64,000 bases of DNA from Bacteroides sp. (GTDB lineage: Bacteria > Bacteroidota > Bacteroidia > Bacteroidales > Muribaculaceae). Made by a program: the position numbers and the translations under genes. Within the stretch, counting starts at the first letter, position 1, and each line of letters opens with the position of its first letter. The notes beneath the pieces are model-generated. The model saw only the letters and a program-made list of their open reading frames with translations. It had not been told where the DNA came from and did not search any database. Location: positions 59,897 to 123,896 of the forward strand of contig JAAVCP010000025.1 of assembly GCA_014802265.1 (NCBI GenBank), given 5' to 3'. Of the stretch, positions 1-64,000 are shown in pieces.

Positions 1-1
1 C

Positions 2-232
2 AATAAATCGTTTTTTGAAACTCTCCTTACTGAACATCCCAATCTTACAAAAGGTGAATTACGATTATGTGCACTTATTTGGATGAATTTATCTACTAAG
101 GAAATAGCAATGGTTACTAATAGATCTGTACGTACGGTTGAGTCTATGAAATATCGTCTGCACAAGAAACTCAATATCTCAGAATCAACCGAAAGTTATC
201 TACGTAAATTTCAGACTGACTCCGAGAATTAA
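2..232 (+). CDS. C-terminal fragment of a LuxR-type HTH transcriptional regulator (cut by window edge)
   Basis: Open frame from base 2: ...LTKGELRLCALIWMNLSTKEIAMVTNRSVRTVESMKYRLHKKLNIS..., a LuxR/GerE-like HTH pattern, ending TAA at 230-232. Confidence 0.65.
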   Translation, partial: NKSFFETLLTEHPNLTKGELRLCALIWMNLSTKEIAMVTNRSVRTVESMKYRLHKKLNISESTESYLRKFQTDSEN

Positions 233-459
233 CATTCTACTACCAATGAGTATGAATAAGAAAATCCAAGATAAAAATTTTTATAATTAACCGTAATTTT
301 ATAAAAAATCGAGGTGATTATATATAAAGATGGTTTATGATTGGTGAGGAGGTGAAGCGCACGTTAGAGGTCTTTTTCAAATATTAATTATAAAAGAATA
401 CCTGAGGTGGTGGATTTTCACCTCAGGCGTATCATAGGTATATGTAGTTGTAAGAATCG

Positions 460-897
460 TTATTTCTTTGTTTTGCAGCACTCAGACGTGTTGTCGTTGC
501 TCTTTGATTTATCTTTACAGTCAGATTCTTTCTTGCAGTCAGACTTGTCTTTACATTCCGATTTATTCTTGCAGCATTCAGATTTACCCTGAGCAGGGGA
601 AGCGGCTGCGTCTCCCTCTTCTATCTTAGTAACCTGATAATTTAGTTTGCCGAAGGCTTCCTCAAGATTTGTCTCCGTAGTCTTGTCAGCATCGTATGTT
701 ACGGTTACTCGCTGATGCTCAAGGTCAGTCTCAATTTTCTTGACTCCTTTTTCAAAACGCAGATTGCCCTTGATACGGTTCTCGCAATTCTGACATGACA
801 TGGGGGGAGTGGTGGTCACCACATATTCTTTGATGTCTTTGGCATACAAAGACAAACAGCCTGTAACAAGAAGGAAAGATAAAAATATATTTCTCAT
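460..897 (-). CDS. Exported heavy-metal-associated (HMA) domain protein with Lys/Asp/Cys-rich C-terminal tail
   Basis: Signal peptide; TTPPMSCQNCENRIKGNLRFEKGVKKIETDLEHQRVTVTYD (CxxC HMA fold); tail CCKNKSECKDKSDCKKESDCKDKSKSNDNTSECCKTKK. Confidence 0.85.
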   Translation of the reverse strand: MRNIFLSFLLVTGCLSLYAKDIKEYVVTTTPPMSCQNCENRIKGNLRFEKGVKKIETDLEHQRVTVTYDADKTTETNLEEAFGKLNYQVTKIEEGDAAASPAQGKSECCKNKSECKDKSDCKKESDCKDKSKSNDNTSECCKTKK

Positions 898-1014
898 TAT
901 TATGATTATAATGGGGTTGAAATTGTTCTCTCAGGTAAAATTTAAAAATAATTACCTCTTTAATAGATTAACGTATTAATCATTAAAATCTTATATTTCC
1001 TGCATAATAAAAAA

Positions 1015-3063
1015 TTATAGTTTGCCGAAATTAAAGCGGATTCCCACGTATGCCATTGCCCCATGCACCGGACCCCATATCATTGAGGAATCAAAGTTAG
1101 GTCCCCAGGGGTCGTTGGAGGCAATGATGGGATTTTTCTGTTTGAAATTAGTCAGGTTCTCGCCACCGGCATAGATTGAGAAATGACGAAACCAGCGTGT
1201 CACTTGCAGATTAAGCTGAGGAAATGGCTTGAATTTCTCCGACCATGACCATGAGCCATCGGCGAGCTTATATGGTGCCGGCATTCTGCCGCCGCCATTT
1301 AGCTGAAACGTCACGTCAAATTGCCAAATGTCCATGGGAGTAGAGTAGGAGAGCGTCAGCAATCCCTTATAGCGTGATGTAAGAGGCTTTTCCATCAAGA
1401 TGCCATTATAAGTGGTCTTCACGTCGTTAAGTCTCCATGCAGCTGTGATGTCTAATCCGAATGACGACTCGTAGGTGGCATCGACCTGAAAAGTATGAGA
1501 AAAAGATTTACCTGAAAGATTTCCGATAATGAGTGAGTGTGGGTCGGAATCATAATCAACCACCACCTGTCGGTCGAAATCAGTGTAGTAATATTCTGCA
1601 TTCACCCGCAGGGTCTCCTGATTTATCGGTATGGTCAATTGAGCGGAAATTCCGTAATTCCAAGATGCCTCCTGTTGCAGATTCTCCACGACTAATTCGC
1701 GGGAGCTTGCCATGAGATAATTATACTCAGCCCACGGTAACACGGTGCGATAACCCTTCCCAACCGACCCGCGTAAGGTAAGCACTTCCACTGGGGTGTA
1801 GCGTAAGTTGATTCGTGGAGTGACAAACCAGCCATAAAGCGAACTGTGGTCACCCCGTAGTCCTGCCATTGCCGTAAGGGAGGGAAAGGGTTTCCATGTA
1901 TATTGAGCATAGCCGCCGAAAACTGTCTCCTTGTCAATAAGTTTGCGTGATGTGTTGTCAGTTGAGTTTTGGGTGGCAATATGTTGGTTGAGATAGTCGT
2001 GGTTTAAAGATAAGCCGACAGAGAGATTATGCTGCTCAGTGAAATCTGATTCATACATCATCTGGGCATATACATTTCCTTCGTCTACATCATATCCTTT
2101 AAATCCGTAGGAGGCATCAAGCTTGTGAAACGAGCCTGTTGCCATAACTGCGAGGTTGGAGTTATTCTCGCGGCTGAGTATAAAGGCATGTTTCATATAT
2201 GCCTCATATCTCTGCGTTTTCAGGGTAATTTTATAGAGGGGGGAGAGGTGATCAGCGGTACGATGGTGTGTCACTTGACCTGCCTCACTTTTCTCATTTA
2301 TCACACCTACTCCACCATGGAAAATATATTTATCAGCAAAATAATCCCACCTGTTCTGCACGTTGAATTGCCTGATGTCGGGGGTATCAAGGAATCCGTC
2401 GCCGTTGCCGTCATGATTCATAAACCGGTCTTCTGCATGGAGCAGAATCTCTGTGTTCAGTCGGGGAGAAAGATGAAAATTTGCGTCGAGATTTGCCTCT
2501 GCCTTTAATTCAGAATCGAGGTATGCATTTATGGCTACCCCTTGTGGGTCTTCGGGTTTCAGGTATTCCACATCAATCTGTCCTGACATAGATTCATAAC
2601 CATTCTTTACTGAACTGCACCCCTTCGACACGCTGATGCTCTTCATCCAGGGACCCGGCACATAGCGCAGGGCATACGGACGCGCCGCCCCACGGAAATT
2701 CGGGAGGGTCTCCGTAAGCAGCTGAACATAGCTTCCCGACAACCCAAGCAATTTTATTTGCTTTGCTCCGGTGGCTGGATCCGAATAATTGACATCAACT
2801 GACGGATTTGTGGTGAAACTTTCTCCAAGGTTGCAGCAAGCTGCCTTAAACAGTTCGTTTTGGTTTATTTTGAAAGCATTCTCAGGACCTGACAGATTGA
2901 ACTTGGCTGATTTTTTCTTGACGATAACGAAATCGTCAAGATGATTCCATTCCACGGAATCTGCCGCGTGTTCATTCTCTTTGGTTTGAGCATCTAACGG
3001 GAGAAGGGTGCCTATGGAAAAAAGCAGTGTGGTCAGCCTTTGCAGGGAAGGGTATTTTGTCAT
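1015..3063 (-). CDS. TonB-dependent outer membrane receptor
   Basis: Plug-like region (GLSGSYVQLLTETLPNFRGAARPYALRYVPGPWMKSISVSKGCSSVKNGYESMSGQIDVEY) and long beta-barrel; start moved to internal Met at 3063, which precedes a signal peptide (MTKYPSLQRLTTLLFSIGTLLPLDAQ). Confidence 0.85.
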   Translation of the reverse strand: MTKYPSLQRLTTLLFSIGTLLPLDAQTKENEHAADSVEWNHLDDFVIVKKKSAKFNLSGPENAFKINQNELFKAACCNLGESFTTNPSVDVNYSDPATGAKQIKLLGLSGSYVQLLTETLPNFRGAARPYALRYVPGPWMKSISVSKGCSSVKNGYESMSGQIDVEYLKPEDPQGVAINAYLDSELKAEANLDANFHLSPRLNTEILLHAEDRFMNHDGNGDGFLDTPDIRQFNVQNRWDYFADKYIFHGGVGVINEKSEAGQVTHHRTADHLSPLYKITLKTQRYEAYMKHAFILSRENNSNLAVMATGSFHKLDASYGFKGYDVDEGNVYAQMMYESDFTEQHNLSVGLSLNHDYLNQHIATQNSTDNTSRKLIDKETVFGGYAQYTWKPFPSLTAMAGLRGDHSSLYGWFVTPRINLRYTPVEVLTLRGSVGKGYRTVLPWAEYNYLMASSRELVVENLQQEASWNYGISAQLTIPINQETLRVNAEYYYTDFDRQVVVDYDSDPHSLIIGNLSGKSFSHTFQVDATYESSFGLDITAAWRLNDVKTTYNGILMEKPLTSRYKGLLTLSYSTPMDIWQFDVTFQLNGGGRMPAPYKLADGSWSWSEKFKPFPQLNLQVTRWFRHFSIYAGGENLTNFKQKNPIIASNDPWGPNFDSSMIWGPVHGAMAYVGIRFNFGKL

Positions 3064-3146
3064 TTTTTTGCAGGGTTGTTTACATGAATCAGCTACAAAA
3101 TTAATTAAAAAAATCAACTTTTCCACTTTCTTTTGTCGTTATTAGT

Positions 3147-3177
3147 TTGGAAGCAACTTAATAAAGGAGTAATTTTG
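3147..3177 (+). promoter_or_regulatory. Bacteroidota-type promoter (TTG-N20-TAATTTTG)
   Basis: TTG at 3147-3149, TAATTTTG at 3170-3177, matching the -33/-7 consensus TTG/TAnnTTTG. Confidence 0.55.
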
Positions 3178-3187
3178 CAACCGAAAA

Positions 3188-4375
3188 ATGAGAAACGTGT
3201 ATTCATATCCGGACGCCAAAGGTCTTTTTGGTATCTTCAACGACAGTTTCCCTCCCATTATAGACGGAGTGTCTCTGACGGTGGAGAATTATGTCTATTG
3301 GCTTCAACAGGCTGGTCTTGAGCCATGTGTGGTTACACCATGGAATCCGGTGAAGATTGATCACGACTACTCGGTGATGAAATTTTTCTCACTTCCAATC
3401 CGCTCGAGAAAGCCTTACCGTTACGGCTATCCCAAGCTTGACCCGTTTATATGGCGGCGGCTTCTTAAGACCGATTTCAAATTGCTCCATTCCCATTGTC
3501 CTTTCTCTTCGGGGCGTCTGGCAGTCTATGTAAAGAAACACAGGCACATTCCACTTATCGGCACCTTCCATTCAAAATATAAGGCTGACCTTGAGCACTC
3601 GTTTAAGCTGCTGCCGTGGTGTGTGCCTATTATAATGAAAAGGATTCTCAATTTCTTCAATTCATGTGATGAGGTATGGATCCCTCAGGCGCAGGTGGAG
3701 GAGACCGTTAGAGAATATGGTTATAAGGGGAAGCTGACAGTTGTGGAAAACGGCAATGACTTTGCCTCTGTGATAAAGGGCAATCTTTGGGACTATAAGC
3801 GGGATGCTAAAAAGAAAATAGGCACAGATGAGGACTGCATAAATCTTCTGTTTGTCGGTCAGCATATTTGGGAGAAGGGTATAGGTGTAATTATCGACTC
3901 CCTTGAATTGCTGAAAGATAAGGTGCCATTCCGTATGAATTTTATAGGTACCGGATATGCTTCCGACGAACTTGCGGAACTGGTTAAGCGCAAAGGCCTT
4001 TCCGACAAAGTGAAACTTAACGGAGTGATAAAAGACCGCACTGTGTTGAGCAACTATTACGCGGGGAGCGACTTGTTTCTGTTCCCTTCTTTCTACGACA
4101 ATGCTCCCCTCGTATTACGAGAGGCAGCTGCTATGGGCACCCCGACTGTTCTTCTTTCCGGCTCCACCGCTTCGGAGGTAATAAGGAATGACCGCAATGG
4201 TTTCCTGACAGACCGCACTCCGGAGGCTTTTGCCGGTATGATTTTGCAGCTGGCAGCTGACCGGCAGCGCTTGAGGCGAGTAGCCAATGAAGCCCGCAAT
4301 ACTCTTGTCAGAAGTTGGGAAGACGTGGTGGGGGAGGTGATTGACCGCTACCGGATTATATTATCAAAAAAATAA
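3188..4375 (+). CDS. Glycosyltransferase family 4 / GT-B glycosyltransferase
   Basis: FNDSFPPIIDGVSLTVENYVYWLQQ N-terminus; NLLFVGQHIWEKGIGVIIDSLELL; SYYAGSDLFLFPSFYDNAPLVLREAAAMGTPTVL. Confidence 0.88.
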   Translation: MRNVYSYPDAKGLFGIFNDSFPPIIDGVSLTVENYVYWLQQAGLEPCVVTPWNPVKIDHDYSVMKFFSLPIRSRKPYRYGYPKLDPFIWRRLLKTDFKLLHSHCPFSSGRLAVYVKKHRHIPLIGTFHSKYKADLEHSFKLLPWCVPIIMKRILNFFNSCDEVWIPQAQVEETVREYGYKGKLTVVENGNDFASVIKGNLWDYKRDAKKKIGTDEDCINLLFVGQHIWEKGIGVIIDSLELLKDKVPFRMNFIGTGYASDELAELVKRKGLSDKVKLNGVIKDRTVLSNYYAGSDLFLFPSFYDNAPLVLREAAAMGTPTVLLSGSTASEVIRNDRNGFLTDRTPEAFAGMILQLAADRQRLRRVANEARNTLVRSWEDVVGEVIDRYRIILSKK

Positions 4376-4402
4376 ATGTTAACATCTGATAAAATTTAAG
4401 AT

Positions 4403-5497
4403 ATGCAGCCATCAAATGAACCCACAACGAAATCTGCCACTGGAGAGGAAGGGAAGAAAATATTTTCCACATGGAAAGTGTTGTTGCCTGTCTTGATAGG
4501 GTTGAGTGTCGTGGCATACATGTTTTGGCATGATGCCGAGAAAGAGAACCTGAAGGAAATTGTCGCCGGAATTCATTTCAATTGGCGCACCTGGGTATGT
4601 ATAGGGTTGGCATGCCTTTTCATGTTTGGGAGAGATTTCGGACTCAGTTGGCGCTTCAGAACACTGACCGACAGACAATTACGTTGGGGACAGGCGTTTA
4701 AAGTTGATTTGCTTTGTGAATTTACCTCCTGTGTAACCCCTTCGGCAGTGGGAGGAAGTTCACTTGGAATGGTCTTTCTCAATTCGCAGGGAATTGAGTT
4801 TGGCAGAGCCACGACTCTTATGATGACTACTCTGTTTCTTGATGAACTTTTTTTCGTGGTTTTTTGTCCGATAGTGGTTATTTTGACACCCGGAAGCGAG
4901 ATATTCGCCTCAGGGGGAGTAGGGTTCACTCACGGCATAAAATTGACATTCTGGCTTATATATAGCGTTATATTTGCATGGACTGCAATTCTTTTCTGCG
5001 GCATAATTTGGAAACCTAACTGGATGCGGTCATTTCTTACTAAAGTGACAAGTTGGAAATTTCTACGCCGCTGGCAAGATAAGGCAACCGAATTAGGCGA
5101 CAATATGGTTGCCACTTCAGCCGAACTGCGTAAAAAGCCATTCAGCTTTTGGTTAAGGGTCTTCGGAGGCACTTCCTTGTCATGGTTTTCACGCTACTTG
5201 GTGGTAAATGCCCTTTTCTTCGGTTTTCTGCCTCAGTCAGACCCTGAGCAATGGGTCATATTTGCGCGTGAATTTGTGCTTTGGGTAGTCTTGATGGTGA
5301 GTCCCACTCCCGGAGGGTCAGGACTTAGTGAATGGCTGTTTTCCGAATATTACGGCGACATCATCAATTCAGCGGGGCTTGCCCTTCTTCTTGCCATTTT
5401 GTGGCGTATCATTTCCTATTATGTCTATCTTATCATCGGGGCGATAATAGTGCCAGCCTGGATCAAAAACACCTACAATAAATTTCGCAAACAGTAG
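4403..5497 (+). CDS. Lysylphosphatidylglycerol synthase TM region / UPF0104 (AglD2-like) membrane protein
   Basis: Multi-TM protein; TPSAVGGSSLGMVFLNSQGIEFGRATTLMMTTLFLDELFF and SPTPGGSGLSEWLFSEYYG signature. Confidence 0.75.
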   Translation: MQPSNEPTTKSATGEEGKKIFSTWKVLLPVLIGLSVVAYMFWHDAEKENLKEIVAGIHFNWRTWVCIGLACLFMFGRDFGLSWRFRTLTDRQLRWGQAFKVDLLCEFTSCVTPSAVGGSSLGMVFLNSQGIEFGRATTLMMTTLFLDELFFVVFCPIVVILTPGSEIFASGGVGFTHGIKLTFWLIYSVIFAWTAILFCGIIWKPNWMRSFLTKVTSWKFLRRWQDKATELGDNMVATSAELRKKPFSFWLRVFGGTSLSWFSRYLVVNALFFGFLPQSDPEQWVIFAREFVLWVVLMVSPTPGGSGLSEWLFSEYYGDIINSAGLALLLAILWRIISYYVYLIIGAIIVPAWIKNTYNKFRKQ

Positions 5498-5654
5498 CGA
5501 AAAGACCAAAATATTAGTCAATATCCTCCCGAAGGATAGTGTAATCTTGGCGCTTGATAGGTAAAATGTCACCCGGCTCGTACCCTTAGTAGGTGCAAAT
5601 GAATATCAAGGTGTAAAGTGAAACAGAAAATTGTGTGAAAGATATTTAAAAATG

Positions 5655-5685
5655 TTGTTGATTTCGGCTAAAATGATTAATTTTG
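5655..5685 (+). promoter_or_regulatory. Bacteroidota-type promoter upstream of PPi-PFK
   Basis: TTG 5655-5657, TAATTTTG 5678-5685, spacing 20. Confidence 0.55.
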
Positions 5686-5771
5686 CAGCCTGAAATAAAA
5701 TGAAATAACAAATCGCTTCCGACTTACATTTTCAAGGGTGTCGGAAAGGTTATCCAGGTAAAAAACATAGA

Positions 5772-7430
5772 ATGAAAAAGAGTGCACTTCAAAGGGTGAG
5801 AGCTGAATATCAGCCCAAACTGCCCAAAGCCCTTCAGGGTCCGGTAAAACTTAAGATTGGTGAGGCAACTGAATCAGTTGCCCATCAGGAAGAAATCAAG
5901 AAGCTTTTTCCCCACACTTACGGAATGCCTGTCGTTGAATTTGAGAGGAACGATGATCCGGAGCGTGTAGAAGAGCCTTTCAATGTAGGTATCATTCTTT
6001 CGGGTGGTCAGGCCCCCGGTGGTCATAACGTGGTGAGTGGCATCTTCGACGGCATTAAGAGCCTTAACAAAGAATGTCGTCTTTATGGCTTCCTTATGGG
6101 TCCTTCCGGTTTTATCAACCATCAGTATATGGAGCTTACTGCTGCCTATATTAAGGAATACCGCAACACGGGTGGCTTTGACATTATCGGTTCAGGCAGA
6201 ACAAAACTTGAGACTCCTGAACAGTTTGAGGCTGGTCTCAAGGTGTTGAAAGAACTTAACATAAAGGCTCTCGTTATCATTGGCGGTGACGACTCCAACA
6301 CTAATGCTGCCGTGCTTGCCGAGTATTATAAGAATATAAATGCCGGCATTCAGGTGATCGGTGTGCCCAAGACTATCGACGGTGACCTTAAGAACGAATG
6401 GATTGAGACTTCTTTCGGTTTTGATACTGCATGCAAGGTGTATAGCGAAGTGATCGGTAACATTCAGCGCGACTGCAACTCTGCAAAGAAATATTACCAC
6501 TTCATCAAACTGATGGGTCGCTCTGCATCTCATATCGCCTTGGAGTGCGCACTTGAGACTCAGCCTAATGTTTGCTTGATTTCTGAGGAGATCCTTGCAA
6601 AGCGTATGACTCTTGACAACATTGTCAGCTATCTTTGCTATGTGATTGCCGAGCGTGCTAAACTTGGCTGGAATTTCGGTACAGTGCTCGTACCGGAAGG
6701 TCTTATCGAGTTTATCCCTTCAATGAAGTCACTTATCTCAGAGCTTAATGATGTGCTCGTTGAGTATGCTACTGAACTTGAAGGCCTTGAGGAACTCGAC
6801 AAGCTGAGAGCTATCCATGCACATCTTTCTCCTGTTAATGCTGAACTTTATAAGTCTCTCCCGAAGGCAATAGCACTCCAGCTTAGTCTTGACCGTGACA
6901 GCCACGGCAACGTGCAGGTGTCTCTCATCGAGACTGAAAGCCTCCTGAGTGAGATGGTTGAGAAGCGTCTTGAGGAGATGGCAGAAGAAGGTCAATATTC
7001 CGGTAGATTTAATGCACAGCATCATTTCTTTGGATATGAGGGACGTTGCGCTGACCCGACTAACTTTGATGCCGATTATACATACGCTCTTGGTTTCAAT
7101 GCTGCCATGCTTATCAATGCGGGGCTGACGGGCTATATGAGTTCAGTGCGTAACCTCACCGACCATACTGAGAACTGGATTGCAGGCGGCATCCCAATCA
7201 CTATGATGATGAACATGGAACGTCGCCACGGCGCAATGAAACCTGTGATTCAGAAGGCTCTTGTCAACCTCAATGGTCGTCCTTACCTGAAGTTTGCCTC
7301 AATGCGTGAGACACTTGCATTGAACACTCTTTATCAGTATCCCGGTCCTATCCAGTATTTCGGTCCGGCTGAAATCTGCGATCGCCCGTCGATGACTCTT
7401 CTTCTTGAGCACAATAAGAGTATATCTTAA
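5772..7430 (+). CDS. pfp: Diphosphate--fructose-6-phosphate 1-phosphotransferase (PPi-PFK, beta-type)
   Basis: NVGIILSGGQAPGGHNVVSGIFDG, IIGGDDSNTNAAVLAEYY, PKTIDGDLKN, MGRSASHIALECALETQPNV. Confidence 0.93.
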   Translation: MKKSALQRVRAEYQPKLPKALQGPVKLKIGEATESVAHQEEIKKLFPHTYGMPVVEFERNDDPERVEEPFNVGIILSGGQAPGGHNVVSGIFDGIKSLNKECRLYGFLMGPSGFINHQYMELTAAYIKEYRNTGGFDIIGSGRTKLETPEQFEAGLKVLKELNIKALVIIGGDDSNTNAAVLAEYYKNINAGIQVIGVPKTIDGDLKNEWIETSFGFDTACKVYSEVIGNIQRDCNSAKKYYHFIKLMGRSASHIALECALETQPNVCLISEEILAKRMTLDNIVSYLCYVIAERAKLGWNFGTVLVPEGLIEFIPSMKSLISELNDVLVEYATELEGLEELDKLRAIHAHLSPVNAELYKSLPKAIALQLSLDRDSHGNVQVSLIETESLLSEMVEKRLEEMAEEGQYSGRFNAQHHFFGYEGRCADPTNFDADYTYALGFNAAMLINAGLTGYMSSVRNLTDHTENWIAGGIPITMMMNMERRHGAMKPVIQKALVNLNGRPYLKFASMRETLALNTLYQYPGPIQYFGPAEICDRPSMTLLLEHNKSIS

Positions 7431-7458
7431 ATTTAGCAACTGATTTTACGTTTATTTT

Positions 7459-7492
7459 AAAGCCGGCTCGAAATCTTTTTCGCGTCGGCTTT
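7459..7492 (+). terminator. Intrinsic terminator-like hairpin after PPi-PFK
   Basis: AAAGCCG ... CGGCTTT stem followed by T-rich sequence. Confidence 0.55.
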
Positions 7493-7534
7493 GTTAATAA
7501 GTTTGTAAACTTTGATATATCCAAATTAAAAATT

Positions 7535-7966
7535 ATGAAAAAACTAATTCTTATGTCATTGGCTGCCGTTGCAATGACACTTCCCGCTTGTAGCAACAGT
7601 AAACAGGAACCTAAAAATATTGAGGTTGAGGTTGTATCCGATGCTGAAATAACCACCATGGAGAATGATAAGGTGCTGAAATCATCAAAAGGACATCCGA
7701 TGCTGGCTGATTTTTCAGCAGAATGGTGCCCTCCATGTCGCCAGATGAAACCGATTTTTCGTAAGTTGAAGAATGAATATGAAGGCAAGATAGATTTGGT
7801 TACGATTGATGTTGATAAAAATCCTGAGTTGGCAGAACGCTATAATGTTACCTCGATACCTACGTTTGTCTATATTTCTCCTTCGGGAAAAGAATTATAT
7901 CGCAATGTAGGGTTGCAGACGGAAGTAATCATCCGTTCAGATATCCTTAAATATTTGAGTGAATAA
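7535..7966 (+). CDS. Thioredoxin-fold lipoprotein
   Basis: Lipobox (LPACSNS); FSAEWCPPCRQMKPIFRKL active site; VTSIPTFVYISPSGKE. Confidence 0.9.
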   Translation: MKKLILMSLAAVAMTLPACSNSKQEPKNIEVEVVSDAEITTMENDKVLKSSKGHPMLADFSAEWCPPCRQMKPIFRKLKNEYEGKIDLVTIDVDKNPELAERYNVTSIPTFVYISPSGKELYRNVGLQTEVIIRSDILKYLSE

Positions 7967-7980
7967 TTATAGGTTGTGTA

Positions 7981-8030
7981 AATAGTTAAAAAAATCCGCA
8001 TCTGCTCAGATGCGGATTTTTTTAACTATT
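7981..8030. terminator. Bidirectional terminator, perfect inverted repeat (24-bp arms, 2-nt centre)
   Basis: aatagttaaaaaaatccgcatctg-ct-cagatgcggatttttttaactatt between convergent genes, A/T tracts on both sides. Confidence 0.9.
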
Positions 8031-8051
8031 TATCACTGAATGATGAAGTGT

Positions 8052-10376
8052 TTACTCTCCCATAATGTAGAGCACGGGGAGCACACGAGTTTCATTCATT
8101 GAGTCGTAAGCACCAAAACTTGAGTGAGATATTGAATATCCCCAGATACGGTCTTGACCGGCACCCACATTCTTGATCTGCCATGTGCCGTCAGGCTGTC
8201 TTTCGGCTGTCCATAAATACACACTATCAACAGCCCCGTCAGTAACTGTAGGAGTGTCTTTTATATTAAATGAGTTATAGGTGCCTGACATGTAGAGATA
8301 GCGGTTATTGGAATCTCTCATAAGGAATTGACCTTCCGGAGCTTTGTACTCAGCATCGCCTACAGTGACTGAAGAAGCAAATGTGTAAGCGTATGCGTCA
8401 GAGGAAAGGACGATAGTCTCACCGGATATTTCCACACTGCTTACATTTATATAGCCATAGTTTGAACCCTTGTCAATAGCAGTGGCACATATATTGTCAT
8501 GCACGAGCAGATAGCTGCGGTCACGGATAATCTGATCCTCGTGGAAAAGATCAAAGATTGCCTTGCCAATATATTTTGTGAAGCTCCAAGCGCTGTTGGC
8601 TTTGGTGAATCTACCCACAACGTCTTCAAGACCATTATTATTGAGTGTCCAGGCAGCCCCATCATAGACAAAGAGATCAGCCTTATTGTAGTTGTAGACC
8701 ACAATCTGTTGGTCGCCGCTCTGAGCATAGATCAGCTTGTTCTTTAGATATAGAGGTATGTAAACTTCCGGATCGGTCAGCTTGGCATTATCAACACCCA
8801 TTGCCTCATAATCTGCCGGATTGAGAGCGCTGACACCATCAGCTATTGCCCATTCAGAACCATCAAAATAGTATACAGCATTGATGCTGGTGCTCACCGG
8901 AGTGCCTGCAACTACCTTAGCAGGAAGTTTGGCAGCAGTGGTAGCTGCTCTATACAGTTTGGGGAGCAAACCGTTCTCTGTGTTATAAGAACCCCAGCTG
9001 GTATAAGAACTATCATACTGAATCCATTTACTTACCTCAGTGTTTGTGATGGTTGCAAGCCCTTCACTATCACGAGCTACACTCCATACTGCACCTGATT
9101 CAGGGATCTCTGCTGCCACATTGAAGCTGTTGTAGGTACCTGCCTGATAGAGGTAACGACCGAAGGAATCCTTAATATAATATCCGCCGTCGGTAGCCAC
9201 GAAAGTGAATGCATTTGCAGGATCGGCAGCTACGATACCCTCATTGACAGTCATATCTATAACCGGGAGGTAGCCATAGCTCTTATCCTCGGCAAGTGGA
9301 CCGGCTCCATGAGAATCTTCAGCAATCATGTAGTAAGCCGGATCGGGAGCCTTATACAATACAGGTAGAGAACCCTTGTCGGAATCGTAAGAACCCCAAC
9401 TGCTATAAGAGGGATCATATTGAATCCACTTATTTGCCAAAGTATTGGTAATGGTTGCAAGACCGTTTGAGGCAAGTGTCACAGTCCATACTGCCCCTGC
9501 TTCCGGAAGAGTGACAGATACGTTGAAGCTATTATGAGAATCATCCTGATATAAGTATCTGCCATAAGTATCAATTATATAGAAACCACCATCAGTCCCT
9601 ACAAAAGAAAAGCCGTTGAGAACATCCGTATTGACAATCCCATCAGAGACTGTTACGTCAGTCTCTTTGAGATAGCCATAGGTATATGTTTCGGCGAGAG
9701 GCATTGCACCTTTGTTGCCGTCAGCTACAAAATAGTAGGTGCCTGCCATAAATTCCTCAATTTCCGAGTTGGAGATGAATATGGGGTTAGTCTCGCTTTC
9801 GTTATATCTTACAATGGCGTATGATCCTTCAGTGGCATCAGGGAGAGCATTTCTCAATATGCCGGGAAGTTTATTGGCTGCTGAAGTCATTGGAGCGAAT
9901 GCAGAGATGTAATCTTCGTCACTGCCCCATGCATTTTTGTAATCATCGGCGGAAACAGTGTATTCTGTTGCCCCGCTGATAGCTGTGAGTTCGGCAGGCA
10001 CTTCAGATGCCTCGGCATAAGATATGTCAGCAACAGAACCATTAGAACCCAGATAATATGGGAAAGCTGCAGTCTCCATAAAAGGAGGGAGTGCCACAGA
10101 GGCAGGAAACGCACCGTATTTGTTGAAGTAGCAATTTGTGGCTATAGCCTTTGCCTCGGCTTTCTGCTCATCTGTAGTGGCTTTCTCCTCCATCAGCTTT
10201 GAGATAGCCTTATAATCATCGGCAGTGAGGGTGTAGGAACCCGTGACGGCGTTTTCATAATCCACACCGCCTTCGAATCCTTTGAGATAAAGGTCGTTCC
10301 AGGAGTTTTCACCGCAGCTTGCCAACGCCAGGGCTGAGGCACCGACAAGTAGGGAATTTATTATGTTTTTATTCAT
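8052..10376 (-). CDS. Large exported lipoprotein with three repeated surface modules
   Basis: Lipobox ALASCGENS; three copies of a YGYL...FGRYLYQ..YNSFNV...W...WIQYD.SY.SWGSY....LP.LY module. Confidence 0.75.
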   Translation of the reverse strand: MNKNIINSLLVGASALALASCGENSWNDLYLKGFEGGVDYENAVTGSYTLTADDYKAISKLMEEKATTDEQKAEAKAIATNCYFNKYGAFPASVALPPFMETAAFPYYLGSNGSVADISYAEASEVPAELTAISGATEYTVSADDYKNAWGSDEDYISAFAPMTSAANKLPGILRNALPDATEGSYAIVRYNESETNPIFISNSEIEEFMAGTYYFVADGNKGAMPLAETYTYGYLKETDVTVSDGIVNTDVLNGFSFVGTDGGFYIIDTYGRYLYQDDSHNSFNVSVTLPEAGAVWTVTLASNGLATITNTLANKWIQYDPSYSSWGSYDSDKGSLPVLYKAPDPAYYMIAEDSHGAGPLAEDKSYGYLPVIDMTVNEGIVAADPANAFTFVATDGGYYIKDSFGRYLYQAGTYNSFNVAAEIPESGAVWSVARDSEGLATITNTEVSKWIQYDSSYTSWGSYNTENGLLPKLYRAATTAAKLPAKVVAGTPVSTSINAVYYFDGSEWAIADGVSALNPADYEAMGVDNAKLTDPEVYIPLYLKNKLIYAQSGDQQIVVYNYNKADLFVYDGAAWTLNNNGLEDVVGRFTKANSAWSFTKYIGKAIFDLFHEDQIIRDRSYLLVHDNICATAIDKGSNYGYINVSSVEISGETIVLSSDAYAYTFASSVTVGDAEYKAPEGQFLMRDSNNRYLYMSGTYNSFNIKDTPTVTDGAVDSVYLWTAERQPDGTWQIKNVGAGQDRIWGYSISHSSFGAYDSMNETRVLPVLYIMGE

Positions 10377-10402
10377 TTTATTAGCTCTGAAAGATGAAAT
10401 GA

Positions 10403-13180
10403 TTAGAAGAAGAATTTAACTCGGAAGTTAAAGGTGCGACCCTGGCTATAGAATACGCGGTAGGCATCTTGCCATGTTCCGGCTCTGCTGTAGTCGGTGT
10501 AGGCATCCATAATATAGTAGTTGTTGCATACGTTGTAGACATTGGCAGACACCATGCAGCGCAGACCCTTTGTAATGTCGAAGCTGTAGCTTGCATTCAT
10601 GTCGAGCTGATTTCCAAAAGGAATCTTCCAAGGGTCATTGATTTTCAGCGTCTGACCGGGAGTAAGGCTCACGCTACTGCTGCCTGTAAGTGAGAAATCA
10701 CTGTAGTTAAGGGCATTGCATGTCCAATCAGCACCGATTGTGAAACCTTTAAACGGCTTGAACTGCATTCCGAGAGCGCCGGTGAGTTGTGCGGAACCAC
10801 CCACTTTCACATTTTTCTGATCAATTGTGGCATTGAGGTGATCAGGTGATAGGGGAGTAGTAACGGCAGCAGGGGTGTCACGGTCGCCGAGGCTTGAGAG
10901 TGCCTGACCCTGGCTGTTGTAGAAATAACCTACCGGAGAATTCTGCCATGTGTTGTCAGCAATAGCAAACATACCGGTGAGTTCATACCACTTTGTGGGT
11001 TTGTAAACGAAGTTCAATTCCAAGCCCATGTAGCGGGAGTCAACACCGTTCATAGTAGCGGTATATCGGTCGTTATCATATTCCAAAGTACCTGTTGAAA
11101 TCAGTGTACGGTCCATCCACATTGTATAGTAGCCATTGAGCTGGGCTGTGAATTTCGGAGAATGGAACTCATAACCAACCTCTACGGCAGCCACTTTTTC
11201 ATTTCTTGGGTTGGGATTGACAGCATTGGAATTTGCAGGAGATACAAACACACCATACTGTAAATAAGGAGCACGGGTTATATATCCACCGTTGACATAA
11301 ACGTTGTTATAACGGTTGATATTGTAGTTGGCACCACCCTTTATGTTGCCTGCAAAGAAGGTTTTTGAAGGAGACTTGCTATCTTCAGGATTGCAGTACA
11401 TGTGCTCATAACGTGTGTATGTATTAAGGTTGGCAGCCCCGGCAAGCACGAGGTTAAGGTTATTGTCAAGAAGATTGTATTCTACCTGAGCGTATACGCC
11501 CTCCTGCCAGATACGGCTGTCCCAATCACGGTAAACCACGTCGCCCACTCCGAGTTTCTGATTGCGGTAGGCTGTCTTCTCAGCTTCAGTTGCAAATGTG
11601 CGTGTGTTGTTGGAAGCGGAACGGTAATAGTCGATGAAGTATTCACCATTGTAGAGGTCAGATATTTCATTGGTGTGCTCGCCGTAGTAATAACGTATGT
11701 CGATACCGGCTGTCAGTGCAACCTTGTCAGAAAGCTCGTTTTTGTAGTTAGATACGCCGCCAAACCATTTATGGTTGTTGACAGAGTTAGACATAACCAT
11801 TAGAGAGCCGGTTGTACTTGCCTGGTTCATGAGCTGGATCTGGTCGTATGCAAACATACCATTGCCATGACGGAGGCTATAAGTGACACCATTGTTCTCG
11901 ATAGTTCTCCAATTTAAGTTACCATTGGAAGAGCCATACCAGTAGCTGTAATATGTAGAAGTAGAAGTGCCAATCTGCGCACCCTGACCGCTTGAACCAT
12001 ATCCACTGCCGATAGAAGCGTATATTACGCTTGACAGGGAAGACTTAGGATTGATTTGCCAGATATGCTTGAGCATTGCCACGGGCTTGTTATAGACATT
12101 ATACTGAGATGCCTTCTGCTCCCCGTTAAGACCCAGACCGTAAGTAGGATTGTAGCGGTAAGCCTGTCCCTTTGGCATGTAGTTGGCAACGTCCTGCCAA
12201 CCTTCAATGGTAAGACCATCGGAAGAGTTACGCTTGTAGTGGGTCTGAGGGGCACCGGTTACGGTGAGAGACAACTGATGATCGTCGGTAAGACGCTTTG
12301 ATACATTCAGGAAGTAGTTAAACGATTCGTAGGCAGTGCCCTGCACGTATCCGTCACCGGTCTTACGTGAACCCAAGAAAGTGATAGCCCAGCCATTGTC
12401 CATGAGACCTGTAGAGAATGATATACCATAGTTCATGGCGTTGTCATTCCCAAGTCCATACCATGCCGTACCACCTTTCTTAGCGTCAAGACCCTTTGTG
12501 ATCATATTGATTGTGCCACCGAAAGAGGGGGAGGAAATCATGGTTGCTCCCAGACCGCGCTGCACCTGCATTGACGACATTATGTCGCCCAATCCGCTCC
12601 AGTTAGACCAATAGATGCCACCCCATTCCATATCGTTGACGGGGACACCGTTTACCATGGTGGCAGTGTTTTGTGACTTAAAGCCGCGAATGTTGATTTT
12701 GGCATCGCCGAAACCGCCGCCGTCTTTAGTTGCCCACACGCCCGGAGTGGTTTTCAAAATCTCGGGCAATTCCTGGTTGCCGAGCTTTGCCTCGAGCTGG
12801 CCGGCTGTGATTGCCGACACAGCTACTGGTGTCTTACGGGTGATAGCCACTGACTGAGTGATGACTACGTCCTGTAGCATCTTGGAGTCGGGCTCCATCT
12901 TGATAACACCCATTTCGGGAACAGCTTTCTTTGTGAGGGTGTGGTAGCCGACATAAGAAAACTGAATTTCCTTTGTTCCCGCCGGCACACTGAGGGAGAA
13001 ATTGCCGTCAATATCGGTAGGAACTGCCACATTTGTGCCTTTTGCCTGAACAGTGGCACCAATCACCGGCTCACCGAGCTCATCGATGACCGAGCCGTGG
13101 CAAGTCATTGTGTTGCCTTGGGCGAATGCCCAGCTCACAACGCTGACAAGAGCCACAGCCAAGAGAAATAGTCTCTTCAT
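10403..13180 (-). CDS. TonB-dependent receptor with carboxypeptidase-regulatory-like N-terminal domain
   Basis: GSVIDELGEPVIGATVQAKGTNVAVPTDIDGNFSLSVPAGTKEIQFSYVGY; plug VNGVPVNDMEWGGIYWSNWSGLGDIMSSMQVQRGLGATMISSPSFGGTINMITKG; start set at MKRLFLLAVALV signal peptide. Confidence 0.9.
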   Translation of the reverse strand: MKRLFLLAVALVSVVSWAFAQGNTMTCHGSVIDELGEPVIGATVQAKGTNVAVPTDIDGNFSLSVPAGTKEIQFSYVGYHTLTKKAVPEMGVIKMEPDSKMLQDVVITQSVAITRKTPVAVSAITAGQLEAKLGNQELPEILKTTPGVWATKDGGGFGDAKINIRGFKSQNTATMVNGVPVNDMEWGGIYWSNWSGLGDIMSSMQVQRGLGATMISSPSFGGTINMITKGLDAKKGGTAWYGLGNDNAMNYGISFSTGLMDNGWAITFLGSRKTGDGYVQGTAYESFNYFLNVSKRLTDDHQLSLTVTGAPQTHYKRNSSDGLTIEGWQDVANYMPKGQAYRYNPTYGLGLNGEQKASQYNVYNKPVAMLKHIWQINPKSSLSSVIYASIGSGYGSSGQGAQIGTSTSTYYSYWYGSSNGNLNWRTIENNGVTYSLRHGNGMFAYDQIQLMNQASTTGSLMVMSNSVNNHKWFGGVSNYKNELSDKVALTAGIDIRYYYGEHTNEISDLYNGEYFIDYYRSASNNTRTFATEAEKTAYRNQKLGVGDVVYRDWDSRIWQEGVYAQVEYNLLDNNLNLVLAGAANLNTYTRYEHMYCNPEDSKSPSKTFFAGNIKGGANYNINRYNNVYVNGGYITRAPYLQYGVFVSPANSNAVNPNPRNEKVAAVEVGYEFHSPKFTAQLNGYYTMWMDRTLISTGTLEYDNDRYTATMNGVDSRYMGLELNFVYKPTKWYELTGMFAIADNTWQNSPVGYFYNSQGQALSSLGDRDTPAAVTTPLSPDHLNATIDQKNVKVGGSAQLTGALGMQFKPFKGFTIGADWTCNALNYSDFSLTGSSSVSLTPGQTLKINDPWKIPFGNQLDMNASYSFDITKGLRCMVSANVYNVCNNYYIMDAYTDYSRAGTWQDAYRVFYSQGRTFNFRVKFFF

Positions 13181-13482
13181 ACGTAGGTTGTTTTTAATTA
13201 AAGAAAATTTTGTGGATTTCATGTTGCAAATTTAACCTATTTTTAAGAGGTAGCCAACTTAAATCTTAAAATTTTACAAAATAGTCATAATAAAACTTAA
13301 AAATTTATGTGTGGGGCAATAGTTTACTTGATTTATAGGGGTAAATCTTTTTTATCACCTGAATTTTTATAATTATAAGAAAAAAAAGTGTAAATTTGCA
13401 GCAATAATCCCTTTGTGCCCCTAATTCACAACGGGGAGGGATGACAATATGAAACCACAATAACTAAACTAATCATAAAATT

Positions 13483-15207
13483 ATGGCAACGACACAAGCA
13501 ATGACAGCGCCGCACGAGCTGCTGCGCGACAAAGCCTGGGCAAGATGGACCGCTCTTCTGCTTCTGGCTATGGCGATGTTTTTCGCCTACATCTTCATGG
13601 ATGTGCTTTCTCCAATCAAGGACCTCCTTCAGTCGGAACGCGGATGGGATTCCACTGCTTTCGGCACCATGCAAGGTTCCGAAACTTTCCTGAACGTATT
13701 CGTATTCTTCCTTATCTTCGCGGGTATCATTCTCGACAAGATGGGAGTGCGCTTCACGGCTGTGCTTTCAGGCGTGGTGATGGTGATTGGAGCCACAATC
13801 AACTGGTATGCCTTGACTGACGCTTTCCTTGGAAGCAGTCTTGACGTATGGTTTACCAATCACCTTAATTACATACCCGTGTTTGACGAACTCGGCATCT
13901 CTCCATTCTACAAGGGAATGCCTGCGTCGGCAAAATTCTCTGCGGTAGGCTTCATGATATTCGGTTGCGGTTGTGAGATGGCGGGCATCACCGTGAGCCG
14001 TGGTATCGTGAAATGGTTCAAGGGGAGAGAAATGGCTTTGGCTATGGGTTCGGAGATGGCTCTTGCGCGTCTTGGTGTAGCCACATGTATGATATTCTCA
14101 CCTGTATTTGCTGAAATGGGGGGCACAGTCAATGTGTCTCGTTCAGTGGCTTTCGGTGTGATTGTGCTGATCATCGGTCTTATAATGTTTATCACCTATT
14201 TCTTCATGGATAAGAAGCTTGACGAGCAGAGCGGCGAGGCTGAGGAGAAAGATGATCCGTTTAAAATCAGCGACCTTGGCAAGATTCTTTCAAGCTGGGC
14301 ATTCTGGATTGTGGCTCTTCTTTGCGTGCTTTATTATTCTGCCATCTTCCCATTCCAGAAATATGCTGTCAACATGTTGCAGTGTAACCTTACCTTTACT
14401 GATGTTGCCCCCGACTCCTTCTGGGGAAGTGATGCAGTGTCAGTATGGCAATATATTGTGATGCTTATAGTGGCAGGAGCTTCCTTTGCAAGCAACTTCG
14501 GGAAAAACAAAACCATGCGTACCGGCATGTTGATAGTAGCTATCGTTTGCCTCATTACTTATTGCTGGATGGGGTATATGCGTCAAAGCGCATCAGCCAT
14601 CTTCGCCGTGTTCCCGCTTCTCGCAGTGGGCATCACTCCTATCCTCGGCAAGTATGTAGACTATAAAGGTAAGGCAGCCTCCATGCTCATTCTTGGTGCG
14701 CTTCTTCTTATTGCATGTCACCTTACTTTTGCCTTTATCCTTCCTATGTTTAAAGACAGTCCGGTTGGCGGAGTAGTTGTGGCTTATCTTACTATCCTTG
14801 TCCTTGGTGCCTCATTCTCACTTGTTCCGGCTTCATTGTGGCCCAGTGTTCCCAAACTGGTTGACGCTAAGATTATCGGTTCTGCCTACGCTTTGATTTT
14901 CTGGATTCAAAATATAGGTCTGTGGCTTTTCCCAATGCTTATCGGCAAAGTGCTTGACAACAGTAATCCTGATATCACTAAGGCAGTTGCCGACGGCACA
15001 ATGTCGGAGGCAGTGGCTTCTGTGAGCTATAACTATACCGCGCCTCTGGTCATGCTTGCATGTCTCGGTGTGGCAGCCCTGATCCTCGGCTTTGTATTGA
15101 AAGCTCTTGACAAGAAGAAACATCTTGGCCTTGAACTCCCGAATGTGGCATCACCCACTGTGGAAGACGAGATACTTGAATCAGAGGCAACCTCTGCAGA
15201 AGGTTAA
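13483..15207 (+). CDS. MFS transporter
   Basis: 12-TM-like hydrophobic protein; WARWTALLLLAMAMFFAYIFMDVLSPIKDLLQSERGWDSTAFGTMQGSETFLNVF; IILDKMGVRFTAVLSG. Confidence 0.85.
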   Translation: MATTQAMTAPHELLRDKAWARWTALLLLAMAMFFAYIFMDVLSPIKDLLQSERGWDSTAFGTMQGSETFLNVFVFFLIFAGIILDKMGVRFTAVLSGVVMVIGATINWYALTDAFLGSSLDVWFTNHLNYIPVFDELGISPFYKGMPASAKFSAVGFMIFGCGCEMAGITVSRGIVKWFKGREMALAMGSEMALARLGVATCMIFSPVFAEMGGTVNVSRSVAFGVIVLIIGLIMFITYFFMDKKLDEQSGEAEEKDDPFKISDLGKILSSWAFWIVALLCVLYYSAIFPFQKYAVNMLQCNLTFTDVAPDSFWGSDAVSVWQYIVMLIVAGASFASNFGKNKTMRTGMLIVAIVCLITYCWMGYMRQSASAIFAVFPLLAVGITPILGKYVDYKGKAASMLILGALLLIACHLTFAFILPMFKDSPVGGVVVAYLTILVLGASFSLVPASLWPSVPKLVDAKIIGSAYALIFWIQNIGLWLFPMLIGKVLDNSNPDITKAVADGTMSEAVASVSYNYTAPLVMLACLGVAALILGFVLKALDKKKHLGLELPNVASPTVEDEILESEATSAEG

Positions 15208-15230
15208 TTAATAATCATATATTATTTTAG

Positions 15231-15261
15231 TCCCCGGATTCATCAATTCGGGGATTTTTTT
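15231..15261 (+). terminator. Intrinsic terminator after MFS gene
   Basis: TCCCCG...CGGGGA stem followed by TTTTTTT. Confidence 0.75.
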
Positions 15262-15273
15262 CGTTATATAGAT

Positions 15274-16404
15274 ATGAAATATTTAAGGAAATATGGGTTA
15301 TTATTGACGCTGTGTGCGTTGGCTAATTCGACTGAGCAGTTTAATCTACATGCGGAGACTGTAAGTCAGAAGGAGGCATCACGCATAGCGCAGACGTTTT
15401 TCAATGCTGCCAACGGGGAGGTGATGGGGAAACCGAATCTTGTGTATAATGGCAAGAAGCTCACCACCGATAGGTTGTTTTCCCCATTTTATGTGTATAA
15501 TCTTCCGAAGGGAGGATTTGTGATAATCTCTGCCGAAAATAAGGCAATGCCAATCTTGGGCTATAGCCTTAAAGATAATTTTGATCCCGAGACAATGGGA
15601 GAAAAAACAAAGGCACTTCTCACAGAATATGCCCGTGACATTGAATACATACGCTATGATTCCCGTATTCCTGAAGAGGCTGTGGCAGCTTGGTCAGACA
15701 TCAACGGATATATAGGGTCGGTTCTGACCGCTGTTTATGATGTGACCGATCCGGCGTTTTCAATGGAGGATGCCCGCGAGCAAATCGAGAATGTTGAAAA
15801 TTCCGGCAGATGGGAAGATTATGCGTCAGATATTTTCACTCCGTCGCAGTGGAGAGATATTATCAACGACGAGTTCAAATCTGCCAAGAGTGTCGCACTT
15901 GGAATTGTAGGGGAGAGTAAGGTTTACCCTGTTATTGTGCATGGTCATAAGGGTGACTATTACCGCATTGAGCTTGACGGACGCAACGACTGGCTGATGC
16001 GTCTTATGGCAACTGAGTTCATGAGTGCCGGACAGGTGGCAGCCTTAGGTACCCCCATCGAACAGGAATTTATTGAGGAGGAAGAAGAGCCTTTCTTATT
16101 GTATAATGACTTTATAGCCGAGACAAGAGCCGAGGAAGAGAACCGGCTCAGAAAATTTGAAGAGAGGCTTATCCCCACTGAGCCTATTGTGCGTTCTGTC
16201 GGGGGTGGTCATTTTGAAATTCAATTGCCCGAACCGGTTGTGCTGGCACGCACCTATAATCTTGACGGCATGATGGTGAGGCGACAGACATTTAGGAATA
16301 CTCAGGTGGCTTCAATTAGTCTTGACGGCAATCCCAATGGCTTTTATTTCGTCATCCTTAATGGAGAAAGTGGAAAACCATACGGCATTAAACTCTATAA
16401 ATAA
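15274..16404 (+). CDS. Exported protein with Spi / streptopain-propeptide-like domain, no C10 protease domain
   Basis: QKEASRIAQTFFNAANG...FSPFYVYNLPKGGFVIISAENKAMPILGYSLKDNFDPETMGEKTKALLTEYARDIEYIRYDS; C-terminal sorting-like NGFYFVILNGESGKPYGIKLYK. Confidence 0.75.
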   Translation: MKYLRKYGLLLTLCALANSTEQFNLHAETVSQKEASRIAQTFFNAANGEVMGKPNLVYNGKKLTTDRLFSPFYVYNLPKGGFVIISAENKAMPILGYSLKDNFDPETMGEKTKALLTEYARDIEYIRYDSRIPEEAVAAWSDINGYIGSVLTAVYDVTDPAFSMEDAREQIENVENSGRWEDYASDIFTPSQWRDIINDEFKSAKSVALGIVGESKVYPVIVHGHKGDYYRIELDGRNDWLMRLMATEFMSAGQVAALGTPIEQEFIEEEEEPFLLYNDFIAETRAEEENRLRKFEERLIPTEPIVRSVGGGHFEIQLPEPVVLARTYNLDGMMVRRQTFRNTQVASISLDGNPNGFYFVILNGESGKPYGIKLYK

Positions 16405-16437
16405 TTGATTAAGATTGCTAACTGATTAAAAAAGATC

Positions 16438-16719
16438 ATGAAAAATATATTAGAATCAAAACTTGCAGCATGGGTTGGATTATTAGCTATCTTGGTTATC
16501 ACGGTTGCTGCCTTCCCCCTCTTTCGTAGTTATTGGTGGTCATTCAGTGTGTTGTTTTTTGCTTTCATGGGTGTATTCTCACAGTTGGCATCTCTCTACA
16601 TCTGGAAATTAAGCCCAATAGCCGGAAAGAAATTGCGTAGCTGTGCATTCGTGATGTCAATTCTTGCAATAGTGGCATTCGTTGCCGTCTTTATAGCATT
16701 TCAGGTCATCACAGAATAA
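16438..16719 (+). CDS. Small membrane protein (about 3 TM), unknown function
   Basis: 93 aa, hydrophobic segments, follows 15274 ORF by 33 bp. Confidence 0.6.
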   Translation: MKNILESKLAAWVGLLAILVITVAAFPLFRSYWWSFSVLFFAFMGVFSQLASLYIWKLSPIAGKKLRSCAFVMSILAIVAFVAVFIAFQVITE

Positions 16720-16756
16720 AAATTTTCATAAAATATTTTTTTGGCAAATTGTTGCA

Positions 16757-16787
16757 GAAAAAGGGAGGGTGTTGCCTTCCCTCTTTT
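16757..16787 (+). terminator. Intrinsic terminator
   Basis: AAAAGGGAGG-gtgttg-CCTTCCCTCTTTTG. Confidence 0.65.
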
Positions 16788-16890
16788 GTTTTATGATATT
16801 ACTCCCGATTGAGAAGAGGATAAAATAAAAATATGCTTGAAAATTATTATTATTAATCAGAAATGATTGTCTATTATAAGCGGCATGGAT

Positions 16891-16921
16891 TTGGAACAAA
16901 AGAATAAAGTGTTTAAATTTG
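16891..16921 (+). promoter_or_regulatory. Bacteroidota-type promoter
   Basis: TTG 16891-16893, N20, TAAATTTG 16914-16921. Confidence 0.5.
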
Positions 16922-17026
16922 CACTGTGTCTTTGCTTCTTCGGCTTTGTCGGAATGAAAGAAAAATGATGTCTAATCAATTTTCGAGCAGAGAGCGAATT
17001 TATATACCTAACTAATATTTACCAAG

Positions 17027-17524
17027 ATGAACAAACCAACACGAATTCTTTCTCTGCTGGCATTCACGGCGTTTGCCGGTTGTGCATGGGCACAGGAAGA
17101 CATGAAGTTGAAGGTTGTTGCCAACGATGGCGAGGGTAATCCTGTAGAGGAAACCATGGTTACTGTCGAGAGCAAACTGCGCTTCACTCAAAACGGAGTA
17201 GGTGTCTTTGATGGAGATGCTTTGACGGCTGAATTTAATTATGCCGACTTTGCCACCCTTAGTTTTTATTATGACACGCTGAGCAGTGTGTCTGCCGTAG
17301 ATGCCATGACCGGGTTGCGACTGCGCAATAACCCAGTGGCAGAATCTCTTGAATTTGTCGGAATGACAGAAAAAGTAGCTGAGCTTACTGTGATAGATCT
17401 GCGTGGTGCAGTCAAGGTGTCTGTGCCGGAGTGGAAGGGGGAGGCAATCAACGTAAATAATCTCACTCCAGGTCTATATTTCGTAACTGTTAATCAAAAA
17501 ACATTTAAATTTATCAAGAAATGA
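17027..17524 (+). CDS. Exported protein with T9SS type A-like C-terminal sorting domain
   Basis: Signal peptide; C-terminus INVNNLTPGLYFVTVNQKTFKFIKK. Confidence 0.65.
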   Translation: MNKPTRILSLLAFTAFAGCAWAQEDMKLKVVANDGEGNPVEETMVTVESKLRFTQNGVGVFDGDALTAEFNYADFATLSFYYDTLSSVSAVDAMTGLRLRNNPVAESLEFVGMTEKVAELTVIDLRGAVKVSVPEWKGEAINVNNLTPGLYFVTVNQKTFKFIKK

Positions 17525-18846
17525 AAAAACTAACCATACTTCTTGCTTCGATGCTCACTGCTGTGGCAGGTTTTGCCCAGACAGAACACACAACCCCTAA
17601 CCGTATTCTTGTCACCAACACTGCAGGCGACTATAAAGGTTTTGTGATTGACTATCTCGACGACATCAGTTTTGCACGCGTTGACGGTGAGGTGCTTGCT
17701 AAAGTTGAAATCAATGAGGTGACTTTGGATTCATTGAAACTGACCGTCACCAGAACACCTGATTGCCAGTATTATAAATTGGCTGTAATTCCAAAGGTTA
17801 CGGCTGATCAGCTGACTAATGATGTGACTGCTATCCGCTATATCAACAGCTTGCCATCTTCCTTTGTGCCTACTCTTTGGGAAGATTTTGACAATGGTCT
17901 TTTGACCGGTGTTGAGTTAAATCCTGAAAGCGATTATGCACTGTATACAATTGGTGTGGACAGATATGGAGTAGAGGCAGGAGTGTTCAAGGCTGATTTC
18001 ACCACCCCCACACCAGTGATTACAGGAAATCCGCATGTTGGTATGGAGACTGTGGCTTCCACACTTAACTCTTTCACAGTGTCGTTTACCCCAAATGAGG
18101 ATGTCCAGACTTATTGGATACTGGCAGGAGAGAAGGGCACAATGGAGCAGCAGTATGAGATGTTCGGACCAATGTTCAATTTCGCTAATTTCTCACAAAT
18201 GATTCAGATGTGGGGCATCCAGTGTGTAGGGAACTATGAGTACGAATGGACCGATATGGCACCCAACACAGAATATGAGGTATTTGTGGCAATGACTGAT
18301 GTCAATGGTTATTTTGCTCCCTACGAGGTTTATGAGACTTCTACTGTCGCTCTCGGAGGTCATGGTGATGCATACGTTGATATTGACATAAATGCCTACG
18401 AGCTGTCAGACTGGTATGGCGAGATGCTTCCCACTCAGTCAATTCTGTTCTATCCTAATGATGAAGCAAGTTGCTATCGTTATGGCGTTTATCCTGCATC
18501 TACCTACGATGAGTCTTCTGAAGCATTGAAAGAAGAACTCTGCAGTGATCCGTTTATGCCGATGTCTTACTGGTTCTTCTACGAGCCGATGGAGAGTGAG
18601 TTCCAGATTGATCCTTCCACAGAGTGTGTGGTAATAGCTGCTGCCAAAAATATAGATGGCGTGTGGGGTGAGGTTAATGTGGTTCGCTTTACTACTCCAG
18701 ATGAATGTGAGGGATATGTTCCTGCAGAGACACCGGCACGTAAAGGTATCGCCCCTCGAATGTCTTCTCAGAAGAAAGCAACTAACTTCTCTAAAGGCGT
18801 AATGCCGAATCTAAACATGCCCGTTAACAAAGTAGAATTGAAATAA
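17521..18846 (+). CDS. Exported protein, possible Fn3-like domains, unknown function
   Basis: ATGA overlap with upstream ORF; signal peptide MKKLTILLASMLTAVAGFAQ; two Fn3-like stretches. Confidence 0.65.
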   Translation: MKKLTILLASMLTAVAGFAQTEHTTPNRILVTNTAGDYKGFVIDYLDDISFARVDGEVLAKVEINEVTLDSLKLTVTRTPDCQYYKLAVIPKVTADQLTNDVTAIRYINSLPSSFVPTLWEDFDNGLLTGVELNPESDYALYTIGVDRYGVEAGVFKADFTTPTPVITGNPHVGMETVASTLNSFTVSFTPNEDVQTYWILAGEKGTMEQQYEMFGPMFNFANFSQMIQMWGIQCVGNYEYEWTDMAPNTEYEVFVAMTDVNGYFAPYEVYETSTVALGGHGDAYVDIDINAYELSDWYGEMLPTQSILFYPNDEASCYRYGVYPASTYDESSEALKEELCSDPFMPMSYWFFYEPMESEFQIDPSTECVVIAAAKNIDGVWGEVNVVRFTTPDECEGYVPAETPARKGIAPRMSSQKKATNFSKGVMPNLNMPVNKVELK

Positions 18847-18856
18847 TACTTAATTC

Positions 18857-18912
18857 AACACAAATAAATATGGTCTGAAACTCTAGAGTTTCAGACCATA
18901 TTTATTTGTGTT
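18857..18912. terminator. Perfect 56-bp palindrome between convergent genes (bidirectional terminator)
   Basis: aacacaaataaatatggtctgaaactct|agagtttcagaccatatttatttgtgtt, 28-bp arms, no spacer. Confidence 0.8.
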
Positions 18913-18963
18913 TTACCTGAAAATCCACTTAGAGTGGAGTATTCTGATTAACAATAAAATATA

Positions 18964-20220
18964 TTAATTATTCCAATCAATGTTAATTGTGCAGGGAGAC
19001 CTAATGTCTTTTAGTTGTAACACAAATGGATTGTCATAAAGTATCATACCACCAAATATGTGATACCTCCATGGGATATACTCGATATCCTTTGGCACAC
19101 CGTTTACAGTAGCCGAATATCCTCTTGACTTACCTCCACCATAAAGGGTTGGTAAACAAATAGCCATGTCGCTTCCTTTGTTAATCAAAATTTTTGCATT
19201 CTCCTTATAGGGTTTATTTACACCCCGACAGAGGTCTGATGTATTGTCAGCTTTTTTAATCATGACTCCATCATATATCCAAAAACCTCTTCTTCCTGTA
19301 ACTAACAATGGGGTTTTCCTTTTAAACATTTTAGGACACCATTTTCTGTAGGTTTTCTCTCTATCCGCCGGGAATACAATGAGTTTTGGAATATGTTGGC
19401 CACAAATTGAGCTAAATAGATATTTTGGAACTTCGTCAACTAATTTGTCAAAAGATATGAAAGATATACAGTCCAACTCCACGCCCGAAAAAGCATTATC
19501 GCCGATTTTGCATAAAAAAGGTGGGACAGAGAGTGCCTTCAGACTTTTACACCCATGAAAAGCGTTTGCTCCAATTTCTGTTAATAACTCTGGCAGCTGA
19601 ATATAACATAATTTCGTACAGCCAAGGAATGTGTTTTCAGGAATCCGACGCACACTATTAACATCAAAAGAATACATATGAAATATGACATACTCTACGG
19701 TAGAATTGGCTAAGATAGCAGAACCTAAGTTTGTCAAATCAGAGCTGCCTAATGCTATCTCTTTGATATTCATTCCAAAAAAAGCACTGTCACCAATCTC
19801 TGTGACATTAGGTGGAATTTCAAGATAGTCACAGCTACTGTTCATAAAAGCTCGGTTGCCTATTTTCATGGGGTAGAGGAGCATATAGGGCATAATAACC
19901 CTACGCAGATTTGTGCAACCGGCCATTGCCTCTACCCCTATGTCAGCACGAACCATGCCATACATGTCAACACTTGTCAGACGCGTACAATCCTTGAACG
20001 CCCAGTCCCCGATCTTAACCACGGTATAGCGTCCTCCACAAGCGGAAGCAGGAACTATGATATCACCCTCATACTTTTTACCATCAGGCAATGCTACCAA
20101 CTCAGCCTCACTATCCGAAAGCAAATTGAAGGCAAATCCATCAGAAATAATATCTTGCGCTGTAGCTATTGATGAAGTCAATGCTATTATCAAAATTCTC
20201 CATAAAAACAATTTATTCAT
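18964..20220 (-). CDS. BspA-like leucine-rich repeat (LRR_5) exported protein, copy 1
   Basis: Signal peptide from MNKLFLWRIL; repeats such as IGDWAFKDCTRLTSV, IGNRAFMNS, IGDSAFFGM, IGANAFHGCKSLKAL. Confidence 0.85.
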   Translation of the reverse strand: MNKLFLWRILIIALTSSIATAQDIISDGFAFNLLSDSEAELVALPDGKKYEGDIIVPASACGGRYTVVKIGDWAFKDCTRLTSVDMYGMVRADIGVEAMAGCTNLRRVIMPYMLLYPMKIGNRAFMNSSCDYLEIPPNVTEIGDSAFFGMNIKEIALGSSDLTNLGSAILANSTVEYVIFHMYSFDVNSVRRIPENTFLGCTKLCYIQLPELLTEIGANAFHGCKSLKALSVPPFLCKIGDNAFSGVELDCISFISFDKLVDEVPKYLFSSICGQHIPKLIVFPADREKTYRKWCPKMFKRKTPLLVTGRRGFWIYDGVMIKKADNTSDLCRGVNKPYKENAKILINKGSDMAICLPTLYGGGKSRGYSATVNGVPKDIEYIPWRYHIFGGMILYDNPFVLQLKDIRSPCTINIDWNN

Positions 20221-20233
20221 TTCAATAGTCTGG

Positions 20234-21568
20234 TTAATTATAGGAGTTGTCAATTTTATTCAATTCAATGGTAAGACTGCAAGGAGACTTAATATCTTTT
20301 AAGAGGAACATGTATTCATAGTAATGGGTATAATGCGAAAAATTCAATGCATTGTTCCCAGAACACCACCAATAAGTTCCAAAGCCTATGGGCTCCACTT
20401 CCATAGGGGTACTGTTCGCAACTGCAGTGTACCCGCTGTGAGTATTTCTATTATACCTTTCCAATACAATGGATAGGCCGCTGCCGTTGGTGACCAATAT
20501 TTCTGCATTACCATCAAAATATTTACTGACCTTTTGTGAGATAATAGGGCGTGCATCATAAACTGCCATCTCCTTATCTATAATTCCATCATATACCCAA
20601 AAGTTGTAATTTCCCGTAACTGAAATCGAAATCCTCTTTTTAAACATTTTGGGACACATTTTTTTATATATCCACGCTTTCTCTGCGGGAAACACAATTA
20701 GATTAGGGATATGTGTTCCGCAGATTGAGCTGAATGAATGTTTCAAGACATCGTCATCTAAGGTGTTGAAAGACACGCAGTCTAACTTTACACCTGAAAA
20801 GGCATTTTCACCGATTTTGCGTAGGTCAGGATAGACGGTAAAAGTTTTCAGACTTTTGCACCCACGGAAAGCGGTTGCCCCAATTTCAGATAATGATTTA
20901 GGCAACTCGATATAGCGTAGCTTTTTGCAGTTCTTGAACGTGTTGGCAGGGATGCTGTCCACATCCAATGTAACATACTCCACAGTAGAATTAGCAAAGG
21001 CTGCAGCCCCTAATGTTTTTAATTTGCAACCATCTATAGCTATAATTTTGGCATTCATTCCAAAGAATGCACTGTCGCCAATTTCACTAACATTAGATGG
21101 GATTGAAAGGTATTTGCAGCTGCTGTTAATAAATGCCCGATTGCCTATTTTTATCGGGTGTGTATCCATTTCCGGCATTAAGACCTCTTGCAGACTGCTG
21201 CATCCCGCCAGTGCCTCTGTCCCTATGTCAACCTGAAACATAGATGACATGTCCAGGCATATAAGTCTTTTGCAGTCCTTGAATGCCCGGTCTCCAATTT
21301 TAACTACAGAATACATATCGTGTGAGCCAACTTTTCTTTTAAATTCTGCAGAGTCCATTCCGCGGATCAGTTTGGCATGGGATAAATAAACAGTGTTTGG
21401 AATTCTGACAACGCCCTCATACTTTTTTCCATCAGGCAATGCCACTAATTCCACACCCCTATTTGGTAAAAAATTAAAAGCTAAACCCTGAAAAAGAAAA
21501 TCTTGCGCATTGGCTGTAGAAGTCAAAAGCCAGACTAATATAGTTGTTAAAAAAAACAATCGGATCAT
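20234..21568 (-). CDS. BspA-like leucine-rich repeat (LRR_5) exported protein, copy 2
   Basis: Paralogue of copies 1 and 3: IGDRAFKDCKRLICL, IGATAFRGCKSLKTF; shared C-terminal LKDIKSPC motif. Confidence 0.85.
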   Translation of the reverse strand: MIRLFFLTTILVWLLTSTANAQDFLFQGLAFNFLPNRGVELVALPDGKKYEGVVRIPNTVYLSHAKLIRGMDSAEFKRKVGSHDMYSVVKIGDRAFKDCKRLICLDMSSMFQVDIGTEALAGCSSLQEVLMPEMDTHPIKIGNRAFINSSCKYLSIPSNVSEIGDSAFFGMNAKIIAIDGCKLKTLGAAAFANSTVEYVTLDVDSIPANTFKNCKKLRYIELPKSLSEIGATAFRGCKSLKTFTVYPDLRKIGENAFSGVKLDCVSFNTLDDDVLKHSFSSICGTHIPNLIVFPAEKAWIYKKMCPKMFKKRISISVTGNYNFWVYDGIIDKEMAVYDARPIISQKVSKYFDGNAEILVTNGSGLSIVLERYNRNTHSGYTAVANSTPMEVEPIGFGTYWWCSGNNALNFSHYTHYYEYMFLLKDIKSPCSLTIELNKIDNSYN

Positions 21569-21759
21569 AATGATAAGAAATTAGAAGGTAGAAAAACTTT
21601 ATAATTAAATCTGCATGTGACCTTACAAAATTAGGTCACATGCAGATAGGTATTTCTATAACAAAATCAAGGTTAGTAGTTTCTCAAATTTGCTTATAGA
21701 TAACTATAGATGCATAATAACCCAAATAAATTACTATAAATACTTTGAATTAACTATAA

Positions 21760-22339
21760 ATTGTTGTATCATAGATAGGTTACTGTATGGTCCATCGATC
21801 ACTCCATCTCCAATAGTGTCATTCTTATCTCGAAAATTAGCTTTATCACTAAATGAAGTAGAGGATTCACTATATAAAAATAACCATTATCATAGCCTCC
21901 TTGCCCCCATACACAATGGTAATAGAGATTGTATTGATCGTTGTAATAGATATGGAATTGGGCGGCTCCATCAACTGTCCATAAATGCCCAGCTTCAGCA
22001 CCGTTTATTTTACCTCCAACTAATAGGGGGGATTTCTTATATAAGTTCGTAAGCATAGTACTTACTTGAAAATCCACAGAATTGGCAGAAGTGATATAAC
22101 CCATATTCTTAAATGTATTACGGATGTTATCTTTAAAGTTAGTGCTATTGTGTCCTTGTCCCGGGGGTAGTGTCAAGGAGTGCAAAGAACTGGTCAGCTT
22201 TCTCAATGGCTTCCTCAACGCTGACAAAATAGGGATTCCCCTCTTTGGGAGTGTCCTGTGTTTCAAAGTCCGGGGTATCCATTGTGCAAGCTGCGCCAAA
22301 TAAGGCAAGTGCGAGCCATAGAAGATTTCTCTTTTTCAT
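21760..22339 (-). pseudogene. Degenerate C10 (streptopain-like) peptidase copy: signal/propeptide start joined to C-terminal half
   Basis: MKKRNLLWLALALFGAACTMDTPDFETQDTPKEGNPYFVSVEEAIEKADQFFALLDTTPGTRTQ in one frame, then STNFKDNIRNTFKNMGY...GHLWTVDGAAQFHIYYNDQYNLYYHCVWGQGG in another; the region with the catalytic Cys (VGCAA) is missing. Confidence 0.85.
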
Positions 22340-22521
22340 GACAGTTGGTTTTAAAGTTATACAAGTTAATTTATACACAGTAATTGTCAGTTAGCTGGTA
22401 TTTGGCACAAAGATAGTATAAAAAAATTAAATATCAAGTTTTAAATTGAAAAATGTTATAAAATTGGTAAAAATGATGCAAAATTAGTTGATGTCTTTAA
22501 GAGAAGGAACCAGGATTCAGA

Positions 22522-22580
22522 ATCAAAATATCAAGCTGTCCGGAGAGCTGAGTAACCGGACGGCTTGATAAGATTTTGAT
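22522..22580 (-). terminator. Hairpin terminator, duplicate of the mdh terminator
   Basis: ATCAAAAT-ATCAAGCTGTCCGG...CCGGACGGCTTGAT-aag-ATTTTGAT; near-identical to 25425-25483. Confidence 0.65.
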
Positions 22581-22616
22581 GCCTAAGATCAGGCAGAATT
22601 AGCCATTAGGACAAGA

Positions 22617-22655
22617 TTAGCAAGTGAAGTCGGTATTGGTTTTGGGGACAGCCTC
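22617..22655 (-). pseudogene. Short relic resembling the malate dehydrogenase C-terminus
   Basis: Minus-strand EAVPKTNTDFTC-stop versus mdh EAVHKTNAALPC-stop; about 30/40 nt match by eye, followed by duplicated mdh terminator region. Confidence 0.6.
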
Positions 22656-22695
22656 AATATTTTTATTGTCTGAAATACCGCTGCCATAGGGAAGA

Positions 22696-23955
22696 TTATT
22701 TCCATTCAATGTTGACTGTGGTAGGAGACTTAATACCCTTCAATTCTAATATATATAGATTATGAGGGGAGATCAAGGTATAGTCTTCCTGCTCTATAAT
22801 TGTTTCTAAGTACATGTGCTGCAGTCTCACTAACTTATCATTCACCATAGCTGCGTAGCCCTTGCCTCCTGTTCCTGTACTTTTGCTGTTTGATATTCCA
22901 TATGCGGTATAGTGTTCTACTATAATGGACAGATTGCCTCCTTTGTTGATAAGAATTTCTGCATCGTTGTCGAAATTTTTACTGCTGTTTCGCAAGATGA
23001 TGGAGCTTGGAGCAACGCGAGAAGTCTCTTGACTTATAAGCTTATTGGATAAATGAAAACCTCCTCCTCCTGAAACTAATAGGGGTATTCTTTTCTTAAA
23101 CATCTTTGGACACCACTTATGATACGCCTTTTCAGCAGTCACAGGAAACATAATTAAGTTAGGGATATGGTTCCCACAAATTGAGCTGAACGTATATTGT
23201 GGAGTCGTCTCCACATCATTAAAGACTATACAGTCTAACTTAACTCCATCAAAGGCATTCTTACCTATATGGCAGAGTTTCTTGGGTATGGATAGGGATT
23301 TAAGATTCTTACAGCCACGGAATGCGTTTGCTCCAATTACAGATATAGATTTCGGTAGCACAATATACTTCAAATTTGTGCAGTCTTTGAAAGTGTTATC
23401 CGGAATGCAGCGCATACCACAATAAACATACTCCACTCTTGAATTAGCCAATACTGCGGATCCTATGGTTTTCAAATCAGAACTGCCTAATGCTATCTCT
23501 TTGATAGTCATTCCAAAAAATGCGCTGTCGCCAATCTCTGTGACATTAGGTGGAATTTCAAGATATTCACAACCACTATTCATAAAAGCACGGTTGCCTA
23601 TTTTCATGGGGTAGAGGAGCATATATGGCATAATAACTTTACGCAAATTTGTACAACCGGCCATTGCCTCTACTCCTATGTCAGCATGAACCATGCCATA
23701 CATGTCAACACTTGTCAGACGCGTACAATCCTTGAACGCCCGGTCCCCGATCTTAACCACGGTATAGCGTCCTCCACAAGCGGAAGCAGGAACTACGATA
23801 TCACCCTCATACTTTTTACCATCAGGCAATGCTACCAATTCAGCCTCACTATCCGAAAGCAAATTGAAGGCACATCCGTTATAAATTACATCTTGTGCTT
23901 TAATCCTCAAAGACAAAACGATAACCAAAATAATTAATATAAACAGTTTATTCAT
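22696..23955 (-). CDS. BspA-like leucine-rich repeat (LRR_5) exported protein, copy 3
   Basis: N-terminal half nearly identical to copy 1; IGDRAFKDCTRLTSV, IGANAFRGCKNLKSL; C-term LKGIKSPTTVNIEWK. Confidence 0.85.
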   Translation of the reverse strand: MNKLFILIILVIVLSLRIKAQDVIYNGCAFNLLSDSEAELVALPDGKKYEGDIVVPASACGGRYTVVKIGDRAFKDCTRLTSVDMYGMVHADIGVEAMAGCTNLRKVIMPYMLLYPMKIGNRAFMNSGCEYLEIPPNVTEIGDSAFFGMTIKEIALGSSDLKTIGSAVLANSRVEYVYCGMRCIPDNTFKDCTNLKYIVLPKSISVIGANAFRGCKNLKSLSIPKKLCHIGKNAFDGVKLDCIVFNDVETTPQYTFSSICGNHIPNLIMFPVTAEKAYHKWCPKMFKKRIPLLVSGGGGFHLSNKLISQETSRVAPSSIILRNSSKNFDNDAEILINKGGNLSIIVEHYTAYGISNSKSTGTGGKGYAAMVNDKLVRLQHMYLETIIEQEDYTLISPHNLYILELKGIKSPTTVNIEWK

Positions 23956-23982
23956 ACTAACAAATATACCTTCAGGATATAA

Positions 23983-25242
23983 TTATTTGTCCGATTTAAA
24001 AATCTTAGATATTTTTGCTATAAACTCATATACCATATTTAAATCTTTATATTGTCCATCACTTTTCCCATCTCCTACGTCTTTTTTATCTTTGAAAGAG
24101 GCTTTATCACTAAACGAATGCGAGTCGGCATCGTAATAGAAATACCCGTTACCTTTGCCTCCCTGTCCCCATACACAATGGTAGTAAAGATAATAAAGGT
24201 CTTTATAGTATTGATGATACTGAGCTGCTCCATCCACTGTCCATATATGCCCATCCTCCGGTCCAGATATCTTTCCACCAACTAATACAGGAGACTTCTT
24301 ATATAATGTATTCAGTACTATACCTGAATTAAACCGAAATTCCATATCTCGATCAAACCATGCCTTATACCCCATGGTATCTAATGTGTGCTTTATATTC
24401 TTCCCAAAGTTAGGAGCTACACTATTCAATGGTTTATAATCAATATTCAAGTTCTCTTTTCGACCTAAGATTTCCACGAGTCTAGCAATTTCGTCATTTA
24501 CTGTGGTGTCTATCATCTCCTCCCAATTGAAGGTATAGCGTTCCTTTGCCTTGTTGAAGGCATCGGCTGACACCGGCCAACGCAGGGGCCACTGAAAATA
24601 GCTCATGATTTGGGCAGTTGCCAATGCTGCGCAGCCAACAGGTATATTATCTTTAGGGTTAGGACAGACATACTTGTTTAATGAGAATTGATCCCAGTTA
24701 CGGACAGAAGGAGCCAGAAGTGGAGAAACCAGGATGGTTAGTTCTCCATACTTTATTGAATCAATGGGTGTACCTGGATCAGTCGGGAGGGTGGGTCCTA
24801 CTCCTATTACCGGAGGAAGTGTGGAAGCTGTGTTTAAATAATAGCGTAGTCCGGGATTGGTGGTAGTGTCAGCAAGATACATCTGTCCTTCGGTGGAGAA
24901 AGCATAGACGGGGAGCTTGCGTGAGTCTGTAGACATAAGGGCGAAGCCCTCATCGTTCACGTAGTTGATTACATAGAATTCCGGGGTCACATTCGATGAG
25001 CGTGTGAGGGGATTACCTTTCTTGTACATCTCAATATTCTTAACAACCCGTTGTGTCCTTGTCCCGGGGGTAGTGTCAAGGAGTGCAAAGAACTGGTCAG
25101 CTTTCTCAATGGCTTCCTCAACGCTGACAAAATAGCGATTCCCCTCTTTGGGAGTGTCCTGTGTTTCAAAGTCCGGGGTATCCATTGTGCAAGCTGCGCC
25201 AAATAAGGCAAGTGCGAGCCATAGAAGATTTCTCTTTTTCAT
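23983..25242 (-). CDS. C10 family (streptopain-like) cysteine peptidase, lipoprotein
   Basis: Lipobox LFGAACTM; Cys motif NIPVGCAALATAQIMSYFQWP; His motif VGGKISGPEDGHIWTVDGAAQYH; VWGQGGKGNGYF. Confidence 0.9.
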   Translation of the reverse strand: MKKRNLLWLALALFGAACTMDTPDFETQDTPKEGNRYFVSVEEAIEKADQFFALLDTTPGTRTQRVVKNIEMYKKGNPLTRSSNVTPEFYVINYVNDEGFALMSTDSRKLPVYAFSTEGQMYLADTTTNPGLRYYLNTASTLPPVIGVGPTLPTDPGTPIDSIKYGELTILVSPLLAPSVRNWDQFSLNKYVCPNPKDNIPVGCAALATAQIMSYFQWPLRWPVSADAFNKAKERYTFNWEEMIDTTVNDEIARLVEILGRKENLNIDYKPLNSVAPNFGKNIKHTLDTMGYKAWFDRDMEFRFNSGIVLNTLYKKSPVLVGGKISGPEDGHIWTVDGAAQYHQYYKDLYYLYYHCVWGQGGKGNGYFYYDADSHSFSDKASFKDKKDVGDGKSDGQYKDLNMVYEFIAKISKIFKSDK

Positions 25243-25424
25243 GACAGTTGGTTTTAAAGTTATACAAGTTAATTTATACTCATAACTATCAGTTAGCTGG
25301 TATTTGGCACAAAGGTAGTATAAAAATTTTTAAATATCAAGTTTTAAATTGAAAAATGTTATAAAATTGGTAAAAATGATGTAAAATTAGTTGATGTCTT
25401 TAAGAGAAGGAACCAGGATTCAGA

Positions 25425-25483
25425 ATCAAAATATCAAGCCGTCCGGAGAGCTGAGTAACCGGACGGCTTGATAAGATTTTGAT
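25425..25483 (-). terminator. Terminator hairpin downstream of mdh
   Basis: ATCAAAAT-ATCAAGCCGTCCGG...CCGGACGGCTTGAT-aag-ATTTTGAT. Confidence 0.75.
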
Positions 25484-25519
25484 GCCTTAAATTAGGCAGC
25501 CTAAGCTATTCTCCCAAAA

Positions 25520-26449
25520 TTAGCAGGGGAGGGCAGCATTAGTTTTGTGAACTGCCTCTGCGCTCTTTTGGAAGAGAGCTTTCTCTTCTTCGTTGAGGTT
25601 AAGCTCGATGATTCTCTTGATACCGCCTTTGCCAAGCACGCAGGGAACACCGATGCAGAGATCTTTCTCACCATATTCGCCTTCAAGAAGGGCAGAGCAG
25701 GGGATAACTGCATCCTGATCATGGATAACAGCCTCAACTACCTCAGCTGTAGCAGCACCCGGAGCATACCATGCAGATGTGCCGAGAAGTTTTGTAAGAG
25801 TAGCACCACCAACCATTGTGTCGGCAGCAACCTTGTCAAGAACCTCTTCAGAAAGGAACTCAGTTACGGGCACACCACGGAGAGTAGCGAAACGCTTCAT
25901 AGGAATCATAGTAGTGTCACCATGACCACCGATTACGAAACCTTCAACCTCATTGGGATTAGCGTTGAGGGCTTTGCTGAGATAATATTTGAAACGGCTG
26001 CTGTCAAGAGCGCCACCCATACCAATGATACGGTTTTTGGGAAGACCTGAAATCTTGTGGATAAGATAGGTCATGGTGTCCATCGGGTTGGAAACGCATA
26101 CGATCACTGCATTGGGGCTATATTTGAGAACACTCTCAGTAACCTGCTTTACGATGCCTGCGTTCACGCCGATAAGCTCCTCACGGGTCATACCCGGCTT
26201 ACGGGGAATACCTGAAGTGATAACAACAACGTCGCTGTCTTTTGTTGCCTCGTAGTTGTTGGTTACGCCACTGATACGGGTGTTCATGTCGAGAAGGTTT
26301 GCAGTCTGCATCATATCCATGGCTTTGCCTTCAGACACACCTTCCTTGATATCGATCATTACAACTTCGTCTGCTACTTCGCGCAGAGCGATGACATTGG
26401 CTGCTGTTGCGCCTACATTACCGGCGCCCACAACTGTTACTTTTGACAT
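25520..26449 (-). CDS. mdh: Malate dehydrogenase
   Basis: VTVVGAGNVGATAANVIA, SGIPRKPGMTREELIGVNAGIV, VSNPMDTMTYL, GGHGDTTMIP. Confidence 0.95.
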   Translation of the reverse strand: MSKVTVVGAGNVGATAANVIALREVADEVVMIDIKEGVSEGKAMDMMQTANLLDMNTRISGVTNNYEATKDSDVVVITSGIPRKPGMTREELIGVNAGIVKQVTESVLKYSPNAVIVCVSNPMDTMTYLIHKISGLPKNRIIGMGGALDSSRFKYYLSKALNANPNEVEGFVIGGHGDTTMIPMKRFATLRGVPVTEFLSEEVLDKVAADTMVGGATLTKLLGTSAWYAPGAATAEVVEAVIHDQDAVIPCSALLEGEYGEKDLCIGVPCVLGKGGIKRIIELNLNEEEKALFQKSAEAVHKTNAALPC

Positions 26450-26613
26450 AACTTATTATTGTTTAAGGTTATATATAATTGTTAAACTTTCTGGTGATTT
26501 ATAGGGCGGCTCATTTTCATCAGCAGACAGTGTGAGCTATTGATCCTGCTTTTGTGAGTCACTGCAAAATTACGGAAATATTTCCATAATCACAACACAA
26601 ATTGCAAAATAAA

Positions 26614-27219
26614 TTATTCCGGGAGTATACCTTTTCCTTGACGCACAATTTCCGGCTCATTGCCTGTGCAGTCAACAATGGTCGATGGCTCCGTGTCACC
26701 GTCATCTCCTGAAAGAATAAAATCTACTTTCCCTTCGTAAGCCTCCGCAATAAGTTCCGGGTTGCGCGCATAGTCTTCGTCAGCATATTCAATAGAGGTG
26801 GTGAGCAACGGATGCCCGAGACGTTCCACGATATCAACACATAGTTTATTGTCAGGAATTCTAACGCCCACGGTCTTCCTCCCCTTAAAAGCCTTGGGAA
26901 GTGTCGGAGCCGACTTGAAAAGAAAAGTCACAGGACCCGGCGTATTGTCGCGCAGGAGTTGAAATGCCTGATTATTAAAACGTGCATACTCCGCTGCCAT
27001 TGATATGTTGGAACAAATGATTGAAAGATTGGTCTTGTCAGGATTTATTCCCTTAAGTCGACAAATCTTATCAATGGCTTTCGGATTGAGCGCATCGCAG
27101 GCAATGCCATACAGAGTGTCGGTGGGGGTAATCATGATTTCCCCATCTTCAAGCCAATTGCATATTTGGTCGAGCTGACGCTCGGAAGCGTCATCGTTCC
27201 ATATTTTTATTGTCTTCAT
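26614..27219 (-). CDS. L-threonylcarbamoyladenylate synthase (Sua5/YciO/YrdC family)
   Basis: ITPTDTLYGIACDALNPKAIDKICRLKG, PGPVTFLFK, KTVGVRIPDN, STIVDCTG. Confidence 0.9.
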   Translation of the reverse strand: MKTIKIWNDDASERQLDQICNWLEDGEIMITPTDTLYGIACDALNPKAIDKICRLKGINPDKTNLSIICSNISMAAEYARFNNQAFQLLRDNTPGPVTFLFKSAPTLPKAFKGRKTVGVRIPDNKLCVDIVERLGHPLLTTSIEYADEDYARNPELIAEAYEGKVDFILSGDDGDTEPSTIVDCTGNEPEIVRQGKGILPE

Positions 27220-27412
27220 TTATTTTGTTTTTTATTTTAGATTTGGCACATGTGTCGGCAAGCGAGCAACCGCAACAACTATTTTTCCCCTTTTTTCTTG
27301 CAGAAATGATGCTACGTATAATCCAGGCAATGGCACCAAGGATAATCAATGCCACAATTATATACTGCCACAGCAAGTTGCCGGTGATTTGACAGGTAAT
27401 CATATTGCTCAC
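27191..27412 (-). CDS. Small Cys-rich single-TM protein resembling FeoB-associated Cys-rich membrane proteins
   Basis: TM segment YIIVALIILGAIAWIIRSII followed by KNSCCGCSLADTCAKSK; overlaps both neighbours. Confidence 0.65.
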   Translation of the reverse strand: MSNMITCQITGNLLWQYIIVALIILGAIAWIIRSIISARKKGKNSCCGCSLADTCAKSKIKNKINEDNKNMER

Positions 27413-29313
27413 TCCTCCTTTTTATTTTTCTTGGTTGAAGTTTTCTTTTTCTTAGTCTTAGTCTCCTGTGTCTCTTTTGCAGTTTTGGTGTCTGAATTAG
27501 AGCTTGCCTCCTGATCAGCCACAATGCGCCGATTTGAACCGTCACGCATCACGGACATTGTTATCTCCATGACCATCTGTTTTATTTGATCAATAAATTC
27601 AGAGGCACTATACTCCTGGCGTTCAATCATTCGGAGCTTCCCTTCCCATATTCCGGTCAGTTTTGCGCTTTTGAGCAATTCTTCTTTGATAAGGGATATT
27701 AATTCGATGGCTGCCGGGGTGGCACGCAGAGATTTCCGTTCCTTAATTATATAGCCTCTTTTATAGAGAATTTCTATAATGGATGCTCTGGTAGATGGGC
27801 GTCCGATGCCGTTTGCTTTAAGAGCTTCACGGAGATCCTCGTCATCTACTAAGGTGCCTGCTGTCTCCATTGCTTTAAGGAGTGTTCCTTCTGTGTAATA
27901 TTTAGGAGGCTGGGTGGTCTTCTTGATTAGTTTCGGCTGATGTGGACCGCTTTCACCTTTCTCAAACACGGGTAACACTGTGCCATCGTCATCTTCTTTT
28001 TTATCAATCTCTTCCTCTTTCCGTTCTCCGGCATATACCACCTTCCAACCCGGGTCAAGAATTACTTTCCCGGTAACTTTGAAGGCTATCTTGTCAACCT
28101 TTGCATTAACGATTGTCTGTTCGAATGAGCAGTCGGGGAAGAACACGGAAATAAATCTGAGAGCTATCAGATTGAAAACGTCTCTTTCCACCTTTGAGAG
28201 AGTCGCAGTGAGGGGTTGCCCGGTAGGGATAATGGCATGATGGTCGGTTACCTTCGAATTATCAAACACTTTCTTACTTTTCCTGAGCTTATTACCCCTG
28301 ATCGGAATGAGTATGTTCTGATAATCAGTCAGAGAATTAAGGATTTGTCCGCATTTTGGATAGACATCATCGGTGAGATAAGTGGTATCCACACGTGGAT
28401 ATGTGGTCAGTTTCTTTTCATATAGGCTTTGGATAGTTTTCAGCGTGTCTTCTGCGCCGAGATTAAGTTTCTTATTGCATTCCACTTGCAGCGATGTGAG
28501 GTCAAACAGGCGCGGAGATGCTTCTTTCCCTGATTTTTTCGAAATGTCGGTTATTGTCAGGGGAAGGTCTTTTATATTATTGATTATCTCCATTCCCTTC
28601 TCTTCGGAGTCGAAGTTTTTCCCGGATGCAGAAAAGAGAGTATCGCGATAAAGGGTTTTCAGTTCCCAGTAGTCGGTAGGCTTGAAGTTTTCTATTTCCA
28701 ATTGTCTGTTGACCACAAGGGCAAGCGTAGGGGTCTGCACTCTTCCGATTGACAGCACTTGCCCTCTTACTCCATATTTCAGTGAATAAAGCCGAGTGGC
28801 ATTAATTCCCAATACCCAGTCGCCTATGGCACGGCATAATCCGGCTATGTAGAGAGGTTCAAGCTCTTTCTCAGTGCGGAGATGGGCAAGTCCTTCACGG
28901 ATAGCCTCATCTGTGAGAGAACTGATCCATAAGCGTTTTACCGGCTTCTGACAACCGGCTTTTTGCATCACCCATCTTTGGATAAGCTCACCTTCTTGTC
29001 CGGCATCGCCGCAGTTGATAATCTCATCACATTGGAGAATAAGATTTTTAATTGTGTTAAACTGCTGTTTATAAGTGTCCACATCAATTAATTTTATTCC
29101 AAACCGGGGTGGAATCATGGGTAGGGAAGAGAGTGACCATGCTTTCCATACGGGGGTATAATCAGCCGGTTCTTTCAGACAGCAAAGGTGTCCGAAAGTC
29201 CAGGTGACGCAATAACCATTGCCCTCTATATATCCATCACGTCGTGTTGTGGCACCAAGAATACGCGCCAGGTCACGCCCTACACTGGGTTTCTCCGTAA
29301 TGCAAAGTATCAT
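27409..29313 (-). CDS. topB: DNA topoisomerase III
   Basis: CITEKPSVGRDLARILGA, TWTFGHLCCLKEPADY, NCGDAGQEGELIQRWV, SIGRVQTPTLALVV, TYPRVDTTYLTDD. Confidence 0.93.
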   Translation of the reverse strand: MILCITEKPSVGRDLARILGATTRRDGYIEGNGYCVTWTFGHLCCLKEPADYTPVWKAWSLSSLPMIPPRFGIKLIDVDTYKQQFNTIKNLILQCDEIINCGDAGQEGELIQRWVMQKAGCQKPVKRLWISSLTDEAIREGLAHLRTEKELEPLYIAGLCRAIGDWVLGINATRLYSLKYGVRGQVLSIGRVQTPTLALVVNRQLEIENFKPTDYWELKTLYRDTLFSASGKNFDSEEKGMEIINNIKDLPLTITDISKKSGKEASPRLFDLTSLQVECNKKLNLGAEDTLKTIQSLYEKKLTTYPRVDTTYLTDDVYPKCGQILNSLTDYQNILIPIRGNKLRKSKKVFDNSKVTDHHAIIPTGQPLTATLSKVERDVFNLIALRFISVFFPDCSFEQTIVNAKVDKIAFKVTGKVILDPGWKVVYAGERKEEEIDKKEDDDGTVLPVFEKGESGPHQPKLIKKTTQPPKYYTEGTLLKAMETAGTLVDDEDLREALKANGIGRPSTRASIIEILYKRGYIIKERKSLRATPAAIELISLIKEELLKSAKLTGIWEGKLRMIERQEYSASEFIDQIKQMVMEITMSVMRDGSNRRIVADQEASSNSDTKTAKETQETKTKKKKTSTKKNKKEE

Positions 29314-30116
29314 TTTTCCGTTGTCGGTGCTGATCTTTCAATTGTCTTGGCTTCATTCCAAATTTCGTCCATCTCTCCGAGGGTCATTTCCTTGAGAGAT
29401 TTCCCGACTTCCTTAGCTTTCTGCTCAAGATAATTGAAACGAGAGATAAATTTTCTATTGGTTCTTTCAAGCGCGTTTTCCGGATTGACACCATAAAGCC
29501 TGGCAGCATTGACTACCGCAAACAACAGGTCGCCAAATTCCTCTTCAAGGGCATTTTTATTTTTAGATTTTATTTCCATTTCAACTTCATCAACTTCTTC
29601 CTTAACCTTATCCCATACCTGTGAGGGTTCTTCCCAGTCAAATCCTACGTTTGCAGCTTTCTCCTGAATGCGGTTGGCTTTAATCAATGCCGGCAGTGCG
29701 GCAGGCACTCCTGCAAGCACAGTCTTATTGCCACCTTTTTCTTTTAGTTTTATTTCTTCCCAGTTTTGTGCCACTTTCTCAGCAGAATCGGCAGAGACAT
29801 TGCCGTAGATGTGGGGATGACGGAAGATAAGTTTGTCAGTAAGTGAATTACATACATCGGCTATGTCAAAATCCCCCTTCTCAGAGGCGATTTTTGAATA
29901 AAAAGCCACGTGGAGGAGCACATCTCCCAACTCCTTGCGGATATTGGCAACGTCTTCTGTCATCAATGCGTCAGTGAGTTCGAAAACTTCCTCTATTGTG
30001 TTGGGTCGCAGTGACTCGTATGTCTGTTTCGCATCCCAAGGGCACTTTACTCTTAAAGTGTCAAGGACTTCAAGGAAACGTGCGAATGCTTCTTTCTTAT
30101 CTTCGTATGAATGCAT
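29310..30116 (-). CDS. mazG: Nucleoside triphosphate pyrophosphohydrolase
   Basis: LRVKCPWDAKQTYESLRPNTIEEVFELTDAL, ELGDVLLHVAFYSKIA, EEFGDLLFAVVNAARL. Confidence 0.93.
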   Translation of the reverse strand: MHSYEDKKEAFARFLEVLDTLRVKCPWDAKQTYESLRPNTIEEVFELTDALMTEDVANIRKELGDVLLHVAFYSKIASEKGDFDIADVCNSLTDKLIFRHPHIYGNVSADSAEKVAQNWEEIKLKEKGGNKTVLAGVPAALPALIKANRIQEKAANVGFDWEEPSQVWDKVKEEVDEVEMEIKSKNKNALEEEFGDLLFAVVNAARLYGVNPENALERTNRKFISRFNYLEQKAKEVGKSLKEMTLGEMDEIWNEAKTIERSAPTTEK

Positions 30117-30315
30117 GGCTATGGCTTTTACAACAATTGAAACTATGGATTCAGAATGAAAAAAATAGTCTCAATTGCATTAATTAACTAATTTTGACTG
30201 CAAAGATAGGGAGAATTTCCGAGATAATTTGTATCTTTGTGGCTTGAATTTGAACCCGCATTCCTGTAAATGTTGGTTCGAGGGGCATAATGCCTATGAT
30301 TCAAATAAATTGAGA

Positions 30316-31362
30316 ATGGATAAACTCATAAATTCAGATAAAGCAAAAGAGCTTCGCCGTCTTATAGAAGAGTCGGAAAAGATAGTGCTTACCTGTCATG
30401 TGCGCCCTGATGGAGATGCCATAGGGAGCACACTTGGTTTTTGGCACTTGCTGCGTACACTTGGCAAAGAGGCATGTGTGATTGTGCCCGATAAGGCGCC
30501 GGGTAGTCTTTATTTTCTGCCTGGTTTCAAAGAAATCGGAGTCTATACCTGCCACCCCGAATTTTGTGAGAAAACGGTGGCGGAAGCTGATATGATTATA
30601 TGCTGCGACTTTAATACTCCTTCACGCCAGGATGCCCTTGCCCCGGTGATTCAGGGTGCTCACAGTCGCAAAGTATTGGTTGACCATCATCAGGAACCTG
30701 ATAATTTTGCTGACCTCATGATCTCATATCCCGACATGTCGTCAACATGTGAACTTGTGTTCCGTATTATTGCGGCAATGGGATATTATTCGGAAGTGAA
30801 TCTTGATTGTGCTACCTGTCTGCTTACCGGCATCATTACTGATACCCGCAATTTTACAGTAAATATTAAGCATCCGGATTTATATGAAATTCTTATGCGC
30901 CTTTTGGAAAAAGGTGTAAATAAGGAGAGGATAGTAAAGGAGGCTCTTAATACACGAAGTTTTTGGAGTCTTAAGCTGGAAGCTTTTGCCCTGAGCGAGA
31001 AATTGGAGATTTTTACCTCTCACCGGGCAGCTATAATTACTCTTTCCAAAGATGATCTTACCCGCTTTCATTATGAAAAGGGAGACACTGAAGGATTGGT
31101 GAATTGTCCGTTGGAAATTAAGGGTATGGTTTACAGTGTGTTTATGCGAGAGGATTCCGATTGTATAAAGGTGTCAGCCCGCAGTTGCGACGGATTTCCT
31201 GTGTCGGAAATATGCAAAGACCTTTATGGTGGCGGGGGACACCTTCAGGCTGCCGGCGGAGAATTTTATGGTTCACTTGAGGAATGTCGTAGACTTCTGA
31301 TAGACTCAATGAATAAGTATGACAAGTATTTACCAAAAGGGGCAAGATTAGTTATAACATAA
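30316..31362 (+). CDS. nrnA: DHH-family phosphoesterase (NrnA-like oligoribonuclease/PAP phosphatase)
   Basis: LTCHVRPDGDAIGSTLGFWHLL, CDFNTPSR, VDHHQEPDNF, GGGGHLQAAGG; start moved downstream because a TAtcTTTG -7 box (30232-30239) overlaps the longer ORF start. Confidence 0.85.
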   Translation: MDKLINSDKAKELRRLIEESEKIVLTCHVRPDGDAIGSTLGFWHLLRTLGKEACVIVPDKAPGSLYFLPGFKEIGVYTCHPEFCEKTVAEADMIICCDFNTPSRQDALAPVIQGAHSRKVLVDHHQEPDNFADLMISYPDMSSTCELVFRIIAAMGYYSEVNLDCATCLLTGIITDTRNFTVNIKHPDLYEILMRLLEKGVNKERIVKEALNTRSFWSLKLEAFALSEKLEIFTSHRAAIITLSKDDLTRFHYEKGDTEGLVNCPLEIKGMVYSVFMREDSDCIKVSARSCDGFPVSEICKDLYGGGGHLQAAGGEFYGSLEECRRLLIDSMNKYDKYLPKGARLVIT

Positions 31363-31369
31363 CATCGCT

Positions 31370-31975
31370 ATGAATATTAAAAAAATATATAAGGGTTTGG
31401 CATTAGCAGGTATGGGATTTGCTTTGATGGGATTTGCTTCATGCAGCGAATCTCAAAGCTATTCCGAATTACTCACAGAGGAAAACCACGCGGTCAATTG
31501 GTATCTGGCATCGCAGAAAGTGGAGAATAATATTCCTGCTGATTCAATCTCGTTTATTGTGGGAGAAGATGCGCCGTTCTACAAGCTTGATGACGACGGT
31601 TATGTCTATATGCAAGTCATCTCAAAGGGAAATATGGAAGACCGTGTCAAATCGGGCGATATTGTCTATTTCCGGTTTAACAAGCTTAATCTCAAGTATC
31701 TTTATTTAGGTGAAGATCCTGAATGGTTTGGTAATGCCACTGATCTTTCAACTGCAATGGGCACGAATGAACCGAACTATACTCGTTTTATTTATGAAAA
31801 TCAATACCTGTCTTCATCCACTAAATGGGGCACAGGCATTCAGATGCCTTTAAAATTCTTCGGATATGATTGCGAGGTAAATCTTGTGTTGCGCAGCTAT
31901 TATGGCTTTCTGGAAGACCAGACAACCTGTTTGCCCTATCTGATTAATCTCCGCTACTTCAAGCCGGAGTATTAA
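31370..31975 (+). CDS. DUF4827-like lipoprotein
   Basis: Lipobox MGFASCSES; WGTGIQMPLKFFGYDCEVNLVLRSYYGF, typical of Bacteroidales PPIase-like/DUF4827 lipoproteins. Confidence 0.65.
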   Translation: MNIKKIYKGLALAGMGFALMGFASCSESQSYSELLTEENHAVNWYLASQKVENNIPADSISFIVGEDAPFYKLDDDGYVYMQVISKGNMEDRVKSGDIVYFRFNKLNLKYLYLGEDPEWFGNATDLSTAMGTNEPNYTRFIYENQYLSSSTKWGTGIQMPLKFFGYDCEVNLVLRSYYGFLEDQTTCLPYLINLRYFKPEY

Positions 31976-32056
31976 GCCGGAGATAAATTGCAATTTACGT
32001 AATTATAATTTTTTAGATTTACGAAATCTCAATAACAAAGATAGAAATTAAATATA

Positions 32057-33436
32057 ATGTCACTTATAAAATCTATTTCAGGAATACGCGGCACAATCGG
32101 AGGTGGCTCCGGTGAGGGTCTCGGCGGTGTTGATATAGTAAAGTTTACGGCTGCATACGCAGAGTTTATACGCCGTCATAATTCTAATGCGAGAAAGATT
32201 GTTGTTGGCAGAGATGCCCGTCTTTCCGGCAATATGGTGAGCCACCTTGTTATGGGTACACTTATGTCGATGGGATTTGACGTTATCAATATAGGTCTGG
32301 CTTCGACCCCCACCACAGAAGTGGCTGTGACAGGTCTTGACGCTGACGGCGGTATAATTATCACAGCAAGCCATAACCCGGTGCAATGGAACGCCCTTAA
32401 ACTCCTTAATAATAAAGGTGAGTTCCTAAATGATGCTGAGGGTAAGGTGGTGATAGCCATAGCGGAAAAAGAGGATTTCAGATTTGCCGAGGTTTTTGAT
32501 CTGGGTAAGGAACTGAAAGATGAGACCTGGGCTATGCGTCATATAGAAATGGTGAAAAATCTTCCTCTTGTAGACTGTGATGCCATTTCCAAGGCAAACT
32601 TCACGGTAGCAGTAGACGCTGTAAATTCTGTGGGCGGAATTGTAATCCCCCAGCTTCTCCGTGAGCTTGGTGTGAAAAATGTTATAGAACTTAACTGTGA
32701 GCCGAATGGTAAGTTTGCACACACTCCGGAACCCATTCCGGAAAACCTGACTCAGATTTCCGATCTCATGAAAGATGGCAAGGCAGACGTAGGCTTTGTT
32801 GTAGACCCTGACGTTGACCGTCTTGCAATCGTAATGGAAAACGGTGAGATGTTTGTGGAGGAATACACTCTTGTTGCCGTGGCAGCCTATGTATTGTCGA
32901 AAACTCCCGGTTCCACAGTGTCTAATCTTAGCAGCTCACGTGCCTTACGTGATGTCACAGAAAAATATGGCTGCTCATATACCGCTGCCGCTGTCGGCGA
33001 GGTCAATGTGGTGACAAAGATGAAAGAGGCAGGGGCTATCATAGGCGGTGAAGGCAACGGGGGCGTGATTTATCCTGAACTTCATTACGGCAGAGATGCT
33101 CTTGTGGGAGTAGCTTTGTTTCTTACTTTGCTTGCCAAGGAGGGGAAGAAAGTAAGTGAGCTTAAGGCTACATATCCGCAATATGCAATTGCTAAAAATA
33201 AGATCCAACTCACTCCGGACATTGATGTAGATGCTATTCTCGAGGCTGTAAAAGAGAAATTTGCCAATGAGAAAATCACAGATATTGATGGCGTGAAGAT
33301 TGATTTCCCCGACAGTTGGGTGCATCTTCGCAAATCAAACACGGAGCCAATAATCCGTATCTACAGTGAGGCAGAGACCATGGAAAAGGCTGACCGTCTG
33401 GCTGAGGATATCAAGAGCGTTATTGCTTCCCTTTAA
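32057..33436 (+). CDS. glmM: Phosphoglucosamine mutase
   Basis: ISGIRGTIGG, GGIIITASHNPVQWNALKLLN, VVDPDVDRLAIV, GGEGNGGVIYPELHYGRDAL. Confidence 0.88.
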   Translation: MSLIKSISGIRGTIGGGSGEGLGGVDIVKFTAAYAEFIRRHNSNARKIVVGRDARLSGNMVSHLVMGTLMSMGFDVINIGLASTPTTEVAVTGLDADGGIIITASHNPVQWNALKLLNNKGEFLNDAEGKVVIAIAEKEDFRFAEVFDLGKELKDETWAMRHIEMVKNLPLVDCDAISKANFTVAVDAVNSVGGIVIPQLLRELGVKNVIELNCEPNGKFAHTPEPIPENLTQISDLMKDGKADVGFVVDPDVDRLAIVMENGEMFVEEYTLVAVAAYVLSKTPGSTVSNLSSSRALRDVTEKYGCSYTAAAVGEVNVVTKMKEAGAIIGGEGNGGVIYPELHYGRDALVGVALFLTLLAKEGKKVSELKATYPQYAIAKNKIQLTPDIDVDAILEAVKEKFANEKITDIDGVKIDFPDSWVHLRKSNTEPIIRIYSEAETMEKADRLAEDIKSVIASL

Positions 33437-33506
33437 TAAATCCTATTCCTTTTCTTCAATGATGGAAGAAAAAAGTTTCTATTATCAACAAACATAAAAA
33501 GATAAA

Positions 33507-35321
33507 ATGTTAAAGAGATTTTTCTTAAATGTTGTCTCCTCATTTGTAGGAGCATGGATTGCCCTTGTGCTTTTCGGAGTCGTGGCGGTGGTAGTGGGGA
33601 TATCCATCTTAACATCGGTTGGCGTTTCCAACTCATCGTCGGAATCCATTGCAAAGAATAGTGTGTTGACAATAGAGCTCGATGGAGTCATTGAAGAAAG
33701 GGAAACTCCTGTTGACCTGGACTACATGTCGCTACTCCAGGGAAACATGTCGCGTCCCAAGACTCTCTCCTCTTTACAGGTTGCAATCCGTGAGGCAGCG
33801 ACCAATAAGAATATATCCGCAATCTATCTTAAGTGTAAGGGTGTTTCTGCTTCCCCTGCCACTTTGAATGTCCTCCGCCAGACGCTTAAGTCATTCAAGA
33901 AAACAGGGAAAAAGATTATTGCCTATGGTGATAGCTATGGAATGGGCGACTATTATGTAGCTTCAGTGGCTGACAGCCTTTTTATGAATCCAGCAGGCGA
34001 GGTGATGCTTCAGGGAATCGGTGGCACCAATCTTTATCTGAAAGATCTTTTCGACAAAATTGGGGTTAGTTTCCAAGTGGTAAAGGTCGGCACGTTCAAA
34101 TCGGCAGTAGAGCCTTATATAATGAATGAAATGAGTGAACCTGCAAGGGCACAGCTCGACACATTGTATGGATATCTATGGCAGGATATACGCACCGGTA
34201 TTGCTTCCTCAAGAAAAAAACTGACGGAAGATGCCATTGACTCACTCGTAAGCAGGGATTTTATTGCTATTCAACCAGCAACAAAAGATTTAAGCGTAGG
34301 GTTGGTTGACCGCCTTGTGTATGAGAGGAGCATGGACGATATTATTGCCAAAATTGTGGGTAAAGACAAGAATAAACTGAATTTTGTTTCTCCGTCTGTT
34401 ATGGCTTCCCAGTCAAAATGGGGTAGAGGCTATGATTCTAAAAAACAAATTGCAGTGCTTTATGCCACCGGCGAGATTGTAGATGGAGGTGGTGCTGCAA
34501 CAATCAATTATGAGAAGCTGGTGCCTGAAATCACTAAGCTTGCTGACAACGATAAGGTCAAGGGCTTGGTGCTACGTGTTAACTCTCCGGGTGGAGCTGT
34601 GTTTGGAAGCACTCAGATTGGTGAGGCGTTGGATTATTTTAAATCCACCGGTAAGACTTTGGCAGTGTCGATGGGCGACTATGCTGCTTCAGGAGGTTAT
34701 TGGATTTCATGCGGTGCGGATAGAATTTTTGCTAATCCATTGACCATAACCGGCTCCATAGGTATTTTCGGACTGATTCCTAACGGTGCCGAACTTGCTA
34801 AAAAAATTGGAGTTCATCCTCAAACTGTCTCGACAAATCCGGAGGCAAATTTCCCCACGCTGTTCTATCCTATGAACGAGCGTCAGTTAGATGCCATGCA
34901 GAAATATGTGGAAAGAGGATATGACCAGTTTGTCAATCGTGTTGCCAAAGGACGTGATTTGCCCGAGGAGGAGGTGCGCCGCATAGGAGAAGGTAGAGTG
35001 TGGAGTGCTGCTAAGGCAAATGAAATCGGATTAGTTGACCAACTCGGAACTTTGGAGGATGCTATTGAGTGGGTCGCCAAGAAATGTCAAATTCCCTCTA
35101 ACTATGCTGTCGCTGTCTATCCTACACTTGAGTCTTCAATGTGGGAAATGCTTTATGAGATTGAAGGAATGAAAAATATAAGTATTCTGGAAAAAGTAGT
35201 TGGCGGAGATTACGAAGGGGCTGTAGTTGACTTCGCTGTCAGCTTGTTGCGTCAGAAACCGATTCAGGCGCGTATGCCGGCTATTGACGTCAGATTTACT
35301 GAGACGAGGCCAATAAACTAA
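33507..35321 (+). CDS. sppA: Signal peptide peptidase SppA, 67K type
   Basis: VLRVNSPGGAVFGSTQIGEAL, SMGDYAASGGYWISCGADRIFANPLTITGSIGIFG. Confidence 0.93.
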   Translation: MLKRFFLNVVSSFVGAWIALVLFGVVAVVVGISILTSVGVSNSSSESIAKNSVLTIELDGVIEERETPVDLDYMSLLQGNMSRPKTLSSLQVAIREAATNKNISAIYLKCKGVSASPATLNVLRQTLKSFKKTGKKIIAYGDSYGMGDYYVASVADSLFMNPAGEVMLQGIGGTNLYLKDLFDKIGVSFQVVKVGTFKSAVEPYIMNEMSEPARAQLDTLYGYLWQDIRTGIASSRKKLTEDAIDSLVSRDFIAIQPATKDLSVGLVDRLVYERSMDDIIAKIVGKDKNKLNFVSPSVMASQSKWGRGYDSKKQIAVLYATGEIVDGGGAATINYEKLVPEITKLADNDKVKGLVLRVNSPGGAVFGSTQIGEALDYFKSTGKTLAVSMGDYAASGGYWISCGADRIFANPLTITGSIGIFGLIPNGAELAKKIGVHPQTVSTNPEANFPTLFYPMNERQLDAMQKYVERGYDQFVNRVAKGRDLPEEEVRRIGEGRVWSAAKANEIGLVDQLGTLEDAIEWVAKKCQIPSNYAVAVYPTLESSMWEMLYEIEGMKNISILEKVVGGDYEGAVVDFAVSLLRQKPIQARMPAIDVRFTETRPIN

Positions 35322-35377
35322 ATTATTAACTGACCGCGTCATTCCTGAAGATGATGCCTTTTAATTGATTATTAGTC

Positions 35378-36481
35378 GTGAACAGTTTTAATAAAGATAA
35401 ATTAATGGTGTATGCCCTCACTCCTTTGTCGTGGATTTATGGCATGGTGACGGGTGTTAGGAATTGGCTGTTCGACTCGAATTTCCTCAAGGAAGAGGAG
35501 TATGATATCCCGGTGATCGGAGTGGGAAATATCACGGTTGGTGGCACCGGGAAGACTCCTCACGTGGAATATATTGTTGAGAATCTCTCTTTGGAATATA
35601 GCGTTGCGGTTCTGAGCAGAGGTTATAAGCGCCACACACGTGGATTTGTGCTTGCTAATGCAAAAAGCACCCCCGATATGATTGGTGATGAGCCGTTTCA
35701 GATATATCATAAGTTTGGAGGAAAGGTTCAGGTGGCAGTCTGTGAAAACAGGCGTAAGGGGATAGAAGAATTAAGACGCTTGTTTCCTAATTTACAGGTG
35801 ATTGTGCTTGATGATTCTTTTCAACACCGTTGGGTAAAGCCTAAAGTGTCGATTCTTCTTACTGATTACAATCGTCCGTTCTATAAGGATAATCTCTTAC
35901 CGCTTGGCAGATTGCGCGAGAGTCCCTTGCAGGTGAATCGCGCTGACATGGTAGTGGTGACTAAATGTCCTGAAGGATTGATGCCTATAAATTTCCGGAT
36001 AGCTACAAAAGATCTTGACCTGATGAAGTTTCAGAAGTTGTTTTTTTCCCGTTATGAATATGGGCAGTTGAAGCCGGTGTTTACCGATGATGCTCCCTAT
36101 CATGCCAAACTTTCCTTGCTGACTTCGGCTGATTCAGTTTTATTGCTCACCGGGATTGCTCACCCTCATTATTTTGTGAGGTATTTCCGTAATTTCCCGT
36201 TTAAAGTAAAGGTTGACCATTATCCTGATCATCATAATTTCTCACGCAATGACGTTGCCGAGATTTCAGAGAGATTTACAAATCTTCGTGGGGAACGCAA
36301 AATTATTGTGACCACAGAGAAAGATGCCGTCAGATTAATGCATAATCCTTACTTCCCGAAAAATCTTAAGCCATTCACTTTTTATCTTCCTGTGAGGGTG
36401 AAAATGATTAATGTGATTGACGACAGGGATTTCATTGAGGAACTAAAATCTGCCATTAATGTAGACTCAAAAAACACATAA
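35378..36481 (+). CDS. lpxK: Tetraacyldisaccharide 4'-kinase
   Basis: IPVIGVGNITVGGTGKTPHVEYI (P-loop), VLSRGYKRHTRGF, VIVLDDSFQHRWVKP; GTG start or ATG at 35405. Confidence 0.93.
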   Translation: MNSFNKDKLMVYALTPLSWIYGMVTGVRNWLFDSNFLKEEEYDIPVIGVGNITVGGTGKTPHVEYIVENLSLEYSVAVLSRGYKRHTRGFVLANAKSTPDMIGDEPFQIYHKFGGKVQVAVCENRRKGIEELRRLFPNLQVIVLDDSFQHRWVKPKVSILLTDYNRPFYKDNLLPLGRLRESPLQVNRADMVVVTKCPEGLMPINFRIATKDLDLMKFQKLFFSRYEYGQLKPVFTDDAPYHAKLSLLTSADSVLLLTGIAHPHYFVRYFRNFPFKVKVDHYPDHHNFSRNDVAEISERFTNLRGERKIIVTTEKDAVRLMHNPYFPKNLKPFTFYLPVRVKMINVIDDRDFIEELKSAINVDSKNT

Positions 36482-36615
36482 AACCCATAAGAGTACCTAC
36501 ACATTATCATAGATATTTGACAGACTGAATGTTATTTTCAGAACAAATAGGCATGACAATGTGTTTCTTTTTTATAGAAGTTGCTGAAGCAGCTTCTATC
36601 CAAAATTTAGATAAT

Positions 36616-37443
36616 ATGGAAATAACAATGTTGGATAAGATTCGCGAAACAGCCGCATTTATCAAAAAGGAGATATCCTCCACGCCTGAAATCGCCGTCA
36701 TTCTTGGCACGGGGCTTGGTGAGCTTGTAAATCACATCGAGATTATCAGGGAATTGGAATACAAGGATATTCCCAATTTTCCCGTATCAACTGTAGAAGG
36801 TCACAGTGGCAAGCTGATTTTCGGCAATCTGGGAGGGAAATATATCATGGCTATGCAGGGAAGGTTTCACTTCTACGAAGGGTATGACATGAAACAGGTG
36901 ACATTCCCGGTCAGAGTTATGAAAGAACTTGGAGTGACCACTCTGTTTGTAAGCAATGCTGCCGGGGGCATGAACAAAGAATTCATGGTAGGCGATGTGA
37001 TGGTTATTACCGACCATATTAATCTTTTCCCTGAGAATCCACTCAGAGGCAAGAATTTTGAAGAACTCGGACCACGCTTCCCCGCAATGACTGAGGCATA
37101 TAGTAAAGGTCTTATCGGTATGGCAGATGATATTGCACGTGAAGAGGGTATCAGACTTATGCATGGAGTCTATGTAGGCACTCAGGGTCCCACATTTGAA
37201 ACTCCGGCGGAATATGAGTATTTCCGTATTATCGGAGGCGATGCTGTAGGAATGTCGACCGTGCCGGAGGTAATCGTTGCCAATCATGCGGGCATGACAG
37301 TGTTTGGAGTGTCTGTCATCACAGATCTTGGCGGAAAGGATATAACTGAGGTTCCAACTCATGAGGAAGTGCAGAAAGCCGCTATAAAGGCACAGCCTGT
37401 CATGACGCTCCTTATTAAGAGAATGCTGGAGAGACTTGGTTGA
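36616..37443 (+). CDS. Purine nucleoside phosphorylase
   Basis: VILGTGLGELVNHIEI, GHSGKLIFGNLGGKYIMAMQGRFHFYEGY, VSNAAGGMN, AVGMSTVPEVIVANHAGM; start refined to 36616. Confidence 0.93.
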   Translation: MEITMLDKIRETAAFIKKEISSTPEIAVILGTGLGELVNHIEIIRELEYKDIPNFPVSTVEGHSGKLIFGNLGGKYIMAMQGRFHFYEGYDMKQVTFPVRVMKELGVTTLFVSNAAGGMNKEFMVGDVMVITDHINLFPENPLRGKNFEELGPRFPAMTEAYSKGLIGMADDIAREEGIRLMHGVYVGTQGPTFETPAEYEYFRIIGGDAVGMSTVPEVIVANHAGMTVFGVSVITDLGGKDITEVPTHEEVQKAAIKAQPVMTLLIKRMLERLG

Positions 37444-37473
37444 TTCAATCTGATTATTAAAGAAGAAATTGCT

Positions 37474-38511
37474 ATGGATAATAACCAGACTGAAATATCA
37501 GAACTTGGCGAGTTTGGGTTGATTTCTCATCTCACAAAAGACTTTCCTCTTAATAATCCACAGACCAAAAAAGGTGTTGGCGATGATGCTGCCATCTTGA
37601 ATTTTGGAAGTAAGGACGTGCTTGTCACGACCGACCTTCTCCTTGAAGGAATCCATTTTGATCTCAGGTATGTACCCTTGAAGCATCTTGGATATAAGGC
37701 TGCGATTGTCAATTTCAGTGATATATATGCCATGAACGGCACGCCGAAGCAGATCACGGTGAGCATAGGTGTTTCAAGTCGCTTCACTGTGGAGCATCTT
37801 GAACAGATTTATTCAGGCATAAAGCTTGCCTGTGAGCTATATGGGGTAGATATGGTTGGAGGCGATACCAGCGCGTCAGTCACCGGATTGGTTATAAGTA
37901 TCACTTGTCTCGGTGAGGCAGATGTGGATGATGTGGTAAAGCGGTCTGGGGCAAAACCTACCGATATTGTTTGTGTGAGCGGTGACCTCGGGGCAGCATT
38001 TATGGGGCTTCAACTTCTGGAGAGAGAGAATAAGGTGGCAGCAGGGCAGAAAGACTTTCAGCCCGATTTTGCCGGGAAAGAATATATTCTGGAACGCCAG
38101 TTGAAGCCGGAGGCAAGACGCGATATTGTGGAATTATTAAGAAAGGAAGGGATAAAACCCACTTCCATGATTGACGTGAGCGACGGTCTCTCTTCCGAAA
38201 TTTTGCATATATGCAAGGAATCTGACACCGGATGCCGTATATATGAGGATAAAATTCCTATTGACTACCAGACAGCATTAATGGCAGAAGAATTTAACAT
38301 GAACCTGGTGACTGCCGCTATGAACGGTGGGGAGGATTATGAACTGTTGTTTACTGTGCCTCTGACTGACCATGATAAGATAGAGAAACTGAAGGGGATC
38401 AACATGATCGGTTATATCACAAAGCCGGAACTTGGGTGTGCCCTTGTCTCACGTGACGGTGCGGAAATTCCACTGAAAGCACAGGGTTGGTCAGCCTTTC
38501 CGAAGGCTTAA
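37474..38511 (+). CDS. thiL: Thiamine-phosphate kinase
   Basis: GVGDDAAILNFGSKDVLVTTDLLLEGIHF, VGGDTSASVTGLVISITCLG, IDVSDGLSSEILHIC, GGEDYELLFTV. Confidence 0.93.
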   Translation: MDNNQTEISELGEFGLISHLTKDFPLNNPQTKKGVGDDAAILNFGSKDVLVTTDLLLEGIHFDLRYVPLKHLGYKAAIVNFSDIYAMNGTPKQITVSIGVSSRFTVEHLEQIYSGIKLACELYGVDMVGGDTSASVTGLVISITCLGEADVDDVVKRSGAKPTDIVCVSGDLGAAFMGLQLLERENKVAAGQKDFQPDFAGKEYILERQLKPEARRDIVELLRKEGIKPTSMIDVSDGLSSEILHICKESDTGCRIYEDKIPIDYQTALMAEEFNMNLVTAAMNGGEDYELLFTVPLTDHDKIEKLKGINMIGYITKPELGCALVSRDGAEIPLKAQGWSAFPKA

Positions 38512-38515
38512 ATTT

Positions 38516-38554
38516 AAAATTAGCAGAAAAATGACATAGTTTTCTGCTAATTTT
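38516..38554 (+). terminator. Intrinsic terminator after thiL
   Basis: AAAATTAGCAGAAAA-atgacatag-TTTTCTGCTAATTTT, 15-bp perfect arms. Confidence 0.8.
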
Positions 38555-38595
38555 AATAAGGTTTAAACTCATTGAAGATTATTTAACAGAGATAA

Positions 38596-38628
38596 TTGGA
38601 ATTTTTAAGTTAATAAATGCTATTTTTG
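38596..38628 (+). promoter_or_regulatory. Bacteroidota-type promoter of moxR/bat operon
   Basis: TTG 38596-38598; TATTTTTG 38621-38628. Confidence 0.5.
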
Positions 38629-38680
38629 CACTTTGAAAATTCCCTACTATCATATAAAATAAAAATATTATTCTCAATAT

Positions 38681-39676
38681 ATGAATGAGACAGTGAATAT
38701 CAGAGAGTTGAACGATCTGATTGCTTCAAAAAGCAGTTTTCTCAGTATGATTCGCAGCGGCATGGACCGTCGCATAGTTGGTCAAAAGCATCTTATTGAC
38801 TCTTTGCTGATTGCCCTTTTGTGTAATGGTCATGTGCTTCTTGAAGGTGTGCCGGGTCTTGCAAAGACTCTTGCTATAAAGACTCTCGCCAACCTTGTGG
38901 ATGCTAAATACAGTCGTATTCAGTTCACTCCTGACTTGCTCCCTGCCGATGTTATCGGTACGCTTATCTATAGCATTAAAAAGGAGACTTTCGAGGTAAA
39001 AAAAGGTCCGATTTTTGCCAACTTCGTTCTTGCAGATGAGATCAACCGTGCTCCGGCTAAGGTGCAGAGTGCATTGCTCGAAGCCATGCAGGAACGTCAG
39101 GTAACGATTGGTGACGAGACTTTCCCACTTGACAAACCTTTCCTTGTCATGGCTACCCAGAACCCGATAGAACAGGAAGGTACCTATCCTCTTCCGGAGG
39201 CACAAACTGACCGATTCTTGTTGAAGGTGGTTATTGGTTATCCTACCAAGGAGGAAGAGAAATCGATTATCCGCCAAAATATTCATGGTGTGCTTGATCC
39301 TATCCGTCCTGTGGTCAGCCCGGAAGAGATCCTTGAGGTACAGAAGATTGTTGAAAAAATCTATATAGATGAAAAAATAGAGAACTATATAGTAGACATA
39401 GTATTCGCCACACGTGAACCGGCGAAGTTCGGTCTTCCTGACCTGACGAGCATCATTGCCTACGGAGCCTCCCCGCGTGCCTCAATCAGCCTTGCCTTGG
39501 CTTCAAGAGCTTATGCTTTCCTTCAGGGGAGAGGCTATGTAATTCCGGAAGATGTAAGGGCTGTGTGCCACGACGTTATGCGCCATAGAATCGGACTCAC
39601 ATATGAGGCTGAGGCAAACAACATCGGTGCAGATGAAGTGATAACAGCTATCCTTGACAAAGTAGTGGTGCCCTGA
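38681..39676 (+). CDS. MoxR-family AAA+ ATPase
   Basis: GHVLLEGVPGLAKTLAIKTLA, FVLADEINRAPAKVQSALLEAMQERQVTIG, MATQNPIEQEGTYPLPEAQTDRF. Confidence 0.94.
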   Translation: MNETVNIRELNDLIASKSSFLSMIRSGMDRRIVGQKHLIDSLLIALLCNGHVLLEGVPGLAKTLAIKTLANLVDAKYSRIQFTPDLLPADVIGTLIYSIKKETFEVKKGPIFANFVLADEINRAPAKVQSALLEAMQERQVTIGDETFPLDKPFLVMATQNPIEQEGTYPLPEAQTDRFLLKVVIGYPTKEEEKSIIRQNIHGVLDPIRPVVSPEEILEVQKIVEKIYIDEKIENYIVDIVFATREPAKFGLPDLTSIIAYGASPRASISLALASRAYAFLQGRGYVIPEDVRAVCHDVMRHRIGLTYEAEANNIGADEVITAILDKVVVP

Positions 39677-39719
39677 TGATTCGGGAGCGAAACCACATTG
39701 TCAATAGATTTTATTAATT

Positions 39720-40601
39720 ATGGATGCTAAAGAACTGCTTCAGAAAGTAAGACAAATTGAAATAAAGACCCGCGGATTGAGCCAGAACATATTCGCGGGC
39801 GAATATCACACCGCCTTCAAAGGGCGTGGCGTGATATTTTCTGAAGTGAGGGAATACCAGCCGGGTGACGATATAAGAGACATCGACTGGAATGTCACTG
39901 CCCGTCAGAATAAGCCTTATGTTAAGGTTTATGAGGAGGAACGTGAACTTACAATGATGCTTCTTATTGATGTCAGCGGCAGCAGCGATTTCGGAGCTGC
40001 CGGCGAGCGTAAGAAGGAATTGATTGCAGAAATAGCCGCCACGCTTGCTTTTTCCTCCATCCAGAACAACGACAAGGTGGGTGTGATTTTTTTCAGTGAC
40101 AGGATAGAAAAATTCATTCCGCCAAAAAAAGGTAAAAAGCACATATTGCTGATTATCCGTGAAATAATTGACATGCAGCCGAGTAGCCGCGGTACGAATA
40201 TCGACGTGGCGTTGAAGTTTATGACCAATGCGTTGAAGAAGCGTTGCACAGCATTTCTGCTGAGCGACTTTATCGACAACCATGATTATTTCTCCAGCAT
40301 GTCGATAGCTAATCGTAAACATGATCTTGCCGCTATCCAGGTCTATGATAAGCGTGATGCAAAATTGCCCAATGTGGGGCTTGTGAGAGTCAGAGACATG
40401 GAGACAGGAGCCGACCGTTGGATTGACACATCATCGGCAAAAGTCAGAAGGGCTTTTGACAAGGCATGGTATGAGAGGCAACAGAAATTATCATCTACCG
40501 TGGGACGTTGTGGTGTGGATCTGGCTTCAATCACTACCGATGAAGATTTTGTGAAGGCGCTTCTTGCGCTGTTCCGCAATAGGTCGTCAGTGAGAAGATA
40601 G
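39720..40601 (+). CDS. DUF58 domain-containing protein
   Basis: GVIFSEVREYQPGDDIRDIDWNVTARQNKPYVKVYEEERELTMMLLIDVSGSSDFG. Confidence 0.92.
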   Translation: MDAKELLQKVRQIEIKTRGLSQNIFAGEYHTAFKGRGVIFSEVREYQPGDDIRDIDWNVTARQNKPYVKVYEEERELTMMLLIDVSGSSDFGAAGERKKELIAEIAATLAFSSIQNNDKVGVIFFSDRIEKFIPPKKGKKHILLIIREIIDMQPSSRGTNIDVALKFMTNALKKRCTAFLLSDFIDNHDYFSSMSIANRKHDLAAIQVYDKRDAKLPNVGLVRVRDMETGADRWIDTSSAKVRRAFDKAWYERQQKLSSTVGRCGVDLASITTDEDFVKALLALFRNRSSVRR

Positions 40602-40611
40602 TTAAAATTCA

Positions 40612-41640
40612 ATGATAATGAATCAAAGAATAAAATACATATTGATTCTTTTGGCGTGCGTGTGCTGTCTGCAGATGCAGTCAAAGGTGATGGTGACGGC
40701 AAAGCTTGACTCTGTGAATTTGCTCATGGGGAAATTGACCACGCTATCAATGGAGGTGGTGCAAGATAAGGGAAAGCCGGGAGGGTTCAAAATTTTTCGC
40801 GATGTGAATCCTGCTTTGGGCTATGTCGGTGTGTGTGGCGACAGTATAGAGCTTCGCACCTCTTATACTACTGACACTGTTGATTTAGGGTCCGGGCGTA
40901 TTCAGATTAATTATCAGATACCCCTTCAGGCTTTTGATTCAGGCACATATCGTCTCCCTGAGTTTGTATATGTGTCGGAAAGTGATTCAGCCCGTTCCAA
41001 TGCATTGACCCTTAATGTGGTGCCGGTAAAAGTCACTGCTGATGACCCTATAGCCGGATTTGCAAAGGTAGCGGAGCCGGAAGGATCACAGTTTTTTGAC
41101 TTTGTTCCTGACTGGCTTGCTGATTTCTGGTGGGTGATTCTGATTGTGCTTCTTGCCATTGCAGCATTTATTTGGGCAATGCGCAGATATAAGAAAGAAG
41201 GTACCGTGCTTCCCAAGAAACCTGAACCCACTCCTTACGAGATAGCAATGTCCGGGCTTCTTAAACTTAAGGATAAGAAGCTTTGGGAAAATGGGATGGA
41301 GAAGGAATATTTCACCGAGCTTACCGACATTCTGCGCACTTATCTTGACAAGAGATTTGGAATAAATGCCATGGAGATGACAACCCGTGAGATTATGGAT
41401 CGTCTTTACCACAGCGATGTAAAAGATAAGCGCGACTATATACGCCAAATTTTGAATGTGGCTGACTTTGTGAAGTTTGCTAAGGTGCGTCCTCTTCCTG
41501 CTGACAATATTGAGGCATATAATAATGCTGTTAAGTTTGTGGAGGAGACCAAACCCGTGCCGGTTGAAAAAGCGGATGACCAGACTTCAGATGCCTCTGT
41601 GAGGAAAGCGCAGACTAATAAGAAAGGAGGTGGGAAATGA
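40612..41640 (+). CDS. Single-TM bat-operon protein with N-terminal beta domain
   Basis: Signal peptide, TM at WWVILIVLLAIAAFIWAMRRYKK, cytoplasmic helical tail; position in bat operon. Confidence 0.75.
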   Translation: MIMNQRIKYILILLACVCCLQMQSKVMVTAKLDSVNLLMGKLTTLSMEVVQDKGKPGGFKIFRDVNPALGYVGVCGDSIELRTSYTTDTVDLGSGRIQINYQIPLQAFDSGTYRLPEFVYVSESDSARSNALTLNVVPVKVTADDPIAGFAKVAEPEGSQFFDFVPDWLADFWWVILIVLLAIAAFIWAMRRYKKEGTVLPKKPEPTPYEIAMSGLLKLKDKKLWENGMEKEYFTELTDILRTYLDKRFGINAMEMTTREIMDRLYHSDVKDKRDYIRQILNVADFVKFAKVRPLPADNIEAYNNAVKFVEETKPVPVEKADDQTSDASVRKAQTNKKGGGK

Positions 41641-42614
41641 TGTTTAAATATCCCGGGCTCCTTTGGCTACTGTTAATCTTGCTTCCGCTGATTGCATGGT
41701 ATGTATGGAAGCACCGCAATGCTAATCCTTCATTAGGAATTTCAACTATTTCTCCGGTGCTGAACCTTCCCGTGTCATGGAAGACTATAGTGATGCATGT
41801 GGCTTTCGGTCTTCAGCTTGTGGCTATTGCCGGGTTGATTGTTGCGCTTGCGCGCCCGCAGACTCATGATCATTTGCGCACGTCACGCATTGAGGGTACT
41901 GACATTGTGCTTGCTATCGACATATCTGGAAGTATGTCAGCACGTGATTTTGAGCCTTCACGTTTTGCCGCAGCTAAAGAGGTGGCTTCAAAGTTTGTCA
42001 ATCAGCGTGTCAATGACAACATGGGTTTGGTGGTGTTTGCCGGTGAGAGCCTTTCGCTTATGCCGCTTACCAATGACCGTGCTGCTTTGATCAATGCAAT
42101 CGGAATGATCGATATGGGGCAGCTTAACGATGGCACTGCCATAGGCGATGGTCTTGTGAGCGCAATCAACCGCATCACTTCCGGAAAAGCAAAATCAAAG
42201 AGTATAATTCTCTTGACCGACGGCACAAACAATGCCGGAGATGTGCCTCCTTCCACAGCTGCGCAAATTGCAAAACAGAAAGGTATTAAGGTCTACACTA
42301 TCGGTGTGGGTAAAAATGGCACTATTCAAGTCACCGACCCATACGGATTTTCATCAACCACATTGGAGACTAAGATTGATGAGCAGTCGCTTAAGGAAAT
42401 TGCTGCCATGACAAACGGTAAGTATTTCCGTGCCACTGATGAGAAAATGCTTCGTCAGGTATTTGATGAAATCGACAGTCTTGAAAAGACAGTGCTTGAT
42501 GTGGACAAATACACCCTGACTGATGAAAACTTTATGCCTTGGGTGCTTATTTCTCTGGGAGCATTGTGCCTATATCTGATTTTAAGATACACCGTGCTTC
42601 GCCGGATTCCATAG
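41637..42614 (+). CDS. batA: VWA domain protein BatA
   Basis: TDIVLAIDISGSMSARDFEPSRFAAAKEV MIDAS, IILLTDGTNNAG; N- and C-terminal TMs. Confidence 0.88.
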   Translation: MMFKYPGLLWLLLILLPLIAWYVWKHRNANPSLGISTISPVLNLPVSWKTIVMHVAFGLQLVAIAGLIVALARPQTHDHLRTSRIEGTDIVLAIDISGSMSARDFEPSRFAAAKEVASKFVNQRVNDNMGLVVFAGESLSLMPLTNDRAALINAIGMIDMGQLNDGTAIGDGLVSAINRITSGKAKSKSIILLTDGTNNAGDVPPSTAAQIAKQKGIKVYTIGVGKNGTIQVTDPYGFSSTTLETKIDEQSLKEIAAMTNGKYFRATDEKMLRQVFDEIDSLEKTVLDVDKYTLTDENFMPWVLISLGALCLYLILRYTVLRRIP

Positions 42615-42648
42615 GCATAAATTTATTATGATATAAAACACTACAGAC

Positions 42649-43698
42649 ATGTTTAGTTTTGCATATCCCAAACTTCTGCTTCTACTTCTGCTGGTGCCGC
42701 TATTTGTGGGTCTTTATGCCTGGGCGCGTTATGCAAGAGGGAAAAAATTGCGCAAGTTTGGTAATCCTAAGATCCTTGCACCTCTGATGCCTGAGGTGTC
42801 ACCCTATAAGCCTCCAATCAAGATTACTCTTGAGATGGTTGCCTTGGCATTGATTATCATTGCCTGCGCACGCCCATGGGGTGGAGTGAAAGATGAGAAG
42901 ACAGTCAAGGAAGGTATTGAAGTGGTGATTGCCGTAGATGCCAGTAACTCTATGTTAGCTTCATCCACTGCCGACGAGAAAGGAATTGACAGAATGCGAA
43001 CCGCAAAGCTGATTCTTGAGAAGCTTATCAACCGCCTTGATAATGACAGGGTGGGACTGATTGTCTATGCCGGTGATGCTTATACACTTATCCCCGTTAC
43101 AAGTGATTATGTGTCAGCTAAATTGTTTCTAAACTCAATTGATCCTTCGCAATATAACAATCAGGGCACCAATATCGCAGCTGCCATCGACATGGCGACC
43201 AAATCATTTAGTGAGGATAAGAAGATTGGTAAAGCTATAATCTTAATCACTGATGCTGAGGAACTTGAAAATCAACAGAGCGTGATGGACGCTGCAAAGA
43301 TTGCCGCACGTAATGGCATTCAACTTGATGTGGTGGGTTTGGGAAGCACTGTTCCGGTACCAATCCCGTTGAAACGAGGTGGCTATCTGATGGATCCTGA
43401 GACCGGTGAACCTGTTCGCACGGCTCTTAATGAGGATCTTGCCACAGAGATAGCATCTGCCGGCAAAGGAATCTATGTCAATGCCTCCAACAAGGAAGCA
43501 CTGAATGAGCTTGACAAGCAGCTTGACACTGTTAAGAAAACTGCGTTGGAATCAAGCTTCTCGGCAATCCATGACGAGCTGTTTGGTATCTTCGCATGGT
43601 TTGCATTGGCTTTTTTGGTGGTAGATATTTTTGTGCTTGACCGTAAAATCGGCTGGCTTGATAAAATCACATTTTTCAAGAAGGAGGAGAAGGCATGA
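42649..43698 (+). CDS. batB: VWA domain protein BatB
   Basis: IEVVIAVDASNSMLAS, GLIVYAGDAYTLIPVTSDYVSAKLFLNSI, ILITDAEE. Confidence 0.88.
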   Translation: MFSFAYPKLLLLLLLVPLFVGLYAWARYARGKKLRKFGNPKILAPLMPEVSPYKPPIKITLEMVALALIIIACARPWGGVKDEKTVKEGIEVVIAVDASNSMLASSTADEKGIDRMRTAKLILEKLINRLDNDRVGLIVYAGDAYTLIPVTSDYVSAKLFLNSIDPSQYNNQGTNIAAAIDMATKSFSEDKKIGKAIILITDAEELENQQSVMDAAKIAARNGIQLDVVGLGSTVPVPIPLKRGGYLMDPETGEPVRTALNEDLATEIASAGKGIYVNASNKEALNELDKQLDTVKKTALESSFSAIHDELFGIFAWFALAFLVVDIFVLDRKIGWLDKITFFKKEEKA

Positions 43699-44489
43699 GA
43701 AGAGTATTGATGACAGCGTTGGTTATGTTGGTTGTCTGCCTGTTTGGTAATACCGATTTGCATGCTGAGAAAGTAGAATCAAACCGTAAGGAGCGTAACT
43801 TCATTAAGGAGGGTAATAAACTCTATAATGAAGGTCGCTATCGTGCGGCGTATCAGCAGTATATTGAGGCGTTGAAAGAAAACCCCAATTCAGCAGCCGC
43901 ACGATATAACCTCGGACTTTCTCAGATTAGACTTGGCACTAATCCCTCCGACACTACCCAATCTGCAAAAGATATGCTCACTAATGGTTGCAAGACTATG
44001 GAGCAGATTGCACAGATGGGACGTGAGAAACCGGAGTTGGCTGCACGCGCAAATTATAATCTGGGGAATGTGGCGTTTGAGTCACAAGATTTTGGCAAAG
44101 CTCTTAATTATTATAAACAGTCTTTACGCCTGAACCCTGATGATGAGGCTGCACGCAGAAATTTGAGGATCACTCAGTTGAAAATGCAGAATCAGGATCA
44201 AAACCAAGATCAGAATAAAGACCAGAACAAAGATCAGGACAAGGACCAAGAGCAGAACCAAGATCAAAATAAGGATCAGAACCAGGACCAAAATCAAGAT
44301 CAGAATAAAGACCAGCAACAGAATCAAAATCAGAATCAACAGCAGCAGCAACCTGACATAAATCAGCAGACTGCTGACCAGATTCTCAAAGCCATGGAGA
44401 ATAAAGAGAATCAGACACGTGCTCGCGTGGCAACCGGCAATCAAGGTGACAAGAGCACCGGAAGAAACCGTTCTCGTAAAAATTGGTAA
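43695..44489 (+). CDS. batC: TPR protein BatC with long Q/N/D/K low-complexity tail
   Basis: TPR repeats (YNEGRYRAAYQQYIEALKENPNSAAARYNLGLS); (KDQNQDQ)n tail; ATGA overlap with batB. Confidence 0.88.
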   Translation: MRRVLMTALVMLVVCLFGNTDLHAEKVESNRKERNFIKEGNKLYNEGRYRAAYQQYIEALKENPNSAAARYNLGLSQIRLGTNPSDTTQSAKDMLTNGCKTMEQIAQMGREKPELAARANYNLGNVAFESQDFGKALNYYKQSLRLNPDDEAARRNLRITQLKMQNQDQNQDQNKDQNKDQDKDQEQNQDQNKDQNQDQNQDQNKDQQQNQNQNQQQQQPDINQQTADQILKAMENKENQTRARVATGNQGDKSTGRNRSRKNW

Positions 44490-44524
44490 TCTTGATTGAC
44501 TGTATAAGAATAAATATAGGAAAG

Positions 44525-45445
44525 ATGATTAGAGGTTTGTCTGAAATATCATTTGTTATAGCATTAGTCATCATTGCGTTTCCTGCCTACGGCAAGAAAC
44601 ACAATGATGACGTGCAATCATATTTGGAAACTAAGATAAACCGCGATAAAGTGGTGGAGGGGGAGATGCTTATCTACGAAGTGGTGCTTCATACGCCTGA
44701 CCCCAATATTGTCGGAATAGAACTTGAGAAAAACCCCTCGTTCAAAAATCTTCCTGTCTCACGTGCTGCTGCTGATAATAATCTTATGGTAGCAGAAGAT
44801 GACGGCATAAAGTTCTATTCTGCAGTAATCGACCGTTTTTTTATTGAGGCTGCTGAAGTTGGCAAACAAAAACTGGAGGGGGGAAGCTATAATATAGGAT
44901 ATGGAAGGAAAGTGCAGATGCAAGACCCTTTTTGGGGACCTTATCTTGCAGACAGGGTAGAGGTCACTACTCTTACTGCCCCTGACTTGAATATCAATAT
45001 CGTCCCCCTCCCGACAAAAGATCGTCCAAATGATTTTTCCGGTGCCGTGGGTAATTTCACAATCGAGGTGGAACTTCCCTCGGGCGATATTCATCCCGGA
45101 GATGAGGCAATAGCTATAATCACCATTGAAGGTGATGGCGATCTGTCGAGGGCTGCTTTGCCTGATGTGATGACTGTTTTTTCTGATAATCTGAAATTCC
45201 GGTCAATGACAGAAACCCGCAATCATTTTGTAAAAGAGAGTGTGATAGGGTCAGAGATAGAGATAGAATGCACTTTCATTCCGGTTAAAGAGGGTGAATA
45301 TGTATTGGGTGAATGTTCTTTCTCTTATTATAATCCGGTCAGCCGTAAATATGAACGGGCACGGTCAGCTCCAGTGTCAGTGAAAGTTATTTCTTCAGGT
45401 ATTAATGACAACAAGCACTCACCTGCTCAATATATGGATATTTAG
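44525..45445 (+). CDS. Short BatD-like exported protein, no C-terminal TM/cytoplasmic part
   Basis: INRDKVVEGEMLIYEVVLHTPDPNIVGIELEKNPSF; FSGAVGNFTIEVELPSGDIHPGDEAIAIITIEGDGDLSRAALPDV matches the BatD pattern of the next gene. Confidence 0.78.
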   Translation: MIRGLSEISFVIALVIIAFPAYGKKHNDDVQSYLETKINRDKVVEGEMLIYEVVLHTPDPNIVGIELEKNPSFKNLPVSRAAADNNLMVAEDDGIKFYSAVIDRFFIEAAEVGKQKLEGGSYNIGYGRKVQMQDPFWGPYLADRVEVTTLTAPDLNINIVPLPTKDRPNDFSGAVGNFTIEVELPSGDIHPGDEAIAIITIEGDGDLSRAALPDVMTVFSDNLKFRSMTETRNHFVKESVIGSEIEIECTFIPVKEGEYVLGECSFSYYNPVSRKYERARSAPVSVKVISSGINDNKHSPAQYMDI

Positions 45446-45483
45446 TCAGTCATCTACATGTAACTCAAATTCATTATTAGACA

Positions 45484-47334
45484 ATGAAAGATAAAATAAG
45501 ACACATATTGCTTCTTCTGTTGATTATCTGTTGTGGAGGAGAAGCATTTGCCGCCTCCGTAAGACTGAGCGTACAGTCTGGAAGAGGAAGGAGGGAGATT
45601 GGTGTCGGCGACCTGTTTTATATATCGTATGAGGTAAGTGACATTGATCAGGCTCCGGAAAAACCAGCCTCTGTGCCGGGTGCTAAGGTGATGTATTTTG
45701 AGCGTACCGGACAAAGCTCCAGATTTACGAGCGTGAATGGAAAGACTTCACAAAGCTTCAGCTATACATATACGTTAACCTTGAAGGCACAGACTGAGGG
45801 GCAATACTCTTTTGGTCCCGTATCTGTCGGAGATGTGAAGAGTAACGCTGTCAACTATACTATCGGCGCAGCGGTATCTGCCACCCCTCCTCAGCAGGGA
45901 GGCACACAGTCGGCTGCTCCTGACAGACATAACAGTGCCGAGGGTCCCAAATTTATCGGTAAGGGCGACGGTAATCTGTTTATGAAGGCTCATGTGTCAA
46001 AGACATCAGCCTATGAGCAGGAGGCATTGGTATATACCGTGAAACTTTACACCACTTATGATGCCGTTAAATTCATAGGTGCCACTGCCGCTCCTAAATT
46101 TGAGGGTTTTGTGGTAGAGGAATCAAAAGATGTGTCCACTTCCTTAAGTTATGAGACTGTAAATGGCAAGACATATGCAACTGCCATTATAGCCCGATAT
46201 ATTATTTTCCCACAGATGGAGGGTAATCTTAAAGTGCTTGGCAATACTTATACGGTAAGCGTCGATGAAAGAGAATATTATCACGATCCTTTCTGGGGGA
46301 ACCTTTCTGTTGCAAAACCATTGCAGCTTAATGTCACACCTAATGACCTTACAGTTAATGTAAAAGGACTTCCGAAGCCTGTCCCGGCAGATTTCTCAGG
46401 CGGCGTAGGCGACTTTAAAATTTCATCTACTCTTCCTTCGCAGACATTTCTGAGTAATCAGGCTGCCTCCATAATATATACGGTTACAGGCACCGGTAAC
46501 TTGAAATATGTCAAGTTGCCTGATCTTAACTCCCTATATCCGCCGGAACTTGAGGTCTACAGTCCCACCCCGGAGGTAAATGCAAATGTAGGGTCAACAA
46601 ATGTCAGCGGCACAGCCAGATTTGACTATTCGTTCATGCCTCTTGAGTCTGGCTCGTTCTCTATTCCTTCCGTGAATCTGGTTTATTTTAATCCGTCTAC
46701 AGGCAGGTATGAGAAATCCACTGCTAAAGGCTACACTGTAAACGTAGGTGCTGGGAAAGGTTCTGAAAAATCTCAGACCCGCGGTCAGCTTTCATTCAAT
46801 CCTGATTTGCTCCCTATTACAGGCGGTGTTTCAACTAATCATTCCCGATATGTGGAGAAATTTGGATATTGGTTGTTGTTTATCCTTCCTGTATTGATAT
46901 TACTCGGAGCAGTGACCTATTACCGAGCTTATCTGAAGGCGAATGCCGATTATCTCGCTGTCAAGAGCCGTCGGGCAAGCAAGATGGCAAGATTACGTCT
47001 GAAAAAAGCCGCTGCCTGCATGAAGAAAAATGATGTGGATCATTTTTATGATGAGATGTTGTCGGCTATATGGGGTTATCTTGGCGATAAACTTAAGATG
47101 CCGGTTTCTGAATTGAGTCGACAGAATGTCAGAGAGACACTTTTGTCACGTGACATTGAAGAAAAATATGTAAATGAGGTGATAGCTCTTCTTGATGAGT
47201 GTGAGTTTGCAAAATACGCACCCTCATCCGCCGGCTCCGACATGAAGTCGGTATATGAGAAGGGAATGCAGGTGATTAATAATTTCGAAGATGCCTTAAA
47301 GCAAAATAAAACTGTTACCGATGATGAGAAATAA
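45484..47334 (+). CDS. batD: BatD oxygen-tolerance-family protein
   Basis: VGDLFYISYEVSDIDQAPEKPASVPGAKVMYFERTGQSSRFTSVNGKTSQSFSYTYTL; FSGGVGDFKISSTLPSQTFLSNQAASIIYTVTGTGNLKYVKLPDL; TM near the C-terminus. Confidence 0.9.
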   Translation: MKDKIRHILLLLLIICCGGEAFAASVRLSVQSGRGRREIGVGDLFYISYEVSDIDQAPEKPASVPGAKVMYFERTGQSSRFTSVNGKTSQSFSYTYTLTLKAQTEGQYSFGPVSVGDVKSNAVNYTIGAAVSATPPQQGGTQSAAPDRHNSAEGPKFIGKGDGNLFMKAHVSKTSAYEQEALVYTVKLYTTYDAVKFIGATAAPKFEGFVVEESKDVSTSLSYETVNGKTYATAIIARYIIFPQMEGNLKVLGNTYTVSVDEREYYHDPFWGNLSVAKPLQLNVTPNDLTVNVKGLPKPVPADFSGGVGDFKISSTLPSQTFLSNQAASIIYTVTGTGNLKYVKLPDLNSLYPPELEVYSPTPEVNANVGSTNVSGTARFDYSFMPLESGSFSIPSVNLVYFNPSTGRYEKSTAKGYTVNVGAGKGSEKSQTRGQLSFNPDLLPITGGVSTNHSRYVEKFGYWLLFILPVLILLGAVTYYRAYLKANADYLAVKSRRASKMARLRLKKAAACMKKNDVDHFYDEMLSAIWGYLGDKLKMPVSELSRQNVRETLLSRDIEEKYVNEVIALLDECEFAKYAPSSAGSDMKSVYEKGMQVINNFEDALKQNKTVTDDEK

Positions 47335-48139
47335 GATAAATCTGTTGATTCTTTTAGTGGCGATGTTATTGCCGACATCAGTGCTGGGTAATGAAAAGTT
47401 TGCGGCAGCCGATTCTGCCTATAATGCCAAAGAATATGATGAGGCAATATCCCTCTACAGAGCCGCAATGGACGAATCGGGCTATTCTGCTGCAACCTTG
47501 TTTAATCTTGGCAATGCATATTATCAGGCATCTGACTATGGACGAGCAATGGTATGCTATCTTCATGCCAGAAGGCTTGACCCCCGTAATGCCGAAATTA
47601 ATTCCAATATTACCTATCTGCGTAGCCGGGTGGAAGATGCAAATAAAGCCCAACAGAAGGGTAAGAGGTTAAAAGTAACCCCTGATGAGCCATCTTTCTT
47701 TCAGTCAGTGTATACCTGTGTGGCGAAAGATGTCAACTCAAATGTATGGGCTGCCTGGGGTGCGGTGTGTTTTATTCTTTTTATCGGGTGCGTGGCATTA
47801 TATATTTTTACACGTAATGTGCTTTTGCGTAAGGCTGGATTCTTCGGAGGTCTGATTCTCTTTTTCTTATCCATCATATTTGTAATGTTTGCTTTCATGG
47901 GGGCGCGAGCCTTCAATTCAAGAGGCGACGGAGTTGTTACTGCTTTTAAGGTGACGCTTCTTACCGAACCGGGTAAACAGTCGGATAGTGATAAAGGTGG
48001 TGTGCTCACAAAAGGCACTGAGGTCAGAATTATTTCTGAGGAAACTGATGCCGAAGGCAGTATCACATGGTATAAGGTGCGCTTGAATTCCGACTATATC
48101 GGCTGGGTAAAAGTAGAGGATATAGAAATTGTAGAATAA
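47321..48139 (+). CDS. batE: TPR/SH3 protein BatE
   Basis: TPR N-terminus, two TMs, C-terminal SH3-like (VTLLTEPGKQSDSDKGGVLTKGTEVRIISEETDAEGSITWYKVRLNSDYIGWVKVEDIEIV). Confidence 0.87.
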   Translation: MMRNKINLLILLVAMLLPTSVLGNEKFAAADSAYNAKEYDEAISLYRAAMDESGYSAATLFNLGNAYYQASDYGRAMVCYLHARRLDPRNAEINSNITYLRSRVEDANKAQQKGKRLKVTPDEPSFFQSVYTCVAKDVNSNVWAAWGAVCFILFIGCVALYIFTRNVLLRKAGFFGGLILFFLSIIFVMFAFMGARAFNSRGDGVVTAFKVTLLTEPGKQSDSDKGGVLTKGTEVRIISEETDAEGSITWYKVRLNSDYIGWVKVEDIEIVE

Positions 48140-48375
48140 ATTTTATTTGTGTGTAACAAGTTGGTAATAAGTATAAAACAGTATATTTAAGCTGCGTTGA
48201 CTATTATTTTATGTTGTAAAACACATAATAAAATCCGATTTTACTTGGTGGAATGCAAAAAAATGTCTAAATTAGCATTCGGAAACTAAAACCAACGGTT
48301 TCTTAAAAAACATAAAATAATCGACGGTTACTTATTGTCAATCGTTTAAGTATAACCTCAAAAATACCATTTGCT

Positions 48376-48636
48376 ATGAGCAAGACAATCACTTTCAACG
48401 AGCTCCGCAGACTTAAAGACAGTTTGCCTGACGGTTCCACCCATCGTATCGCCGACGAGCTGAATCTTACTGTTCAAACCGTTCGCAACTATTTTGGCGG
48501 CGTCAACTATCAATTCGGCAAAAACGTCGGCATGCATATCGAACCGGGTCCCGACGGTGGTCTCGTTGTGCTTGATGACACCACTATCTATGATATGGCT
48601 GTCAAAATTCTTGAGGAGCAAAACAAAAAAGCTTGA
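48376..48636 (+). CDS. Small putative DNA-binding (HTH-like) protein
   Basis: SKTITFNELRRLKDSLPDGSTHRIADELNLTVQTVRNYFGG, HTH-like N-terminus; 86 aa. Confidence 0.7.
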   Translation: MSKTITFNELRRLKDSLPDGSTHRIADELNLTVQTVRNYFGGVNYQFGKNVGMHIEPGPDGGLVVLDDTTIYDMAVKILEEQNKKA

Positions 48637-48666
48637 TAAAAGTCTTGTATTGCAGAAAGATTTCAG

Positions 48667-48692
48667 CGGCGTCCCGGGCTTCCGGGGCGCCG
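48667..48692 (+). terminator. Strong GC-rich hairpin (11-bp stem, GCTT loop) without U-tract
   Basis: CGGCGTCCCGG-GCTT-CCGGGGCGCCG, one G.U pair. Confidence 0.55.
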
Positions 48693-48748
48693 ATTGAACA
48701 TTTAATTCTGTGGCGGGGAATTTTTGAATATAAATTTAATAGTTTATC

Positions 48749-49885
48749 ATGGAAGAAAAATATTTAACGCTTGCTATTCATACCTATGAACGTGCAATTG
48801 CTCTTAAGCGGATTCTTGAGAGCCATAAAATTAATGTCAGATTTGAAAAATTATATCTTTCCAATTCCAATATTGCTTCGGGAATACGTGTGGTGATAAA
48901 GGAAAATGATTTGCCGCTTGCTTTGAAAGTGATGGAAAGTAGCGAAAATTATATCCCAATTAACGAGGCATATACTGAACAAGGCTCTGATGGCGTTACT
49001 TTGATTCCTGTTGACTTTTCTCCCAACAGTATGCTTGCCTGCAAAGTTGGTTTTGACATTGCTAAAAGACTTGGTCTTAAGCCGTTGATTCTTCATGCTT
49101 ATGCCAGTCCGATTCTGTATAATGCCCCTATTATGGGCGATTCCATTGATGGAAGCTTATCTTTTGATGTCTCGGAGGAAATGGCTGAATTGCAGGCAGG
49201 GGTTGACATGCGTAAGGAGAGTGGGGTGATGATGGACAAACTCAGCAAAAAAATATGTGAGGCACAGGCTAAAGGGGAGTTGCCTGACATTAAATTCTCT
49301 ACAGAATCAAGGGAAGGAATTCCTGAAGAGGTCATAAAAGATTTTTGCAACTGTACACCTCCTGTGGTGGTAGTGATGGCTACTCGTGGAAAAGATAAGA
49401 GAGACGAGGCTCTTATTGGAAGTGTCACTGCGGAGGTGCTTGATTCATGTCGTGTGCCGGTGTTTGTTGTGCCTGAGAATTGCCAGATGACATCGGTGGA
49501 AGCAGTGAAAAGAGTGGTCTATTTCTGTAATCTTGACAGGCAGGATATTCTGTCGGTAGATTCTCTTATGAGAATGTTTGATTATCCTCAGGCTTATATA
49601 ACCCTCGTGCCGGTGAATGAGCGTGCAGGGACAGACATAAGGGAAAGGGTTGACTCCCTTAGGGATTTTTTTAACAAAAGTTTCCCTGATTCACATTTCA
49701 CTGCCGAAGTGTTTCCGATGAAGACATTGCAGGAGGATTTTGCAAATTATGTGGAACAAGCGCATATAGAGATGCTTATTGTTCCTAATAAAAAGAGAAA
49801 TATATTTCAACGTCTGTTTAAGCCCGGGTTTGCCCACAGACTGTTGTTTGAAAGGGATATGCCGATGTTGGCGCTCCCGGTCTAA
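48749..49885 (+). CDS. Universal stress protein with N-terminal DUF2007-like domain
   Basis: N-term YLTLAIHTYERAIALKRILESHKINVRFEKLYLSNSNIASGIRVVIKENDLPLALKVM; UspA-type VVVMATRGKDKRDEALIGSVTAEVLDSCRVPVFVVP. Confidence 0.82.
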   Translation: MEEKYLTLAIHTYERAIALKRILESHKINVRFEKLYLSNSNIASGIRVVIKENDLPLALKVMESSENYIPINEAYTEQGSDGVTLIPVDFSPNSMLACKVGFDIAKRLGLKPLILHAYASPILYNAPIMGDSIDGSLSFDVSEEMAELQAGVDMRKESGVMMDKLSKKICEAQAKGELPDIKFSTESREGIPEEVIKDFCNCTPPVVVVMATRGKDKRDEALIGSVTAEVLDSCRVPVFVVPENCQMTSVEAVKRVVYFCNLDRQDILSVDSLMRMFDYPQAYITLVPVNERAGTDIRERVDSLRDFFNKSFPDSHFTAEVFPMKTLQEDFANYVEQAHIEMLIVPNKKRNIFQRLFKPGFAHRLLFERDMPMLALPV

Positions 49886-49918
49886 CTATTAATTTTTTGC
49901 GCGTAAGTACGCATATAT

Positions 49919-52384
49919 ATGATTTTTCCTAAAGATTTTGAATCGAAAATAGGATTTGCCCCACTAAGGCAGATCATTGTTGATAAATGTGAGACACGCC
50001 TTGGGAAAGAAGCGGCAGTGGCTATGGATTTTGTTTCCGGCTATGAAGAAATCAAGCGGAGGCTGATGTGTGTTGCCGAGATGGTGTCACTCCTCTCGTC
50101 GTCTTCGGAAATGCCCGAGGAGAGAGTTTATGATGTTGTGCCCTGGCTTGCGGAAATTAAGGCAGCCGGATCATTCATGTCAGCTGACCATCTGCAGAAA
50201 CTCTCTGCCACATTAGAGACAATGGCAGGAGTGGGAAATTTCTTTTCCCGTAAGGATGATAATGGGAAATCGCGTTTCCCTTATTTGAGTGATGAATTGT
50301 CGGCACTTCCGGTGTTCCCGGAAATTGTGAAGGAGATTGACCGTTGCATAGGCAGGTTCGGTGAAGTTAAGGATAATGCATCCCCCGGACTTTTGGAGGT
50401 GAGGCGTGCGATGGCGGCTGCCCAAGGCTCTATGCAAAGGGCAATGCGCAGGGTATTAGATCGTGCAATGTCTGAAGGAATCGTTGATAAAGACACTTCT
50501 CCCTCTTTGCGCGACGGCAGAATGGTAATTCCAGTTTCTGCAGCTATGAAAAGAAGCATCACCGGCATTGTGCATGATCAGAGCTCCACAGGTAAGACGG
50601 TGTTTATAGAACCGGCTGAGGTGGTTGAGGCAGGCAACCGTCTTCGTGAGTTGGAGATGGACGAGCGGCGTGAGATAGCTATTATTCTTACTGCCATATC
50701 TGATATGATACGTCCATATATAGAAGAAATAACCGATGGGTGTAAAGTGCTTGCACGTCTTGATTTTATTAAGGCAAAGGCTCGTTTTGCACAAGACACC
50801 GGCGGCGAGCTTCCTTCAATTGAGAAAAAACCGGAGATTGAATGGTATCATGCTATTCATCCCGGCTTGCTTCTTAATCTCAGGACACATGGGCGCACCG
50901 CTGTGCCTCTTGATATTACTCTATCTGAAGAAAAGAGAATACTTATAATCTCAGGACCTAATGCCGGTGGTAAGTCTGTGTGTCTGAAGACAGTGGCAGT
51001 GGTGCAATATATGATGCAATGTGGAATGTTACCTACGCTTTATTCCAATTCCCACATGGGCATCTTTGATAATATCTTTATTGATATAGGCGATGAGCAA
51101 TCGATAGAGAATGATCTGAGCACATATTCCTCTCATCTTGCCAACATGAAATATTTTCTACTTCATGCCAATAAAAAATCGTTAATATTGGCTGATGAGA
51201 TGGGTTCGGGCACAGAACCGCAGATTGGCGGTGCACTTGCACAGGCTATTCTTACTGACCTTGGCAAATCAGGGTGCATGGGAGTTATCACCACCCACTA
51301 TCAGAATCTTAAGTCTTTTGCAGAGTCAGAACCCGGTTTTGTTAATGGGGCAATGCTTTATGACCGGCAGCATCTACGCCCCACTTTTCAACTATCAATA
51401 GGCAATCCGGGTAGTTCGTTTGCTCTTGAGATTGCTCGTAACACAGGATTACCTGCCGGAGTGATTGAAAGGGCAAAGGAAATTGTGGGTAGTGAGTATG
51501 TGAATATTGACAAGTATCTTCTCGATATTCAGCGTGACCGCCGCTATTGGGCGAATAAAAGATTGAGCATAAAAGAGAAAGAACATAAGCTCGATAAGCT
51601 CCTTGAGACATACGAAGACAGTTCTTCTGATCTCAAGACTCAGCGCGCTGCTATTATTCGTGCTGCCAAGGAGGAGGCTAAAGAGATAGTTGCCGGCGCA
51701 AATGCACAGATTGAACGCTCCATTCATGAAATCCGAAAGGCGGAGGCAGAGCGGGAGCGCACAAAGCAGATAAGAAAGGAACTTGAAGAATATCGTCAGA
51801 ATCTGGAGAATGATAGTCAAGATGAATTGCCTGATGTGCTTAAACCCTTGAAACATAAGAGTAAAAAGACTGATGCTGATAAAAAACAGAAGAAAGTTGC
51901 AACTCAGGCCGCTCCCAAATCACTTGGGATAGGTGACTATGTAAGAATGTCTGATGGGGGAGTGGTAGGTAAGATTCTGAGTATCTCCGGGAAAAAGGCT
52001 GAGGTAGCATTTGGTGCATTACGCACAATAGTGGAGTTGGATAAGTTAAAAGCAGCCCAGAAACCAAAACAGACAGCTGCCGCTTCCGTATTGACTGTTT
52101 CTTCTTCCACCAGCAATGAAAGTCGTCAACGTCAGCTGAACTTTAAGAATGAGATTGATGTGAGGGGGATGAGGGCTGATGAGGCTTTGCAGGCAGTTAC
52201 CTATTTCCTTGATGATGCTGTTCAATTCAATGCAAGTCGTCTTAGAATCCTTCATGGCACCGGACACGGAATCTTAAAGACATTGATTCGCGAACAGTTA
52301 AAGGCAAATCCCAACGTCTTTGACTTCCACGATGAAGATGTACGCTTCGGCGGTGCCGGTATCACTGTTATCGATTTAGGATAA
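49919..52384 (+). CDS. mutS2: Endonuclease MutS2
   Basis: RILIISGPNAGGKSVCLKTVAVVQYM Walker A, LILADEMGSGTEPQIGGALAQAIL, C-terminal Smr EIDVRGMRADEAL...LRILHGTGHGILKTLIREQLK. Confidence 0.94.
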   Translation: MIFPKDFESKIGFAPLRQIIVDKCETRLGKEAAVAMDFVSGYEEIKRRLMCVAEMVSLLSSSSEMPEERVYDVVPWLAEIKAAGSFMSADHLQKLSATLETMAGVGNFFSRKDDNGKSRFPYLSDELSALPVFPEIVKEIDRCIGRFGEVKDNASPGLLEVRRAMAAAQGSMQRAMRRVLDRAMSEGIVDKDTSPSLRDGRMVIPVSAAMKRSITGIVHDQSSTGKTVFIEPAEVVEAGNRLRELEMDERREIAIILTAISDMIRPYIEEITDGCKVLARLDFIKAKARFAQDTGGELPSIEKKPEIEWYHAIHPGLLLNLRTHGRTAVPLDITLSEEKRILIISGPNAGGKSVCLKTVAVVQYMMQCGMLPTLYSNSHMGIFDNIFIDIGDEQSIENDLSTYSSHLANMKYFLLHANKKSLILADEMGSGTEPQIGGALAQAILTDLGKSGCMGVITTHYQNLKSFAESEPGFVNGAMLYDRQHLRPTFQLSIGNPGSSFALEIARNTGLPAGVIERAKEIVGSEYVNIDKYLLDIQRDRRYWANKRLSIKEKEHKLDKLLETYEDSSSDLKTQRAAIIRAAKEEAKEIVAGANAQIERSIHEIRKAEAERERTKQIRKELEEYRQNLENDSQDELPDVLKPLKHKSKKTDADKKQKKVATQAAPKSLGIGDYVRMSDGGVVGKILSISGKKAEVAFGALRTIVELDKLKAAQKPKQTAAASVLTVSSSTSNESRQRQLNFKNEIDVRGMRADEALQAVTYFLDDAVQFNASRLRILHGTGHGILKTLIREQLKANPNVFDFHDEDVRFGGAGITVIDLG

Positions 52385-52402
52385 TCCTTTGGGTATCATT
52401 TA

Positions 52403-52448
52403 ATAAAGTGTCTCTTCTCATTCTGATGAGTGAATAGAGACACTTTAT
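52403..52448 (+). terminator. Terminator-like hairpin after mutS2
   Basis: ATAAAGTGTCTCT...AGAGACACTTTAT, 13-bp arms, inner CTCAT/ATGAG. Confidence 0.65.
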
Positions 52449-52574
52449 ATAGTATACTTTATAAACTAAATTCACAATATTTTAGCTAAAGGGGTAGGTG
52501 GAAAAATAATATCAAGAATGGATTAATATAAATTTTAATTAGATTTTCCTATTTTAGTATTAACTAATATTTGT

Positions 52575-52604
52575 TTGCATTTTCAAGAATTATTTGTAAT
52601 TTTG
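52575..52604 (+). promoter_or_regulatory. Bacteroidota-type promoter for structured leader
   Basis: TTG 52575-52577, N19, TAATTTTG 52597-52604. Confidence 0.6.
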
Positions 52605-52610
52605 CAAAAG

Positions 52611-52930
52611 TATAACGGTTATCTCTCAATATAATATTATAATATAAGGAGAAGTAGCATTTACAGACATAATTAAAGAGCGTTTATCAGACGCTTGTTC
52701 TTGACGAATCGAAATCTGGCAGTTTCATAATCTAAGTCAAGAATGAGACAACGATAGGCGCCTTCGGAGTATGATATCTATAATGGAGTGTGTAGTATAC
52801 ATCCTACATTCTCTTATCATGTCATACGGCGTGAGGCTCTACGTTGCTCGTTCTACTTAGATGGGCACATGCCAGAGCCTCGATTCGTGAGACGAGTAAC
52901 GGATACAGACTCTCACGCTCTCTTTTTTAG
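52611..52930 (+). ncRNA. Candidate structured leader RNA / sRNA with terminator-like 3' end
   Basis: Stems AGCGT/ACGCT (52679/52691), TTCTTGAC/GTCAAGAA (52698/52736), ATGATA...GAGTGTGTAG/CTACATTCTC...TATCAT (52771-52820), GCGTGA+GGCTCT / AGAGCC+TCACGC (52829-52918), followed by TCTCTTTTTT. Confidence 0.55.
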
Positions 52931-53002
52931 TAATAGCCAATTTTGGGAGTTTGATGGCAGAGTAAAAACGTGGAAAATTTGAATCCACAAAATTAAATTA
53001 TT

Positions 53003-54043
53003 ATGAAATTAATTCTGCTTACCACTATTTTAATGATTTGTGGTTTTGTCTCAGGTGTGGCTCAAGTTCAGACTGCTGTTCTGAAACATGATGACAATGT
53101 TAGTTTTTATTATGGACACAACTCATTTTTAGAAGCATATAACGCAGCTTCAGAGGGAGATGTCATTACGCTTTCTACAGGAAATTTTGCTTCTGTGGAT
53201 ACTATTTCAAAGTCCATATCAGTAATAGGAAGATATGCTTTTTCAAGTAATGAGGATATGACAGCTATATCCAATATGGTTATTGCAGCCGATGATGTCA
53301 TATTGTCAGGTATACGTGTGATTGGTACAGTTCGTATGAATTTGACACGTAATCTTACGTTGAAACGTTGTTATATTGAGAATTTAGTATCGGATACCCT
53401 TCATGTTCGGACTTTTATAGAAGATTGTGCAGTGAAAAATGATTTTTCTCTTCCTACAGGTGTGGAAGAATCTTATCGCCGTTGTGACATAGACCGTTAT
53501 CATTGGGGTAATTCTCCTGATAATCCTGCTATATTCGAATATTGTTACGTACGAAATGTTCCTGTTGAAGATATCAATGTGCGATATTCACATGGATTAA
53601 GATACTACGATAATCAATTAAGTTTGTATGGGACATTAAAAAACAGTATTCTTTATTGGTCGCAAATGGTACCTGGACAAAGTACTGCTCAGGCTGCTCT
53701 TTACTTCAATCCACAGAGTAATTATAGCGATATTCTTTTGATTGGAGGATTATACGGTAATGTTGCCCATGTCATTCCTGATGGTACTTTAGCACAATAT
53801 ATAGACGAGAAGTTCATGGACACAGATACTGTATTGGAAGTTATTAAAGATTTTCCTTCTTTTTACTATGATACTATTGTTATTCCTATGGAAGGGAACT
53901 GGGACTATGAGTCTGTTGTAGGATGCTATGAGCATAAAAGCTATCCCGCTATTCCAAGAATTATTGATAGTAATATAAGCAGAGAAACAGATAATAATGG
54001 GAAAATTACAGTTTCCATTACAATTTCCACCGAGGAAAATTGA
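53003..54043 (+). CDS. Exported protein, probable right-handed beta-helix fold
   Basis: Signal peptide MKLILLTTILMICGFVSGVAQ; serial short beta-strand pattern (ISVIGRY, VIAADDVILSGIRVIGTVRMNLTRNLTLKRCYIENL). Confidence 0.65.
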   Translation: MKLILLTTILMICGFVSGVAQVQTAVLKHDDNVSFYYGHNSFLEAYNAASEGDVITLSTGNFASVDTISKSISVIGRYAFSSNEDMTAISNMVIAADDVILSGIRVIGTVRMNLTRNLTLKRCYIENLVSDTLHVRTFIEDCAVKNDFSLPTGVEESYRRCDIDRYHWGNSPDNPAIFEYCYVRNVPVEDINVRYSHGLRYYDNQLSLYGTLKNSILYWSQMVPGQSTAQAALYFNPQSNYSDILLIGGLYGNVAHVIPDGTLAQYIDEKFMDTDTVLEVIKDFPSFYYDTIVIPMEGNWDYESVVGCYEHKSYPAIPRIIDSNISRETDNNGKITVSITISTEEN

Positions 54044-54046
54044 TAT

Positions 54047-54982
54047 ATGGATATGAAAAGATTGGTGTTGATTTTTGGAATGATATTGTTTTGGTGGCTA
54101 AATGGCTGGTCTAACAATTTAAAAATAGAATATTGGTTTGATAGTTCTCAAATAGGGTTAACTGAGGTTGATCTAACTAATAATGAGATTACATTTACCC
54201 CTGATGTAAGTGTGCTTTCTCCAGGATATCATGTGTTATATTATAGAATAATAAATAATGCTAAATCAACTTCGCCATTATGTTCCCATACATTTTATCT
54301 ACCGTATACAGAGAATGATAAGGAAGTGGTAACATATTTAGATTGGTGGTTTGATACGATGAATGTTAATCCTGAAGTTTATAAGTTGGAAGGTGAAAAT
54401 ACTGTAATGCAAATTGATGCATCTTATTTAGACATAGGATTTCATCAGCTTTTTTATCAACTTCGAAATGGTGAGTGTGTCAGTAGTTTGTTATCAACTG
54501 TATTTTATAGGGGAAATGGGACATCAGAGATTGAATGGTGTAAGTATTGGTGGAATGATTCAGTTGAAATAATGGAGTCATTGCCATTAACAACCGGTAC
54601 AATCGTATCATTAGATGATTGTATTTATCTTCCAGATTATATAATTAGTCAATCTGATCATTCCCAGAATACCGCAGTATTGAATTTGATTTTTGGAACA
54701 AATGAGGGTTTTATAAGCGATATTATAACTGCTGCTGTAGATTACAATGCCGCATCGATTAAGGTTATTTCACCTGTTCAAGATTGGTCAGTAAATTATG
54801 ATGAAACTGGATCATATATAATAGGTTTATCTCCCGGAATTGGAATAGTAAGGATATATACTCTAAATGGTATACAAATCTATTCATCTGTGCCTTCTGC
54901 AGATTCGGTATCCCTATCTTTTCTGGATTCTGGTACTTATATTGTAACTTATGCAGGTCAAAGTAATAAGATTATTTTGTAA
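54047..54982 (+). CDS. Exported protein with T9SS-type C-terminal sorting domain
   Basis: 3 bp after upstream ORF; C-term GIVRIYTLNGIQIYSSVPSADSVSLSFLDSGTYIVTYAGQSNKIIL. Confidence 0.7.
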   Translation: MDMKRLVLIFGMILFWWLNGWSNNLKIEYWFDSSQIGLTEVDLTNNEITFTPDVSVLSPGYHVLYYRIINNAKSTSPLCSHTFYLPYTENDKEVVTYLDWWFDTMNVNPEVYKLEGENTVMQIDASYLDIGFHQLFYQLRNGECVSSLLSTVFYRGNGTSEIEWCKYWWNDSVEIMESLPLTTGTIVSLDDCIYLPDYIISQSDHSQNTAVLNLIFGTNEGFISDIITAAVDYNAASIKVISPVQDWSVNYDETGSYIIGLSPGIGIVRIYTLNGIQIYSSVPSADSVSLSFLDSGTYIVTYAGQSNKIIL

Positions 54983-55279
54983 TTTATTATTTCTGACTCA
55001 TAAATAGCATAGATTTTGTAAAATTATTGCTACTTTCCTCAGTACTCAATAGATTGATAAGCATATTTTTAGTATTTGGTTGTTAACGAAATAACTTTTA
55101 AAGAATTGAATCGGCAGCTTAAAAAGTTGTCGATTCTCTTAATATCTGTATTACTATTTTTTAACTCTTCTATAATTCAGGAGGTAAGAGTATTGCTTTT
55201 ATCCCGAATTCGCGTTTTTAAGCCATTGTAGCAGCAACCAATAATAAAGTACAAAATTATGGCGTATAGGTCAAAATTA

Positions 55280-57358
55280 TTATCTGCCGCCGGCTGTTGA
55301 TGTATCTGTTTTTGCATCTGCATTTACAAGCTTCCGGACTCCACGTTTCTGACGTCCCCACTGCACATTATAGCTGACAGATATATATGGTATACGCATA
55401 TTTAGTCTCATGTGTTGTTCATTACGATTCCATTTACTTAATGATTTGCTCCCCTGATCATATTTACCGAATGGCATTATGATACCTGCTGCAAATTGCC
55501 ATGAATTCCAATTATAGCTCAAATCAATTATATTGATATTTTCACCCCATGATATTTTTTCACCCCACAGATCATGCTGTGAACATACATATTGACCGGA
55601 AAGTACAAAACCCCAGTGCATAAGTTGTAAAGAAGCATTACCACTCCATGCACTGTTGTGAAGAGAATAGTCCGTGCCACGCATACGCTCCATACGATAT
55701 TGCACATAGCCGCTTGTCATCAGCCAATTAGGAATTATATCGATTTGTGGAGCAAGGAAAAATGAAAGGTTCTTAAGTCCGCGGCTGTTCTCATAAGTAG
55801 TGACAAGCCTTTCCTCGTCCCATCGCAAAAGCGGAGTGATGGCATTAGGTGAAGTAAAAGCGCGTATACCGAATAAACCGTTAACTCTGGGAAGATTAAA
55901 GCCATATCGCAATGTCAGCATATAAGAGTTAGCAGTTTTAAGATTTGGATTACCAACACGCCACTGAAATTCGTCGAGTTGTTGTGGCACAACATTAGTT
56001 TCTGCCAACGAGGGAGTTGATTGCCATGAAGTGAAATTAAGCCTAAAGTTATGATTCTGGTTAAGAGAATAGGTAATGGTTGCCTGTGGGCGTGTCCTCC
56101 AGGAATGGTTGCCTTGGTCTGATTCTTTGAAAAGGAAATCAGTGTATTGCACTCCCATACCGGCAGTAGCTGACCATTTTCCAAAACGATGAAAATATTC
56201 CGCAAAGACATAAAGCTTATCCTGCCTTTGGTGAAATATCTGTCCGTCAAGATTTTCATATTCTGAACGGTTACGGTTAGCATTATAGGATGCCCCTACC
56301 GTAAAACGTGAATTACGCCAATTCTTTATATAATCAGCCTCGATAGCATAAGCTTGGTTTTGATCTTTGATATTGGTATGTATATCAGCAAGATAGTCAG
56401 TTATACCCGGTATTTGTTCAATATAATCTGACCATGAGCGACCGAAATACATTGATGCATTGAAGTCTACGACCAACATTTGCTTATGAGCGAGATTCTG
56501 TTGTAGGTAAAGCGACAAAGCAGGATAGTTTCCTTTATCTCCAAATTGTTCGGTAAGCAGAATATCATTATTACCATTACTGAGTGACATAATACCATTA
56601 TACTCTGTACGGTTGTTTAGATGCTGCCGATTAGTGAGCTGCGCTACAAAGACCGTTGTGTCAGCCTTAATATAACTATATGAGGCAAAATAATAAGGGA
56701 GGGAATTATCTAAATTACCACCGCGTGATGTTTCAGTGCGAGAGAGAGAATGCCCGTCAGGATAAGTAAATGTCTCTTTATAGTTACGGCAGATTTTTAT
56801 ATTTTCCGTCAGCTTACAACTTGCATACACCTCCCATTGGGAGAGACCATTATTGAATTTTGCATTAGCCATGTAGAATCCCCATGTCTCATTGAGTGCA
56901 GGTCTGGCTTGTGCTTGAAATGAACCGCCGATAGTGGGATTTGACACAATGAAATTCAATACATAATTTGCACCACCGTAACGTAGTCCGGGATTATCCA
57001 TCCATTCCACACGTTTTATGGACTCCGGTAATAAGGATCTTACTTGGTCAATTGAAGCCACTCGACCGTTTATACGAATCTGTACTGACTGCCCGGCAGC
57101 TTGAATAGAGCCAAGGGCATCGCTTACACTTAGAGAAGGTATCATCAAATTATTTAGAAGTTGCATACCGTTTGTGGAATTCTCTACTGCACTCTTAGAG
57201 GGGTATATAACGTCCATATCAGCCTTACGGATAACTTTTGGAGCTTCGATAACTACTTCTTGGAGTTCCTGAGTTCCAATCGAATCCGGGAGTGTGGATT
57301 GTGCAGTTGCTATACCTGAACCTATAAGTGGTAGAATTAATGCTAATTCTATTCTCAT
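55280..57358 (-). CDS. TonB-dependent receptor-like outer membrane beta-barrel protein
   Basis: ELQEVVIEAPKVIRKADMDVIYPSKSAVENSTNGMQLLNNLMIPSLSV...VQIRINGRVASIDQVRSLLPESIKRVEWMDNPGLRYGGANYVLNFI; long barrel. Confidence 0.83.
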   Translation of the reverse strand: MRIELALILPLIGSGIATAQSTLPDSIGTQELQEVVIEAPKVIRKADMDVIYPSKSAVENSTNGMQLLNNLMIPSLSVSDALGSIQAAGQSVQIRINGRVASIDQVRSLLPESIKRVEWMDNPGLRYGGANYVLNFIVSNPTIGGSFQAQARPALNETWGFYMANAKFNNGLSQWEVYASCKLTENIKICRNYKETFTYPDGHSLSRTETSRGGNLDNSLPYYFASYSYIKADTTVFVAQLTNRQHLNNRTEYNGIMSLSNGNNDILLTEQFGDKGNYPALSLYLQQNLAHKQMLVVDFNASMYFGRSWSDYIEQIPGITDYLADIHTNIKDQNQAYAIEADYIKNWRNSRFTVGASYNANRNRSEYENLDGQIFHQRQDKLYVFAEYFHRFGKWSATAGMGVQYTDFLFKESDQGNHSWRTRPQATITYSLNQNHNFRLNFTSWQSTPSLAETNVVPQQLDEFQWRVGNPNLKTANSYMLTLRYGFNLPRVNGLFGIRAFTSPNAITPLLRWDEERLVTTYENSRGLKNLSFFLAPQIDIIPNWLMTSGYVQYRMERMRGTDYSLHNSAWSGNASLQLMHWGFVLSGQYVCSQHDLWGEKISWGENINIIDLSYNWNSWQFAAGIIMPFGKYDQGSKSLSKWNRNEQHMRLNMRIPYISVSYNVQWGRQKRGVRKLVNADAKTDTSTAGGR

Positions 57359-57466
57359 ATAACTTTATTTTTGATTCTGTTGCAAAACTACTACGATAAA
57401 TCAGTGCTTGCCATACACAAATGGGTATGATTACGCTCTACTGTTGATTTTCAAATGTAGTCCTTA

Positions 57467-57811
57467 TTATTTCCAACTCCCCTGTATTTGAAAGACTTTG
57501 AAATTTGTCTTTTTACCGTTGATACTCAATTCAACTATCGGATCTGAGAACTGTGTCAGATGTGGAAAGGTTAGAATTACTTTTGCCACACTGTCTGTGA
57601 GGGTAGTATCAACTGATATAACCTCATACTCTTTGCCTCCTGATATAGGAATGAGCTTCACATCGGAAACTATATATTCGCCATCAGTATCTTTATCAGT
57701 GAATATGACGGTTATTTTATTGTCATGATTATTGAAATGATGACAATGGGGCTTTGCATACGCAGCCATACTCACAATAGCAAATACTATTGCCATTAGA
57801 TATTTTCTCAT
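57467..57811 (-). CDS. Small exported His-containing protein, unknown function
   Basis: Signal peptide MRKYLMAIVFAIVSMAAYAKPHCHHFNNHDNK; start refined to 57811. Confidence 0.6.
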   Translation of the reverse strand: MRKYLMAIVFAIVSMAAYAKPHCHHFNNHDNKITVIFTDKDTDGEYIVSDVKLIPISGGKEYEVISVDTTLTDSVAKVILTFPHLTQFSDPIVELSINGKKTNFKVFQIQGSWK

Positions 57812-58103
57812 ATTTGTTATTATATTTAAGAATTTATTATGCCAAATAGTACGACAATAACTATGCCAAAAATATAAATACTTGATCAATAATACTATGT
57901 GTCTATATAACAGCGTCCATTATCGTACATTGTCCACAATAATTGTCCGTTAGCGGACCTATAGATACCAAAACTATTTGGTGATTTCCATAGTGCAAAG
58001 TTGCAGAGATTAAAAACTCTTTGCCATACTTAAAAGGATATGATTCTTATCAGGTATGATTATTAACTATATCATGAGATTACTGAAAATATTATTGTCC
58101 GTT

Positions 58104-58868
58104 TCATTTCTTTCTAAGTTTTTGTTCCTGACCGATTTTATAATTATCAAAAGCATTTTTTCTATGATTCTCTACACAATGTGACCAGAACTCTATATCT
58201 CGTATATAGTCTTTGAGGTTATGCTTGAAGTAAGTCCAGTATGTAGGCAGTTGCATTTTATCTGTCATTTTATTCCGGGATTGAAGGACAGATATTTGGG
58301 CTATAGGTGTTTCTCCGTAATCATAGAAATCTACCACAAGCACACGTTGCTTTTTCTTATCAAAATAGGTATATGTATACATCTCATCGGATTTACGATG
58401 CCAATCCTCCACGTCGTCCTCATATATCCACATTGTGTATGGGCGTTCATTTTCGTTATTCAATGTTAATACTGACATGTCGGCAGTCAATGTTGATGGT
58501 TTTATTGCCGGAGGATCATTAATCAGTTTCACAAAAATCTTTCCATGCACCGGCACATAAAACAAGACTTCATCGTTTTGTAGTCCTGCCGTTTTGAGAA
58601 TGTCTGCAATGAAATTTTCCATTCCCGGATATTTCGCAGCTGAGTCGGCACATGATATTATGGGCATATCTTGTGGGATTAAGACTTCTCCGAATGTCAT
58701 CCGGTAAGTGGTGTCCTTGTCTATTATCTGACCATAATAGTTGCTGATGTGCCAATCTCTGTTGGCAAACACAACGCCTTTGTGTGAGGAACAGCCTGCT
58801 GACAGAATTAAAACAATAGCCGTAGCAATCACTGAATGTAGCCTGATTTTTTTTCTCATAATGTTCAA
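58104..58868 (-). CDS. Lipoprotein, unknown function
   Basis: Lipobox LILSAGCSSHKG; 254 aa. Confidence 0.65.
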   Translation of the reverse strand: MNIMRKKIRLHSVIATAIVLILSAGCSSHKGVVFANRDWHISNYYGQIIDKDTTYRMTFGEVLIPQDMPIISCADSAAKYPGMENFIADILKTAGLQNDEVLFYVPVHGKIFVKLINDPPAIKPSTLTADMSVLTLNNENERPYTMWIYEDDVEDWHRKSDEMYTYTYFDKKKQRVLVVDFYDYGETPIAQISVLQSRNKMTDKMQLPTYWTYFKHNLKDYIRDIEFWSHCVENHRKNAFDNYKIGQEQKLRKK

Positions 58869-59309
58869 ATTTTAGTTTCTGATGCAAAATTACGTAAGTA
58901 TTTCCCTTGATAGTCTTAGCAGAATCTCCTTTAGTCTTAGTTAGTCTTAGTTTTACGAGGCTGTTATGTAAAATTATGATTTTGAGTTAACTTTGTGTTA
59001 AATTTATTTTTCTATGTATTGCTAATTAGTTATCTTTGCAACATGAAAACGCAAGAAGCCATACAGCAATATGTTCGCAAAATACTACGTACTCCCGAAT
59101 TTTTGGAGTTTTATGGAACTTAGTCTGCAATAATAGAAACAAAATTTGAATATGTGATGAAAATGATAGTTTCAGTGTATAAATGTCTTTATAAAATTTG
59201 TCAAACATCTTGAAAACATAGATCTTTATGAAATGAATGTATCAATTGGTACAAATGAATACCATCTGAGTATGTTTATTTAAAAAAGAATGTAGTCTCA
59301 ATTTGTTGC

Positions 59310-60617
59310 ATGAAACGTCTGCGCATAATAACAGTTCTGTCGTTAGTAGCCACTTTAATTGCCGTTGCCGTGGCTACCTATAATCTTGTGGGGCTGTATC
59401 ATTCGGAAAAAGCGCATACTATAGATGTAGTAAGGGAATGTGGCGTTAATGCTGACATCCTTGAGATGATATCAAGAATGGAAAGCAGCGATAAGGCATC
59501 TCAGTCTTTTATCAGACTGAATACTTTCGTTGAGTTCGCACAACAGAAAGACGGTAGGATTGCTAATGCCGACACTGTCAACACTTCTTTAGGCTCTCTG
59601 CTTCGTCTCGGTTTAGAATTTAGGGATAATAAGCTATCCACTGACTATGCAGTCCTTGACAGTATGTTTAAGGAAGAGCTTCATCGCCATAATTTATTCC
59701 CTTCTGTGGCACTGATACTTCCTTATGATTCCATTGTGGGTGATGCACACTCATACTGGACTACAACTTGCCGGATCCATTCAAACAAAAAACCAACATA
59801 TAGATTGTATGTTTCTCCGATGTGCGGTGAAGTGCTTTCGCACATGTGGGGTATAATATTGCCATTCATTGTGGTGATAGGTATTTTCGCGTTTCTGTCA
59901 TCATATCTAATCGGTACAGTTAAGAAATTGCGAACTATAGAGGAAATGAAAGATGACCTGACTCATAATCTGACTCATGAGCTTAAGACTCCGGTAGCGG
60001 TGGCTTACGCTGCTGCCGATTCCATGCTTCGTTATTATGATCAGAGTGACGAGTCCAGAAACAAGCGATTCATCAAAATTATTATGCAGAGATTGAGCTA
60101 TCTTTCAGGAATGATAGAGCATATCCTCTCAATGAGTATGGAGCGTTTCAAGTCAATGAAACTTAATAGAGAAACGGTTGATATAAAAGATCTGGTAAAT
60201 GAAGTCACGACTTATATTAAGCTCAAGGCTGATAAACCGGTAAAAATCGACATAGATATTTCGGATAATCTATTTATTACAGCTGATTCGTTGCATCTTG
60301 GTAATATATTGTCAAATCTGATGGATAATGCTATAAAGTATTCGGGAGATAAGGTTAACATTACGGTTAAAGCTTATGATCAGCATATTGTCATTGCCGA
60401 CGATGGGATTGGGATAGATAAGAAGAATCTGCCATATATATTTGACAAGTTCTATCGTGTGGTCTCCGGTGAGCGTTATGAGGTAGGAGGGTATGGACTC
60501 GGATTGTTTTATGTGAAGCAGGTGGTTGAGCTGCATGGCTGGACAATTGACGTTACAAGCAAACCGGGTGAGGGTACAAAGTTCATAATTAAGATTAATG
60601 AAGATGAAGAAAGATAA
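59310..60617 (+). CDS. Sensor histidine kinase (RprX-like)
   Basis: Two TMs; H-box DLTHNLTHELKTPVAVAYAA; N-box LMDNAIKYSG; GGYGLGLFYVKQVVELHGW. Confidence 0.92.
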   Translation: MKRLRIITVLSLVATLIAVAVATYNLVGLYHSEKAHTIDVVRECGVNADILEMISRMESSDKASQSFIRLNTFVEFAQQKDGRIANADTVNTSLGSLLRLGLEFRDNKLSTDYAVLDSMFKEELHRHNLFPSVALILPYDSIVGDAHSYWTTTCRIHSNKKPTYRLYVSPMCGEVLSHMWGIILPFIVVIGIFAFLSSYLIGTVKKLRTIEEMKDDLTHNLTHELKTPVAVAYAAADSMLRYYDQSDESRNKRFIKIIMQRLSYLSGMIEHILSMSMERFKSMKLNRETVDIKDLVNEVTTYIKLKADKPVKIDIDISDNLFITADSLHLGNILSNLMDNAIKYSGDKVNITVKAYDQHIVIADDGIGIDKKNLPYIFDKFYRVVSGERYEVGGYGLGLFYVKQVVELHGWTIDVTSKPGEGTKFIIKINEDEER

Positions 60618-61287
60618 GCTACTCTTGGTGGAAGATGATTTGACCCTGTCATTTATAATTGAAGATGCGTTGATGCGAGAAGGGTTTGATGTGGTCTGCG
60701 CTTCTGACGGAGAGATGGGATTGAAAATGTTTGAGGAATCTAAGCCTGATATTATTGTGGCAGATGTTATGATGCCAAAGCTCGATGGCTTTGAGATGGT
60801 GCGGCGTATCCGTATCATTTCCCCTAATATACCGGTGCTTTTTCTTACTGCTCGGACAAGTCTTGATGATGTGGTCAAGGGGTTTGAGATTGGTGCCAAT
60901 GATTATATCCGCAAACCTTTCCAGATTCTTGAACTCCTCATGCGTATAAAGGCTTTATTGAAAAGATGCAAGCCGGGTAGGGCAGAAGATACTAAGATCA
61001 TAATCGGTGATTGCTCGTTGGATTTCGCATTACAGCATCTTTTAGCAGGCACTGACACAATTGAACTTACGCATATTGAAGCCGTGATACTTGATGAATT
61101 ATTCCGTCACCCTAATGAAGTGGTTGAGGCAAAGACATTGATGTATCGTATCTGGCAAAACGATGACTATAACAATCTTAACCGCCTTCACGGATTTATA
61201 TACAAGCTCCGTAAATACCTTTCAAAGTCTGTTAGTCTGGATCTGTTAAATATACGGGGGATAGGCTATAAATTAGCTAAGAAATAG
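60598..61287 (+). CDS. OmpR/PhoB-family response regulator (RprY-like)
   Basis: KLLLVEDDLTLSFIIEDALMREGFDV, ADVMMPKLDGFEMVRRIR, C-terminal winged helix; overlaps the kinase gene by 20 bp. Confidence 0.93.
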   Translation: MKMKKDKLLLVEDDLTLSFIIEDALMREGFDVVCASDGEMGLKMFEESKPDIIVADVMMPKLDGFEMVRRIRIISPNIPVLFLTARTSLDDVVKGFEIGANDYIRKPFQILELLMRIKALLKRCKPGRAEDTKIIIGDCSLDFALQHLLAGTDTIELTHIEAVILDELFRHPNEVVEAKTLMYRIWQNDDYNNLNRLHGFIYKLRKYLSKSVSLDLLNIRGIGYKLAKK

Positions 61288-61306
61288 GTAAAATCTATAT
61301 TTATAC

Positions 61307-61550
61307 TTATAATCCGGTTTCTTTTCGGTTGACCATTATATCCGGCTTAAACTGGAGTAATGTCTCTACAAAAGCATCTCTGTCTTCAGGAGCGAAATAT
61401 AAGGGCATAATGCTTTTCAGATATTTTCGGTCAAAATATATTTCTAATTGGTATCTTGCATTCGGTACATTACGCTCCCATTCGGTACCTGTATCAATGT
61501 AACAAATTTTGGTAATCTTGTCGATAGGGTATGTCTTTGTGGATGCCGGG
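61307..61550 (-). pseudogene. Truncated gene fragment (PH-like C-terminal domain)
   Basis: YPIDKITKICYIDTGTEWERNVPNARYQLEIYFDRKYLKSIMPLYFAPEDRDAFVETLLQF; upstream part replaced by antisense of IS630 sequence. Confidence 0.5.
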
Positions 61551-61904
61551 CAGACAAAGACATTCCTTGAGAAGGTCAGGCTTTCCGCTGGAGACACTCT
61601 GGTATCCATCGTTCTTGACAATGCCCGTTACCCGCATTGTCATACCGTGAAGAAGATCCTTGAACTCAATATCGACCTCATATTCATGCCACCGTATTCC
61701 CCCAATCTCAACATTATCGGGAGGCTCTGGAAATACACCCGCAGACATGTTCTTGCCGGAAGGTATTTCGATACTCCCGATAAGTTTCATGATGCTCTCA
61801 GACATTTCTTTGAGATAGACTACGGCAATCATAAATCGAATCTCAAGTCGGTATTGACTCTCAATTTTCAATCATTTCAAAATGCACATTTACTTTGTGT
61901 GTAA
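61540..61904 (+). mobile_element. IS630-family transposase C-terminal remnant
   Basis: LVSIVLDNARYPHCHTVKKILELNIDLIFMPPYSPNLNIIGRLWKYTRRHVLAGRYFDTPDKFHDALRHFF, DDE C-terminal signature (PPYSPNLN.I..LW); N-terminal half absent. Confidence 0.85.
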
Positions 61905-62059
61905 ACTATAAATAATCATGTCAATAATGGTTTTAAATGTTTATATATTTAATTGGATTGACAAATTGCCAGTAGAGTACATAATAAATACGTTTTACTA
62001 ACGTTTCACAAGATGGTAGTATGAGTAATTAGAGAATTTACTTAAATAATTTATAATAT

Positions 62060-63880
62060 ATGAGATATCTACTTATTATACTTTTGTTCCTTGGAAGCTA
62101 TGTTAGGGCATTTGGGGAGATTTCATCGTCAAATGAAGAAGCTGAAGACAACGTATCGGACTTTGAAATAGCTATGTTAGAGTCTGGCGGAGTGAGTAAT
62201 GATTTTAGTGAGGAGGTTAAAATAAAACTATCGGAGCCAAATTATGCGTTAGTGAATTTCTCAGGGTTTGACAAAATGCCTGTGAGTAAGACTTCTGATT
62301 TGAAAGGGTGGGTTGAATTCTATGATGGTGAAGGCAATTATTTTAAGAAGCGAGTTATAGTTAATGCTCAAGGTACCTCATCACTGATGTGGCCTAAGAA
62401 AAATATAAGTATAGACATTTGTGAAGATGAATGGATTGGAGATGAGACACCTGATATTACTTTCGGAAAGTGGGTGAAACAAGATAGCTTTCATCTAAAA
62501 GCTTATTATACAGATTATTTTCGGGGATTGGCAGTAGTGGCATACAGATTGTACGACGATATAATCGCTGATCACGGGGATATGGCTCATCCGTGGCAGC
62601 GGGCAGGTGTAACTGATGCAGATGATAAGGCAAGATGTCACCCTGATGGTTTCCCGGTCGGTGTTTATCTGAATGGGGAGTTTTATGGTGTGTTTTCGTG
62701 GCAATTGAAAAAACATCGTAAAAATATGGGCATGACAAAAGATTGTGCCGAGCATATTCATCTTGATGGCAAACTGACAGATAATTTCTTTAAGGGTAAT
62801 ATTGATTGGACACAGTTTGAAGTTCGTAATCCTAAAACTTTATACTGTCAGGATGGCAGCAAATATGACGGTGATAATCCTACTGAAATAATGGATGAAA
62901 CATCAGAATTTTACGATCCTGATAATAAGAAGCATGTTCTGTCTGCAAAAGTTAAAAATTATATATTGAAGCTTACTTCTTATATTCCTAAGATACAGCA
63001 ATATCATAATAATGGACAAATAGAGGAGCTTAGGCAGGAATTTGCTAATTATTTTGATGTCCAGGGACTGATTGATTATACTGTATTCTCTTCTGTTGTA
63101 AATAATACTGATGGGTGGGAGAAAAATTGGCAATGGTTTACCTATGATGGTGAAAAATGGTATGTTGAGCCGTATGATCTTGACATGACTTTTGGCAATA
63201 CTTATTATGGATATGCTGTTGTTGAACCCGAATATCAGTGGTCTTGGGATAAGCCCTATACTCGTTTTGCATATAGTAATGGTCCTTCAACATTTATTAA
63301 TAAGTATTTTGCTGAAGATCTTGATAAAAGATATGCGGAATTACGTAAAAGTGGTGCCATTAATACTGAATCTTTAATAGAGAAAGTAAGGGATTGGTAT
63401 TACCGTATAGGTGAAGAGAATTATACCCTTGAATATGAAAAATGGCCGAAAAGTTATTGTGTTCAGGACATGATAATTAATGAAAACTGGGAGTTGGCTG
63501 AAAGTTATCCGAATTATCTACAAGCAACTGATTGGAATGATTCAACCACCTATAAGAAAGGGGATATGTGTAGAGCTTATTATATGGTATGGGTTGCTAA
63601 GAATGAAGTTGTAGGTGTTCCTCCTTGCCTAAACCCGGGATATCGGGATAGTCTTGAACGTGTAGAAGACTGGATTAAGAGACGCATTGCCATGGAAGAT
63701 AATCTATGGAACTTTGATCCTAAACAATTAAATGTTGATGTTCCTTCTATAATATATGAGGATAATGGTGAGATTGAATCTATATATAATGTAAATGGTC
63801 AGATTATACTAAATGTGCAAAAAGGTGTTAATATCCTTAGATATAAAAATGGTAAGACAACTAAAATTATGATAAATTAA
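62060..63880 (+). CDS. Exported CotH kinase-like protein with CBM5/12-like insertion and sorting-like C-terminus
   Basis: VIVNAQGTSSLMWPKKNISIDI; GFPVGVYLNGEFYGVFSWQLKKHRKNMGM; WYVEPYDLDMTFGN; ATDWNDSTTYKKGDMCRAYYMVWVAKNEVVGVPP. Confidence 0.78.
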   Translation: MRYLLIILLFLGSYVRAFGEISSSNEEAEDNVSDFEIAMLESGGVSNDFSEEVKIKLSEPNYALVNFSGFDKMPVSKTSDLKGWVEFYDGEGNYFKKRVIVNAQGTSSLMWPKKNISIDICEDEWIGDETPDITFGKWVKQDSFHLKAYYTDYFRGLAVVAYRLYDDIIADHGDMAHPWQRAGVTDADDKARCHPDGFPVGVYLNGEFYGVFSWQLKKHRKNMGMTKDCAEHIHLDGKLTDNFFKGNIDWTQFEVRNPKTLYCQDGSKYDGDNPTEIMDETSEFYDPDNKKHVLSAKVKNYILKLTSYIPKIQQYHNNGQIEELRQEFANYFDVQGLIDYTVFSSVVNNTDGWEKNWQWFTYDGEKWYVEPYDLDMTFGNTYYGYAVVEPEYQWSWDKPYTRFAYSNGPSTFINKYFAEDLDKRYAELRKSGAINTESLIEKVRDWYYRIGEENYTLEYEKWPKSYCVQDMIINENWELAESYPNYLQATDWNDSTTYKKGDMCRAYYMVWVAKNEVVGVPPCLNPGYRDSLERVEDWIKRRIAMEDNLWNFDPKQLNVDVPSIIYEDNGEIESIYNVNGQIILNVQKGVNILRYKNGKTTKIMIN

Positions 63881-64000
63881 GCCATAATTCGGAAGTGCGT
63901 TTACGTAATATGTCATTAAAATATTAAATATAAATTAGTTATAATAAAGATATACGTATGTTATTTTACGTAATATAGAATTTGTATCTTTATATAATTC

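Follow-up and report, generated by a model that had tools for sequence, protein, structure and literature searches.

The ornate large bacterial RNAs ROOL, GOLLD and OLE are pseudoknot-rich, conserved and mostly known from metagenomes (PMC12286853), while Bacteroidales-1, Bacteroides-1, Flavo-1 and 6S-flavo have been described as structured RNAs of the Bacteroidetes (Weinberg et al. 2010, PMC2864571). Here we explore an RNA from the same phylum, encoded on a Bacteroides sp. contig (JAAVCP010000025.1) of which a stretch of 64,000 nucleotides, hereafter the window, was analysed. Like ROOL, GOLLD and OLE it is large, pseudoknot-rich and conserved; unlike them it is a short leader of diverse genes with several copies per genome, and their family models do not match it. 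It shares with attenuators based on intrinsic terminators and with riboswitch leaders an own promoter, a complex fold, a GC-rich stem with U-tract and a start codon close downstream. It differs from these in that more than 70 unrelated gene families follow it without a ligand-linked gene set, that its pairing goes past the U-tract and that it has no Rfam riboswitch match. Its leader position before accessory or surface loci resembles that of EAR (epsC, RF01735), JUMPstart (RF01707) and put, from which it is set apart by the lack of a match at Rfam thresholds, an end with terminator signature and many short monocistronic targets. The Rfam models of the four Bacteroidetes motifs had no hit to the element in any of the copies scanned.

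The 5' neighbour of the leader region is mutS2 (49919-52384, equivalog match). Directly 3' of it lies a strong hairpin (AAAGTGTCTCT...AGAGACACTTT, 52404-52450), which is probably a bidirectional mutS2 terminator. A first-pass annotation of the window, made from the DNA letters, had proposed a structured leader or small RNA that has a promoter of its own and ends in a terminator-like way, and had recommended an Rfam search and a search for conservation and covarying stems in other genomes. The promoter TTTG-N19-TAATTTTG is present, and transcription would start at about 52610. It is followed by some 390 nt without a convincing gene, up to the ATG at 53003, which the annotation had rightly taken as the next convincing start codon and which opens the 346-aa exported protein. 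That protein lacks a Pfam or NCBIfam match, and the 311-aa protein encoded next to it has a weak T9SS sorting tail that scores below cut-off. The window copy of the RNA covers 52610-52960. The stretch has a folding energy of -113.4 kcal/mol against -74.7 kcal/mol for shuffled sequences (z -7.9), and none of 100 shuffles was as low. This agrees with the proposed structured leader with terminator-like end, as do conservation and covariation that reach beyond the annotation's own test.

A DNA search with the core found matches in 39 of 61 genomes, many of them with several, at 67-85% identity over about 265 nt. Forty-five copies were extracted and 42 of these were used to build covariance model R1. 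With this model the window's own genome has eight true copies, the weak matches on the opposite strand being palindromic reflections. In a genus sample, copies were found in 39 of 41 genomes, with up to 18 per genome. An order-wide sample gave at least 111 of 394 genomes and at least 68 of 207 genera, both lower bounds as few candidates were scored per genome. A degenerate DNA pattern matched at least 119 stretches in named GTDB genomes; among the matches listed are Prevotella ihumii, Segatella copri, S. hominis and Bacteroides caecigallinarum, as well as metagenome-assembled genomes (MAGs) filed as Phocaeicola, Parabacteroides, Odoribacter and Muribaculaceae. R1 recovers the RNA in the pattern-matched stretches, bar a few that are incomplete or unscanned. 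Ten of 398 genomes matched in a phylum-wide sample. Those of the matching genomes that lie outside the order carry a shorter form of about 170 nt, mostly in single copy and as a rule directly 5' of an ORF. The pattern also found two viral contigs that carry the RNA. On one of these (L233, 648-1997) the copy lies directly 5' of an EF-Tu-like gene. Phage and plasmid collections gave no match to the RNA by DNA similarity.

Rfam 15 at gathering threshold yielded no match over the element in the window copy or in 37 loci with other copies, and permissive scans of three copies returned chance-level matches only. The RNA family is real and widespread, and it has no Rfam match. As no description of such an RNA was found in the open-access literature, it is apparently both uncatalogued and undescribed. 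Known RNAs were seen in the neighbourhood of two copies: two DUF805 RNA motifs (RF03081) lie shortly 3' of a short-form copy (L255, 1806-1874 and 2410-2478), and FopS sRNA (RF04319) was found about 1 kb downstream of another (L019, 276-342, minus strand).

The features of the window copy are collected in Table 1. The conserved fold has two hairpins linked by three inter-hairpin helices (K1, K2 and K3); further pseudoknots connect it with an upstream domain and with a hairpin past the U-tract. K1 and K3 adjoin both hairpin stems without linkers, which implies two hairpins lying side by side, their partners swapped mid-way and their tips kissing. All helices would be present at once in one molecule. 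The stems AGCG/CGCT, TTCTTGAC/GTCAAGAA, a hairpin within 52769-52827 and GCGTGAG/CTCACGC with its T-run had already been drawn by the first-pass annotation and are conserved across the family. Other pairings drawn there fared less well: GGCTCT/AGAGCC is not conserved, its strand covarying with the upstream domain instead, and the same goes for a two-state switch between CTCG (52879) and CGAG, the columns of which are the variable strand of K1. For a GTGGA/TCCAC hairpin placed just before the ATG, no counterpart was seen when the leaders of other copies were read.

Table 1. Features of the leader RNA and its surroundings (window coordinates)
Feature	Position	Strand	Details
Bacteroidota-type promoter TTTG-N19-TAATTTTG	52574-52604	+	TTTG 52574-52577, TAATTTTG 52597-52604; from sequence
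5' domain position	52610-52676	+	degenerate; not recognisable in window copy
Conserved RNA core	52664-52932	+	query for homologue searches; R1 match 52672-52928
Hairpin H1, AGCG/CGCT	52679-52695	+	arms 52679-52682/52692-52695; conserved in family
H1 loop pseudoknot	52683-52688/52753-52758	+	TTTATC with GATAGG
Hairpin P2, TTCTTGAC/GTCAAGAA	52698-52743	+	arms 52698-52705/52736-52743; loop holds K1, K2 and K3 strands
K1	52706-52712/52880-52886	+	GAATCGA with TCGATTC; z -20
K2	52715-52721/52870-52876	+	TCTGGCA with TGCCAGA; loop-loop pairing; z -14
K3	52730-52735/52857-52862	+	ATCTAA with TTAGAT; z -19
Variable apical hairpin	52769-52827	+	between the two domains; closing arms GTATGA/TCATAC
P5, terminator-like stem GCGTGAG/CTCACGC	52829-52918	+	arms 52829-52835/52912-52918; encloses P4
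Hairpin P4, TTGCTCGTTC/AGACGAGTAA	52844-52899	+	arms 52844-52853/52890-52899
P4 tip stem	52864-52866/52877-52879	+	GGC/GCC
U-tract	52919-52928	+	directly 3' of P5; intrinsic-terminator signature
D4 hairpin, GCCA/TGGC	52936-52958	+	beyond U-tract; intact in window copy
Downstream gene 1	53003-54043	+	ATG 53003; 346-aa exported protein
Downstream gene 2	54047-54982	+	311-aa exported protein

Helices were tested by comparing the pairing energy of their strands within copies with that between copies. P2, P4, P5, K1, K2 and K3 are strongly copy-specific (z -3 to -20). In the pseudoknotted structure 94.1% of cells are paired and two-sided changes occur at 43 of 69 pairs; its covariation score is 0.393, versus 0.182 for shuffled alignments and at most 0.082 with slid registers. 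The copies come mostly from MAGs, phylogeny is partly controlled, and the shuffle controls leave phylogeny in; yet control helices are null and slid registers collapse. P5 is 98.3% paired in the genus set. The pairing, pseudoknots included, also holds in an independent set of 152 further copies, aligned without reference to the drawn structure, in which K2 is 96.9% paired and two-sided changes number 354 in K1, 153 in K2 and 249 in K3. Together with the order-wide occurrence, this is the conservation with covarying stems that the first-pass annotation had named as support. In the conserved helices of 152 copies, and likewise in another independent subset, G-U pairs are several-fold above A-C mismatches, from which we conclude that the selected molecule is RNA of this strand. 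The fold of best energy in the window is a 250-nt rod, which was dropped since its outer pairings do not covary. Two rod-extension control helices were null in the 152 independent copies, extensions that would disrupt P5 show no covariation, and the energy-optimal rod appears in part to be a misleading artefact.

The elements flanking the core are fixed as well. A TAnnTTTG-type box is found at most 160 nt upstream in 171 of 204 copies, as compared to 78 of 751 control positions, at a median of 66 nt 5' of the core, and most start codons lie 40-80 nt past the U-tract. A stable stem with an adjoining U-tract hence stands between promoter and gene. Across copies, T makes up 71-93% at the first seven positions past P5, and A shows no such enrichment. 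In D4, GGGAGTTTG (52945-52953) pairs with CAGACTCTC (52906-52914) at the base of P5, with which it overlaps by 3 nt. This pairing has z -7 in the genus and -15 in 135 copies outside the genus, control pairings being null, and D4 overlaps P5 by 2-4 nt in 163 of 163 copies with a good D4 duplex. Copies other than that of the window have a 5'-domain hairpin, the loop of which pairs with the strand just 3' of the P5 5' arm (equivalent to 52833-52843; z -6.6 in the genus, -6.5 in 135 other copies, controls null). No helix made ahead of the U-tract was identified that would serve as antiterminator by excluding the base of P5. Overlaps with the terminator are only partial: that of D4 amounts to 3 nt and comes after the U-tract, and the 5' domain adjoins P5.

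The genes that follow the RNA are diverse. Downstream proteins numbering 144 match 76 Pfam families, the largest being LRR_5 with 11 members (BspA-type LRR surface proteins), followed by others such as LytTR with four and UpxY antiterminators with two. Single matches include methyltransferases, helicases, a kinase and defence-type proteins; many genes encode orphan exported proteins and many are very short (70-75 aa). A shared ligand pathway, as expected for a metabolite riboswitch, is not found among these proteins, and with dozens of unrelated genes downstream a ligand-specific riboswitch of one pathway is unlikely. The two UpxY/NusG-type antiterminator genes (2 of 144 proteins) lie directly 3' of the leader at L086 and at L199 or L229. 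An HTH-like protein of about 70 aa recurs directly 3' of the RNA in several Bacteroidales families (L092, L109, L128, L130, L136, L153 and L226).

Copies of the RNA are not bound to their surroundings. Flanking DNA or the downstream protein is common to both members in only some six of the 77 copy pairs with an identity of 80% or more. L083 and L158 have unrelated flanks and agree at 98% of positions over a stretch that begins at about the -7 box and ends shortly 3' of the U-tract, and identity is 0.712 within genomes versus 0.711 between genomes. Near-identical copies in unrelated flanks mean that the RNA moves independently of genes. A search of 29 sister loci of the mutS2 locus found a full copy only in G014, plus one further weak match; the locus of the window's nearest relatives has no copy, its boundaries being too diverged to define an insertion. 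L014 and L047 share upstream DNA and leader (about 94% identical) and have wholly different downstream genes, the break lying inside P4, which reflects either gene replacement or an assembly chimera. Tentatively, one might see in the family a portable RNA that travels between loci and species without the genes it precedes, that brings dozens of unrelated accessory genes under the control of a single signal or factor, and that folds by strand exchange, with helices K1 and K3 that are hardly ever the same in two copies.

As to function, on balance we favour, by little more than an even chance, a portable 5' leader that acts as a conditional terminator, or attenuator. Transcription would start at the TTTG/TAATTTTG promoter, and the nascent RNA would fold its 5' hairpin domain (H1, P2) and then the 3' domain (P4, P5), after which the loops of the two domains could zip via K1, K2 and K3. 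P5 would close the 3' domain directly before the U-tract, as in an intrinsic terminator. In this way the leader would set how much transcription ends in a terminated product of about 320 nt and how much reads on into the gene; the outcome would depend on how the upstream domain is folded, the input perhaps being a ligand, a protein or the speed of RNA polymerase. In read-through mRNA, D4 would pair with the base of P5 and open its last three pairs, which could add translation control. D4 cannot itself decide termination because it is made after the U-tract. The first-pass annotation had envisaged a riboswitch-like attenuator for the two exported genes: the cis leader and the terminator signature stand, whereas a metabolite riboswitch is a poor fit, given the dozens of unrelated genes. 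With more than 70 families downstream there is no single regulated pathway, and this counts against the attenuator reading as well.

The U-tract bears directly on whether the leader acts mainly after transcription instead, its compact fold protecting the mRNA or D4 controlling access to the start codon, with the tract as a linker. Such a role is in keeping with the place of the D4 hairpin loop, some 22 nt 5' of the start codon, with its covariation with the base of P5 and with the fact that a single static fold can accommodate the entire RNA. A linker, however, would need neither a tract that is specifically U at seven positions, with little A, nor one that begins exactly where P5 ends, and we consider this role rather unlikely. 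An independent trans-acting sRNA that merely happens to lie upstream of genes, also suggested by the first-pass annotation, would account for the own promoter, the compact fold, the terminator signature and the several copies per genome. It would not account for the clustering of start codons downstream. Covariation moreover continues past the U-tract to D4, so the functional unit does not end at the terminator, and the window interval has no match among Rfam sRNA families. A free sRNA is therefore unlikely and does not hold as the whole story, although a short terminated product may well exist.

Processive antitermination as by put or EAR, in which polymerase would read through terminators in acquired genes, would suit a large leader with pseudoknots that stands in front of accessory, surface and defence genes, and UpxY antiterminators are themselves encoded downstream of two copies. 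The many genes of 70-75 aa would need no such aid, though, and neither Rfam EAR (epsC) nor JUMPstart matches, which makes this mechanism quite improbable. That the fold matters as DNA, in a mobile palindromic element of MITE-like or attC-like kind, is suggested by copies up to 98% identical in unrelated flanks and by equal identity within and between genomes. Yet pairing in 152 copies is not strand-symmetric, G-U being far above A-C in paired cells as befits RNA of one strand; the spacing of promoter and start codon is fixed, and the conserved pairs differ from those of a simple palindrome. We hold a DNA element to be very improbable.

The human gut is dominated by Bacteroidales, and we found no earlier account of an RNA of this kind. 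A leader that occurs in several copies and is common to surface adhesin-like proteins, LytTR regulators, UpxY antiterminators and defence genes would bring a hidden regulon to light and offer a means to control gene expression in the order. Segatella copri and other cultured carriers allow direct tests of the family. The covariation data also form a rich natural example of strand exchange between hairpins and of two-sided helix evolution, ready for structure determination.

K1 and K3 illustrate this evolution. When copies with a backbone identity of 90% or more are compared, 38% of K1 sites and 28% of K3 sites differ, as against 1-9% for most other helices and 10% for unpaired sites. K1 changes in such near-identical backbones are two-sided with pairing kept in 90 cases and one-sided in four. 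The variability of K1 and K3 is matched by that of the unconstrained apical hairpin (0.42 vs 0.41), for which reason we do not claim diversifying selection. Nor is there evidence of selection for orthogonality among paralogues, since strands from one genome pair in trans no less strongly than strands from different genomes. Rapid drift under strict pairing, or else template switching, therefore suffices as explanation and no code is needed. Template switching in quasi-palindromes may yield two-sided changes. K strands as a rule do not match the flanks. In one of eight tests, on 172 copies, the 5' strand of K3 pairs slightly more than expected with the 400 nt that follow in its own locus (z -3.5), which is probably due to chance or a neighbour effect.
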